From contig NAVB01000017.1 of the NCBI GenBank assembly GCA_002179805.1, positions 30,416 through 94,415 on the forward strand: a stretch of DNA of 64,000 nucleotides. Direction: 5' to 3'. Under the pieces are notes generated by a model that ran no database searches, was not told the origin of the DNA, and saw only the letters and a list, made by a program, of their open reading frames with translations. The translations under genes and the position numbers were made by a program. The stretch comes from Acanthamoeba lenticulata (lineage: Eukaryota; Discosea; Longamoebia; Acanthamoebidae). Shown here in pieces: positions 1-64,000 of the stretch (positions are counted from its first letter, which is position 1; each line of letters begins with the position of its first letter).

Positions 1-60
1 CGTGTTTGTCGCCCATGTGGGTGTCATCTTGACGCGCGTGCGTGTCGTGTGCGTGTTCAG

Positions 61-3000
61 CTGGGCACGGCGTCTGCCCGCCGGCGTGAGGCTATGGTCC
101 AGGTGGGTGCCGCCCTGATGGACGCGCCCTTTGTGCCGGCCTTTGTCGTGGTCCTGGCCTGTCCCTGGCGCCTCCCACGCGTGTTCGCCCGCCTTCGCCG
201 GCCCGACGTGTCCGACGCCGCCAAGCGGCAATACGTGCTTCTCTCTGCCGCCGCCGGCCTCCTCGAGTACATCGGCGGTGTGTTTGGTGCGTCGTCCAAG
301 ACACTCTGAGCTCGTCTCTCTCGCTGCCGCTTGGCTCACGGAGTGCGGCCGGCTGGTCAGTTCTCGTGATGGCCGCGACGCTGTGGCGCCTGCCGAGCCT
401 GCTGGCCCTGCGCGCTGAGTTCCGGACCAAGCGGGCAGCGGGCGAGCCCCACTTGGGCGTGTGGGTGCAGCGCCGGGTGGGCCAGCTCTTCCTGGCGTGG
501 CTGCAAGACCTGCCATGCGTGCCGCTCTTCATCATCGTGCTCCCGTGTGTGTGGCGCTCGCGCCCACTCCTCCGCGCCGCTCGCCAGGTACGTCAAGTCC
601 ACGCCATATATGCACGTCAGCATGACGTCAGCTTACCGCGCTCGCATGCGGCGGGACCAGGCGCCCAGCGACCAAGAGGTGCGTCTGTTGATTGCGCGCC
701 ACACGATGATGCTTCCGGTCGACGTCATCTTGGCCGCCGTCGCGTTGCTCGTTGGTCTCACGTGGCGCCTGCCCTGGCTCGTCTACCGCCTTCGCGTACG
801 CTCACCGCCCATTGGTCCATTTTAAGTGTGATTTATTGACATCCAATCGTGCGTGCAGCGGACACGGTTCACGTCCGAGCCGGGCGAGCTGTCGCACTGG
901 CACGAAGTGGTGCTGCGCGAGCTGCTGAGCGTGTGCCTTGACTTCATCCAGCTGCTCCAGGTCATCATCATCGTCCTCCTGATCATCCACGTGCCGTCCC
1001 TGTTCGGCCGCCTGTGGCGCCTCGTCCGCCGCTTCGACCGCGAGTACGGCGGCAGCGGCATTGTGGCCTCGTTCGTCCGCCGGCACTGGGCCGTGGCCTC
1101 GTCCCGCGTCCGCCGCCGGTCCGCCGAGGCCACGACGGTCGCCGAAGGCGCGACGCCGGCCGAGCGGCTGCCCGACGAGGTCCTGTTGCAGATCTTTGGC
1201 TACCTGGGCTACGCCGACCTGGCCCTCGGGGCTGGCCAGACGTGCGGGCGCTGGTGGAGTCTGGCCGAGGACGACACCCTCTGGCGGCGGCTCCTCTTCG
1301 CCGACGCTCGGTGGCCCGACATGGGACCGGCCCATCCGCAGGTGACCAAGAACCAGCGCAAGGGCAAGACCTTCAAGCAGCTCTTCCGCTACAAGCACCA
1401 GGTGTGGATCTTCAACCAAAGGTACGCTCTGTTTGGAATGCTTGGAATGCGCGTTTGTGCTCTCGCGAATGACAAGAATGCTTTGCTTGGCGGTACGCAC
1501 AGGTTGTTGCTGCGGCAGGCCAGCGCATCGGACGAGGAGGACTGGCGGCGAGGAGCCTGGTATGTGATTCATCACGAGTTCATGCTGGCACTCAAGCACA
1601 TCCCGGCCTCGATCATGCTGCCTGTCAAGCTCTTGGGCTACGTTGTCGCGCCCACGCTCCGCAAGCTCGTCCTCCTGCGCTGCCGCGTCGTGCCGGCCAC
1701 CATCGGCCTCTTTGACTTCACGGCCAACGGGCTGGTCCAGCACAGCTGTACGTCGTCCTCCTCCCCACGGCCATCACCGCGTCAGCCTGACGTCATGCTG
1801 ACGTCACCCTCGTCCCCATCCCAGACGAGCAGCTCAACTGCTTCTGGATGATGGAGTTCTACCTGGCGGTCCAGGTGGGCCATGTCCTTCTGCTCCTCGC
1901 GAACGACCTCCTCACGCTGCTCGTCTTGCCGCCGTTCCTGGTCTACGTAACCGCCACGCTGGGCTCGCCGCTGTGGGCCCACCGGGCCAGCCCGGCGCTG
2001 CTGGCCCGGCTCCGCGTGCCGATGGCGCTGGCCAGCGGCCTGACCTACCCGTTCGTGGTGGCCTACTTGGTGGTCCTCGGCGTGGGGCCCTTTGTCTACG
2101 TCGGCTGGACGCTCTGGACGGCGTGGACTTTGGGCCAGGGTTGGCTCAGGCTCCTCGGCCTCTTGGTCTCGGGCGTGCTCGTGGCCTGCATCAACTTCCA
2201 GTTTTGCCTCTTCGTCCAGCACCCGCTGCGTGCGTCACGCCACGCCATGCCACGTCAGCACGGTCACCTTCGTGATGGCGAGGATGATTGACATTCTTGT
2301 GTGCGTCTGTGCGCGTGCAGTGCGGGACTACGTACAGCTCTACTGCCCGGGCGTGATGGGCGGCTGGATCTATGGTGGCGCGCGACGCTTCGCCCTCCGC
2401 GCCTTGCTGGTCTTCCAGGTGACGGTGGCGCTGCTCAGCCGGTTCCGACGCGCCATCACGCAGCAGCTGATGCGCCTCGTCCACGGCGTCGTCTCCGTCC
2501 TTTGCTGGATGGCTTCGACCGTCCTCCGCGCGCTCCAGGTTTGCTCTTCTTCTCTTTCTTCATTTATTTATTAATATTTAAATTGTATTGCATTCTTTAC
2601 AATTTACATTTATAATTATGTTCTATTTGAAATCATTTCTTTACATATTTTAAATAACTCGATATTTGGCCGTGCAGCAAGTGTGGATGGCGGTGCAGAA
2701 GGTGCTGGGCGGTAACAACAAGCTGCTGGTGATGATCACGCGCTGGTGCTACGCCAACGGGAATGTGGGGAATGCACTGCTCACCATCGCGGTGCCGCTC
2801 TGGATGTTCTGGCCGCTGGCCCTCCCGACCCTGCTCGGCAGCTCGGCCCTCTACATCCCGGCGCTGCTCCTCTGCGTGAGGCTCTTCTTCACGGGCTACA
2901 AGATCGTCGACCGCAACTGGGGCGACAAGTCGGCCGCCTTCTTCGAGCACAAGCTGCAGGTCGAGTCCGTGACCGTCGAGATCGGGCCCGTGGAGGACCA

Positions 3001-3607
3001 CGGCATCCGCGTCCGCGTGAGGGCCACCAAGCCGCGCGGGCTCGCCTTGAAGGACTTCCGGGTCCACGTCGAGGGCAAGCGCTTCTGGGCCATGTTGAAG
3101 CGGCTCGTCGGGCCGGGCGTGGTCAACGCCTTCCGGTGGACCATGCACCCGCTCGACGTGCGGCCGTTCATGCAGCCGCAGGTCTTTGAGGCCGAGTCGG
3201 ACCGCTTCGACGCCGTCATCTCCTTTGGCACCGAGCGCGGAGGCGCCGTCCACATCAGCCGCGCCACCATCGAGCGCCAGCTCCGCAACCTCGAGGCCGC
3301 CGTACGTCTACAACTCGAACTTTCAATTTATAATTATTATTATTATTATAAATTATTTTAATTTGTTTTAATTTATATCAACATTAGAATTAAATTTTTT
3401 ATCTAAACTGTTTACTAGGGCGACGCGGAGCTGGCGCTGCGGCTCGAGTACGGAGAGAGCAACTTTGGCTGGACGGCGCTGGGCACGCTGGCGGTCGTGG
3501 AGACGAGGCCGTCGCAGCTGCTGGCATTGGCCAACACGGGGCGGTCGTTCCCGACTGGACAACAACGGCAGCCAGCAGAGCAGCCGACGACAACGACCAG
3601 CGGATAA
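61..3607 (+). CDS. Polytopic membrane protein with an internal F-box (5' partial)
   Basis: Nine exons are visible: 61-277, 361-587, 661-795, 859-1421, 1503-1747, 1825-2229, 2321-2538, 2678-3301 and 3419-3607 (stop TAA). The first exon follows a clear 3' splice site at 59-60, so the start lies left of the window; at least 940 residues are present. The N-terminal part repeats a module of a hydrophobic stretch followed by a W-R-x-x (often WRLP) and basic segment (near 160-230, 370-400, 500-590, 710-795, 920-1050). A typical F-box lies near 1160-1290 (starts LPDEVLLQIFGYL, ends with a TLWRRLL-like motif). More hydrophobic segments follow at 1580-1720, 1860-2220, 2370-2530 and 2750-2900, then a soluble tail. 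F-boxes bind Skp1 in SCF ubiquitin ligases, so a membrane-tethered SCF receptor is inferred. No named family was recognised. Confidence 0.8.
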
Positions 3608-4223
3608 ATAGTTTTGTGATCATTTGGGATGATGCACGCGGTGGGTTTGACGCCAAACGACGATGCCAATATCCTTGTACAGACTGGGTCACGCACTCTT
3701 CAAATTTGATAATTCGTACGTTCGCCATGGCGCACGTGGTAACCGACTTTGCCAAAGATTTCCTTAACTTAGATTGAGCGCCAAAAAAGAAAGCGTTGCG
3801 TTGCGATGCATTTTTTCTTGCCTGATTACTCCTCCCGACCCCCTATTTAAGGACGTATTTTGCAACCATGTTCCTGTAGGAAGGTATCTCTTGCCAAAAG
3901 AACATCAGCAATCAACTAAACCGAGCCGAGTTCTGGTCAAATTAGAGCTGGACACCAGCACGTGCGCCCGGGGGCCATCTGGTTCCCCGGCACTACACGA
4001 GGAGTCGTCAAGCAGGAGAGACCCGGCGAGAAGCCTCTCAGCCCTGCCTCTCGCTCGCTCGCCTCGGGCTCTCTTCTCAACCCACCGCCTACCTATAAAG
4101 TAACACAACCTGTCGGGTGAACGTTTGCTGCGGGCCGGCGGGAGTCCGGCCACTGCGCCACACGAACACGGCCGGGGAGGAGGCTTCCTCGGGGTTCTCT
4201 CTCGTCGCTTGGACGTTTTGTCC
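3608..4223. other. Intergenic region upstream of the Zn2Cys6 gene
   Basis: This 616-base stretch lies between the stop of the membrane F-box gene and the ATG at 4224. I see no convincing exon in it. It holds a TATA-like box close to the downstream gene and otherwise mixed-composition sequence. Confidence 0.5.
4094..4100 (+). promoter_or_regulatory. TATA-like box of the Zn2Cys6/PAS-like regulator
   Basis: TATAAAG sits 124 bases before the chosen ATG at 4224, a sensible distance for a TATA box plus 5' leader. Motif only; no mapped start site. Confidence 0.45.
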
Positions 4224-6199
4224 ATGCAAGAGCCCTTTAGACCCTATGGCCAGGGGCTCCGATATAGCCCTTCACCATCTTGCTCCTCCTCTTCCTCTTC
4301 CTCTTCTACTTCCTCTACTTCTTCTTCCTCGACTGTTCCTTCAGTGGCATCGACCTCTACAACGGCCAGCACAACAACATCTTCTTTTGGATCTTCTTCT
4401 TCCTCTTTCTCGAGCCCTGCCCGAGGCGGCAGACACCGCCAGCAACCTCTGCCGGTAGATGACGGAGCCCCGGAGGACGGGAGAACCGGGGCCATCACTC
4501 CACCCAGCAGGCGCCTGGGCCACGGGAAGGCCTGTAACCACTGCCGCCTGGCTCACACGGCCTGCGACGACCGGTGCGTCTTCCCATCCTCGAGGCCTTT
4601 GGGCTGTTGTAGCGGCTGACGCTCGGCTGTTGATGAGCTCCTCAGGGAGCGGCCTTGCCAGCGCTGCGTGCGTTTGGGCCGAGGCCACCTCTGTAACGAC
4701 GTGCCCGCGCTGCGTCGAGGCCGGCCGCCATCTACCAAGTCCAGAAATTCGCCATCGCCCACCGCCTCGGTGGCCGGCGCCTCGTCGTCCTCGTCTTTTT
4801 CGTCCTCTCCCTCTTTGACGTCGGCTGCGGAAGCTCCGGACCAGTCTAAGCGTCAACGAAAACGAGACCCAGTGGAGGCGGACGCGTCCGTCCTGGTCGT
4901 GGAGGAAGTTGAGCCGAGGAGAAAGCGCGTAAAGAACGAGCAGCGATACCGCTCTGACCAACCTCCAGCGGTGATGCCCCCGATGGACGAGTCAGGCGTG
5001 ACCGACTTGGTCATTCGGTTGGCCGACGAAGTGCGTGCCTTGCAGCAAAGTCTACGCGAGATACGCCATCGCCTTGCCCTTGTTGAAGCCCAGCAGCTCT
5101 TTCGAGGAAACCAGTCGACCTTCCGTCCGGTGTCTACATCTCCTCTGCCCACAAGCGGTCAGCTGCGGCAAGGCGGCCAGGCTTCACCAAGCAGGGACCA
5201 CCGGCCCCTCACGCCCGCTGAGCTCAGCCTCGTGCCGTCGTCCTCCTCCTCGTCATCAAGCTTTGGCGAAGGCGTCAAGCCGACGCCCTCGGGCGAGTGG
5301 GACGCACTCCCGTCGTCGGTCAAGCACAGCTGGTCGTCCGTGCCGTTGGTCTCCCGCACTTCTACCTCGGTCCTTGACCAAGCCCCACCAGCTAGTAGAG
5401 CGCCTTCCCAGTGGAGCAGCCTGCCGTCGGCGCCCAGCCTGGGTCATGAGCAGGTGACTGACGCCTGGCGTATCCTCAAGGACATGAGCCAGGTGCTCCC
5501 GTTTCTACGAGAATACGCGCTCTCGCCCAGCGACTTTGTCGTGCAAGACCTCCGCTGCCCGGTGGTGGTCTTTGCTCCTCCAATGAGACAGCATCACTCT
5601 ACAGTCTCCCCCAAATACGCCAACGAAGCCTTCCTCTCGCTCAGCGGCTACTCTTGGGTACAGTCATGTGTCGTTCTGCCCTCAACTGATCTTCTTTTCA
5701 CAAGTGCTGACTCCATTCCTTTCCTGGCTTGCGCAGGACGAGCTCGTGAACGTGCCTCTCACTTGGCTCTTCTCCATGTCGAAGCGGACCGCCTCTGTTC
5801 TGCTGGACTACGTAGCCAACGCGTACGTGCTTCCTCTTCTTGGGTTGGCCAGAGGACTCACTCGAGTGAATGGTGTCGGTGTTCAGTGGACCGATGAACG
5901 TGAGCCCACCGTTCCGATTGCGGCCACTTCTGCGGCAGCGCAACGGCGAGATGCTCCGACTGGAGGAGACGGCGCAGTACTTCACGGACGAGCGAGGAGA
6001 GGTACTTTCCATCACCTTCATGACCACCACCATCACTGCAAGTGTGTGATGTACACGATGGATGGATGGACGATCTTCACTACGTAAACTGACGTCATGA
6101 TGATGACAGGTGGTCCAGTGCGTGATGAGCTTAGAGGGTTGGCGACCAGGCATGCCTGGAGATGATGAGATCTTTGGATGGAGACCGCTGTTGCTGTGA
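4224..6199 (+). CDS. Zn2Cys6 DNA-binding protein with C-terminal PAS-like domain
   Basis: Exons 4224-4573, 4646-5657, 5737-5822, 5887-6001 and 6110-6199 join to 550 residues. After a Ser-rich leader, residues about 108-137 hold a binuclear zinc cluster with spacing C-x2-C-x6-C-x6-C-x2-C-x6-C, split by intron 1. A basic GRPP segment and an Arg/Lys-rich stretch follow, then a predicted short coiled coil (near 5000-5090) and a long Ser/Pro-rich linker. The C-terminus (from about 5455) resembles a PAS fold: FVVQDLRCPVVVFAPPM, then NEAFLSLSGYSW. This order matches fungal Gal4-type regulators of the ERT1/AcuK class, which bind DNA as transcription factors. The gene at 20693-22770 is a paralog with the same order. 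Start choice: first ATG downstream of a TATA-like box; the upstream extension has no ATG. Confidence 0.88.
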
Positions 6200-6320
6200 A
6201 GCGTCGATTCTCGAGCAAAAATTACCAAAAAAGCAACAAACAACTAAATATAAAATTGTTCTTCTCTCTTGAGCGGGTTCCAATGCAACCACAAATCTAA
6301 ATTTATAATGTTATTTCTGT

Positions 6321-8380
6321 TCATGGCCTCCATCGAAGAAGGGAGCCGCCGCCCTCTTCTTCGAGGGAGGAGAGGAAGGAGAAGGCAAACTCGTAGGCAC
6401 TGAAGCGTGTCGAGCTCACAAAGGCCGAGCGCAGCGTCGACGGGCCAAGGCCGGAGAAGAAGGCGCGCACGCCGCCGCGCGCCCAGCAGGCTCGCATCAC
6501 CTCCACCGCTCCGCGTCGCTCAGCATAGAAGCCCGGCGTCACGGGCTGGCCCTGCAGGTTGGCCTTGATCACCTGCGTGTCGTCCCCCGCCACGAAAATG
6601 AGCATAATAAAAAAAAGTTAAATAAATAAGAAATTGATGACGTTGGACGGGCAAAGCGCACGTCGAGCGGGAAGTTGGCGAAGCCGGCCGCCATGCCCGA
6701 GAGGCCGCCGGCGACCATAATGGCCAGCGAGTGGTCCTTCCCGTTGGGCGTGCTGTGCCGAGGTGGTGTGTTGGTGTGAGTTAGCGCAGATGAAGATCTC
6801 GCCGACCGGACGGCTGGACGTACGGGCCCATGGCGCGGTTGATGGCGTATTTGAGTTGTTCGTAGCACCCAAAGTAGACCGAACAGAAGATCATCTCCCG
6901 GAACAGGTTCACGTTGAAGCCTGGCACCACAAACGTTTGGCGTTGAACAACTTTCTTTGCCTAGAGGAAGAAGAAGACCGATTGAGTGCATGTACCATTG
7001 TAGAGGATCTTGGGGCCGTGCATCTTGACGATCTCTCGCGCGCAGTGAAAGCTGCCTCGGTACCTGTTTATGATTTTGTCGGCCATGTTGGTGAACAAGG
7101 CACATAGAGCCCCGTGGGAAGTGCCTTTGTAGAGTACCGCTTGAGAGATACGTTATCGAGCTGAAGCTGGACCTTCACCATCTCGAACGGTGTGGAGAGG
7201 AAAGTTGCAATGGCACCAACACCCGCCCCGGCTAGGAAGTACTGGTACCCCGCGAGCCGCTCTGAACAAGTAGAACAATTCTTGGTTAATTATTAAATAA
7301 ATATTAAAAAGGAAATTTCGTCAACAAAAATGGTCCCACAAGCGCAGCAAAGAGGCAGAATGGAAGCGATAAAAAGCGCCGCCGGGCCGAGAGGAAGACT
7401 GCTGGGATGAGCTCGTCTGGTGGCGGGCGTAGCCTTCAAAGCTACGGACGCAGAGATGCGTAGGGGTTCAATTCCTCCTTCCTAGCGCCTCTTTTGTGCC
7501 TTTTTCTTGTTCTCCTTTTGAAACGGTTCGTACCTGGCGTTGTGGAGGACGTTGTAGTGGTCGTGTTGCGGCGTTGGGGATCTTCCTTGGCCAAGAGGAC
7601 GAAGGCCTGGCTCCACTCTTGCAGCATCAGCTTCAGCTGGCCGTAGACGGAGAACGAGCTACACAGACGACCGATCAACATCATGATACGTATGAAGAAG
7701 AAGCAGCAGCTAAGCAGTAAGGACGGCAGGAGGAAGAGGTGTACAGCATGTTGAGGATGGTGAGGCTGACCAAGGGCGAGCCCATCCCACGAAATAGGCT
7801 TCGCACCTGCACAGAAGAGACGCAGAGATGCAGCACAACGAACAAGAAGCAGAACAAGTGAGAAAGGAGGTAACCACGAGGTAGAAGGAGGATGCCGCAT
7901 ACGCCCTCATGCTTGACGACGCTCAGGAGGCAGTCGAGGGCGCCCCGGTAGTGCGATTGGGTCTGCAGCCGCACTGCAGCCGTTGGCCATAAGTGTCACA
8001 CGCGTACACACAAGCTCAAGAACGCTCAATGGTCGCTACCACTGTGGAAGAGAGTACCTTTCACGGTATCGAGCGGGTGGCCTGTGCACGATATAAGGCC
8101 AACAGGAAGAAGGTTTCATCAATGATCAGGTGCCCACGTGACACTTTTGAGATCTGCAGACATACCAATGCAGGTTCCCACGACACCAGCAAAAAAGCCT
8201 GTTGTGCATTGTAAAAGTGCGATTAGAGCAAGATTTGAGCAAAACGCCGCGATTTGGTGTGATTTTGCCGGAAGTCAAGAAAAGCGCACCGGCGAGTACA
8301 TCCTTGACCCCTCGCTTGTGCGTGAGGTGGGTCGCAACTGACCTTGCCGCAGCCGTATCCTCTGATGGCGATCGTGACAT
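6321..8380 (-). CDS. Mitochondrial carrier family (SLC25-type) transporter
   Basis: About eleven exons give roughly 345 residues. All three tripartite repeats carry the carrier signature P-x-[DE]-x-x-[KR]: HPLDTVK near 8045-8065, TPFEMVK near 7180, and FPLDVIK split by an intron (6565-6665). The first repeat begins KDVLAG-FFAGVVGTCIG, typical of carnitine/acylcarnitine and related inner-membrane carriers; the substrate cannot be told from sequence alone. Start: ATG at 8380, just before the first repeat; no in-frame ATG lies upstream. The intron at 7262-7533 is 272 nt, much longer than the others, and contains a tRNA gene on the opposite strand. The 3' end faces the Zn2Cys6 gene; the 5' end is about 100 bases from the stop of the PQ-loop gene on the same strand. 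Confidence 0.9.
7369..7375 (+). promoter_or_regulatory. TATA-like element upstream of tRNA-Sec
   Basis: The sequence gATAAAAAg places ATAAAAA at -32 to -26 relative to the first base of tRNA-Sec (7401). Vertebrate tRNA-Sec genes use a TATA box near -30 with upstream elements (type 3 pol III promoter). The position agrees, but I could not identify a proximal sequence element. Confidence 0.45.
7401..7487 (+). tRNA. tRNA-Sec: Selenocysteine tRNA, anticodon TCA
   Basis: The 87-base sequence folds as a eukaryotic tRNA-Sec. The 9-bp acceptor stem pairs 7401-7409 with 7478-7486, with a single T.T mismatch at 7408/7479 that is also found at the matching place in vertebrate tRNA-Sec; the discriminator is G7487. 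A D arm begins near 7411. The anticodon arm pairs 7428-7433 with 7441-7446 around loop CTTCAAA, giving anticodon TCA (7436-7438). The long variable arm is ACGCA/TGCGT closed by a GAGA loop (7448-7461). The T arm has only 4 bp (7463-7466 with 7474-7477) around TTCAATT. The 9/4 acceptor/T arrangement and the UCA anticodon are diagnostic. It charges with Ser, which is then converted to Sec, and it decodes UGA. It lies inside an intron of the mitochondrial carrier gene, antisense to it. Confidence 0.95.
7492..7495 (+). terminator. Pol III terminator of tRNA-Sec
   Basis: A TTTT run starts five bases after the discriminator base of tRNA-Sec, the usual RNA polymerase III stop signal. Confidence 0.7.
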
Positions 8381-8423
8381 CTGCAAAGTGGCGGGAAAAA
8401 AGTAGCGAGAAAACAAGAAAACA

Positions 8424-8463
8424 ATTATTTTATTGTTTATTTTATTGTTTATTTTATTGTTTT
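8424..8463. repeat. Short AT-rich tandem repeat
   Basis: About three copies of a TTTATTTTATTG-like unit lie between the carrier start and the PQ-loop gene stop. Simple repeat in a short intergenic gap. Confidence 0.7.
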
Positions 8464-8478
8464 GGTGTCAACCGATTG

Positions 8479-9760
8479 TCAGACGGTAGCCTTTTCGATG
8501 GAAACGGGAGGGTTGGTGTCGAGGGCCGATTTCTTCGTTCGGCCCAAGTCGTACAGAAAGTACAGCGCGTAGAGGGAGAGAGCCTGTCCCCACCCCCACA
8601 CAAGTCAGAGCATGGCCCAAGCATATAAGAAAAAAGGTGGTCAAGTGGAAGGTACCTGGAAGATGGAATTGATGTAGAGGAGGATCGTCATGGACGACTT
8701 GGCCGGGATCACCCAGCACACTGTTCGGCACACATAAGTGAGATCCACTTGCCAGGAAGAAAAACGAGAAGAGGGTAACAGTTTCAGGAAGAGAGGAAGG
8801 TACTGTAGACGCCCAGGATTCCGCCGATGAGGTTGATCATCTGGGAGGTGAGCGAGACGCCGCCGGTCGTCCGCGCCGAGTAGCACTCGAGCAGTTGTGG
8901 GAAGTGGCTCAGCACCTGCGTGATCGGCTTGATGCTGTTTGTGTAGACTAAAAAAATAGAATTAAATTATTAATAATAAGTAGCTATACAACAGCTAAAA
9001 TCACAAACGAACCAACGCTTTCGGGAAAGAAAGACCAGAGGGTCAGGGGCACGAGCGGGAAGAAGAGCCACAGGCTGTAGTTGGGGTCCTTCTTGTAGAT
9101 CGAAAATCTGGGCACGGAAATGGGTTGAGCGCGCAGAGCGTGAAGACGATAACGACAACGAGGCAGGTGCAGCAGCTGCAGGGACGTACTGGACGCAAAA
9201 GACCGAATGCTGGATGGTGTTGCACAATCCGTACAACACCACTGGCCATGTTTCTGCGTCAATCACGGCCGTCCGGGCCCAGCCGAGTCAGCTCCAGATC
9301 GTGTGCCCCAAGTTGCTTGGCAGGGTGTACCGCCACTGACCCAGGCGTTGACAACGAGGAAGCAGGAGCCCACCAGCTTGATAAGGATTCCCGGCACGCT
9401 GAAGCCCGCAACCGACTTACGCTTGTAGTTGAGGTACGTCTGTGGCAAGTACCTTCATCATTTAAGTCAGCCGTTAGCATTTTGATCAACAACGGACTCA
9501 GCAGACAAAGCAAGGTGCTTGCCGCCAGAGAAAGGGAAGCGATTTCGTTGTGAATGTGCCGATTAAGATTGAATTGATGTTGATTTTGAGAATGGACTGG
9601 ACGGCAGGATGTACTGAACGCTAAAGAGAAGCGTGGCGATGGTGCCCGCAATCTGGGCGTAGGTAATGGCGCTGTTGAACAGCTCCTCTTCCATAAGATC
9701 ACCAGGATCCTCCACCAGCCGGAATGCGGTCAAGCCCTCTTGACCCTCTGGCTCAGCCAT
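8479..9760 (-). CDS. PQ-loop repeat membrane protein
   Basis: About seven exons encode roughly 245 residues, mostly hydrophobic, fitting a seven-helix PQ-loop protein. Both PQ motifs are intact: the first reads QYLPQTYLNYKRKSVAGFS across the intron 1 junction (donor after CA near 9615, acceptor near 9445), and the second reads HFPQLLECYSARTTGGVS near 8850-8900. A short acidic N-terminus precedes helix 1. PQ-loop proteins include lysosomal cystine and cationic amino acid exporters and MPDU1; I cannot assign the substrate. Start at ATG 9760, stop near 8479. It shares an upstream region of about 660 bases with the divergent F-box/WD40 gene. Confidence 0.85.
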
Positions 9761-10419
9761 CCCTCTTTCGCGTTGTTGTGCCCTCTTCTCTTGCGGCTTG
9801 ACCTACCCCCTTTGTGAGTTGGTCGGTGCCACACCTGGTCTGGCGCGTTGTTAGGCGCGTTGTCGTGCGTTTATGGGCCTTGTCACTGCGGGGCACGCCT
9901 GCATTTCGTCCCAAGACGCCACGTCAGCACGTATGGTGCCTGGGCGCAGCTACCTCGCCAACGGCGCGTGTGCGGCTGCACACCACCGCGACATGGCCGT
10001 GATGAAGCTTGCCTCGAGCTCGAACGAAGCTCGTTCCTTGTCCTGCAGCTCTCAACACCCCCAGCATTGGCGGCATACCTAAAATTATTGGGTCTTGCCT
10101 CATTCTCCGGCACTCGAACAACAGGCGCACAACCGCCACTCGTTGTCCCTTCGCGATACACGACTCCTGCATAGCAAGCTTGCGCCAGCTCCCTCTAGCT
10201 GCAGGTCAGGTTCATTCCCATTCTCACTTTTTTTCGCCTTTTCTTTTCGATTGTGCTGCAATAGATGTGCCTGCAATTATTTTCATCAAACTCATCCTCT
10301 TCTGGTCTGCCCTTTTTTGATCTTTTTTAATATCACCTTTTATTGATTTTATAAATTTGTAAACCTCTTTTAAAAAATAGAGGTTCTTTGTTTGGACCGC
10401 AAGGGCGCAGCCTTGAGCC
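9761..10419. other. Divergent intergenic region
   Basis: This 659-base region separates the starts of the PQ-loop gene (-) and the F-box/WD40 gene (+) and must carry both promoters. No convincing exon, RNA or clear TATA box was seen. Confidence 0.5.
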
Positions 10420-13400
10420 ATGGACGTGGCAGCGACGTTCACGACGCGGCGAGGCGCCGCAGCCGACCGCTTCTTTCGTGGTGCTGCAGCTGACGCGGAG
10501 GACGACAGCAGCAACACGAAGGACGCCGCGAGCACTTCTTCGGTGCGCGAGGAGGCCGAAGACACCGGCAGCAACAGCGGCGAGCAGTGCTTCGTCCCGA
10601 CCGACGCCATCGAGCAGGTCCTGAACGACCCCTACCTGCTCCTCGAGATCTTTCGCCACCTCTTTGGCTCCTTCATTTTCTCTTCTTCTTCTTCTCCTTC
10701 TACTTCTTCTAGTTCGTCCTCTTCATCGTTCTCGTCAGCGCCCACACGAGAGCACCTGAGGCCGGCCCATCGGCGGCTGGCCAACGTGCGACGCGTGAGC
10801 ACGCTGTGGCGCGACGTGGCCCGCGTGGTGGCCCCGCCCATGGACTACCTGCGGGCGCGGCCCTCGTGCCGCGTGCTGACCGCCGGGACGGGCATCGACG
10901 CGCCCTCGTCTGCGGACGCCTTCTTCAACTCGTCGCTCCTCTCGCTCACCACGCTCGTCCTCCCGACCCTTCCCTTCCCTTCGTCTCCTTCACCGTCTTC
11001 TTCTTCTTCGTCCTCGACTTCATCGTCGTCAACCTCGGTGCCGTTCCTGTCGACGTCGACAGCGACGTCGACCACGACAGCTTCGTCGTCGACGACAGCG
11101 ACAGCGGCAGAGACACAGGGCGGCGGCGGCTTGAAGCTGTACCTTGTGAGCGGCTACTCCGAGGGCGAGGTCAAGATCTGGGACGTGGACGCCCGCGGCC
11201 CACACGGCAGCCACTGCGTCAAGACGCTCCAGTACTCGAGCCTCCAATACTTTAACCGCCACTTCCGCTCCATGGCCCTCGCCAGCCTCGTCGAACCCGG
11301 CCAAGACCTCGACTACGATGCGGGCCACGACGATAACGACAACGACAACGACGACAAAGACGAGTTGGCCAACGACGAACAGGTGGGCCTGATGGCGCGT
11401 CTGGGCTCGGCCTCGCCCTTCTCGCTTGTGCGCTCCGCGGCGTTTGGCGTCAGTGGAGGCGGCAGCAACAGCGCGTCCTCGTCGCCGCTGATGCAGCGCA
11501 CGGTCGACGACGTGCCCACGCGCACGCGCAAGCGCTCGTGGCTCCCCAAGAAATGGGACCGTCGTGCCTTCAAGTCGTCGGCGTTGAGCAGGAGCCAGCC
11601 GTCCTTGTTCTCCATCCCGCTGGACACCGCGGCAACGGCAACAACGACAACGGCGAGCGCGACTTCCAAGTTAACGTTGACATCAACGTCCACGTCGTCC
11701 GCGCCGTCGTCCCCAGCGGCGTCGCCGCGGCCGGTCATGGCCGCCGAGGCCGACACCACAGAGGGCATCAGCATGACCCAGCGGGGCTACACCAGCGCGC
11801 CGGTCTCGTTGCACCGCAGCCGCTTCTCCCTGTATCGCGGTACGGCGGTGCTCTTCTGAGGCAAACGGTCGTGTTTGTGGATGTGTGTGGAGAGACTGAC
11901 GTTGTGCGCAACAACCAGAGCGATTCGTGGCGCAGGAGGGCAGCCTCGAGAGCGCCATCGCGAACGGAGAGTCGGCCACGAGCCCCCGACGCGACGCCGA
12001 AGACGGCGAAGTTCACGAGAATGAGACGGCGCAGAAGAACGAAGAAGTCGGCCCAGAGTTGGTGGTGGTGGAGGACGAGGAGGAGCGGCGCAGGGTGCGT
12101 GGCAGGAGCGAAAGCGTTGGCAGTAAGGCGCCGCGCCGGGGCCATTTGGCCAGCGTGCACTACCGCCTGGTCCTCATCTGGGACGTCATCACAGGCGAGT
12201 GCCTGCACGTCCTCGACGGCCATACCCTGGAAGGTGCCTGTCTCCTTGGCTTGTTTTTGTTTTTTTTTTTGTTTATATTTTTCTGATTTTTTGTCCATGT
12301 GAAGTGAACGCGCTGCAGCCCCTCAAGGGCGGGCGGCAGCTGGCTAGTGGCTCTGAGGACAAGTGCATCCGCATCTGGGATACTACCACTGGGCAGTGCC
12401 TTCGGTACTCTCTTTGCTCCTTTTAAATATTCGTTTTTCTCCTTTGGAATGTCAAGAATGCCCGTCTGACAGGCAACGTGCCCCTTTCCCAGCATGTTGC
12501 AGCGGATGATGGGCATCATGCGCAGCCCCGTCCTGTCGCTCGCCACGCTGCCCAACGGCCTCCTCGTGGCCGGCGCCGAGAACAACAAGATCACCATATG
12601 GGACCCCGACACCGGTACGCACCGCCTGCCCGCAGCAGGTGGGCGCCAGGCCCACGCTCGGGCAGAACTGATCAGAAGAGAGACGTTGCAGGTAAGCGGG
12701 TGACGACGACAAAGGGCGCGACGGAGCCCGTGTGGCACTTCCAGGTCCTGCGCGATCGCGAGGGCCTGTTTGCCGATTCGTCGTCCGGGGCGGCGGCCCT
12801 GCGGCTGATCGCGTCCACGGGCCACTGGGACCCGGACAAGCGCACCCACCCGGGCCAGGTCGCCGTCTGGGACGTCGGCGGCGTCGGCGGCAGCGGCGGT
12901 GGCGGCCGCAAGCTGCGCACGCTCTTTCAGCACGACGGCTACGCGCGCAACATGATCGGCCTGCCGGGCGGCTACCTGGCCGTGGCCTTTCATTACTACG
13001 GATCGTCCAACACGCGAGCGCGCCTCATCATCCTCGACCTCCGGGCCATCGCCGCCACGCCCGCGCCGCCGCAGCCGCCGTCGCTGCCGGCCACGCCTAC
13101 CGGCACGCCCTTGGCCGGGCGCCGGCGGACCGTCTCGGTCGACGCCGACGCCGACAATGACGACAACAATGTCGACACCAACAGCAGCAACAACGAGGCC
13201 GACAAGCCAAGGACCAAGAAGGCGGCGGGCTTGCGCGCCTCGTCCCTCGTCTCGCCCGCGCGGAGGCGGGCGCGCCTGCGTCAGAGTGGCGGTGGCGGCG
13301 ACCCGCAACAAACCGCGGTTACAGTGCAGCCGCCACCGCCGTCTTCGGCCGAAGGAGGGTCCGAGTCGCCGCCGCCCTTGATGTACATCGCGCGACGGAG

Positions 13401-13722
13401 CGGCGGCGAGTGGCTTGTGCCCTTCACGGGCCAGCTGCACGCAGCCGGGACGGGCCTCGAGGCGGCCGACGAGGATGGCGGTGATGAACAGCAGCAGCAG
13501 CGCCAACAGAAGGAGGAAGAAGAGGAGGAAGGGCTCGACGAGGAGGTCGAGACACCGGCGGTGGAAGAGGAGGAAGAAGGCGACGGGACGACGTGGCGGC
13601 TGGTGCCCGGCACCAAGGACATCAAGATCAACTCCATGGTGGTGCTCCCCGACGGGCGTCTCGTTGGCGCTGTCTCAGATGGATCCATCCTGGTGTGGTC
13701 CTTTGACACCAAGAGTCGCTGA
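10420..13722 (+). CDS. F-box/WD40 repeat protein
   Basis: Exons 10420-11839, 11919-12233, 12305-12404, 12493-12614 and 12692-13722 join to 995 residues. An F-box-like segment (YLLLEIFRHLFGSF ... RRVSTLWRDVARVV) is split by a Ser-rich insert near 10670-10740. WD40 repeats follow: SGYSEGEVKIWDVD near 11150, VLIWDVITGECLHVLDGHTLE near 12170, LASGSEDKCIRIWDTTTGQCLR near 12340, NNKITIWDPDTG near 12585, a GQVAVWDV blade near 12860, and a final LVGAVSDGSILVWSFD near 13660. Several blades are separated by long Ser/Thr-, Asp/Asn- and Gln/Glu-rich inserts. F-box/WD40 proteins are usually SCF substrate receptors with the propeller binding phosphorylated targets; that role is inferred. Confidence 0.85.
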
Positions 13723-13827
13723 CTTGCCTACAGACGCTCTTGGACCCAACATGAATGAAACTGTACAGCTTTGAATGAAATATTTACAATCAATCTCGTA
13801 AAGATTAAGAATTAAAAGCAGGAATGC

Positions 13828-14700
13828 TCATGGCGCAAGAAGGACGGGCCACTCGTTGTAAACCGCCTCGCGGAGGTCCTGGTCGTGCCGTCGCTGCCGC
13901 GCCTCGCAGTCTCGCTTCTGCTGCCGTTTCTCTCGTTGCTTCTTCTTCTTCATCTTCTTGAGCTTCTTCTTCGCTTCTTCGTCGAGTGCGGGTGCCTCAT
14001 TGGGCAGCAGCGGCGCTTGCTCAAGGCCTTCCTCGTCCTCGCTGTTGTTGCCGTGCCGCGGCTTGGTGTGGGTGATGCGCAGGGGCTGGCCAAGCGTTGC
14101 TTCGTGGCCGACGCCCTTGCGATCGTCGGGTGCTCGAAGGCGCGTGGGGACGGGCTCCATGCGGCCTTGGCCCTCAGGGCCCAGGCCCTTGTCCTGCTCC
14201 CAATCGTATTTGTGAAGTAGCAACTGGAAGCCAACGTTGTTGGCGGGAATGCCAAACGTTGGTGTTGGTTTGTGGGTAGAATGGAAGAGGTGAATGGTAG
14301 AGGTCTTGTGCTGATCCACAGGTACCGTCGAGGGCACGTGATCGTTGCACGTAGTGCAGAAATAATGACCAGCCCGCGAGGGAGAAGCGCCTTGGCGGGA
14401 AGGCGGCACGGTGGCAGCTGATTGTGATGAAAGCGCGGAAGAGGATGGAGTGGGACGGAGAGCAGCGCTCTTCGCAGCGGTCCGTGGTCGTTTCGTCGGA
14501 CGGGAGGTGGTCAATTGCGAGTAAAAAGAACTGACCTCTGCCCCCAGTCGTGCTCGCTCAGCTTCGTCCATCTTGCTCTCATCTTCCACCTGCACATCCT
14601 CCCCATTGGAACCTTTAACAAATCGCTTCCTCCTGAAAGGACGGTAGTGGCCTGGAAATGCGGGTCTGTGTTTAGGCTGTGAATCGTGTTCATTCTCCAT
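13828..14700 (-). CDS. GPANK1: G-patch protein similar to the C-terminus of GPANK1
   Basis: A single exon encodes 290 residues from ATG 14700. A short zinc-finger-like segment (C-x2-C then H-x6-H: FCTTCNDHVP ... HKTSTIHLFH) leads into a G-patch: NNVGFQLLLHKYDWEQDKGLG, then GPEGQGRMEPVPT, ending RKGVGH. The tail is Lys-rich and probably helical. This order matches the C-terminal half of vertebrate GPANK1; the ankyrin repeats are missing. G-patch proteins usually bind RNA or activate DEAH helicases. The frame stays open upstream of the ATG, so a 5' exon cannot be fully excluded. Converges with the F-box/WD40 gene, 105 bases apart. Confidence 0.8.
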   Translation of the reverse strand: MENEHDSQPKHRPAFPGHYRPFRRKRFVKGSNGEDVQVEDESKMDEAERARLGAEVSSFYSQLTTSRPTKRPRTAAKSAALRPTPSSSALSSQSAATVPPSRQGASPSRAGHYFCTTCNDHVPSTVPVDQHKTSTIHLFHSTHKPTPTFGIPANNVGFQLLLHKYDWEQDKGLGPEGQGRMEPVPTRLRAPDDRKGVGHEATLGQPLRITHTKPRHGNNSEDEEGLEQAPLLPNEAPALDEEAKKKLKKMKKKKQREKRQQKRDCEARQRRHDQDLREAVYNEWPVLLAP

Positions 14701-15042
14701 GGATTGGCAAGTGCTGGTCTGCCATGTTTGTGTTGTCTTCACTTTTTCTGCCAAAGAAAAAACAAAAAAAAAGTTGAGAAAAGGTGTCAAGTTTTCTTCT
14801 ACAACCAAGCGCCAGACATGCACTAACCTGCACTGCCAGCTCGCCGAGCGTGCCCAACCGGCGTATGATGAGGATGACCCGGGCAAAAGGCACAGCATTG
14901 TTGGACGTGCTGGTGATAAGCCACCTGGGCGACCACTGGCGCAGCTCCGCTAATGCCGCGAAAATGGGGGAATGGCGAGGGATCGGAGTTGACGTTAAGT
15001 GTGCCCAAGGCCTTGTTTGCAAACGTGTCTTCTTCAGGAGCA
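14701..15042. other. Divergent gap between the G-patch and beta-helix genes
   Basis: This 342-base region lies between divergent starts. Open frames cross it on both strands, but none has a start, domain or splice pattern I trust; it may include 5' leader sequence. Confidence 0.4.
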
Positions 15043-18000
15043 ATGCCACGCTCTGCCTGGGCTCTTCTTGATGTGTGGCTCTTCCTTTGCCTCTGCTACT
15101 CCAGACTTGTTCATGGTAGGAGTTACCCTCTGCACTGTGTTCTTGTAGCAAGATAAATAAATTCGGTCGCAGGCGCTGTCGTACACGACCTTACCCCGGC
15201 TTCCGACGTCAACGCCTTGGCCATGGTCATCTCAAGTTCATCTGAGGACGTTCACACTATCCTTGTTGCCTCAGGTACGACCCCAGAGGAGCATCATCTG
15301 TTCCTTTCCTGCTGCCGAAAGCGTCTTACCCCCCTCCACATTTAACTGGGCAGGCGTTTACAGCAACCAAACGTTCACGTGCCCTAACTGCTTCAGCAAA
15401 ACTCTCACTTTCCGGAGTCAAGCACCCGTCCTCGTGGTGGGCCTCTCGTTCAACATTTCAAACGCTTTGGGTGTCAGCTTCACCAGTACGTCTCTGTCCC
15501 TCGACTTCGAGCAGGTTTCTTATGATCTTTCCATTCTCTCTTGTGTGGCAGACTTGACTCTGGTGTCTTCTGGCGGTCATGATCTTCAACCTTTCACCAT
15601 CTTCAACACGAAGAGCCTCACACTTGACGTGGTGAACGCGGTCGGCATCACTCTCGGCGATCAACCGCTGCTCACGGCCGTGGAGGTAAATGAGGTCTTG
15701 GTCTACACATGCACCTTTGCCGGGGTGCAGACCTCGCAGCAGGTTTTGCGAATTGTCGGGGCTAGCGGACGAGTCGTGATCGACCAAATGTCCGTCTATC
15801 AAAACCCGTTCCTCAATGCCTTGGCGATCTCCAACAGCTCTGGGCCGGTTTCCATCAGCAACTCGGCCATTTTGTTGAACGTAGGTGCTGGCGTCCCGCT
15901 GCTCCTCGAGAACTGCAGCGCCGTGGAGGTGGTTGGCACTTCCTTCTTGGCCAATACTGTCATTGACGTCGCCGGGGCCATCTCTGCCCAGAACGTGGCC
16001 ACCCTGCGCATCATCGACGGTGTCTTCCTCTACAACCAAGCTCTGCTGTGCGGACCTTCACTTTTTTTATTTTATTCTTATTTTATTTTTTTTTAAAAAA
16101 AATTAAATTTAATTTAATTAATGGAGTACTGACTTGCATAACCAATCCCTCATCAGATCGCACGTTTTATTCAGCGCAAATGTTGATCAGTTGTTCATCT
16201 CGGGCTCCAAGTTTCTGTCCAACGGCAACCCCGAGGCCCAGACCGGCTACACCATTCTGGTCTACAACTCCGCGGTCGTGATCACCGGCTCGGACATCAG
16301 CATCAACTGGGGCGCCACCGTCGGCCTGCAAAACCTGCGCGCCGGATCCAGCATCAGCTCGACGACCTTTGACGTCAACTTCAACCAGCCCAACAAGCCG
16401 ATGCTTGACATCTATGCGTGCGAAGAGGCCGTCGCCATCACCAACTCGAGCATATCCTACAACCTGGGTACCGCCGTCTCGGCCCCTGGTGCGTTTGGCT
16501 GCACACGGCCTCGGCTCATGCTCTTCCTGATCACAGGCGGCGCGCTGCTCGTGAGGAACTGTCAAGTGGACCTCCAGCACAGCTTGCTGTGGGGCCAGAG
16601 CCACTACGGTGTGGCCTGCGGGCAGCAGGGCGGAGTGGACTCCTCCTTGTCGTCCCTCTTCCGCAACGGCTACAGGTCGAGCGGCAGCGTGGCCTTCCCG
16701 CAGTACCGCGAGGTCTTGTGTAGCCAGGACTGCCTCGCCGTGCGTCTGCCCTCGGACGCCAACATCTGCCTCAACGCCACGCCGATCCCCGAGAGCCCGA
16801 GTGGCGTCGTCGGTGCGCTGCTTGTCGCTGTTGTTGGACTCGGCTTGGAGCTCGACTTGGCTGCGCCTTGGCTGACCTCGCCTGCCATGCACCACATGGG
16901 CTCTGCTGGCGAAACACAGGCAATTGGTCGGTGGGCTGTGAACAGGGTCTCGACATGTGCAGCCGCTGCCGCACCGACCTGCCGCTCGACTGCGGCGACT
17001 GCAACAACAGGCCTTATGGTCTTGCCACGCCCAAGGTTACCTTGATTGCCAAGCCTGCTGGCCCAGCTCAGAGGCACACACGCTCACCTGACCCATTTTT
17101 TCCTCTTACGCAGGAATGCAGCGATCTGAACGTCCTGGCGGTGTCACGAGCCGAGGCCGAGTTCAACTTCACGTCGCCTGACCTCGTCCTCCGGCCGCGC
17201 GACGAGCACGGTGACCTCTACCCTGTACGGCCTGCGCTTGCATCTCGCTGGTAACTCTCCTCTGGGCTTTGGCTGACGACACGCCCAATCGACGACAGGG
17301 AGCAGAGCTGCAGCTTCGCTTCGAGGCCGTGAAGGTCTTCTACACCAACACGACCAGCGGCCTCGAACAGGCCCAGTTTGTGTTGCCTGTCAATGACTCG
17401 ACCTACTTGCGGTCCGAATTGAAGGACGCAGCCGCCAAGTGCGTGCGCTACGACAGGTTCATCGACAATGGAGCAAGCTTCATGCTGCAGCAGTGCCTCT
17501 ACCAGCAGGACGCCCAGGTCGTCTTTGGCCGCAGCGCCATCACCGTCCCCGAAAACTTTCACAAGGTCGTGTTTCCACGTCCTCGGCGTGCTTGGCACTC
17601 TCTACACTCTTTGCTGACGTCAAACGGTTGTTGCTGTTGTTGTAACATGGCGGACGGACACAGGTGACGCTCAACCTGGCCAGCTTGCAGGGCTTCGACA
17701 ACCAGACGAGGCAGTTTGCTGATCTCGACGTCAGTTCACGACGGGTCGTGGTCGAGCTCTCCTTGCGGCTCAGCCAGCCAGCGAGCCTGCGCCGTGTGTC
17801 CAATCCGGCCAAAGGGCTGGACAACACGACCACAGGCGAAGTGATCGACTCGGTCTCGTTCGAGGCCGGCAACTTCAGCATGACCATGGAAGTGCCCAAT
17901 TTCGCCGTCTTTGCATCAAGCAGCCTCGTGGCCTCGTCGTTCAACTACTCGATCGAGCCGCAGGCCGATCGCGTCAGCTATCGACTGTCTCTGGCGTTCT

Positions 18001-18318
18001 CTGGCCCGTTCAATTCGGTCAACTACGACCCTCATTTTGGCCTGCTGCTCCCACGTACGCCGTTCTGCCTTTGGTCAAGGCCGAGGTGCTGATCTGGTGA
18101 TGTATGTCGTAGGGGCTGGAGGTGAAGACGGCAGTGGCGGCGGCGATGACGACGTGCTCGTCAAGGTGCTCGTGCCCGTGCTTGTGGGCGTGGCGGTCGT
18201 GGTCGTAGCGGTGGTCGTGGTGGCCGGCATCGCGTTTACCGTGTGGAAGAGGCGACAAAGTTCAAGCCTGGACATGATCAACATGGAGCTCGATCAAGCG
18301 GATGCCCACGAACTCTGA
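15043..18318 (+). CDS. Type I membrane protein with predicted beta-helix ectodomain
   Basis: Ten exons (15043-15115, 15173-15274, 15354-16047, 16157-16488, 16537-16812, 16920-17035, 17114-17224, 17299-17565, 17664-18054, 18113-18318) join to 855 residues. Exon 1 encodes a signal peptide (MPRSAWALLDVWLFLCLCY). The ectodomain has short repeating beta strands with Asn-Ser-Ser and Ile/Val ladders (for example LLLENCSAVEVVGTSF and VAITNSSISYNLG), typical of right-handed beta-helix (pectin-lyase-like) surface proteins. A Cys-rich patch (CSRCRTDLPLDCGDC) sits near 16955-17005. A single strong membrane helix (LVKVLVPVLVGVAVVVVAVV) near 18165-18235 precedes a basic stop-transfer sequence and a short cytosolic tail. 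Many N-x-S/T sites fit a surface protein. Ligand unknown. Confidence 0.85.
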
Positions 18319-18445
18319 GCCAGAATGTCGAGGAAAGAGCTTGGCGGGGGATGCTTGTCATTTCTAAGAAAACACAAAAGATGACGCACTACGCGCTACT
18401 CGCATCATCAGAACGAAATCGTCCTCCGTTTTGAAGATCTCTTCG

Positions 18446-20555
18446 ATGCTGCGTAGGCGACTTGCTGGACAACTTCCCCTGCGCTCCTCTGGGCTGGGTG
18501 GTGGCGCGACCACAAGCACCCGGACACCGTGGTGGCGGCGCACCGGCCCAATGGCTGCTGCCACGCTTGTGCTGGGTGGTGCAGCTGGCTTTGCCCTCAA
18601 CGAAGAGCTGCACAGGCGCCAGGCGCTCTTCTCGACCACAAGGCCCCTCCTTACTGGTACCAACCTTGATCTGCACAGGTTGCAGGCAGCCGCAAACGAT
18701 TAATTGGATCTCCATCAATCCACTTGCAGCGATCACGCGACAGCCACTGCAGCAAGAGGTTGAGCGCACCACAGCTGAGCTTGCTAACAGGTTTGCATCT
18801 TGCGACCTTGCGGTGTCCAACTGCCACACTCACCCGCCCTGATGCTGCAGGCCAGGCAGTGTCCAGCGGCGACCGCTGGACACCCACTTCATAGCCGATG
18901 CGGCCAAGGAGGCAGCACCAGGCGTGGTGGCCATCCACATTGAAGCCGACCCCGTCTTGGGCTTGTTTCCGCAGATCTCTTTCGGCTCTGGCTTCATTTT
19001 GGACGAAGAGGGCTTTGTCCTCACCAACGCCCATGTACGTGCACATTCTCGTTGTTGACCTCGCGCACACCTTACTCATACACCACTCTTGCTCATCACG
19101 CCTCAAGGTTGTCGAGCTGGCCCAGCGCACCGTACGTCTTCGTTATCTACCGCCATGACGATCTGCTTGCGCTCAAGCACAGGTCTTACTTCCGAATACA
19201 GAGATCAGGCGTGGCCACCGTGACCCTAACTGACGGCACTTCCTACTCAGCTGGTATGTGCCCTCACTCGAGCCTTGGTGCCGTTCTTGCTGGCCTCATT
19301 AGTGTTGTCTTGCCTAGAGGTGGTGGCCGCGGACACTATATCGGACCTGGCCGTGCTGCGTATCGTGAACGGTGCTCAGCGCAAGTTTCCCTCCATACAG
19401 CTCGGTATGCTTGCGTTGGTCGACTCAACAAGCGCCTCCATCGATCATGCATGATTTGAGAGCGCTCAGCCTGAGCGTCTCGGACTGACTGTGTGTGATG
19501 GCGTGGGACACAGCATCGTCTGACGCGCTGGTGCCGGGCGAGCTGGTGGTGGCCATTGGGAGTCCGCTCACGCTGACCAACAGCTGCACGTTTGGCGTTG
19601 TCTCCAATGTCAACCGCGAGGACGTTGAGCTCGACATCCAGTCCCGCATGTCCTACATCCAGGTACGCCAGCCACGTCGAAGCTTTTTTCCTTCTTGTGG
19701 TGTCTTGCTGATGTCAGCTCGGACCGATCACGTGTAGATAGATGCGCCGATCACGATGGGCAACAGCGGCGGCCCGTTGGTCAATCTTGACGGCAAGGTG
19801 GTGGGCATCAACAGCATGATCTCAGGCATGGCCCCCAACATCGGGTACAGCTCCGCCCCGTATCTCCCCCTTTGTGTTGGGCTGTCCTCTTATAGATCTC
19901 CTCTTTGTGGTGCAGCTTTGCGATCCCGATCGATCGGGCCAAGGAGATCATCGATGAGCTGAAGACACACGGCCGCGTGCGACGGCCCTACATCGGCATC
20001 ACCATGATGGGCCTCAGCAATCTCACCCTGCGCGACATCCGCAGGCGGTGCGCACCTCTCCTTCCCCAAATCCCAGCCCGAACTGACACGTAAAAATGTG
20101 GCGTGCGCCTGTGCACAGAGGCACTCACCTGCCCCAGGGGCTCGAGTCCGGCGTGCTAGTGGTTGAGGTGCGACCCCTTCTTATCCTCTTCCCCATTAGC
20201 ACTACATGTAGTCATTTTGTTGTTGTTGTTTGCCAACTCGCATGGCCGCAGGTCAAGGAGGACTCGCCGGCTGCGCGGGCAGGTCTGCGGAGAGAAATGA
20301 TCATCGTCGAGGTCAACGGCGAGTCCGTATCGAGTCCCAACCAGGCACGCCCCCGCCTGCACCATGGTGATGGTGATGGTGATGGACATGACGACACGGA
20401 TGGCTCACCCCCCCTTTCTTTCTGTGTGAACCACACAGGTGATCAAGAATCTGGGCAAACCCGGGGAGGCGGTCACCATCAAGGCTCTGAGCGTGAGCCG
20501 TGGTCGCACGTACGAGCACCAAGTGCAGGTCGTGCCCCAGCTCGGGACATTCTGA
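18446..20555 (+). CDS. HTRA2: HtrA-type serine protease with PDZ domain
   Basis: Twelve exons (18446-18656, 18730-18790, 18851-19034, 19108-19131, 19202-19253, 19318-19404, 19514-19662, 19738-19844, 19916-20047, 20119-20167, 20252-20344, 20439-20555) sum to 1266 nt, 421 residues. The Arg-rich N-terminus followed by a hydrophobic segment ([15 protein letters not shown]) looks like a mitochondrial presequence plus membrane anchor, as in HtrA2/Omi. The catalytic triad is visible: His in LTNAHVV, Asp in TISDLAVL, Ser in [13 protein letters not shown] domain follows ([19 protein letters not shown] ... GESVSSPNQ). Exon 4 is only 24 nt and falls directly after the catalytic His. The last intron begins with GC. 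The family does protein quality control in the mitochondrial intermembrane space; that location is inferred here. Confidence 0.92.
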
Positions 20556-20692
20556 TATAAAATAATAAAATAATAAATAGGGGGCTGTATTTTGGGTGTG
20601 TTTCCGCTTCTGTGTGGAGATCTCTCCTCTCTCGCGTTGTCGTTTGTTTGTTGTTGTTGTCGTTGATCTTCGGTGAGCTTGTTTGATGCTCA

Positions 20693-22770
20693 TCATGGCG
20701 AAGAGGAGCTGCGGAGGAGCTGCGGGAGCCACTGCCCAAACTGCTCGTCGCTGCGTATTGTGTCGGCTTGCCATCCGAAAACGCACGTCACGCTGAACGC
20801 CACCTGCAGGGCCCAAAGGCTTTAGACGCGTTCGTCCACACGTGTGCATGTAGCATGCCCACCCCGGGACTGGCTGAGAGGGGGACGGGACGCACCGTGC
20901 CCTCGTTGCTGTAGAAGAACTGGTTGAGCTCGTCAAGTCGTAGAAGCGAGCCGTCGCGAGTCTTGAGCAGTGGGTGAAGCGCAAACAGACTGCTCACGCT
21001 CATTGGGCGCCTATACAATGGGTTCGCGCAAAGCCAAGGTGACGTCAGCAAAGGCTTATGCTGACGTCATGGCGTCACCTTAGCGTGGGCTAGAAAGCGG
21101 GGCGCGTACTGGTTGAACAAGAGGGTGGCGAGCTGGGCCGTCTGGCACTTCTGCGAGGAGAAGAGGGACGGGAGCAACATCCCGAGGAGCATCTCCCGCG
21201 AGTAGCCCGAGAGCGTCAGAAAGGCGTCGTTGACCCAAGACACGACGGGCGTCACGCTGCTCCCGCCCATGGGCGGAGCCAGCACGTAGACCGGCCATCG
21301 CTGGAGGTCGCCGCGCACGACAAAGTCGGAGGCGGGCTCGTAGCGTCGTAGCGCGGGGACGTACCGCCTCAACTCCTCCAGCGCCGAGAGTGATGAAGAA
21401 GACGGGATGGTAGTCGAGGAGGAGGATGAAGCAGAGGAAGTGGAGGAAGAAGAGGAAGTAGAGGAAGATGAAGAAGTAGATGAAGAGGGGCCGAGGCTGG
21501 ACTGGAGGACCGAGCGCTCGAGCGCAAAGGACGAGCGGGGCGATACGGGTGAGGGCGGTTCCGTGCCTGACGACGATGGAGCGGATGACGAGCGCTCGAT
21601 GAACCACGGGTGCATCAATAACTGCTGCTGCACTGACGGCGGTGACGTGGAGTAGGCGCCATTGTACATCGCGTAGAGCGAAATAGATGACGAAGAAGAG
21701 GAGGAAGGAGGGGGAGGGTGATGTAGTGAATGATGTAGAGGATTGCTGTTGCTATTGTTGTTGTAGGGTAAGAACGGATCCTGCATGCCGACAACAACGT
21801 TGTTGGAGTGGTGCTGGAAGGACGGCTGAGGCGGCTGCGGCTGTTGCTGTTGCTGCAGTTGGTACTGGTGCCGATAGAGGTCAAACGCGGCCAAGGCGGC
21901 CTCGAGCTGACGCGCTTGCACGCGCTGCTGAGCTTCGACGGCGTCGAGCCGCAGCTGGAGGGCGCCGTTCGTCGACTGCAGCGACTCGTTGAGTGACCGA
22001 AGACGTTGCACCTCCTCGTGCAGCTGCATTACGAGACCCGACAGCGCCCCGAGCTGATGCTGCTTATGTTGTTGTTGTTGCTGCTGCTGTTGTTGTAGAG
22101 CTTGGTGTTGAAGCGGAGGCTCCTCGTCTGTCTTGAGAGCTACGTCTACGGCCTGGTGTAGACGCGCCCTCTTGGCGGCGGGCTGCAATGCTGCTGTTTC
22201 GTCTGCCATGGGCGGTGGCGCGGCGGCAAGCGCGGGCGCCGTGGCCGCGGCGCAGTTGCTACGTGCAGCCGAGGCGCCGAGTAGGGTCCCTAACGAAGAT
22301 GAGGAAGATGAAGATGTAGTGGTTGTCGAGGAGGCAGGGGGAAGTGCCGAGAAGAAGGCATCGAGTTTGGTGTGCGCAGACGCAAAGTGCGGTGACGAGC
22401 GTAGCGGACCGTCGTCGGAGGGGGTCTCTTCCTTCTTCAAAACCTGCGCAGGTTGGGGCGGCTGCTGGGCGACGGTCGTATCTTGGACGGAAGAACGGCG
22501 GCCGTGGATGGGAGGCCGCCCGCGCTTGTTAGCTGGCACGTCGCAGCACCACTCGGCCTGGCCCAGCCTTACGCATCGCCGGCACGGCCGACTCCTATAT
22601 TCGAATTCAATTACAATCATTATTAAAATTGGGGAGATTCTAAGGATGAAGTTGCGCTTATGCAGGTACGTTTCGCAGGCCACGTGAGCTGCTCGGCAAA
22701 AGTTACATGCTCGTGCCAGCTTGACCGAACCATTACTCCCTGAGGGCCGAGCAGGGGTTGCCACGTCCAT
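20693..22770 (-). CDS. Second Zn2Cys6 protein with PAS-like domain
   Basis: Exons 22770-22670, 22594-21110, 21010-20896 and 20803-20693 sum to 1812 nt, 603 residues. The zinc cluster (C-x2-C-x6-C-x5-C-x2-C-x6-C) starts at residue 22 and is split by intron 1 at the same place as in the paralog at 4224-6199. A basic KRGRPP stretch, long Gln and Ser runs and a predicted coiled coil (near 21880-22060) follow. The C-terminus has the PAS-like block FVVRGDLQRWPVYVLAPPM, NDAFLTLSGYSREMLLGM. Exon 3 (RPMSVSSLFALHP) aligns with PMNVSPPF in the paralog. I ended exon 2 at the gtacgc donor rather than reading on to the stop 40 bases later, because only that keeps frame into exon 3. Likely a sequence-specific transcription factor. 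Confidence 0.87.
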
Positions 22771-23322
22771 CCTTTTGCCGTGTCCTCTTTGCAAGGGGAA
22801 AGTTCAAGGAGGCCTTGTAGTTGCACGACACACTTCCCCGGCCCCCTTGCTTCACCGCGTGCTTGTTTGAGTGTGCTTTTGGCGGCCAACTGCAAGTGCA
22901 GGGGGTAGTTCCAGGTAGTCAGCAACCAAGCGACGAGCTTGACTGCACCGTCAACGGTGGCCCTTTGCGAATTCTCGTTGGATTGTCATCTTCATCTTCC
23001 CTTTATTTCTATCGCCATATATGGTGTTGCGATCACCCATGACCTTGGTTGGCTGTAGGACCAACCTTCTTTTGTTGCTCATAACAAGCCCACCGATTCC
23101 TTTTGTTCGAGGAAGGTATCCAGCAGTGGAGTGTTCAGGTGGCACAACTGCTCCATCACACAACCCCAACTGGGCCAGATCGAGCTTGTCCCATGCTCCC
23201 TCCTCGGGGTAGTTGGTGGTATCACCGACATCGTTGCTCTTTTTCCTTGAGGTAGTTTTCCAAAAGACCATCGCACGAGCAATCGCCGACCAGACAATTG
23301 TAAACACGAGGCAGGCCTCAGC
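22771..23322. other. Intergenic region upstream of Zn2Cys6 gene 2
   Basis: A 552-base gap between two minus-strand genes. It must include the promoter of the Zn2Cys6 gene. One minus-strand open frame (to 22951) lacks an ATG near its start and shows no domain, so I do not call it. Confidence 0.45.
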
Positions 23323-25155
23323 TCAGTCGTGGTGGGCGAAGAAGGCCCGGTGGAGAGAGCAGGGCGGAGGGCACAGGCGCCTGCTGGTCTCGTAGGTGGT
23401 CCCGTTGAATGGCGCCATCGATGTCGTGTACGTTGTTTGCGCGTTAAGAATGGGTTTGGTAGACAGCACCTGCAGAAGGCCAACAGAGAGTTTGCTGTTA
23501 GAAGAAAACGTTGCAGCAAAACGTTAAAGCAAAGTCGCGGAACCTGGTACAGGCCGTCGAGCGAGACGCGAGCCTGGCCGATTGCATTCATGGCTGCCTC
23601 GCCCACCGCGCTTGATCACCAAAGAGGAGTAATTTGAGCGTGAGTTCTTCAACTTCGACGACAGGGCAGGCTTGAGACTCAAGAGAAGGCAACGTACGAG
23701 CGATGGTCGCCGGGTGGAGAGGGCAGCCAGTGATCGTGATTGGTCTGCAGCAGGAACCTGTGTTGAAAGCAATGTTTGAAGGCAAGTCTCAACCTGAAGT
23801 GGAGGAGCGGGAGAGAAAGCGGCTACCAGTCCTGCTGGGGCCCGCCAAGCGTCCACACGTCTGCCGCGACAGTTCGGTTTCGCGTGATGACGGCGCCTTG
23901 GCCGCTTCGCACCCCTGATAGGATGATGTAGCTCTCTGAAATCAGGGGCTCGGTCGTCAAGCGCTGAGACGGGGCAACACATGAGCGGGCGTCAGCGCAG
24001 CGTAAGCACCACGCCAATGTCCATGCTGACAAGACATACCTTTAGAGCACTCTCATAGTCGGTCTCGGTCTCGAGTATGCGGCGGAGGAGGAACGAGGCC
24101 ACGTTGGCCGCGGGGTTGTTCAGCAGCTCACGCACATTGCCCAGTATGTCGCCCGAGTGCCGCAGGTTCAGCGAGATCCCGAAGCGGCCCGGCGCCATTC
24201 CTTGTTCAGACACGCGTTTCATTGGTTTGAGTCACACCATACACGCGTATAGTCAAGCTTGCTGTCTCACACAAGCTCAGGGCATGTACCAGTGAGGAGG
24301 CCCACATAGGCCGCGTAGGTGGTGCCATAGTAGACGGTCTTCCCGCCTTTTTGGAACTCGACCTGAAGCGTGAGGTTCTGGAGAAGAGTCGTGAAGTCGG
24401 TGCCGAGGCCAAAGTCGAGGTTTCGCGAATGAAGGATGTGGCCATCAGCGTCCTCGGCTACGATCTGGGGAAATTCATGAACATGCGCTATCCGAGGAGG
24501 AGGCGGAGGAAAAGATGACGCCTTACCGAAGTGCACATGGACACCATTTCGTAGAGCAGGTTGATAAGAGCGATGTCCCCGGCTGGCAGGCCCACAACAC
24601 CGGCGAGACCTTCGATCTCTGGTGTACAAAAGGCAGATAGTGAGCAAAAGGACAGGAGGAGGCTGCAGAAAGCCAGCAAAGCGCACCAAGGCCGTAGGTG
24701 CCGAGAAAAATGTCCAGTGCGCCGCCGACCATGGCCACGGCCTCCAAGACCTAGCCGCCCAAAACACAAAGCAACATGTTGAGTTCGGGGGTGGAGGGGT
24801 GGAGGAGGGGCGAGTCTCAGCACCTCGGCACGGACAGAAGGAGGAATGAAGCCCGTAACAAAGTTGTACATCTGCATGATGGGCTGTTGATACTGTGGCA
24901 TCACATGCAGCCCTGCACCATCAACAGTTAAGAACACAGAAGCCAAGGTGAGGGAAGCGTGAAGGACGTACATCGTTGTTGAGGAGGCAGGTCCAGATTG
25001 ACGATAAAGTTGCTCACTGGAAAAGAGGTTTGGGGCGGCGGGGCTCCATCGTGCAGCCCTGCGGCTTGCACGGACGACACACAGAAAAGCGCCAGCAGAA
25101 ACCCAAGGCACGCGAGTCGCAGGTGGAAGAAGACCTCCATGTTGCTTACTTCCAT
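23323..25155 (-). CDS. NAAA: Acid ceramidase / N-acylethanolamine acid amidase family hydrolase
   Basis: About ten exons. The start is ATG 25155 (or 25140); the 25140 start gives a neat signal peptide (MEVFFHLRLACLGFLLALF). The prosegment has FIVNLDLPPQQRW. The catalytic Cys follows YEMVSM in [22 protein letters not shown]; in this family autocleavage exposes that Cys as the N-terminal nucleophile of the beta subunit. Downstream blocks GISLNLRH, QTNHDHWLP, MNAIGQARVSLDGLYQ and VLSTKPILNAQTTYTTSM all match family order. These enzymes split fatty-acid amides (ceramide or N-acylethanolamines) in acidic lysosomes; sequence alone does not separate the two activities. An intron falls two residues after the catalytic Cys. 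The exon starting GDHRSAVGEAA uses an aag acceptor that keeps frame. Confidence 0.9.
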
Positions 25156-25240
25156 GAGGCTGACGAAAAGCCCAAAGCAACCGCTCCCAGCGCTTTACGG
25201 CGGACAAATTCCGCAGAACGGCTGAGTCCGAAGCCAACGA

Positions 25241-26748
25241 TCAGAACTTGCGTGCGGCTTGTGCTGGTCCCATCTTTTTGGCCTCGGCTTCTTTGGTCAA
25301 CTCGCTCAGGCGCAGCTTCAGTTCGCTGGTAGACCTGCCCTCCGAAGTACGCTCTGTAACGAATTCTGAGGCAACCAAAATAAAGGATAGCATACCGATC
25401 AAGTTGGGCCACTTCGTCCTCGGCAGTGTGAAGGGCGACGCCGAGGTCGCGGAGCTCGCGAGTTGTTCCGTGTAGGTCTTCCTTGAGCATCTTCTTAGTG
25501 TTCATGTGCCGCACACGAGCGTCGTCATGGAGCAGCAAGGTGATTGTTGCCACATGCTTCATTTCTTCGATCTGCACCAGTCACGAATGCAGGTGAGGCC
25601 ACACGCTAACCGCATGCAAAAAAATAAATAAATATAAATAAACATGAACCTTCTTTGTTTGTTGTGAGTTTGCTCGTGTCTGCTCGGTGATCTGTGTACG
25701 GAGAGGCACAAGCGAGTCTTCGATCGAGCGACGAAGTTGTTCACTGACTCGCGCCTCATTGTCTAGCTCTCGCACTGGGTGCAGTGTGAGGACGTAAGCT
25801 CTCATGTGGTGCAGGAGGAACGACGTACATCTTTCTTGAAGATTCGCCAGCTCAGTGCCTTGCTGTTGAAGTAGCTTGTTTATCGGCTTCCCATGGAAGT
25901 ACTGCGCAGTTTCATCATTGAACTTGTGCATGCGCTCGACCTCGCGAGTGTAGAGAGCTCTAAAGAGGAGTAAGTTTTTTATCATAGACATTGGCGAAGA
26001 AGGAGTTGGTCGTACACTTCATCTTGGAGCTTCTTATTTTGTGCTCTCACTGTGGTCGACAGCACTTCGTTCTGCCGAAGAAGCTCTCCAATCTCTGACA
26101 AAGAGGTCCTTCAGAGTAAGCACGCTCACGTGTTACTCGATTAGAGCGCACCTAGTTCGGCTGCTTCGTTTTCAGCCTGCAGGTCTATGAGCTGCTTCTG
26201 GGTTGTTGTTTTATGATAGCTCACGTTGACTTGAACGCGAGTGGCTTCCTCGAGAGCCTTCCGCACTGCACCTAGCGATAAGTTTCAAAGCGAGCAGAAG
26301 AGGTAGAAGCAACGCACCCTGCTTGATCTCGGCCTGAGCTGCTGCGTGCTGCGCCTTCTCTTCCGTAAGCTTCTGCGATTCAACCTGTACCGCCATCGAG
26401 TTCAGTGTTGGCAGGCACACGTCATCACCTGGACTATACCTTGTAGAACTGCCGAAGCTCATTGAGGTGATGAAGGAAATCATGTAACTCTGTTGCGGAT
26501 GGAGACGGCGGACGACAAACTTCCTGTATAACGCCGTCGTTCAAGCCGGTCAGCTGCCGCCCTGCTTCAAGCTCTGAGCTGTCCGCATGTTCTTCTGGCC
26601 CTGAATCCCCTTCGCTACTCTCATCGAGTTCTTGGCTGTCGGCCAGGAGTAGCCGCTCTTCTTCATCTTCGTGCTTGAGTTGTTTAAGGAACTCTTCCGC
26701 GTCATCCAGTTCTGCTACAAGCTGCTCTCCTCCTTCGTTAAGGTCCAT
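25241..26748 (-). CDS. Coiled-coil protein of unknown function
   Basis: About seven exons encode a protein that is mostly predicted coiled coil. An acidic N-terminus (MDLNEGGEQLVAELDDAEEF) is followed by heptad-rich segments such as HDFLHHLNELRQFYK, QKLTEEKAQHAAAQAEIK, REVERMHKFNDETAQYF and RELRDLGVALHTAEDEVAQL. The start is the first ATG (26748); the frame stays open upstream without an ATG. The last exon is uncertain: the most protein-like frame (ELKLRLSELTKEAEAKK, stop at 25241) does not join in phase to the previous exon by any GT-AG pair I found, while the frame that joins in phase runs into the next gene. I prefer the stop at 25241. No family recognised; a scaffold or cytoskeletal role is only a guess. 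Confidence 0.65.
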
Positions 26749-26894
26749 TTGTGTTTTGGCTTCTTTCACGCCACCTAGTGGTAAGAGTACTCTCGTACTC
26801 GTTTGCCTGCGTTTTGGGCTTCCCGCCAATTTGACCTCAGCCGGGGTGGTGTCGATTTATTGTTGTTATGTACAGAGAAGAGGGCGTACAAGCT

Positions 26895-27278
26895 CTAGAG
26901 CGGCTTTGGACGATTTTTGAAAATGTACTTGAACTTGATCACGCCCGCAAGCCGGTAGTCGACCGCTTGAGCCTGCGGGTTGTCCTCCAAGGCCTGCCCC
27001 GGCGCGTTGCCGTCCTTATTGAGGATGGCGAGCGGCTTCTTCAGCGCAACTCGTTTGCCCTCCAGGTAGTGGTTTCCTATGATGAGGATGGGCACCTGAT
27101 GGGCAAATTTGTAAGTAACACTAAATGTAAAGATGCTTGTGCGGCGTACCCCTTCACGCTCAGTAAGCTTGCCAATCTCTTTACCATCATAGCCACCTTC
27201 AGGAACAAAAAGTTCTCCCTGAAGCTCGATAAGATTCCATTCGTTGGCCTTCCCCTCGGAACGAACCACGAGCCTCAT
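26895..27278 (-). CDS. CTF8: CTF8, chromosome transmission fidelity protein 8
   Basis: Two exons (27278-27150 and 27095-26895) give 109 residues. Conserved blocks match Ctf8: EWNLIELQGEL, then PILIIGNHYLEGKRVALKKPL, and the C-terminal KYIFKNRPKPL. Ctf8 joins Dcc1 and Ctf18 in the alternative RFC clamp loader that works with PCNA in sister-chromatid cohesion. Length is close to the usual 120 residues. The start is the first ATG in frame. It is head to head with PIG-M; the two ATGs are about 115 bases apart, so they probably share a promoter. Confidence 0.88.
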   Translation of the reverse strand: MRLVVRSEGKANEWNLIELQGELFVPEGGYDGKEIGKLTEREGVRRTSIFTFSVTYKFAHQVPILIIGNHYLEGKRVALKKPLAILNKDGNAPGQALEDNPQAQAVDYRLAGVIKFKYIFKNRPKPL

Positions 27279-27392
27279 CTCGTGCCGCGTTCGTTTCGTA
27301 AGCTTGTTGTGTTTGTTCAAATGGCGGGAAACATTCAGAGGAGAAAATGCCGTACGCCGCTTTTCTTTTGTCTTTTTTTATCTTTCGAACCC

Positions 27393-28976
27393 ATGCAGGT
27401 GACCTCGCTGGCACGAGGGGCTGTGCAGTGGGCTGCCCGCCACCCGCTTTGGGTCTTTGTGGCTGCCTTTCTGGTGCGCCTTGTGCTGATCGGCTATGGC
27501 GAGTGGCAGGACCGCACCAGTACGCCCCCCCCCCTCCCGTTCCTTGCTCTGTTGTCGTGTGGTGAGCTGACAAGGGTGAGGCAGTGGTGGTCAAGTACAC
27601 GGACATTGACTACATGGTGTTCAGCGATGCTGCGCGGTTTGTTACGGAGGGCGGCAGCCCCTACGACCGCAGCACCTATCGCTACACTCCTCTCCTGTAC
27701 GCCGCTACCCTCCTTCTCCCTTCCTCGCCCACTAGCGCTAAGGCTGCCGTTACGACCACAGAGCCTGGTTGATGACGCCCAACATCCTTGTGCATTCTGC
27801 ATTCGGCAAGCTGCTCTTTGCCACCGGCGATGTGGCCATCGGCGCCTTCGTCTATCTCATGGTGCCCCTGTTCCACAACGAGCCCGCGCCACCACGAGAA
27901 AAGACCAAGAAGAAGAAAGATGTGTCCAGCAAGGTGGTGGAGGAAGAAGCGATCGTGTGGGCCTGCGTATGGCTCTTCAACCCGTTCGCCATCGTCATCT
28001 CCACGCGCGGCAATGCCGAGTCCTTGATCGGCCTCCTGGTCGTGGCGGCGCTCTACTGCCTACTGACCCAGCGGCTCGTGGTGGGCGCCATCCTCTACGG
28101 CCTGGCCGTCCACTTCAAGATCTATCCCATCATCTATGCACTGCCTTTAGTCCTCTTTGTCAAGTACCGCCACCACTTAGGGCGGGCCAGCAGGTCGTCC
28201 TTCCTGGAGCTCCTGCGAGTGACTCGTGAGCAGCTCGTGTTCACCTTGGTCAGCGGCGGCACCTTTGTGTTGCTCTCGCTTGCGCTCTATGCGGTCTACG
28301 GGTTTCCGTTCCTCCACCACACCTACCTCTACCACATCACCCGCACCGACCATCGCCACAACTTCTCGCCCTATTTCTACCACCTCTACCTTTCGTCCTC
28401 GTCTTCATCATCACCAACTACTGCGGCCTCGACTGCCCTGGCGTCATCGCCTTTCGCGGCGCTCCTGACGTCCTCGCGGACAGTAGGCCTGCTGGCCTTC
28501 CTGCCTCAGGTGGTGCTACTCATCGCCTTCTCTCTGCGCTACGCTCGAAGCGGGGCAGCACGAGACCTGGCGCTGTGTCTCTTCCTCCAGACTTTTACGT
28601 TCGTCGCCTTCCTCAAGGTGTGCACGTCCCAGTACTTCATCTGGTACTTCTCGCTGCTGCCGTTGGCCCTCTACAAGTCGTCCATGAGCCTCCTCCAGCT
28701 GGCCTTCCTCTTTGGCGCCTGGATGGCTACGCAGGTACCCTCTTGATCAACTCCAACCACTACACAAGTGTGCGACTGGCGTGGTTTCCCTTCTCATGAT
28801 GAACGTCATAGGCTCTGTGGCTGAGCAACGCGTACTACCTCGAGTTCGAGGGCGAGAACACGTTCTACGCGATCTGGCTGGCCTCATTGGCCTTCTTCGG
28901 AGCCAATGTCCTCATACTCGTGCAGTTCATCCGGCACCACCGCCCGGTGGTGGACACCCACAACAAGACGGCGTGA
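27393..28976 (+). CDS. PIGM: GPI mannosyltransferase 1 (PIG-M)
   Basis: Exons 27393-27519, 27585-27696, 27762-28734 and 28812-28976 sum to 1377 nt, 458 residues. The luminal catalytic DXD motif is in [17 protein letters not shown], followed by [15 protein letters not shown], a hallmark of [23 protein letters not shown] and many hydrophobic helices follow, as expected for this polytopic ER enzyme. It adds the first mannose (alpha-1,4) to GlcN-PI during GPI anchor synthesis, using dolichol-phosphate mannose. An insert rich in Lys and Glu (near 27895-27945) lies in a loop. The N-terminus before the first helix is short, and the start is just upstream of it. Confidence 0.93.
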
Positions 28977-29697
28977 CTGCCAATTGCTCGTTCGTTTCCT
29001 TCATTTTCTTGTTTGCCAAGCGAGTTCAGAAGAGATCCTGGCCTTGCCAGCGGTCCTGTAACGCATCCCACCGATTCAGCAGAACAAACGCGCATGCAGC
29101 ACGTTCTCCACGAAATTGATTGAGGAATGCACACCTTGAAGATGCGGCTGATCAATTGATTTTAGAGCGCCTTGAGCAGTTTAGCGGAGATCGATCCACC
29201 AGGTATCAAAGCTCAATCTGCGTCTCCTGCTTACAGCACCCCCCTCCCTCTAGAGCGTCCATTAATCCTGTGGCCGACCCCGCGCTACCTGCGCGTCGAC
29301 GGCTGACCGTTCTCGCAAATAGAGGGCGGCACTCTAAGCTGGAGCGGCGAAGTGCCGCGAACACAAGGAGGGCGGCCAACCGGGACGAGCCATCGCCATG
29401 GGACCCGCAGCGCGAGAGCCCGCGGAAGCCCTTTCAGGGCCTTGGGAATGCGATCGGAAGACGACCCAGCAGCCCCACCTTGATCCCCTCACCCGGCCCA
29501 GCCGTGTCCAGCTATAAATGGGGCCGCGCCACGACCCTGATTTCCACTTCATCAACCAACCAACCTACCGACCAACAACAACAACAGCGAGCTTCCAAGC
29601 AACCAAGCGAGCACAGAGCGTCGGTCAACACTCCAACACTGAAAACAAAACACCACCAAAACAAACAACAACCAACAACCAACTTGAACGATCCGTC
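28977..29697. other. Promoter region of the anchor-A protein gene
   Basis: This 721-base gap follows the PIG-M stop. A long open frame crosses it but has no domain. The last 180 bases hold a TATA box and a C/A-rich leader lacking upstream ATGs. Confidence 0.5.
29513..29520 (+). promoter_or_regulatory. TATA box of the anchor-A protein gene
   Basis: TATAAATG lies 178 bases before the ATG at 29698, followed by a C/A-rich, ATG-poor leader (AACAACAACAGC-like), a layout seen in strongly expressed amoeba genes. Confidence 0.55.
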
Positions 29698-32600
29698 ATG
29701 ACGATGACCAGCCACCGATCGCGGCGACCCGCCGCAGCCTACGCCCTCCTCTTCTTGTTGTGCGCTTTCGCGGCCACGGCTGGTACGACCGCTTGCAAGC
29801 TCCCATCCCCCATCAGCCTTGTGCTGGTGCTGGTTGCTTCTTGGCTTGGACGATGATGTTGGCACTCACCACCGTGTCACCTGCTCGCTGTGCGCAGTGG
29901 CCGATGATGCCTCGAGCGACTGGTATGGCGGCGGTAAGAAGTCGCCCAGCGCGTCCCCGTCGGCGCAGCCCAGCCAGTCGAGCTCGCCCTCTGCCCCCGC
30001 GTCGCCCTCTGCCTCAGCCTCGGCTCCGGCGTCGCCGTCAGGATCGCCCAGCAGGTCGGCCTCGCCTTCGGCGGCGGCTTCGGCTTCAGCCTCGGCCTCG
30101 GCCTCTGCGTCGGCGTCGCCCAGCAGGTCAGCCTCGCCCTCGGCTTCGGCTTCGGCTTCTGCCTCGGCTTCAGCCCCTGCGTCGGCGTCGCCCAGCAGGT
30201 CGGCTTCGCCCTCGGCCTCAGTGTCCCCGTCGGCCTCTGCCTCGCCTTCGACCATTCTGGCGACCCCGCAGCCTTCGTCCTCCCCTTCGTCGTCGGCCTC
30301 TCCCTCTGCCTCGTCTTCGGCCTCGGTTTCGCCCAAGGCCTCGCGCTCTGCCTCGCCCTCGGCTTCCGCTTCGGCTTCGGCTTCGGCTTCAGCTTCAGCC
30401 TCGGTCTCGCCCAAGGCCTCGCGCTCTGCCTCGCCCTCAGCTTCCGCTTCAGCTTCAGCTTCAGCTTCGGCTTCGGCTTCGGCTTCGGCTTCAGCCTCGG
30501 CCTCGGCCAGCGTCTCGCCCTCGGCCTCGGCCTCGGCTTCGCCCACGATTGTCAACACGCCGCCCCCTTCGCCCTCGCCCTCGGCTTCTGCTTCGCCCTC
30601 AGCTTCGGCGTCGGCCTCGCGCTCCCCCAAGGCCTCGCGCTCTGCTTCGCCTAGCGCCTCTGCTTCGGCCTCTGCTTCGGCCTCGGCTTCGGCCTCGGCT
30701 TCTGCCTCGCCCTCGGCCTCTGCCAGCGCTTCGGCGTCGGCGTCGGCGTCGGCTTCTCCCTCGGCCTCGGCCTCGGCCTCGGCTTCGCCCACGATCGTCA
30801 ACACGCCGCCCCCTTCGCCCTCGGCCTCGGCTTCAGCCTCGGCTTCGGCCTCGCGCTCCCCCAAGGCCTCGCGCTCTGCCTCGCCTAGCGCCTCGGCCTC
30901 CCCGTCCAGCTCGGCGTCGGCTTCTCCCTCGGCCTCTGCCAGCGCTTCGGCTTCTCCGTCGGCCTCGGCCTCGGCTTCGCCCACGATTGTCAACACGCCG
31001 CCCCCTTCGCCCTCGCCCTCGGCTTCGGCCTCGGCTTCAGCTTCGGCGTCGGCCTCGCGCTCCCCCAAGGCCTCGCGCTCTGCTTCGCCTAGCGCCTCTG
31101 CTTCGGCCTCTGCTTCGGCCTCTGCTTCGGCCTCGGCTTCTGCCTCGGCTTCTGCCTCGCCCTCGGCCTCTGCCAGCGCTTCGGCGTCGGCGTCGGCTTC
31201 TCCCTCGGCCTCGGCCTCAGCCTCAGCCTCGGCTTCGCCCACGATCGTCAACACGCCGCCCCCTTCGCCCTCGCCCTCGGCTTCGGCCTCGGCTTCGGCC
31301 TCGCGCTCCCCCAAGGCCTCGCGCTCTGCCTCGCCTAGCGCCTCGGCCTCCCCGTCCAGCTCGGCGTCGGCATCTGCCTCCCCATCAGCCTCGGCTTCTG
31401 CCTCGGCTTCACCCTCGGCCTCGCCGTCGATCACGATCGTGAACACCCCGCCCCCCTCGCCTGCGGCCTCGGCCTCGGCTTCGCCATCTGCTAGTGCCTC
31501 CGCGTCTGCTTCTGCCTCTGCCTCTGCCTCGCCGTCGGCTTCGGCTTCTGCCTCTGCTTCTGCTTCGCCCTCGGCCTCGCCGTTGATCACGATCGTGAAC
31601 ACCCCGCCTCCCTCGCCTGCGGCCTCAGCCTCGCCCTCGCCCTCGGCCTCGCCCACCCTCTCGCCCTCGCCTTCGGCCTCGCACTCGCCCTCGGCGTCTC
31701 CCTCGACCTCGGCTTCGATCAGCGCGTCGCCTTCGCAGTCAGCGTCGCCCACGATCGTCAACACGGCGCAGCCGTCCTTCACGTGCCCGGTGTGCCCCGT
31801 TTGCCCGACGCTGCCTCCGCCGTGCCCCTCGATGCCCCCGCCGTGCCCGACCCAGTCGCCCAGCCGCACGCCGACGCCCTCGCCCACCATCGTCGGTAGC
31901 CCCGCGCCCACGGCCGTCGTCGGCCCGGGCACCAGCTGCACCACGCCGCTCCTCGGCGACGCGCAGGACTTTGGCGCGTTCCTGCTGGGCCAGCGCGACG
32001 TCGCGCTGACGGTCGACGCCGACAACGCCCGATTCGGTGGCCGCGTGGCCGTCAACGGCAGCGCCCAGCTGTCTAACTTTGAGATCGGCCTGCAGCTCAA
32101 CTGCACGAGCGGCGCCAACGCCAACTTCTCGCTGATCGTGTCGGGCGACCTCAACGCCACCAACGGCATGCTCACCTGCGGCACCTACATCGCCGGCGGC
32201 CGCGTGGCCAACCCGCCGGAACTCAGCGCCGCCGCGCCCGAGGGCATCGCCGGCGCCGACGTCCTCGCCCGCACGGGCATCGACTTTGCGGCCGCCACGG
32301 CCGACCTCCAGTCCGTCAGCCTTGCGCTCTGCGCGTCGCCCAACGCCACGGCCGCGACCGTCTCGCCTTTCGGCCTGATCGAGCTCACGCAGACCGACCT
32401 CCACTTTGTGAGCGGTGTCAACGGGCGGCCTGTGGCGCTGGCCACCGTCTTCTCGGTCCGCGCGTCGGACCTGGCCACGGCCAACCGCATCGTGATCAGC
32501 CTCGCCTCGGGCGCGGACCCCAACGCGGCCCTGCTCGTCATCAACGTGCTCGGCGCCGCCAGCGGGTTCAACCTGACCAACGCCGTCATCAGCCTGCCGC

Positions 32601-32815
32601 AGGGCTTCCCGGCGTCCAACCTGCTCTGGAACGTGTGCGAGTCGGGCGCCGTGGGCCTCACCAACATCCAGTTCCTGGGCTCGCTCCTGGCGCCCTTCTC
32701 CCGCCTCCGCCTCGGCAACGCGCAAGTCGAGGGCACCATCGTGGCGGCCACCCTCGGCGGCGCCGGCTTCGAGCAGCTTCAGGCGCCCTTCAACGGCTTC
32801 TTCTGCCCCGCGTGA
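29698..32815 (+). CDS. Secreted Ser/Ala/Pro-repeat protein with choice-of-anchor-A domain
   Basis: Exons 29698-29782 and 29898-32815 give 1000 residues. Exon 1 encodes a signal peptide (AAAYALLFLLCAFAATA). Residues about 45-650 are almost only Ser, Ala and Pro in SASASP-type repeats, broken at intervals by PTIVNTPPPSP and SRSPKASRS units. A short Cys-Pro-rich hinge (CPVCPVCPTLPPPCP) follows. Residues about 705-1000 form a choice-of-anchor-A domain (LLGDAQDFGAFLLGQRDV ... GRVAVNGSAQLSNFEIG ... GSLLAPFSRLRLGNAQVEGTI). In Acanthamoeba, proteins with this domain (Jonah lectins) are abundant cellulose-binding cyst-wall proteins; a wall or glycan-binding role here is inferred. The Ser-rich region is likely heavily O-glycosylated. 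Other frames over the repeat, including a 2.3-kb minus-strand one, are composition artefacts. Confidence 0.88.
29940..31770. repeat. Degenerate hexamer repeat coding Ser-Ala/Ser-Pro
   Basis: About 1.8 kb of GCNTCG/CCNTCG hexamers encode the Ser/Ala/Pro tract. A longer unit is marked by a conserved ACGATYGTCAACACGCCGCC block near 30545, 30788, 30980, 31238, 31425, 31584 and 31748 (last ones diverged), with spacing of roughly 160-260 bases. The region is prone to slippage and hard to assemble. Confidence 0.9.
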
Positions 32816-33015
32816 TTTTCGAAATCGTCTGCCTTCATCAGCACCCGCGCTCCTCTTCTCAAAGCTTTTGCACCACAAGTACTAATTACCGCCTGATTTT
32901 TATTCTTTGACAATAAACCAACATTTTTTCGTATTTCTTCTTGAAAAGGACGACAAGAAGAAGAAGATCGAGTTCAAACACCACGTGAGCTCTTATGCTC
33001 AATAAAACGATGATT

Positions 33016-35832
33016 TCATTTCCTCCTCATCCATAAGCTCTGTGCTGGTCGTAACGAAAGCCACCCGCCTGCGGGTAGGAAGAAGAGGTCAAGAATGGGC
33101 CACATGTAAAAAAACAGATGAATAGAGAAGACGCCAGGCGCGAACCAGTTGTGATTGTATTCTGGGACCGTCACCCCACGGCCGATCAGCACCTGGCGGG
33201 CGCTCTCGTACTGGTCGGACGGGATAAAATTCCAGCCTGCTCCTCATTCACGCAGCACACCCACCGGTGAGCCAACATGGGTGAATGGCAACATACACCA
33301 CATGCACACACACACAGACATACCTGCTGTGTCGAAGTGCTCCAGGTGAGGGAATGCCTTGGCCACGAACGTCATGGCCCGCACATCCACACACTGCGCC
33401 CCGCACACAGTTTGAGCCACCCTCTGTGTGCAGGACAACAAGGAAGAGAACAACAATAGTAGCTACAAGACGCGACCTTGTAGCCGCCCAGGTCGAGGTG
33501 GGTGAGAGGCAGCGACTGCAGCAGGTGCAGCGACTCATTGGTGAAGCGGTGGTAGCCTCCGCGCAACGTCAGCTTTTGCAAATCTGTGGAAGTCCCAACA
33601 CGTGAGACTACATTATTAAAAAAAGAGAATTAGAAAGGAGTTGGCGTACTCGGGAAGAGATCGCCAAAGCGGGCGAGACCCTTGTCCGTGATCCCATAGG
33701 CGTTCATCGCCAGCTCGCGCAAGGACGCGCACGGCCCTGCAAGTGTGTGCCATACATACATAAGCACATTGTCAGACACTCGAATTTGGTGGACATTCAT
33801 CATCATGAGCCAACCTGGAACGGCCAAGAACGCGTCATCGTGTTTGGCGCTGTAGGGGCGGCTGTGTTCCAGTCTCAACGCCTGCAACGACGTGCAGTTG
33901 TGCAGAATGGCCGCCACCAGCCCACTTGGCGCTTCGTGCATGTTGTGTCTGTCGTCGTACATGTCCTTTACGAATGGCTAAGAATCTGAAGAATGCACCA
34001 AACGCGAGCGCGCAGATGAGGACAGGTACGTGGGAAGGCCGTAGGGCGACGCGACGTAGTGTGCGCTTGTTGGCGAGGACCAGGCGCAGCAGGTCCTTTG
34101 TCGTTTGCACGCACACTTGGCCGTTCAGCTCCTCCAGGCCTCCCGCCTCAGGGCTCTGCTGGTCAAGGGGCGTTGAACCAGCACAGCGTCAGTTTGTTCA
34201 CTCAGGCCCAGCAGCACCATGTCTCTGTGTCTCTGTGCGTGTGCCAAGCCGACATGGAATTGCACGCACCAGGGACTGGCCACCGGTGACCGAGATGAGG
34301 GCGCGAAGCACTTCCCGTGATAAGTCTCCCATCTGCGCGCGAGCAAGCGATGAGTGGATGGGCGGAGCCGCATTCCCCCAGGGAGGAGGGGCGGGAATGC
34401 CTCAAGGGAGCGTAGGCGACGACACTTGGCCAGCAACGCGGTCATTTCCTTGTGCGGTGCGTTGTCGCTTACGACGAGGCGCTAAAGTGAAGAGACACCT
34501 CATCAAGCTGAGCTCATTCGCCCTCTTCTTTTCTGTTCTTTTTCTTTGTTTTTCACTTGCATGTTTCTTGCGTACCTCGAGCCGCTCGGCACGGTGCTCG
34601 CGCAGAGCCTCCAGGACGACGCCCCACCCAAACGAGTTGTTCTGATCATGGCGCATTTCACGTGGCGGCCATGATGATGGCGCGTTTGTGCGTTAGTAGA
34701 GAGGTCAGAGAGAGCAGCACAGCTGACAACAACACTACAACAGCGGCAGGCCACCCACGCACGCACACGCGGAACGCACCAACTTGCGGGCGACCAACGA
34801 CGTCAGCGGACGGGCCGCGATCAGGGAGACAAGGGGCGCGCCCGACAGTTGCTCGTTCTCGGAGATGTCGAGGTGCGTGAGCTGCGTCGTGGCCTCGCCC
34901 TGCGCCAGCGTCTGCAGGCCGCCGTCGGTGATTCGCTTGAGCGCGACAATGTCCAGCGAGCGGAGGGCCTTTGCGTGGCGGCCCACATGCTCGAGCGCCT
35001 TGTCCGTCAGCTTGAAGCATCCTACCAGTTCAGATGGTGCGAAGTGAGTCTTCGACGCAGGACGCAAGCAGTCGTGAATGAAGATGATAAAGATGATGAT
35101 GAAGATGAGGATGGAAAGGAGCAGGACAGGGCTTCTTGACCAGAGATAGAAAGTGTGGCGAGATGCGGCAGGCTCGTCACGAGGCTCCGGATGTGCACGT
35201 CGACCAGCGACTTGCACTTGACAAACGACAACGCCTCGAGGTGCCTGGTCAGGCGTATTGGACAATCCATCATCGCGCATGAGCTTGCACCACAGATGAG
35301 TGTAGAGAGTTAGGAAGGAAGCAAAGAGTAGTACGTCATGGAGGTGCTGATGCGATGGACGCAGATGCTGGGCAGCCGCCGCACTTTTAGCTCCATTTCC
35401 TGTGCGCACCACGAGCGACGAAACAAGGGTAAGGAGTTGATCTGATCACGCTTGAAGTTGGCGTACAGCGAGAGGCGAGTGAAGGATGAGCTCCAGGGCA
35501 GCCGGCGGTAGGGAGCCCTCCCCCAACACGCGCTGCAATAAATCGCGGGCCAGCGCCTCGGGCAGCACGACTTGGGCCTGCGGTTGGCCTTTGCACTCGG
35601 CGAGAAAGTCGAGGCACTGCTTCACAAGTGGCGCTGGCGTGGACCCACAATGCCCGTGTTGCTCAGCTTCATCTTCAACTTCTTCTTCTGCGTCGTCGGG
35701 CGTAACCGACGCTGGCGGTGGCGTCCAACCTTCACGCGCATAAGCACTCGAGACATCAAGGTCTTCGTTATAGGCTTCCACGTCGGCCTCATTTGCCACT
35801 ACACGAAGTGGCACTCCTCCCGCCTTCTGCAT
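33016..35832 (-). CDS. Leucine-rich repeat protein
   Basis: About twelve exons, starting at ATG 35832. The N-terminal exon has an acidic stretch, then an LP-x-x-LA-x-x-LL type helix region (VVLPEALARDLLQRVLGEG). LRR units follow: LPHLATLSIS, HAKALRSLDIVALKRITDGGL, LTHLDISENEQLSGAPL, CRRLRSLE, CTSLQALRLEH, CASLRELAMNAYGITDKGL, LQKLTLRGGYHRFTNESLHLL and LTHLDLGGYK. The GI/RITDxGL pattern is the cysteine-containing LRR subtype common in F-box and related E3 subunits, but no F-box is evident. One intron (34400-34333) begins with GC. The C-terminal exon (AGWNFIPSDQYESARQVLIG) reads to a stop at 33016; an extra intron there cannot be excluded. Confidence 0.75.
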
Positions 35833-35928
35833 CTTGCGCTGCGCGCCGGCAACGTAGTACCGAATAACTTCTTTCTTGTAGACATTAAAAATACTGTATT
35901 TTTATTTCGACCTGGTCGCAACATATGT

Positions 35929-38900
35929 TTACAACTTGGGGTCGGGGATAGTCATGACGGCTCGAGTACGCAGACAGAGCCAGTCATAACGGTGACTTTG
36001 CTTGCTTGGGGTGTAGAAGTTGGAAAAACACGGCATCAAGAGTGGACGCTCTTGCGGCTGGCCGGGGGCGTTGATCCCAGAAGGACCCTCTGGAGGGCGT
36101 GCTGGATGTGTCTGTGTAGAGACACGAGTGAGTCGCTGCTGTTGTTGGCCTTTTCGTTGTCGATGTTGCTGTTGTGGTCTTGGCATTGATGACAAGGAGG
36201 GAATTGGGGGGGGGGCTGCGCACTTGGAGATGTCATCAAGCCAGGCCTGCCGGTCGGCGGCCGAGTGCGCCTTGAGCTGGATGACGCGGCCCTCCTTCTC
36301 GATGGGCACGAGCGTGATAGTCCGGTCCCTGTCCCGCTCCTCGACTGCCGGGCTCGAAGCGCCGGCGCCGTCGGCCGAGGCCGGCTCGAAGTGGGACGAG
36401 GCCGTGTAGGCCGACAGCGGGACGGCCTTGACCAGAACGTAAGAGCGGGGCGCGTCGGCGCCACCGCCCTTCTCGGGCTTGGTCAGGACCAGCAGGTCGT
36501 CGAACAGGAACACGTAGCCTCGGCTGAAGCTCGGGACCTTCTTGGCCGGGTCTGTGTGGAGCTCGCGCGTGTCGAGCTTGCCCTCCCGCAGGTACTGCCG
36601 TCCCACTCGGTCGAACAATGTGAACGGCTGATCGACCAGGTTGAAGGTGAGCCGACGTGGCAAAACGAGGGGAAGAGCGAAAACGACAGAAAGAACGAAG
36701 CCAAATAAAAACAGAAAGAACGAAAACGGACGAAAAAGAAGAAGGGTGTGAACCTTATCGCCCTTGGTCTTGATGGCGTTCTGGATCTCGACCAACTTGT
36801 TGGTGTTTTCGTCCTTGCGCTTGGCCTCGTTGATGTGCTTGTTGACGTGCTGCACGTCCTTCAGCAGCTTTTGGAGCTTGCCTTGCTCGATCTCGGAGCC
36901 TTGCGTCATGTACTTGGCCAAGTCGCGCAGCAGCAGCTCATAGCGCGGCAGTCGCTGGATCGGCTGCATTGTTGGAACAATCGAATGGTCAGTGATCGGC
37001 GCGCTCCTTCAAAGTGGCACTAAGAAGGAGGAGGAGTACCATGATAAGCAGAGCACGGAGGTCGACCTGCGTCTGGTTGTCGGACATCTTCTCCTCGCCA
37101 GCCGCTGCGTTGAGGAACTCGTCATTCAGCTTTTCGTAGGTATCTTGAATAAACTTTTGCAACTTGCCGTTGGACTTGATCAACTCGGAGAGGGCCTTGT
37201 TCGAGTGGCCAAAGTTGTTGACGTAGAGCGTGTACGTCTATGCGTGGTTACAGCACATTAGCATTCCTCGCATTCTCACACAAAATAAATGGCAAAAAAA
37301 AGCTCAAACCTTGAGGTAAGGAACGAAGGAGAAGAAGGCGTCGATGAACTCGCCCGAGTTCTGGGAGGTCTTGATCTCGCTGAGGAGCTGCGAGTGCATC
37401 GTCTGCAGCATGCTCAGCTCGCGCGAAAAGATCTTCTCCACCTCCTTGGTCGAGATGATCCGCTCCTCCTCGCTTGCTGCCGAAGCCTGCCTCAAAGGCG
37501 TCATGTACCTCTGCGTGTTTTTTTTTTTGCTGACGTCAGCTACGCACTTCCTCAAGCATTGCCGCCAAAGCGGACGAAGAAGTCGCACCGTGAGAAGAAT
37601 GTCGAGGTTCTGCGTGTACTTTTCCTCGGTCTTGATGAACTCTTCACGGATTTTCTGCGCATGTTCCTCGGGGCTGAGTTTGCGTTCCACCACTTTAGCC
37701 GCCTCCTCGTCCACCTTTTCCTCTTCGCTCTTCTCTTCGTCCGCTCCTCTGGCAGCGGCGCCGTTTTCGTTCTTGTCTTCGCTCTTGCCGTTGTTGTCGA
37801 CACCTTCGTTCTTTTCCGCGGCGGCCGCACGGTCGCTTTCTGCGGGCGTCGCTATCAGCTCCTGGCTCGTCATCTTCTCCGCGCCCGCACGCATGGCGTC
37901 GTAGAAGGCCATCGTACCGCGCCGCGCGTCGCCCCGCTTGGCCTCGGCTTGTGTTGGAGCCACCGGGACCAGCCCGGGCATGGTGGCGCCGCCGTCCGCC
38001 TGGGCCTCCGCGTCCTTGTTGTTGTTGTTGTTGCTGCGCCGCCGCGCGTCGTCCTTGCTCGCCTTCTTCTTATTGCTGCCACCGGAACCCTTCTTGGCGA
38101 TACCGCTGCCCCGGCCGACGCCGCCCTCGACCACAGTGCTGGCGGCGCTGCTGGCCGCGGCCGACGACAGGTCCTCCAGGCTGGCGTGGATCGGCAGCGG
38201 CGCGGGGGCCTCATCCACCGTCGAAGAACCCGACTTGAGCTCCTCTAGGGACGACGTCCCGGCCTGGTGCAGGCGAATGCCGGGGAACGGCGGTGGAGCT
38301 GACGACGCTGATGACGAGGACGAGGTTTCGTTGGGCCCGGGGGCCGACTCGGACCGGCGCTCGCGGTTGTTGATCTCCTGCTTCTTGCCCTTGCGCCAGA
38401 GGCTGCTCAGTGAGTTGCGCTTGCCCCGCGAGTCCTCCGACGCAAGCGAGGCCAGCAGCGGCGACTGCGGACCCTTGGCCCCGCTCGGCGACGCGGCGGG
38501 CGACGACGGCGCGCTGGACCCGCCATTGCTGCCGCCGCTCGGCAGCGCCAAGCTCTGTTGGGCGCCGATCTTGCTGCCGCCGGACCGCGAGGGCGAGGTA
38601 GGCGCCTCTGAAGCCGAAGTGCTGTCGCTCCGGCCGGACTTTGTCGACGTGGTGTCGCCATCGCCGTCGGCGCTCGAGCTGCTGGACTCGGCGTCGTCGT
38701 CCTCCAGCGTTGCGCCCACGGTGTCGCGCGAGAGGGCGTCCCGGATCGCCGCACCCTGCTTCTTTCCGGCCGAGCGCCACCCAAACTTTTTCTTGCCGCG
38801 CCTCGAGGCCTCCTTTTCCTTCTCCTTCTCCTTTTCCTTTTCTTTCTCCTTCTTGTCGGCTTTCCCGGGCTTGCGCTTGGGCTCGCTCTTGGGCCCTTTG

Positions 38901-40406
38901 GGACTCACCGGCCCGGCGCTGTTGGTCTCTGGCGCCGTCAATGCCGTAGTCGTGTTCGTGGCCGTGGTCTCGGGCTTGTCGCCGCTCTCGCTGGCGGCGT
39001 TGCTGCTGCCGCTGCCGCTGGCCGTCGACGCCTCCACCGAGCCCCTATGCTGCTTTCGGCGGCTGCCGCCGCCATCGCTCTGCCTCTGGCCGCGCTTCGA
39101 GGCCGAAGACTCGGAGCTTGGCGCAGCGGCCTCTGACTTTTTGTCGACCTGGTCCAACGTAGTCGGCTGCTGACTTGGTGTAGACGTCGCCCGCCGCGGC
39201 GAGGCTGGCGGCGGCGACACCGTGATGGCCGCCGGCTGCTGCTGCTGGTGGTGATGATGATGGTTCTCCTGTCGCTGCTGTTGCTGCTGCTGCTGGCCAT
39301 GGCCGTGCGTGTGGTGGTCCTGCGGCACGGGGATGCCGTTGGCCTCGAGCAGGCGGACCAGCTCGGCGTTGTAGCTCGCGAGGACGTCGAGGTCCCGCTT
39401 CTGCTGGGCGATGAGCTTGTCCTTGAGCGCGATCGCGATGCGGAGCTCCTGCGCCTCGGCGTTCTCGAGCGCGTCCTCTGTCGCCACCGCGCCAAGCTCT
39501 GCGTCTTCACCGGCGTGAGCATTTAAATACAATTTCTTAAAAAAAATCATTAAATACAAGTAAATAAATCGTTCTTTTTCAATAAAGAATTTGGACCGTA
39601 AAATGACGTACCATTCGAGTGGCTGTGGCGTCGAGGAGTGCCCACCCGAGGGCGATGGGCTGGCTCCCTGGGGAACAACAATCAAATTGAATTAAACAAT
39701 TGTAAAAAAGAAGAAACAAAAAAGAAGAACAAGAAATGTTGGGCACCAATTTGTGGCGGCGATGTGGCCTGGTCGTGGAGAGACGACGCCGCCGCGGATC
39801 TTGACTCGCCGGAGGAGCTTCACCTGAATGGGTTGTGTGTGGTCGCTCTCGCGGACGGCCTCCAGAGCGCTCAGCTTGGAGAACTCGGTCGTCAAGATCG
39901 TGCCCTGGTGATGCGTCGCCATCGTCATCACCAACAACAATACAACATCATAAGTGACGTTAAGGATGAAGCTGATTGGCGCGAAAGGAGGTTAGGGACT
40001 GGGAAGGGCAGACGCACGGCGATGGAGAACAGGTAATCACTGGTCTGTGCGCCGGTCAATTCGGGAACCTTCGCCAGAACGGCTTTCTACACGAGACGCG
40101 AGGAACGAAGGAAGGCGCATAAGTCCGCTTTCCGGTTGAGAGGGGGGGCAAAACGAAAGCGACAGAAAGAACGGAGCTCCGCCGTGAGGGTGGGGGGGGG
40201 GCGAACCTTGGCGCGGTCGATTGTGAACTCGGCGGGGACCTTGACCTCCACCTCTTGGCCTTCTCCATAGTAGACCTTTAATCAAGTAAAGAATGGTAAA
40301 GATCAAAAATCGAGTAGCAACAATAAACGAAAGAGAAGGGACAGCAAGGGGCTGCGCCGTGCGGTGGTACCAGAAGGGTGAGGGTCTCCTGTGGGCCGCT
40401 CGCCAT
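35929..40406 (-). CDS. Rho guanine-nucleotide exchange factor (DH-PH) with N-terminal ubiquitin-like domain
   Basis: About ten exons from ATG 40406. The first four (40406-40371, 40275-40207, 40086-40018, then near 39935-39830) encode a Ras-binding/ubiquitin-like fold (ETLTLLVYYGEGQEVEVKV ... KAVLAKVPELTG). A long low-complexity middle follows with His, Gln, Asn, Ser and Lys/Glu runs. The DH domain starts near 37680 (EEFIKTEEKYTQNLDILL) and includes MQPIQRLPRYELLLRDLAKYM, the CR3 helix. A PH domain follows (GYVFLFDDLLVLTKPE ... LKAHSAADRQAWLDDIS). DH domains catalyse GDP release from Rho GTPases, so this protein likely acts in actin remodelling; the target GTPase is unknown. The Ser-rich linker and tail are probable regulatory regions. 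Confidence 0.88.
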
Positions 40407-40593
40407 CTTGACTGGAGGTTGTTGTCGGCCAAGCTCAGCTTCGGAATTAAAATTGAAACTCACGTGGCAACGCAATTAAAAAAAGAAAAAACAATTTCTT
40501 TCTTCTGCCCTGGGAGACTGGCAGGCGAAGAAGACACTTAACGACAGCAGCCAGGACGACACATGGAAGTAGATCCCTTCAACTTGCTCTCGG

Positions 40594-41022
40594 ATGAGGC
40601 GCGGTTCATCTTCTTCTGAGCTTCCCCGTAAGGCGGCAAGCTGTCTAACCAAAACTGTACAGATATTGAGCACTGTCTTTAGCTGTTGGGAGAAAGACGA
40701 GGACCTCTTGCACGCCTCCCAAGTGTGCCAGAGGTGGAGAGTCCTCGCGAATGACCCTCATCTTTTCAAAGAGCGCTTGTACCTGTCCCCTTCCAAACAC
40801 GTGTCCTTCAACTTCTTCTGGGCGCCGTGTTGACGCGGTCCAACCAGAACGGCTCTGCGGACCGCGCGAGAGCAGTTGCAGCTCGCCAAGGCAGAGGCCG
40901 AGGAGCAGCTCGAAAAGCTGGGTGATGCTATCATGGCGGCCTACGCGGATCAGGCACACGTCGGGCCCATCATCCGCACCAGAATGAACGACAAGGCTAA
41001 GGCGCTCAAAAAGAAGGTGTGA
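40594..41022 (+). CDS. Small F-box protein
   Basis: Exons 40594-40784 and 40848-41022 sum to 366 nt, 121 residues. The F-box is ILSTVFSCWEKDEDLLHASQ then VCQRWRVLANDPHLFKERL. A predicted helical tail (LQLAKAEAEEQLEKLGDAI) and a basic C-terminus follow. An alternative start at 40563 (MEVDPFNLLSDEAR) joins in frame through a 37-nt intron ending near 40640 and would give a more typical F-box N-terminus; I cannot decide between them. It presumably docks Skp1; no substrate-binding repeat domain is present. It diverges from the Rho GEF gene. Confidence 0.7.
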
Positions 41023-41205
41023 AGTGACCAAGCAGCGGATGAACCGTGAACTGTACAAAGAGCCTCTCATCTCGTGGTGAGCTGATTTTATTGATGGAAA
41101 AAAAAAATAAAAAATATCTTGTTTTATTCAGTTGGCGGGAAAACAGCAAACGCGAAAACTTTGCGACCAACATTTAGAACAATTCAAAACGATTCGGGTC
41201 ACTCG

Positions 41206-44087
41206 ATGGAGCAATTTGTGACCCTCAAGCGCAAAGCACCAGAAATACAATCGGGCAGAGTGGCTGGTTCTCCGGTATGTTGAGAGGGGGTTTACGGCAT
41301 AATTAACAGATTTTTGTTGATCGATGTAAATTTGAGCAGACGCTCGCCCAGAGACTAGAACAGGAAAGGCGGCAGCGGGGCACGACCGTGCGAAGCTCGC
41401 TGCCGGGCAATCATGACCTTTCGAGTCTGCTCCGCGACCTCAGCGTCCCGCCGTCGTCGTCGGTGACAGCCGTGTCCCCGCCAGCCAAACGGGCGCGGCT
41501 GGTCTCCGCCACCGCTCCGCAGGCCTCACGGCAATTCACGCCAGGCGCCCCGCTCCACCGCACGCCGACCACCACCACCGCCACCACCACACCACCCACA
41601 CTTAAGCGAGTGGGGGCGATTCCTACCACGACGGCCGGGCGTCAGGTCATGCCACCGGTGCCGTCAGGCGGCAGTGCTGGCAAGTGCTACAAGTGCGGTC
41701 ATGCTGGACACTGGGCCGCGCAGTGTGGCGCGACCGGCGGGGCTGGCCGCGGCGGTACGGCAACTGGCGCCACCGCCACCGCCGCGGGTGGCTCATCGCT
41801 GCGCGGTCGAGGACGCGGACGAGGGCGAGGAGGCTTCAGCACGGCCAAGGCCACGACCGCCGTCGGGGGCAGGCGTCCCGTCGGCTCCATCGCCGGCGCC
41901 AGGACGTCGCAGCCATCGGGTTCCGGCCCGCCGTCGGTTGAGTCGCTGATGGCCAAGGTCGGCGCCAGGCTGAGCGCCGACCAGGCCCGTGGGCTGGAAC
42001 TCGCCCTTCGCGGCAAGTCGCTCTTCTTCACGGGGAGCGCCGGCACGGGCAAGTCGCTCCTGCTGCGCGAGATGGTGCGCCTCCTGCGCGAGATCCACGG
42101 CGACGACGCCGTCTACGTCACCGCCTCCACGGGCCTCGCCGCGTGCAACATTGGCGGCTGCACGGTGCGCACGCGACTTCACCGCCAAGCAAGCAAGCCA
42201 GCCCTCTGCGTCATGCTCACGTCCCACGTATAATTGCAGCTGCACTCGTTTGCGGGCGTCGGGCTGGGCGAGGAGGGCCAGGAGGCGCTGGTCACCAAGG
42301 TCCTCTCCAACAAGCGGTCGCGCGACCGCTGGGTTAGCGCTCGGGTCCTCGTCGTCGACGAAGTGGTACGTCACTCGCTCGACTCCTCTCTGCGCTTTTT
42401 TCAGTTTTGGGTTAATATAAATAAATAAATAAAAATAAAAATATAAGAAAATAAAAATAAAAATATTTAAAGAAAATGAAATGAAACTTTTGTTGCTGGA
42501 CTCGTCTGCAGAGCATGCTGGAGGGGACGCTGTTCGACAAGCTCGAGTACGTGGCGCGCAGGGTGAGGAACTACGACGCGCCCTTTGGAGGGATCCAGGT
42601 CATCCTCTCCGGCGACTTCCTGCAGCTGCCGCCCGTGCAGACCAAGCTCTTCTGCTTCGAGTCCGAGGCCTGGAAGAAGGTGGTCCGGGAGGTGGTCGTC
42701 CTCACCCACGTCTTCCGCCAATCGGACAACACCTTCATCGCGCTCCTCAACGACCTCAGGTCGGTGCTGCCGCGGCGACATCTCCCGTCCCTTCAAGCTG
42801 ACCTCTTTGCTCTTTGCGTGTGTGTCTGTGTGTGTCGACACAAGGGTGGGCCGAGTGACCGACGAAGGCCGACGCCTGCTGGCCCGCTGCATGGTCCCCT
42901 ACCGTGATCGCGCCCGCGCCCTCCACCACGACGTGCGGCTCTGCTCCGCTAGGCTCCGGCCGGAGCTTTGGTTCGGCTGCTTTCCTAACCGGTTAGGATG
43001 CCCCACATGTTGTGCACACAGGATGATCGAATCCAGGCCACGTTGCTGTACCCGCACCGACGCGACGTCGACGGCGAGAACACGAAGCGGCTGACCGACC
43101 TGCCCGGTGAAGCGGTGCGAGCGCTACGGCCGTAGGCTGACACAACAAAAACAAAAAAACACGCCAACATTGACACGTACGCCTGCAGCGGGTCTTTCGC
43201 GCGGTGGACAGCGGGGTGGAGCCCTATCGTTCGACGCTGGCGCGCAACTGCCCCGCGCCCGAGGTGCTGGAGCTCAAGCTGCACGCTCAGGTCATCTTGC
43301 TCAAGAACCTCGACGCCACGCTCGAGCTCGGTTCGCGCCTTGCCCTCTTTTTCTGTCCGCCAGAACAACGCACTCAAGGACGTGCCGTTGTTTCCGCCTT
43401 GCGGCCTTGCAGTGAACGGAGCGCGCGGCGTCGTGGTCGACTTTAAGCGGCCGCCGCCTCGGCCGCCCACGGACGCGCTGGACCGGCCCTACGACGAGAG
43501 CCGCGAGTACCCGGAGGTGCTTTTCTCGTCGGGCGTCCGCCGGATCATCACCCCCGAGGAGTGGGGCGTCGAAGGTCCGTCCTCGCGCGCTCTCTCTTTC
43601 ATGAGACCTGGCGGCTGCTAAACCCGTCTTCGCCCCTCGTGGGCGGTGGCGGACGCGCACAGTCGCCGGCGAGCAGCAGGCGTCCCGCATGCAGTGCCCG
43701 CTCGCGTTGGCGTGGGCTCTGTCCATCCACAAGGCGCAGGGTGTGTTCCCAATCTTCCTCGTGCCACGCACTTGATGGCTCACTGCGGCGGTGGGTTGGG
43801 TCAGGGATGAGCATCAGCAAGGTGCAGATGAAGCTCGGCAACGTCTGGGAGTATGGCCAGGCCTATGTCGGTACAATCCCCCCCCCCCAAGAGGGTCTCT
43901 TCTTCCACGAGTTTCTGACGTGACGGGTCGACCCCTGCCTCGTGGTGCAGCGCTGTCGCGGGCGACGAGCATGGAGGGGCTCTACATCATGGACCTCAAC
44001 GAAAAGGGCATCGTCGCGCACCCGAAGGTGCTCCAGTTCTACGCCGACATGACGGAGGAGCAGGCCCAGCAACAGCACCAGCGATGA
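41206..44087 (+). CDS. PIF1: PIF1-family DNA helicase with CCHC zinc knuckle
   Basis: Eleven exons (41206-41274, 41340-42164, 42240-42365, 42512-42759, 42845-42932, 43022-43114, 43189-43330, 43413-43574, 43663-43740, 43805-43870, 43951-44087) sum to 2034 nt, 677 residues. The N-terminal third is Thr/Pro-rich with a zinc knuckle (CYKCGHAGHWAAQC) and an RGRGRGRGRGG RGG-like tract. Superfamily 1B motifs follow: Walker A GSAGTGKSLLLREMV, ASTGLAACNIGG, Walker B VLVVDEVSML, GGIQVILSGDFLQLPPV, and the C-terminal WALSIHKAQGMS and YVALSRATSMEGL. PIF1 enzymes unwind DNA 5'-3', resolve G-quadruplexes and act at telomeres, forks and in mitochondria. The knuckle plus Gly/Arg tract suggests extra nucleic-acid binding. 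Confidence 0.92.
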
Positions 44088-44170
44088 ACAATGCAGAATT
44101 AAAATAAAGCAAAAATAAATAATTTGACTCGATATTTTTTAAAGATACAAGGGGAGCGTGAGCCGACGCC

Positions 44171-45741
44171 TTAGAAGAGGAGGGCGAGGCAGAAGAAGAC
44201 CGCCAAGAGCGCGGTGTAGAAGGCCACCGGAACGACGGACGTGGAGGCCGAGGGAACGTTGGCCTGCTTCTCCGGGAAGTACTTCTGGAGGGTGGGCATG
44301 AGCCTGTTGCGGTCGGTGCCATTGGCAAAGGGCTCGAGGAGGTAGACGTAGTCCGGCTCCCACCAGGGCCCAGCGGCCCACCAGGTCCAGCCGTCCCAAA
44401 CGTCCGTGTTGTTCTACACATTGTTGTTGCTGTTGGTCAGCTTTACTTCTTGTAAAACAAGGCCGTGTATTGTGGTGTACCCTGATGTAGGTCATGAGCA
44501 CTTCGAGGACGGCGAGGCACTCGTCCGAGTCGTTGATGCCAAACTCGCCGAGGAACAGCTTGACCTTGTTCTCGCGGGCCCAGTTGGTGATGGGATCGAA
44601 CCAGTACTGCACGGGCCAGTTGGGCTTGCACACGGTCTGGCCGCCTTGGCCGTCAAAGTACTGGTGGACCTCGTAGATGAAGTTGTTGAGCGGGTCGGTG
44701 ATGTTCTCGGGCCCCATCCACAGGCTGTTGCCGCCCACCCACGAGTAGACGGCCGTGTAGTTGTTGCCCGCAATGGTGATCAATTGCTGTTCATGAACAA
44801 GAAGAACAGCAGGAGAGAGTGAGCACAACAGAACAAGAACATCTTGTCGTTGTTGTTATGTTGATGATGTCTGTTGAACAAGACGTACGGTGGCGCCCGA
44901 GTCACGAATGCCCTTGATGGCGGCGTTGGCCGAGATGAGGACGGACTCGTAGCTCACGTCGTGCGGCTCGTTCATGGAGCCCCACAGCATGCGGGCGTTG
45001 TCCTTGTACAGGGAGGCCAGCTTGCGCCAGACGTTGGTGAGGGCCGTGTAGGGCACTTCGGCCGAACCGAGGATGTTGCCGCGGTAGCGGTTGTAGTTGT
45101 GCAGATCGAGAAGGCAGTACATGCCCTTGATGTTGGTGACGTAGTTGATCGAGTCGGACTGAGGAAGAAGAGAGAATCCGACGGATACCACCGTGAGTAA
45201 ACTCTTCAAGAGAACCGCGGGATGATAACGTGGAGCCACGCACAAGGAAGCCGACGTAAGTCATGTTGAAATCACCCTCGCCGTTGTTGAGCACCGGTTG
45301 GAGCCGCTCCTGTTGTTATGAGATCAAACCAATGAGCTCCGCTGAATTAATTAAAGTTGTATTTCGTTTGTTTTTTTTTTTTTTTTGCTTTTTTAAAAAC
45401 AAAGGGCGGGTGCTTTTCGTACCCAGATGATGGAGATGCGGATGGTGTTCATGCCCTTGGCGGCGAAGTAGTCCAGAGAAGCGTTGGAGATGAGCGGATA
45501 ATTTGTCCACACCTTCCCAGGCAGGGCGCTGGGGCCCCAACCGAGCGCGGCCTGATTCGTGCCAAAGTAGGTTTGGCCCATTGCGCCTGCACCACGCCAA
45601 GGTTCACCACACACGAGATCGAAGCATTGAGCAGTATTCGCCAAGATGCCAAGATGGCCATCCCTTCTTGCCAACTCAAGCAGGCGAAAAGGACGAACCG
45701 GCAAGGAGGGTGAACAACAAGCACAGCAAGAAGCACTTCAT
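44171..45741 (-). CDS. Glycoside hydrolase family 5 (cellulase-like), probably GPI-anchored
   Basis: Six exons from ATG 45741, about 350 residues. Exon 1 encodes a signal peptide (MKCFLLCLLFTLLAG). GH5 features are clear: GMNTIRISIIW, MYCLLDLHNYNRY, the acid/base Glu in GSMNEP (about residue 155) and the nucleophile Glu in LFLGEFG (about residue 262), with a HQYFDGQGGQT loop between and WDGWTWWAAGPWW after. The C-terminus is a bare hydrophobic tail (VAFYTALLAVFFCLALLF) directly at the stop, the form of a GPI-attachment signal. GH5 enzymes mostly split beta-1,4-glucans; in a cyst-forming amoeba, cellulose-wall remodelling or digestion of food are both plausible. A TATA-like sequence is present about 100 bases upstream. 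Confidence 0.9.
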
Positions 45742-46153
45742 GCTGCAGGTGATGGTTTGTGGTGCTTGTCCGTGGCTTGGCCGTCCGAATGGTTTCTGAG
45801 TGGTGTGAACAACAAGCGCTGGAGTGGGCGACACTTGATATAAATCCTGGCCGGTGACTAACGGGCCACTGAGGTGACGGTCCCCCGGAGTTGGCCGCTT
45901 AGCCAACTGCCGTAAGTGTGCGTGCCACCAATTGGCGAAAAGTGAAGTCCCGTCATTTCCCCTACAAGAGGACGTTGACCACTTTAATTGTTGCTGTTGT
46001 GAACGTTGCTCCGCCCTTGTGTAGGCCTGATGGAACAAAGGCCACACGGCTTGCCTAGCAGCACTGATGTGGCTTTTTACGTGTTTATTCTCCCGCACGA
46101 CTTTCCTTTGCTTTTTCTTTTCATTTCGTTTTTGTTTTTTTTCGTAAGTGACG
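45742..46153. other. Divergent intergenic region
   Basis: A 412-base gap between divergent starts of the GH5 gene and the large LRR gene. A minus-strand TATA-like stretch lies near 45835-45845. Nothing else recognised. Confidence 0.45.
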
Positions 46154-49100
46154 ATGGATGCGGATGACGCTGCGGCAGGCCCTGTGCTCGCCCACGGTCC
46201 GCCTCCATTGTGGCGACTATGCGCCTGGGCTTTGGCTTCGGCCCAAGTGAGCAAGGTTCGTGCCGTACGCCTTATTGCGTTTTCTTGTGCACAACAGCCC
46301 TGGTGCTCCAATTAACAGCAACATGGCAGGCGGGACAGGTCTGCGAGGTGGCCGCAGACTTGTGGCAGAACGCCTTTGATGCGTGCAAGCGGGCCAACCG
46401 ACTCGCCGCACACGGCGCCCAACCTGGCGCCTTGCCCTTCTTCCTCCACGCCATCACGGCCTCGGTTCGAGCTCTCCCGTCATTCCAGCAAGAAGACCCA
46501 ACTCACGCCCTTCATGCACGCGCAGGAAGTGCGCCTGGACCTTCGCGAGGAAGACAGCCTCGCGCCCGTCGACCTGCTCGCCCTGGCCTCTTCGCCCAGC
46601 CTACTGTGCGTGGCCAATTATCAAAAATTACTTCATAATATTTTTTTTAATCTTCGCTTCGTGCGGGGCGACGCTCGTCTCACTCTGTGCAGGGCGGCCG
46701 AGGCCGTGCACGCCGATCTGTCGCTGCTGCCGCAGCTGGCCGACGCTGACCTCCTGGCGCGCGTCATGGCCGGGCTCGCGCGCGGCAACAATTTGGTCTC
46801 GCTCCGGCTCGACGAGTGGCCCCACCGGCGCGGCGAGTGGCTTGTCTCGGCCGAGGCCGTGGCCCCGGCGCTGCGGCACTGCACGGCCCTCACCGAGCTC
46901 TCCTTCCGGGGCGCCAAGTCGTCGGCCCTACGCGGGACGCTCGAGGCCGTCCTGGCTGCCGGCGGCTGCCGCGCCCTGCGCCGGCTCGACCTGGCCCGGT
47001 GCTCCTGGGTCGACGACGCGCTGCTCCAGCGTGCGTGGCGCGCCCCGACCACGTCCCCGCGTGTGCGCGCTGCCTCACGTACACATGTGTGCGCACGCAG
47101 AGATCGGCCAGAGCCTGGGCGAGCTGCGGTGGCTCGACGTGACGCACCACGACGCGACTGCCGGGACGAGCTCGGACATCGGCCTGGTCGCGGTGGCCCA
47201 GGGCTGTCCGCACCTCGAGGTCCTGCGGGCGTCGGCTTCGGAGCTCGCCAGCGAGTACATGCCGACGATCACGGACATCACCCTGCTGGCCCTCGCCCGC
47301 CACTGTCCCCGCCTTCGCCGCCTCGAGCTGCGCCGCCAGAATGGGTACCCCGATCTCTTGTGGTTTTAAAGGGATTATCGTTTCAATTTCTTTAAAAAAA
47401 CAAAAACAAAAACAAAAAACAAAAACAAAACGACGCAGGATTGGCCCCACGGGCGTGCTGGCCGTCTTCGCGGCAGCGCCACAGCTCGAGGCGCGGCTTC
47501 CCGTCGCTCTTTTGGACCCTCTCCTCCCTTTCATCTCCTCGCCTGACAAATAGGACGACGCGTTTGTCTGCAGCTGTTCGACTTCTCGGACTGCCTGAAG
47601 CCAGCAGACTACGACATGCTGTGGCCGGCCCTGGAGCGGCAGCGCCTGCCCGCCATCACCTCCCTGCGCCTTGCCGGTGCCTCTCTCCTTCTCCGCATTC
47701 TCCTTTGAGTTGTCAGCTGACGACGCCGCCGCACACGACAGCGTCCGACATGTTCCCCGAGTTCGTGGTGCCTCTCCTGCAGGCCTGTGGCAGCCGCCTC
47801 ACGGCCCTCGACCTCGACCTCAAAGTCACCTCGATATCTCTGCCGCCCGCAATCGCTGCCGTACGTTTTCAATCTCTCTCTCTCTCTCTGAGCGCAGAGA
47901 AGAGCTCTTTCTCTCATGAGCATGCTTCTTGGCTGGGGCCACGGCTTGGCGGGCACAGGCCCTGGTCGACTGCGTCTCGTCGCTCGAGGAGCTCAGGGTG
48001 ACCGCTGGTGCGTGCCTTTTCCCGAAGGTCAAGAATGATAAGAATGCGAAGAATTATTTACAAGCATAACATGAGGAGCAGACGGCGAGACGCACCACGC
48101 GTGGGTCGAGGCGCTGCTGGACAACAACCGGACGACGCTCCGCCGCGTGAGGCTGCTTAATGTGCCCCTCAGCTGCGACGCCGTGAAGCGGCTCTTCGAG
48201 GCCTCGCCCTGCCTGACCGCCGTCCAGCTGAAGCTCGCCAATCGCGTCATCACCACCGCCGCGGCAACAGACCTTGACGACGCGGCCGCGGCCCGGCCAA
48301 AGCTTTTCATCGACGTGCGCTCCGACACGCTGGTCGAGCTCGAGCTGGCCACGGCCGGCCGGTGGCTCAACGCCGACCTGCGCCTGACCTGCCCGCGGCT
48401 CCGGACCCTCCGGGTGTACTGCACTTACATGACGATCACCCCCGAGCGCCTCGTCGGTGAGGCCGCCCCAGGACTCGGCCCGCGTTTGCACACAAGCTCA
48501 CATGTGCCACGCGCGCGTGCGTGTCGTGTCGTGCCACGCCATAGGTGCCCCGAGCATCGAGTGCCTCGAGCTGCAGACCGTCGGCGCTCGTCTTCTGGCG
48601 GCCCTTGCCCACGGTGGCTTGCTGCCGGGCTTGGCCGTTCTGGCCTACAACGACTTTAACAAGTCTGGTGCGTGCCCCTCCGGCACTCCTGCGCAAGCGC
48701 ACACGCACTCAACTCCTGTGTGTATGTGTGTGTGTGGGCATGTGGCCGCGATGGGCTTGGAGAAGACGCCGGAGCGCAGTCGCAGATGGATTACGCGGAG
48801 GCGCTCCTGCGTGCGCGGCCCAACGTGCGCTGCCGGCCGTCGGTGGACTGGGCCTTCGCACACAGGGAGGCTCCCGTCCCGCCGCATGACTGGAATCACG
48901 TAGACCAAGCCGTCGTCTTGTTTGCCAGCCCGCAGCCGGGCTGGGGCGAAGTCGCTGGTATCTCTTCAGACCACCTTGCTTTTTAAATAAGTATTTATTT
49001 CACAATCGTTCGTTCACTTGTATTTTTGCTTACTTTTAAAAAATTATATGTTTTTAATTTTTTTTTAATTTAAATTTAATTTTTGAACGTCAGCGCGATG

Positions 49101-50735
49101 CCCCCAATTATGGCGCCTCCAGTGCTTGAGGCTGGGCGAGTCGGCCGACGCCCTTATCAATGAATTTAAGAGCTTGCGCTGGCTCAAGATCTCGAACGTG
49201 TTCCCTTCGGCCGTCGCTCTGCGGCTGCCCCTGTACGTCCCTTCCGTCCACCTTGCCTTGTAAAAAATGTCAATAATTGCAAATACCAGACCACCATTGG
49301 TATTCTAGAAATGTTGATGACGCTGGTCGTGACGCTTGTGGCGGCCAGGCTGCGCGAGCTGGATGTGCTCCGCTTGGAGCAGGTCGAGACATTCGAGCTC
49401 GAATGCCCGAGCCTGCGCTCGATCGACCTCTGCGGCGCGCAACTGATCACGACATCCTTCCTCCACTGGCTTGCCCGCAACGAGGTGGACCCCGCCAAGC
49501 TCCTTCCGTTTGCTTTTTGTGATGTTTCTGATGCTGACGTCATGCTGAGCGCGCGCAGGACGAGGCAGCACCCTGTCTCGAGAGCTGCTCGATCGCGGCC
49601 TTCACGATGCCCTTTGACTTCGGCCAGACGCCGGAGAGCCTCGTGGCCTTGCCCGCCAGGTTGCTCGACCTGTGGATCTACAACGCGCCGGGCCTCGTGT
49701 CGATCGACCTCACCCCCGCGGCCACCGCCGACCACGCCGCCGCGAAGCAGCCGCTGGCGCTCGAGGCAATGAACCTGCACTGCCTCCCGTTCCTGCACTC
49801 CCTCGTCGTCGCGCGGTGCCCGCGGCTGCGCCGGCTCGTAATGAGCTCCGTTGATCGTCTGCACTCGTACGGCTGTGTTCGTGTGTGTGTGTGTGTGTCG
49901 ACATATTTTAAACGTGTGCCATGGCCTCAGGCTGGAGCTGGACGCGCCGGAGCTGCGCTGGCTCGACCTTGAGGTGGCCGCCGCCGGGACGGACGCCATG
50001 CCGTCCTTGGCCAACTTCACGCTGCGCGCGCCCATGCCGAAGCTGCAGCAGGCGCGGCTGGCTCTCAAGCTCAACCGCCAGCTTGCGGACGACGCCAGCG
50101 CGGCCGACGCGGGCCTGCGCCCGGGCCTGTTGGTCGAGACCCTGCTGGCCCACGCCCCCGGTTCGTCCCCGAGGCAGAGCGACCTGCACAACAAGCTTGT
50201 TGGCTTGTTGATCACTCACAGTGAGGCCTGGTGACGGGCAGGCCTCAAGCGGCTGACGCTCAAGGGGTTGCGGTTCCTGTCCGACCGGCCGTCGAGCCTG
50301 GGCTCGGCCGCCACGCCCGGCGAAGAGCTCCGTGTCGAGCCGTGGCTTCGCGACCTGGCCCGCCTGGCGCCTCAGCTCGAGTGCCTGATGATCATGGCGC
50401 AGGAGGGCGAGCAACTTGGCCAGGCGGTACTTCAAGAATTCTATTTTAGTTGAAACTTTTTAATCTTATTTTATTTTTTATTTTTTATTTTTAATGAGAA
50501 ATATTTTCATCTACACTTTGCCTTATTTATATTTATCCTTGTCTTATCTTTAGACCGGACTCTGCAGGTGGTGGATATGTTGCGGCCTCTGCTCCGCGGC
50601 ATCTTGCCCGTGGTCCGCCTGCTCCCGCAAGACAATGCAACAAGCGTGCTCCTCCTGTTCACTCCTCTCCAGGAGTCTGGGCACCGGCGTGTGTACACAA
50701 ACATCTCCCAGAAACAACAACAAGTCTTCTGCTGA
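46154..50735 (+). CDS. Large leucine-rich repeat protein
   Basis: At least fifteen exons from ATG 46154 to TGA 50735. After a short N-terminal region (QVCEVAADLWQNAFDACKRA), LRR-like units run through most of the protein: CTALTELSFRGAKSSALRG, CRALRRLDLARCSWVDDALL, CPRLRRLELRRQNGIGPTGV, ITSLRLAG, LRRVRLLNVPLSCDAVKRL, LRTLRVYCTYMTI, IECLELQTVGARLLA, LRELDVLRLEQVETFELE, LRWLDLEV and LKRLTLKGLRFLS. No F-box or kinase domain is evident. One intron (47491-47573) begins with GC. Several acceptors were chosen only because they restore frame, so exon edges are less sure than in the smaller genes. Likely a protein-interaction scaffold, perhaps an E3 substrate receptor. Confidence 0.75.
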
Positions 50736-51815
50736 GTGCGCGGAAAAGTGGTGCCGCTTCACGAAACAATGTTGCAAGCGCGCACTGGCGTTCAGCAGGT
50801 GGCGTATTGTTCCGGATCTGACGGTAATCAAAGACCTGAGGGAACTCTCTGTGCTCGCTGTCCCCGGACGACAGGCACCGCAGCAGCCTGACTGGCGAGG
50901 TCACACACACCTAGCAGCGGACCGCCGGCCTGCGCGACACTGGAGGTGGTCCATCCGGTGCGGTCTGGTGACAGGTACTTGAAGGTAGTGTGATGGTCGT
51001 CTCCTTGAATAAGTTCCTGAGCCATTTTACCCAGGTAAGCCCCAGAACTCCCAAGAAGCGCCCGCGGGGCTGGTGGTTTGTTTGGCTGCGGAGGTGACGA
51101 CTCTCTGCACCTGTTCGGTGCCATGGAAGTGGTCGCTACTTTACCCGCCATACACAAACAGAGACAAGGCGGGCCTGTTTTTGGGTCTGTGTCGTCAACG
51201 CCACCCGGGGCTCATCCCTGGGATCCAGCCACTAGCCACGCGCGTACAGCCGGAGTGAAAGTTCAGCATCCAGTTCCACGTTAAACATTTCCGTCGACGC
51301 GATGATAGTTCCCCACATTTTACCGGGCATGCAAGAACGTTCGTGCTGGTTGTCGCGTGTCATTGGATAAGGTGGGCTAAAAGTCAGGGTTTCGTCAGCA
51401 TGCCTGGCAAAAATCTGGCATCAAGTTCGCTCTTCTGGAACAGAGCCACCCGGCGTCACCTCGTGGTTGGCGGGAGGAAATCTACCGCTGGGTCACGTGC
51501 CCTTCGCGTCAATTCATTGAGCTAGGTGTCAGGCGGACGGTGACCGAGAGGCACCACAGACCTAGCTACGGTTGCGAATTGGCGACCCCACACACATGGA
51601 GCCGCGACGACCAAGTATGGCCTGCGCCAACAGTGCGCACATAAAAGCCAGACACCTCACACCAGCCAGTCCACAACCAAACCCAGCAGCAGAGCACAGC
51701 TTTCGACGTTCGCCGCGTGCTCCTCTTCGCGTTCTTGTCTTCGTTCTTCTCCGTTCTTCTTCTTCTTCTTCTTTGTTTGAACTACTCGAAAGAGAGAGAA
51801 GAGAGAACCAGAAAC
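50736..51815. other. Intergenic region with a doubtful minus-strand gene
   Basis: This 1080-base stretch lies upstream of the kinase gene. On the minus strand, an ATG at 51288 can be joined through several gt-ag pairs into a frame (MFNVELDAELSLRL ... SLFVYGGCRESS ... GTIRHLLNASARLQHCF) that would overlap the 3' end of the LRR gene. No domain is visible, so I do not annotate it as a gene. Confidence 0.3.
51640..51647 (+). promoter_or_regulatory. TATA-like box of the kinase gene
   Basis: CATAAAAG lies about 175 bases before the kinase ATG (51816), followed by a C/A-rich leader. Motif only. Confidence 0.4.
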
Positions 51816-53370
51816 ATGTCGTACCGCGTCGCGAGAAAGGATAATGTTGCTGCCAGCGGCCAGCTCAACAAGGAGGAGATGCAGCAGGCCAAGTACGGCA
51901 CCCTTCGCCGAGCCATGTCTGGCGATATGACCCACCTCGACCGCCGCGACCACTACCACAGCCTCTTCTACAACAAGATGGTCTGCGCTCCTGGCTTTGG
52001 TACGTTGCCGAGCTTATATTCCCCATCATCACCACCCACCTATTACAACCTGCGGTTACCGCTTCGGTGATCCGCCTTAAACCGCGGCAGAGCTACCAAT
52101 CGACGATGACTTTCCTTTCCGGAGACGCAAGAAAAGTCCTTGCATTCTCCGCAGCCACATCGGACATTTGCCGATTGGCTTGCTTTTTTTTTCGATCTTC
52201 TTTAAATTTACGTTGCATTTCTATTCTTATTATTCATATGAAGTCACATCGACCCCTCCTCTACACGCGCACTTCAACTACAAACAATAATAGAAGCTTG
52301 TAACCTCACGACAACCTGCACATGGATACCTCTACACACACAAAACAGAAATCGACCGCAAGTCGGGTGGCCTCTCCTACAAGGTGGGCGACTACTACCT
52401 GTCGAGCCTCCTGGGCAAGGGCGGCGGCGGCAGCGTCTACGAGGGCCGCCACAGGAAGACCAACCGCCGCGTGGCCATCAAGGTCGTCACCAAGAGCCGC
52501 TCGCAAGAGGGCGCCCTGCTCGCCGACCCGTCCCTGCACATGGGCGGGAGCCAGGACAAGGACCTGAGCGCGTCGGTGACCTACGCCAAGAAGATCCAGC
52601 GCACGCGCAAGGAGTACACCGTCATGTCGCACCTGCGCGACCACCGGCACATCACGCGGCTGATCGAGGTGGTCGAGAACGACAAGGCCATCTGCCTCGT
52701 GATGGAGCTCGGCGCCGGCGGGGACCTGTTCCAGCTGATCCAGGCCAAGGGCCGGCTGTCGCTGCACGAGGCCTGGTTCTACTTCCGGCAGGTGGTCTCG
52801 GCCGTGGCGCACGCGCACGGGCAGGGCTTCGTGCACCGCGACATCAAGCCCGAGAACGTGTTCCTGAGCGAGGACCGCAAGACGGCGACGCTGGGCGACT
52901 GGGGCTTTGCCGACGTGTGGTGCTCGTTCAAGGACCTCAAGGAGGGCGTCGGGAGCCTCAACTACTGCTCGCCAGAGATCGTCTGCGGGCGGGCCTACAC
53001 CGGGCCCGAGGTCGACCTCTGGTCGCTGGGCACGCTGCTCTACGCGATGGTCACCGGCAACCTGCCCTTCGCGGCCGACAGCCCCAAGCAGGTCGTCCAC
53101 AACATCCGCACGGCCAACTTTGCCCTCTCGGGCAGCTCCTGCGAGCTCGACCCGCTGCTCTACGACCTCCTCTCCAAGCTGCTCCACCCGAACCCGCTCC
53201 TGCGCGCCAAGATGGCCGACGTCCTCCAGCACCGCTGGTTCCGCAACGGCCCCACGCTCGCCCACCTCATGAAGGACCGCCGCAAGCGCACGGGCTCGGC
53301 CACCAACCTGCCCACCTCGGCCACCGTCGCCGCCGCCACCAAGAACCGCCACCGCACGCGCGTCCACTGA
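51816..53370 (+). CDS. Serine/threonine protein kinase with DWG motif
   Basis: Exons 51816-51999 and 52349-53370 sum to 1206 nt, 401 residues. A 62-residue N-terminal segment precedes the domain. Kinase motifs: glycine loop LGKGGGGSVYEG, VAIKVV with the catalytic Lys, an insert of about 35 residues before the C helix, HRDIKPENVFL, GDWGFADVW where DFG is expected, GSLNYCSPE in place of APE, and DLWSLGTLLYAMVTGNLPF. Overall it resembles CAMK/AMPK-like kinases. DFG-to-DWG keeps the metal-binding Asp and the Gly, so activity is likely but altered loop dynamics are possible. The basic tail has no recognised domain. The single intron is about 349 nt, the longest clear intron here. Confidence 0.92.
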
Positions 53371-54127
53371 GACTGCGCCGTCATCTTCTTCGCCGAGGTG
53401 GTGGAGGTGGTGACGATGTCGCCGACTCAACAGCGCCAACGGCAGAGTGCCCGCGGCCGGGGGAGGTCGACACGACACCAGCCCCTTTTTACTCTCTCTT
53501 CTTCTCTCTTGTGTGCATAGGCGAACTTGAGGTGGAAAAACGGAAAAAACGCCTCCAATTTGTAAGATTTATTCAACCGAAAATATACAACTATGGCTAG
53601 AGCTCAGTGCAAGTTCTCTTTGGTCAAAGTACTGTGGCGCAGTTGAGGTAGCTGCACGTCGCTTTGTCTATGCCTCATTGGCCTAGTGGTGTGGCACAAG
53701 TGGCGCTTGTAGAGCAGGTGAAACAAATTTGTGGTACAGCTGCTGCATGAGGCACAGCTGGTGTGTGCGAAGTGACTGGGGCAGTGGGCAAGAGGTTTGA
53801 TCCAAGTGGCGCAGCTAGTGGCGTGTGGAAGGTGAAGAGTGTATGTACCATTGGTGGTGCAGCTGGTTTGGTACCCCAGTGGCACTTGCACCCTTCACCT
53901 TTGGTAAGCAAGGTGTTGCAGCATCTGCATCAGCGGCACTTCATGCTGTGCCTGGTTTCATGTTGGACAAGACGGCTGTGAGAAAAAAAGAACAACAGCA
54001 AGAAGAACAGCTCTTGAGTTGCCTCTCGGGGCGAAAGACCGCACTTGGGCCTGTCCTCTTACCCACTCCCCAATCCTGTGCATGGCCCTCATGCAGTCGC
54101 TGTTCCCACGACCGAAGCAAGTGTGAA
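53371..54127. other. Intergenic region with degenerate GTGGYRCAGCT-like repeats
   Basis: This 757-base gap separates the convergent kinase and F-box genes. Between about 53630 and 53960 variants of TGGTGCAGCTGGT / TGGCACAAGTGGCG recur irregularly. Open frames across it are short and domain-free. Confidence 0.45.
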
Positions 54128-56844
54128 CTATTTTTTCAACTCCAGCTTCACTACACCATCATCCTCTTCATCATCATCTGCTCCATCGTGATGGTGGTCG
54201 TCATCCTCATCTCGCTGCTTGTTGTGGTCCTCTTTCTTCACGACGCTGTCATCCTCGTCGCCTTCTTCTTCTTCTTCGTCGTCCTCGTCGTCAACGGCTG
54301 GATGGGGGAGCTGTCCGCGCGTGCGGCCGAGGGAGCGAGCATAGGAGGCCACCTCATCGTAGAAGAACCACCGGACAACGTTGGCGTGCATGTTGTACTT
54401 GGTCAGCCGCCGTACTGGCGACGCCACCAGCTCCTCGTCCCGCAACCCAAAGTGCTTCGACGCGCGCGTTCTGTCGTCGTTGGCGCAGGTCGTGTTAGCC
54501 TCCGCACACGTCACCACGCGGACACGCAGACACGCGAACACGCACCTGGAGATGAGGCGGGGGCAGTAGGGGCTGTTCTCGCACTCGTCGCACACGATGC
54601 AGCCCAGAAGCCGCCCCGCCGTGCTGTTGGTCCGCCGCTTCCCGCAGAAGGTGCACCTGCCACGTCATCCTGATGTCAGCCGCTCCCGTGTGCGCGTGTG
54701 TGGTGCGCTTGTGCGTGTGCGTCGTGCTGCGAACCGGAAAAAGCACATGGCGTTGGTGGTGGCAAGCGCGGCGCGCCACGACGCGAAGCCCGGCGGGAGG
54801 ACGTCCCACGCGGCCTCCTCGACCGAGTAGGCCAGCGAGCCGCAGAACCGCCTGAAGTGCATCTTCCACAGCAGCTCGTCTGCACCCCCCAACATGCCCG
54901 CCCATTGTTGGCTGACGTCAGCGAACGGTTTGATGACGTCATCAGGGAGTGATCGACTGACCGTTGGCGAGGCTGTGGAATGTGCGGCAGACGAGGCCCA
55001 CCGACTGCAACGCGTGCTTGGGCTCCATGTAGCCCACGATTTGCATCAGCACCTCTGCGCCCGGCCCCAAACGCGTGTTCGTCGTGCGAGTTAGTCAACG
55101 CACGTACAAACATGCGCGCCTTCTGCTCTCCTCACGCGTACCGGTCGGGAGCACGTCGAGGCTGAGTTGCCCCTCTTCGACGTCGCTGCCATCATGCTCC
55201 TCCTTCTTCAGCTCCTTCTCGTTCTTTGGCTGCTCGTCGCCCGCGTCGACGGCGGACTCGCCAAAGTGCTCATGATCATGCACCGGGGAGTCCAGGGCAT
55301 CATCCACAAACGACTCGTCGCCAGCGGCCGTTGCGGCCTTCTCCGTCGCGGGCGAGGGCGCCGAAAGGGACTGCACGCATTCGACACATGTGAGTCAGTC
55401 GTCGTAAACGTCATTGATGATGCCGATGTCAACAACGGGCGGACCCGTTGGACTTGGGCGTGCCAGAAGAACTGCGGCCGGTCGCGCAGGCTGCGCACGA
55501 TGAGAGGCCGAGTCCATCGGCGCGTGAGCTTCAGGAATTTGTGGCATGCGTCCACGCTGGTCAGTAGTTGCACCCTCTTGTGCTGCTGGGCCTCGCCCTG
55601 CGTGAAATCCGACGTGCGAATCCACCTTTGGGGGGATGGCCACGTCAGCCTGACGTGGGCGAGAGTCGGCAGAAAATCACACCAGCGGCGTACTTGTTGC
55701 TGCGGACGCCGGGGAGGAGCATGAAGCGCTCGAAGAGGGGCGGACAGGAGAGCTCAAAGGTCATGAAGACGAGATCGCCCTCCCTGCGCTTGCCCCGCTT
55801 GATCCTGTCGATCTCCAGCCGTCGGAAGATGATGCGCTTCCCGGCCTCCCACTTGCTCTGACGATGGAGCCAACATCATCGACATTGTTGATGGTCAGCA
55901 CGTGAGCCATTCAAAAAGGCGGACTATGCAGGTAGCTGTACTGTGCTCTTGAGCTCAACAGAGATCTCCGAGTTCTTGGTGCCTTCATTACGGAGGCGCC
56001 ACTTGAGGGTCAGTGCCTTGCCCGCCGCCTCACGCCGCCACGACCCAATCTTGATCTGCGGACACAACACACGCCCGGGCATCCACCAAAAAACAAAATT
56101 CAAAAAACGACGAAAAATGTGAAGAAGGCGCAGCGAGTAGCGGTGGGGTCGTACCCGCTGGAGGGGGAAGACGACCTGGCTGGCGGACGCGTGGATGCCC
56201 GCCGCTTGATCAGCTTCCGAGTCGCTGCTACTACTGCTGCTGTCGTCGCTTGGACTACCGTCGTCGTCCTTAGGCTTCTTGCCCCGCCTCCTCTTCTTCC
56301 GCTTTGGCTCGTCTTTGGCCTTGCGTGTGGGCTTTGGCTTCCTCTCCTTCTTTGCCTTTGTCTTCTTCTTCTTTTGTGCCGATTCTGTGGCTTGTTTGTC
56401 TTTCTTCTTCCTCTTCGTCTCTTGCTCCGCCTTCCTCTTGTGACCCTTTGGACAGCTGCTTGATGATGCTTTCTCTTCCTTCTTAACGGTACGCATCTTC
56501 TGCTTCTTCTTAGGCGATTCGGCTGTTCGTGCTGGCATCTCCTTCCGCTTTCCCACAGAAGCTTGCTGCGCCCCAGCTGCCTGACTTTGTTCCTCACCCG
56601 AGTCGTCCATTTCCTCTTCCTTCACAAAGCTTTCGTCTTGCCCACCGTCGCCGTCTGAGGACCCTTCGCCTTCGTCGCTATCCTCCATCTCATCCTCCTC
56701 GTCCAATTCTATGTGCTCATCGTCGAGCGAGATCGAACCGTCGAGCGAGTGTTCTTCTTCCTCATCGCTCAACACGATCACTTCCACCTCCTTCTTGCTC
56801 TCTCCCTCCTCTTTCTCTACAACGCCAGCTCTCCTCTTGCCCAT
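54128..56844 (-). CDS. F-box protein with acidic/Lys-rich N-terminus and Cys-rich finger
   Basis: About eight exons from ATG 56844. The first exon (about 230 residues) is low complexity: acidic runs (SDEEEEHSLDG) then Lys/Arg runs (KRKKKDKQATESAQKKKK) resembling nuclear localisation signals. Next come beta-rich segments (IKIGSWRREAAGKALTLKW, then KRIIFRRLEIDRIKRG and GDLVFMTFELSCPPLFERF). An F-box spans the next junction: LSLDVLPT-EVLMQIVGYMEP then LQSVGLVCRTFHSLAN. Downstream is a Cys cluster, CTFCGKRRTNS ... GCIVCDECENSPYC, likely zinc-binding. The C-terminus is Asp/Glu-rich. The order F-box then Cys-rich finger suggests an SCF receptor, possibly nuclear. I treat it as one gene because exons on both sides join in phase (SVELKST to SKWEAGK). 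Confidence 0.75.
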
Positions 56845-57308
56845 CTCCCGACAGCCACAAGATGCAAACAAGACGAAGCGCCGAATTCATTCGAAGTATT
56901 TTTATACGCAAGGTGTATTTCTTGTGTATTTCCTTCTTTGCTTTTTCATCTCATTACAGCTTTTGATTTTTGTGATCTTTTTTGAAATTGTTATTATTAT
57001 TATTTTATTATTTGAGTGTAAGACAGACAAGTACGAATAAATAACACATGTTGTTGGGTTTCTTGAGGACTCGAGGGAGCGCAGCACTCTCCAAGAGTGG
57101 ACATAGCTTTGGGGCAAACAAAAACGGGCTCGGGCACGACACGCAGACACAGACAGACACACACGCACACACACAGGCACAACGACACGCGCGCGGGCGA
57201 AGGATGATGGCGATCTCCGCGCGGCGACGAGGGGGGTCTATTTCTTCTTCTTTGTCCCTCTTCTCTCGCGAGAGAAGAGGGACGGATGACGGCCGGGGCG
57301 AGAGCAGA
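56845..57308. other. Intergenic region between the F-box and transportin genes
   Basis: A 464-base gap upstream of the minus-strand F-box gene. It contains AT-rich runs near 56990-57010 and a CA-rich repeat. No gene seen. Confidence 0.5.
57137..57187. repeat. CA-rich simple repeat
   Basis: An imperfect ACACAGACAGACACAC-type tract in the gap upstream of the F-box gene and downstream of transportin. Confidence 0.75.
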
Positions 57309-60300
57309 TCAGATGTGGTAGCGCTCGCGCATAAAGTCCCGGAAGCCGGGCGGCCACTCGCGGGTGAGGCCCTGGAAGGCGTCGGGCGTGAGGGCGGCCT
57401 TGAAGGACTGGAGGATGTGGGCAAAGGCCTGGGCGAGGTCGGGCTTGGGGTGCTCCCACGAGGCAAAGGCAAAGGCCAGGGGCGAGAAGTGCTTGATGGC
57501 CGCCTGCGGGTTGGCGTTGATGATGGTGCAGAGGCCCTTGAAGGCCGACTCCTTCTCGGCGTCGTCGCGCACGCAGCGGAGCGAGCGGCACCAGGGCTCG
57601 ATGAACTCCTCCAGGTAGGGGGCCACGTCCTGCGGGCAGACGAGGCCCAGGCGGCCGATGGTGATGGAGACATTCTCGAGCAGGCTGCGCGCATAGCAGG
57701 TGTTGACGATCTCGATGAGCTTGCCCATCATGGGCACCACGAGGGGCTGCATCTGGGCCCCGACGCGCATGGAGATCTCGCCGATGGCCCACACGGCGTT
57801 GTTGCAGGCCGACTGGTGCTCCGGGTGGATGTTCTGCACGAGGACCGGCACAAACTGGCCCAGGCACGGGGCCAGCAGGCCGATGGAGGCCTTGGCCAGC
57901 TCGCCCACGAGCGCAAACGCGCTCTGCCGCACGTCCCCGCTCTCGTGCTTCATGCACATGAACACGAGGTCGAGCAGGCGGCTCTCCTTGACCAGCGGCT
58001 CCATCTTGTCGCGCAGGCCCTCGACCAGCCCGCCGATGAGGTCCAGCGAGCAGATGATGAAGTCGCGGTCGGGCGGGTGCGGGACTTGGTTGGCCTCGGC
58101 CGCCAGCGTGCCCTCGATGAGCCGCAGGCAGCGGGCGTACACGGGCGGCGCAAACTGGAGGAAGCCCTCGCCCAGCGCCGTCACGACGTACATCATGCAC
58201 TCGAGCAGCGGGAACAGCCGCGTGTCGTCGTCGTGCAGCTGGTGCCAGCGGGCCACCAGCGGCGGCAAGAGGATGCCCACGAGCTCGGGCTTGTTGAGCT
58301 CGTGGCCCAGCGTCTCGGCCAGCGTGCCGATGGCGTCGTAGAGGATGAGCAGGTTCTTGGCCTGGTACTTGCCATAGGCCGCCATGAGGGCCTGGCACAC
58401 GGGCACCAGGTAGGGCACCAGCTTCTCGCGCGCGATCTCCTCAAACGTGGCCAGCGCCGACACGGCCGCCTCCTGCACCCGCTTGTGCGAGTCCAGCAGG
58501 CGCGACAGCAGCAGCTCCAGCAGCGGCTGGATGAGCTTCTGGTTGTCGACCTCGGCGATCCACTCACCGTACCGGCACAGCGACCAGCACGTGATGCTCC
58601 TGATCAACGGCTGCTTTCACCACAACCACCACGACCGAGACCGCCGCTACTTAGAATTCAAGCTATGCGCCGCTTATTGAAATACCTTGAATAAAAAAAA
58701 TAATGCAAATAAAAAGTGACCTAAAGAAGTGTAGAAGATGAGGAAGACGGGCCGAACCTGAGGGTTGTTGCCCTGCTGGAAGAGGAAGGGGATGATCTCG
58801 GGAAGGAACTTCTCGATAGGTTGGCCGCAGCCCTCGGCCACGGCGCCAAGGGCGAGGATGGCGCTCTCTTTCTCGGCCCACAGCTCGACGTCGGTGCTCT
58901 GCAGCCGCTGCGAGATAATGGGCAGCACGATGGGAAGAATCTCATCCCTGAACTCGGTGGCGAAGATGTCGAGACCGGCCGCAGAGCACTTGCGCAAGCT
59001 CCACTCCTCAGGCTCGTAGTCGTCATCATCTTCCTGCTCGCCGCGGCGGCTGTAGACAAAGGGTTTGATGTCCTGTGGCTTGTCGGGCACGTTCTCGTCG
59101 TCTTCCTCGGCTTCAAAGTCGGCGATCTCGCTGTCCGAGTAGACCATGCCGTCGAGCAGAGCGGGGAGGATGCGCGGGAGGTTGACTCGCAGGATGTCGG
59201 TGCACATGCGCGTCTCGGCAATGACCGGCCAGAACTCGGTGGCCTCGAGCGAGACGGTCTCGTCCTCGTCGCGAGTCATCACCAGCACGCAGTCGATGAA
59301 GGCCGGGAGGTAGTTCTTTATGTAGTCGATTCGCACCTCGACCAGCATAATGAAGGCCTGGCACACCAACACCTTGATCTCAGTTGACGAGTCGTTGGCC
59401 AAGTGAATCAGGCCCTGCACACACATCAACAGGAATGTTTAACATTTACATTGATGCAAACAAGATCTATTTTAGAATTGATGGAAAAAGTAGAGGCACG
59501 TACCCTGACGTAGACGTCGATGTGTGCGGCCAGCACGGAGGGCATGGGCACGACAAAGCTGTTGACGCAGCTGAGAGCGAAGCGGCGGAAGGCCTCGTGC
59601 TCGGAGGTGAAGAAGGTGATGAGCTTGGGCAGGAGGGCCTGCAGTGGCGAGCCCAGCTCCGCGTCCTCATTGTCGATTTTTTCTGCCGAGTCCTGGCAGA
59701 TCTTCATGAGCGCGTTCAGAGTGCCGTCGATGACATTGATGTCCGTGCTGGTGCTAAGCAGCTGCATGAAGTATTGCAGGAGGCCCGGGCACTCCTTCAT
59801 CGAGGTGACATCGACAATGGTAGTGAAGATTGTGCCCACGGTGCGTCGAATGGTCGTCTTTTTGTCGCCGATGCACTGAATGATCTCATTCTTCATGTAG
59901 TTGCGAATGTCGTCAGGGATCCGTTTGTAGTACTCGCGAATGTTGTTCTTTAGGACGAGACCCGCCACCGTACGGATGTACTCCTCTTGGTCGTGCATCC
60001 TCGCGAAAATGTACGTCAAATACCGATATAACTCAGGGTTGTTGTGCAGAGATTGCAATTGCTGTGTAAAGGGCGAAATGGTGAGTAACAGGCCTCACCA
60101 TCATTCCAAATCGTTCAAAAATCACGCGAAAAGACAAATTTTGAAAATGATGGAACAAATGTCGATCTAGATAGAGAACTTAAAATTGAAATACGCGGAG
60201 AGGGGTGGAGAAGTAAAGAACCTGATTGACTTGCTTCTGCACATCATGATCGGGAGACTGGCTAAAATGGAGCAGCTGGATGATCTGATTGAGTCCTTCT

Positions 60301-60323
60301 TGCGTTGGCTGCCACGCTGCCAT
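57309..60323 (-). CDS. TNPO1: Transportin (karyopherin beta-2)
   Basis: Exons 60323-60222, 60061-59504, 59414-58758 and 58613-57309 sum to 2622 nt, 873 residues, close to the usual 890. The N-terminus MAAWQPTQEGLNQIIQLL matches transportin, followed by HEAT repeats (VAGLVLKNNIREYYKRIP, TVGTIFTTIVDV, DGTLNALMKICQDSAE). The acidic H8 loop is present (DFEAEEDDENVPDKPQDIKP ... EDDDDYEPEEW), as are RSITCWSL, KNLLILYDAIGTLAETLGH and NNAVWAIGEISMRVG. Transportin imports PY-NLS cargo such as hnRNPs into the nucleus; Ran-GTP acts through the H8 loop. The C-terminus is complete (MRERYHI). All introns are short and phase-consistent. Confidence 0.95.
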
Positions 60324-61129
60324 CTTCAATCAACAACTCCCAGCAACGAGAAGAACGGAGATCCGGGATTTGAGGTGAGAGAGGGGGAGAGGCGCAAGAA
60401 GACCAACTTGCTCCGCTTCGTTCCCCGGTCTCGCGACAGCTTTTTTTGCGGACACTCCGCCAGCATTCGGGTACTTGGGGGGAACGGCGTGTGCGGTGAA
60501 GACTGTCGTAGAGGACATAATCCATCATCCCAAACTACGTACACCCCAAGCACGCGCTCCCATCACAAGGCCGTTTGCAGCGTTAGCAGGCGTGGGAACT
60601 TGGAGCTGAGGGTGCGCCAGGAACGCCTCGCCATGAATGGATGACCTTGCCTTGGCCGCTGCCCAATGCGCTGATGCCAATTGTTGTCCCCTCAGGCACT
60701 GTGGCAAAGGCTGCATCCGCGTTTGTCTAGGTGAGCACGCTGTTCCTGGGCATAGTCTGGTTTAATAGTGGGGGTACATCAGGTTGGTGATATGCCGAAT
60801 CTGACGCAATGTCCTAGTCTACCCGCTGACCTTGATCAAATGTGAACAAAGAAGCACCAAGCAACCTCAACCTGCAGAACCAACTGGCTTACAATTGCGG
60901 CAACTGCTCGGCCATTTGCACACCATTGAGAAAGTTGCGGCCAAACAAACATCCACGGGTTAAGGGTGCCTCCACGCGTCGTATTGGTCTGTCAGTGTCG
61001 CACCAAGAGCGATGATCGCACAGGTTACCCACCTGAGGGTAACCTAGAGGAAAGCTAGAAAAGGCCGCCTTGTCTGCTGTGGTTTTCTTCATCTTGTACC
61101 ACTACCCAGATCCACAACACACAACAAAC
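60324..61129. other. Intergenic region upstream of the RidA-like gene
   Basis: An 806-base gap between divergent transportin and the RidA-like gene. No exon is supported. An imperfect TATA-like run (CTAGAAAAGG) lies about 75 bases upstream of 61130; it deviates from a true TATA box. Confidence 0.45.
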
Positions 61130-61741
61130 ATGAAGACCGCCGTCGCTTTCCTGCTGCTCGTCCTTGCCGCCGCCATGTGCGTCGCTGCCAGCGATGATGA
61201 TGGCCCCTGCGTGACCTACAACAACCCGGCCGGTGGCATTGGCACCACGGGCACTTGGTCCATCCAGGCCAACATCAACGACGCGAACTGCGTGCCCATC
61301 CACGTCGCTGGCATGCGCGGCATCCACCCGAACAACAACTCGCAGGTGGCCATCCTGGAGAACGGCGATACCTACAACCGCGTTAAGCAGGCCTTCGTCA
61401 ACATGCTCTACAACGCCGCCTCGGCCGGTGCCACGCCGCAGGATTGCGCTGAGGTGGTCGTGTTCGTCATCGACATGGTCTCCATCCGCCCGGTGGTCAA
61501 CCGCGTGCAGACTGAGCTGTGGGGCGCCCCGACGGCCTCCAACCCGTTCCCGTTCCCGCCGCGCACCATCGTCCAGCTCACGGGCTTCAACGGCCTCACG
61601 TGCCAGTACGCCACCGCGCCCGTCTACCGCCAGGGCACTGCTGGGCCCAACGGCCAGGTGGTGTGCGCCGACGGTGGTCTGCCCATCGGCGACATTCTCG
61701 AGGTGAAGGGCACCTTCTACGTCCGTCGCGACCTTGACTAG
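61130..61741 (+). CDS. Secreted RidA/YjgF-superfamily protein
   Basis: One intronless exon, 203 residues. A strong signal peptide starts it (MKTAVAFLLLVLAAAMCVAA). The rest fits the RidA (YjgF/YER057c/UK114) fold: NRVKQAFVNMLYNAASAGAT, CAEVVVFVIDMVSIRPVVNR, then PPRTIVQLTGF where the Arg matches the carboxylate-binding Arg of RidA, ending GDILEVKGTFYV. Typical RidA proteins are cytosolic or mitochondrial and hydrolyse reactive enamine/imine intermediates; a secreted form with extra Cys residues is unusual. Lack of introns in an intron-rich neighbourhood and the very regular GC3 codons suggest high expression. Function outside the cell is unknown. Confidence 0.8.
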   Translation: MKTAVAFLLLVLAAAMCVAASDDDGPCVTYNNPAGGIGTTGTWSIQANINDANCVPIHVAGMRGIHPNNNSQVAILENGDTYNRVKQAFVNMLYNAASAGATPQDCAEVVVFVIDMVSIRPVVNRVQTELWGAPTASNPFPFPPRTIVQLTGFNGLTCQYATAPVYRQGTAGPNGQVVCADGGLPIGDILEVKGTFYVRRDLD

Positions 61742-61888
61742 ATTCGACTTGACCTTTCCGTCTTTCCGCACTTGGGTCGTACACCAAAAAATGAATACAT
61801 TAATACATTAATGTTTTAATTAAGTAATGGTACCACGGTTCTTAAATGAACAAACAAGTCTACACGCGCTTGGCCTTTGGTTCCTTTC

Positions 61889-63880
61889 CTAGGAGATCGG
61901 GCGACCCCGCGCACGCGAGAGGTAGGCGGGACTGTCGCCGCTTCGTGACTCTCCTCCGCCAAATTGCTCCACCCGCGCCTGAATGTCGACTCGCGCCACC
62001 TCCGGCTGCTGCTGTTGTTGTTGTCCGTCTCCGTCGCCCTTCTTGTCGTTGTCGGCCGCCTCGGGGAGCGCCACGGCCTCCGGCCGGCTGCCTCGCACGG
62101 CCGTCCGCGGCCGCAGCTTCACCTCTTCTGCCCCCGCGAGCGACCCCATGAGTCTCGCCCCGACCCACGCGCTGTAAGCACTCGAGAGGCCATGCGCACC
62201 TTCTTCGACGCTCGTCGCGGTCTCGCCGTTGAGGAGCGCCACGTTGGTCATCGGGAAGAAGCCTGCCGCCTCGCGCGTCTCGCCCATGAAGAGGGTGCCC
62301 TTGGCCGTGCCCGTGATCACCACCACCTGGTCCTCCACCAGCTCCAACTGTGTCGGGCCGGTCAAGTCAAGCCAAGTCAAGGCAGGTCAAGTCAGCTCAG
62401 CTCAGGTCAAATCAAGCCAAGTCAGGTCAGGTCAAGCCCTCGAGGCGGGGTGGACGCACGTCTTCGGTGGTGCGGGGCTTGTAGGGCTTGGTGACTCGCG
62501 CGTAGTACTTGTAGTAGGGCTTGTACTCGACCTCCTGCGCCAGGCGCCCCCCGACACACGAGTCAGTCAGTGAGGCCATGCCGTGCTGATGAAGAAGAAA
62601 AGCAAGCTTCCCCTCCCCGCCTTAACGAGAACGACAAGAGACCTTGAGGATGATGTCGTGGTGATTGATGAGGGTGATGGCCAGCTCGTTGATGAGCTTG
62701 GCGTCCGCCATCTGCTTCTCGATTGCGGCCTTGTCGGTTGTTACAGCTGATTATAATGAATTTTATTAGATTCAGTTCTTTATCCTTGAAAAAAAAGTAA
62801 AAAAAATAATCATAAAATCAAGAATTTGGGCGAGGGCGAACCAGAGGGCGGCGGACGGAAGAAACTGGCGCCGAAGATGGTGGCCAAGTTGGTCGCGTCC
62901 ATCTTGTTCTCGGCCGACATCTCGGCCACCTTGGAGAGGCACATGAGGATCCGCTTGAGGGTGAATTTGTTGTACTGGGGCACCTCCTTGAACAGCACCT
63001 GCAGCTCTTGCGGTGCCGTGGATGCTGATGACCAACCAATAGAACCAAGTCAGCAACCAGCAAGCGAGCCCCCCACCAACGCAAGGCCGCGGCTCGTCGA
63101 CAAAAATACAATAAAGAAAAAAGAAGTAAAAACAAAAAATGAAACCAAGTATGTCAAGAATGTAGCAACGCACGCGAGGCCTTGCGGGCGAGGTCGACGA
63201 AGGAGGAGAAGAGGGAAGAGGGAATGATGGAGTCAGGGTATTCGCGGAAGTAGATCTTGAGCAAGTCGCACACCACGTAGCCGTTGGACGCCTTGAACAG
63301 GTCCACCTGCTCGCCGTTGTTGACCATATCACGATACAGCTTGGTTTCGTCCACGTTGCCTGTGATCATATGTTACAACGTGTTTACAAAAATATCAACA
63401 AGACGAGCAGATAGAACCATAACAATCAAGCTACAAGAGAGTGGAAGAAGCGCACCAGCCATGCGGAAGATGCCCTCGAGGCCGAGGAAGTGGTGCTCGA
63501 TGTGCATGCACAGCAGCTCGAGGAAGGGCGGCACCTGCCACTCGGGATAGCCTCGCATGGCCGACTCCAACAGCACACCAAAGAGGCCGCCCACCTTCAG
63601 GTTGCGGAAGTTGCTGCACGCGCGCGCGCGAGAAGGACTGCTGGTTAGGCCCTCGGACGACGATGAAGAAGAGCAACCACAAGACAAGGAGGACAAGAGG
63701 GCCATGCGAACCGCGGAGCAGAGATGCGGATGTCCTCGGGCGGGCGACGACGTGGGGACATGGGCTTGGTACCGCCACCAGCCGCAGCGATGACAATCGG
63801 GGGCATGTAGTGCTGCTTTACGTTGTGCGAACTGTGCGCCTTGGTCAAGCCCGCCGACTTGCTCTTCTTCTTCTTTTCCT
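61889..63880 (-). CDS. RhoGAP protein with C-terminal SH3-like domain (5' partial)
   Basis: At least six exons, running off the right edge: the first visible exon starts at a 3' splice site near 63880. The visible N-terminus is basic (EEKKKKSKSAGLTKAHSSH). The RhoGAP domain begins FRNLKVGGLFGVLLESAM and includes the arginine finger in LGLEGIFRMAG, then VDLFKASNGYVVCDLLKIYF, LKRILMCLSKVAEMSAENKM and NLATIFGASFFRP. A C-terminal SH3-like segment reads VVVITGTAKGTLFMGETREA then GFFPMTNVALL. A charged, Gln-rich tail ends at 61889. RhoGAPs speed GTP hydrolysis on Rho GTPases, opposing the Rho GEF encoded at 35929-40406. One intron (62348-62459) holds a repeated CTGAC/CTTGAC array. Confidence 0.88.
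62361..62436. repeat. Intronic GTCAAG/GTCAGG pentamer-hexamer array
   Basis: On the plus strand the sequence is a run of (A/G)GTCA-containing pentamers; read in the direction of the host gene it gives about nine CTGAC or CTTGAC units, resembling repeated branch-point sequences. Confidence 0.75.
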
Positions 63881-64000
63881 CTACACGGTGTGTTTTGGAT
63901 GAAGAAACATTCAAACAAGAATTAAAATGAATGAAAAAGCACAAGACGGCGTGTTGGTTGGTGTTCTGTTTATTTATCAAAACATATATATTGTGTATAA

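Follow-up and report, generated by a model that had tools for sequence, protein, structure and literature searches.

The 64,000-nucleotide stretch of Acanthamoeba lenticulata DNA that we analyzed (hereafter the window) contains a real and complete eukaryotic tRNA-Sec gene. It is very probably a functional, autonomous, single-copy gene with an external type 3 Pol III promoter, placed antisense within an intron of a mitochondrial carrier gene (Table 1). A predicted tRNA-Sec of Acanthamoeba castellanii has already been published (PMC8038987). What is new is the promoter, for which the sequence gives strong evidence of a gene-external Pol III gene of the U6/SRP type, with a DUSE-like upstream element, in an amoebozoan tRNA-Sec. 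Of all parts of the locus, this promoter module is the most informative, and it is absent from the initial annotation, which had described the tRNA, its nesting in the carrier gene and the recoding of UGA.

The identity of the gene, given in the initial annotation as a eukaryotic tRNA-Sec of 87 bases with a TCA anticodon, was confirmed together with its coordinates by three approaches. ARAGORN called tRNA-SeC(tca) at positions 7403-7486 of the plus strand, the sole tRNA reported within the window. The Rfam model RF01852 matched positions 7401-7486 over all 91 model positions with 72.8 bits (E 5.5e-13), so that the proposed check with a Sec-specific covariance model came out well above the gathering cut-off of 47 bits; this was also the only match in the window at that threshold. 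Finally, a count of the stems gave an acceptor stem of nine base pairs, eight of them standard and one U-U, and exclusively standard pairs in the D stem (6/6), the anticodon stem (6/6) and the T stem (4/4). The variable arm (7448-7461) has all five of its pairs and a GAGA loop, and the TCA anticodon occupies positions 7436-7438.

Table 1. Features of the tRNA-Sec locus and of its host gene (window coordinates)
Feature	Position	Strand	Remarks
SLC25-type mitochondrial carrier gene	6321..8341	-	modelled with 11 exons; uncertain at the 5' end, with the open frame defining the 3' end
Host intron	7262..7533	-	272 nt; GT at 7533, AG at 7262; spliced alignment to the Neff carrier
TCCCACAA, DUSE/PSE-like element	7334..7341	+	first base at -67
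GATAAAAAG, TATA-like box	7368..7376	+	-33 to -25
tRNA-Sec gene	7401..7487	+	86 nt plus discriminator G7487; ARAGORN, Rfam, stem count
A-box region TGAGCTCGTCTGG	7408..7420	+	extra A as described for Sec genes
Internal B box GGTTCAATTCC	7465..7475	+	in the T arm
T4 run	7492..7495	+	likely Pol III terminator
T5 run	7501..7505	+	3' of the T4 run

Across the whole assembly (48.5 Mb in 1825 contigs), RF01852 produced eight matches with E <= 0.001, and only the match at 7401-7486 exceeded the cut-off among the 53 of 5225 first-look candidates that were scored. The initial annotation had allowed for a better-scoring tRNA-Sec elsewhere in the assembly, and there was none among these candidates. The other seven matches (41.8-42.8 bits, of two sequence types) are class II tRNA-like loci below the cut-off and were rejected. 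We detected no second tRNA-Sec and no haplotype copy, and the 401 bases at positions 7200-7600 match only themselves in the assembly. When the same model was applied to control genomes, the cut-off was passed in 5 of 14. As expected for such collections, DNA patterns derived from the tRNA-Sec had no match in the virus and prokaryote contig collections, and the seven records retrieved from a phage collection each covered no more than 33% of the tRNA.

The product of the host gene matches the Pfam family PF00153 with 208.7 bits; with 80% identity, a carrier of Acanthamoeba castellanii Neff is its best relative. Nine of the ten introns in the gene model are 71-96 nt long (mean 83), and the tenth, of 272 nt, holds the tRNA-Sec. 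Since the exons flanking positions 7262-7533 do not share a reading frame and stops interrupt the sequence between them, an intron is required here. A solution with two introns around a 2-nt exon, obtained by alignment with a harsher insertion penalty, was rejected as a scoring artefact. The spliced alignment and the Pfam match thus uphold the earlier placement of the tRNA-Sec antisense in a 272-nt intron of a minus-strand carrier gene. The unit extending from TCCCACAA to the T5 run measures 172 nt and lies wholly within this intron, leaving a remainder of 100 nt, so that the intron looks like one of ordinary size plus a complete RNA gene. Nested tRNA genes are of a familiar kind. The antisense geometry and the containment of the entire unit within one intron would also suit a regulatory role of the nesting, in which carrier transcription or antisense intron RNA tunes the tRNA-Sec, or the reverse. 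We know of no functional link between tRNA-Sec and the carrier gene, and we regard such regulation as unlikely; it would be compatible with an autonomous gene.

The evidence for an external promoter comes from comparison with other small RNA genes of the same genome, in which we found six U6 loci (L057-L062) and six SRP RNA loci (L099-L104). The motif TCCCAYAA, in the form TCCCACAA or TCCCATAA, is present at -65 or -66 in all six U6 and all six SRP loci; TCCCATAA is the form in four of the six SRP loci. For one U6 locus (L061), whose Rfam match started 13 bases into the gene, the start was shifted correspondingly. An AAA core follows at -28 in 12 of 12 loci, at an offset of 37-38 bases from the first base of the element. 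The A-rich box around this core is rarely a good TATA: it contains ATAAA in three of the 12 loci, and the others have ACAAA, AGAAA or similar. The tRNA-Sec gene has the same arrangement, with its AAA core at an offset of 37 bases from the first base of TCCCACAA, and its element lies one base farther out than that of any of the 12 U6/SRP loci.

We scored this arrangement with weight matrices trained on U6 and SRP loci together, on U6 alone, on SRP alone and on seven less redundant loci, the tRNA-Sec being excluded from each set. Position 7334 of the plus strand ranked first among the 127,860 positions of the window in all four trainings. It scored 25.9 vs. 16.5 for the next window site with the combined matrix, 26.5 vs. 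14.3 with the SRP matrix and 26.7 vs. 16.1 with the seven-locus matrix; the lead was small with the U6 matrix (20.1 vs. 17.4). These scores are to be read with the partial redundancy of the U6/SRP training loci, some of which are copies of each other. No equal score was found among 455,094 positions of the other fetched loci, a figure in which overlaps are counted repeatedly and from which the training loci are excluded. The best other promoter-like site, in locus L002 (19.2 bits), has no Rfam RNA beside it and is therefore probably a chance match.

The motif by itself is not rare: TCCCACAA occurs twice in the window over both strands, vs. 2.2 occurrences expected by chance, and it is thus the exact position that is decisive. 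By arithmetic from the window frequency, the chance of a match to TCCCACAA in five given positions is near 1 in 10,000. In the 58 bases 3' of the element, identity to the upstream DNA of U6/SRP loci is 21-27 of 58. All 12 comparisons exceed the mean of the shuffles, yet between 117 and 989 of 2000 shuffles reach as much. Since this DNA is barely and unclearly closer to U6/SRP sequence than shuffles are, it does not have the look of a recent promoter copy, and recent duplication as the origin of the promoter was set aside for lack of a clear sign.

Ordinary tRNA genes of the same genome served as the control for these elements. The control set of 71 loci comprises 63 tRNAs, the seven from the RF01852 search and one from locus L093; these lists give minimum numbers, and 11 distinct 5' sequences are represented among the first 70. 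The L093 tRNA gene (3612-3682, 64.3 bits) lies upstream of a thioredoxin reductase gene on the same strand. TCCCAYAA was found within 110 bases upstream of none of the 71 loci. An AAA was located at -28 in two of them and at -30 to -28 in six, and an ATAAA-like box was seen in the TATA region of six.

These control loci also bear on another reading of the tRNA-Sec, by which it would be an ordinary type 2 tRNA gene that recruits TFIIIC through its internal A and B boxes, with the upstream elements coincidental or minor. The ordinary tRNAs, with no upstream element in any of 71 cases, are presumably driven by internal boxes, and the B box GGTTCAATTCC of the tRNA-Sec is near what we take to be the consensus. 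Against these points stand the rank of the upstream module, which tops the 127,860 window positions in the correct place and on the correct strand, and the A-box region, which has the additional A that is reported for Sec genes (PMC2695483). On balance we consider a purely type 2 gene quite improbable, and an external promoter remains our preferred reading. With the B box intact, a mixed promoter is possible.

We also compared the tRNA-Sec element with the U2 genes, 20 of whose 23 rows were examined (L105-L124). None of the 20 has TCCCAYAA in the approximately 130 bases upstream. Instead, ACCCATAA is present at -58 or -59 in five genes and CACCACAA in 11 (ten at -57 to -61 and one at -71), and the remaining four have neither. 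These are diverged forms of the element, mostly closer to the start than in the U6, SRP and tRNA-Sec genes, and the absence of TCCCAYAA from U2 suggests that the Pol III-like form of the element is distinct, on the assumption that U2 is synthesized by Pol II here. The U2 genes are split into classes by their upstream element. A candidate for the cognate factor is encoded in the genome as well: the domain of SNAPC3, the SNAPc subunit that we searched for, matched at two loci with 188.6 and 187.4 bits and in none of the 14 control genomes. The two loci (L125 and L126) have near-equal scores and lie on separate contigs, as a gene duplicate or an uncollapsed second haplotype would.

When the 65-66-base spacing of the U6/SRP genes is applied to the tRNA-Sec, the predicted start falls at 7399-7400. 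The nearest purine is G7401, which is the first base of the mature tRNA, and this makes a leaderless transcript likely. The vertebrate tRNA-Sec transcript is leaderless as well. At the other end, the T4 and T5 runs follow the gene closely (Table 1). The overlap of opposite-strand transcription units served by different polymerases, which the initial annotation gave as a fact and which we infer, has become much more likely through the U6/SRP-type promoter and these T-runs.

The genome also encodes partners with which a tRNA-Sec would work. The initial annotation had proposed searches for SepSecS, PSTK, EFsec and SECIS elements; SepSecS, EFsec and SECIS were all matched above their cut-offs, and PSTK gave a single weak match (23.4 bits, E 5.3e-4) below its cut-off of 382.35. 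In the profile search of the assembly, SepSecS was represented by eight stretches on one contig, each above the cut-off; its model matches three of the 14 control genomes, including Bacillus subtilis, where the match is over the cut-off. Domain III of EFsec had one match of 67 bits (cut-off 27), which spans an apparent intron, and none in the 14 controls. SelD was matched by five stretches on one contig that cover model positions 8-226, the best with 52.6 bits vs. a whole-protein cut-off of 125; this model matches all 14 control genomes and exceeds the cut-off in two of them.

Two SECIS elements exceeded the RF00031 cut-off in the assembly, and none was found in the 14 control genomes. The first of them belongs to the thioredoxin reductase gene in L093, whose last exon ends in KKGC-TGA-GGT-TAA (with the stops read as codons), and lies 338 bases past the TAA with 40.8 bits vs. 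a cut-off of 35. The C-terminal part of the encoded protein aligns with the PDB entry of thioredoxin reductase 1 through the C-terminus (E 5.9e-55), and the TGA, typed as C, aligns with the penultimate residue of that protein. The second SECIS (L094:1632-1693 in L019/L094, 36.7 bits) may be either a chance match or part of a novel selenoprotein gene; no selenoprotein was recognized by eye in the plus-strand upstream frames of L094.

The initial annotation had taken the tRNA as proof of UGA recoding. This is too strong a conclusion from the tRNA alone; with SepSecS, EFsec and a thioredoxin reductase gene that has both a TGA and a SECIS, UGA recoding in this genome is very likely. The same genes would serve little purpose in a genome that lacked a tRNA-Sec, which argues against a view of the locus as a pseudogene or relic that is unused, or whose real counterpart is absent from the assembly. 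Gaps are likely in an assembly of 1825 contigs. However, the stems, the promoter-like elements and the T-runs at this locus are intact, and it is the sole scored copy above the cut-off, so we judge a relic to be very improbable.

Most likely, then, the tRNA-Sec is a Pol III gene with a gene-external promoter of the SNAPc type, like its vertebrate counterparts, and the complete unit is contained in a single intron. We infer the transcription of the gene, its polymerase, start site and binding factors, and the charging and use of the tRNA from the sequence. A SNAPc-like complex would bind TCCCACAA at -67, and TBP with a TFIIIB would occupy the A-rich box near -30. Initiation by Pol III would then take place at G7401 or at most one or two bases away, with termination in the T4 or the T5 run, and removal of a 5' leader would be unnecessary. 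After serylation, PSTK and SepSecS would convert the product to Sec-tRNA, which EFsec would bring to the UGA codons of SECIS-containing mRNAs, such as that of the large thioredoxin reductase. The carrier gene, for its part, would splice the antisense tRNA-Sec unit out of its own pre-mRNA.

Vertebrate tRNA-Sec is an odd tRNA in having an external promoter, and the presence of a U6/SRP-type promoter on the tRNA-Sec of an amoebozoan would make the age of this arrangement directly testable. We give about even chances to the idea that the external promoter goes back to an early ancestor and did not arise as a refinement in vertebrates, with one SNAPc-bound element known as DUSE in amoebozoans and as PSE in animals. 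If so, U6, SRP RNA and tRNA-Sec would have been driven in this manner since before the split of amoebozoans and animals, and without Brf2, which according to PMC4671959 is confined to vertebrates. The DUSE would then be an amoebozoan-wide PSE and no dictyostelid invention, and a start at G1, which dispenses with a leader and with RNase P cleavage, would date back just as far. The comparison also yields a candidate rule by which Pol III genes may be located in Acanthamoeba: TCCCAYAA, an A-rich core 37-38 bases after its start, and an RNA start 65-67 bases after the first base of the motif. The same rule may help in choosing Pol III promoters for use in an Acanthamoeba host, for which the A. castellanii U6 promoter has been used to express guide RNAs (PMC9879987).

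Among the matches listed in the open-licence literature, neither the DUSE in Acanthamoeba nor an external promoter on an amoebozoan tRNA-Sec is described in titles or abstract openings. In the accessible text of PMC8038987, A. castellanii has a tRNA-Sec predicted in RNAcentral, a SelB and a thioredoxin reductase with UGA and SECIS. The Neff strain thus shares a predicted tRNA-Sec with A. lenticulata, and its thioredoxin reductase agrees with the one found here; the genomic position and promoter of the Neff tRNA-Sec do not appear in that part of the published description. In PMC3188802 the DUSE is given as [AT]CCCA[AT]AA, located approximately 63 bp ahead of ncRNA genes that include those of spliceosomal RNAs. 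It is described as serving both Pol II and Pol III genes, and the authors of PMC7919456 expected no conservation of it outside Dictyostelia. The Acanthamoeba elements TCCCACAA and TCCCATAA resemble the Dictyostelium DUSE, with their first base 65-67 bases upstream compared with about 60-63 bp for the DUSE. TCCCATAA fits the printed motif exactly, whereas TCCCACAA has C for A/T at one position. Unlike the Dictyostelium DUSE, the Acanthamoeba element occurs outside Dictyostelia and on a tRNA gene.

The closest parallel in promoter layout is provided by vertebrates. The Xenopus tRNA-Sec gene is described with a TATA box, a PSE, an activator element and a B box (PMC2695483), and the type 3 promoter class of vertebrate tRNA-Sec is also that of U6 (PMC4671959). 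The A. lenticulata gene similarly combines a PSE-like element and a TATA-like box upstream with an internal B box. In contrast to the vertebrate gene, which depends on SNAPc and Brf2, its upstream element is the DUSE-like TCCCACAA, and the gene lies antisense in an intron. A further likeness, in the accessible text of PMC2695483, is to trypanosomatids, where the control of tRNA-Sec is suspected to be separate from that of other tRNA genes.
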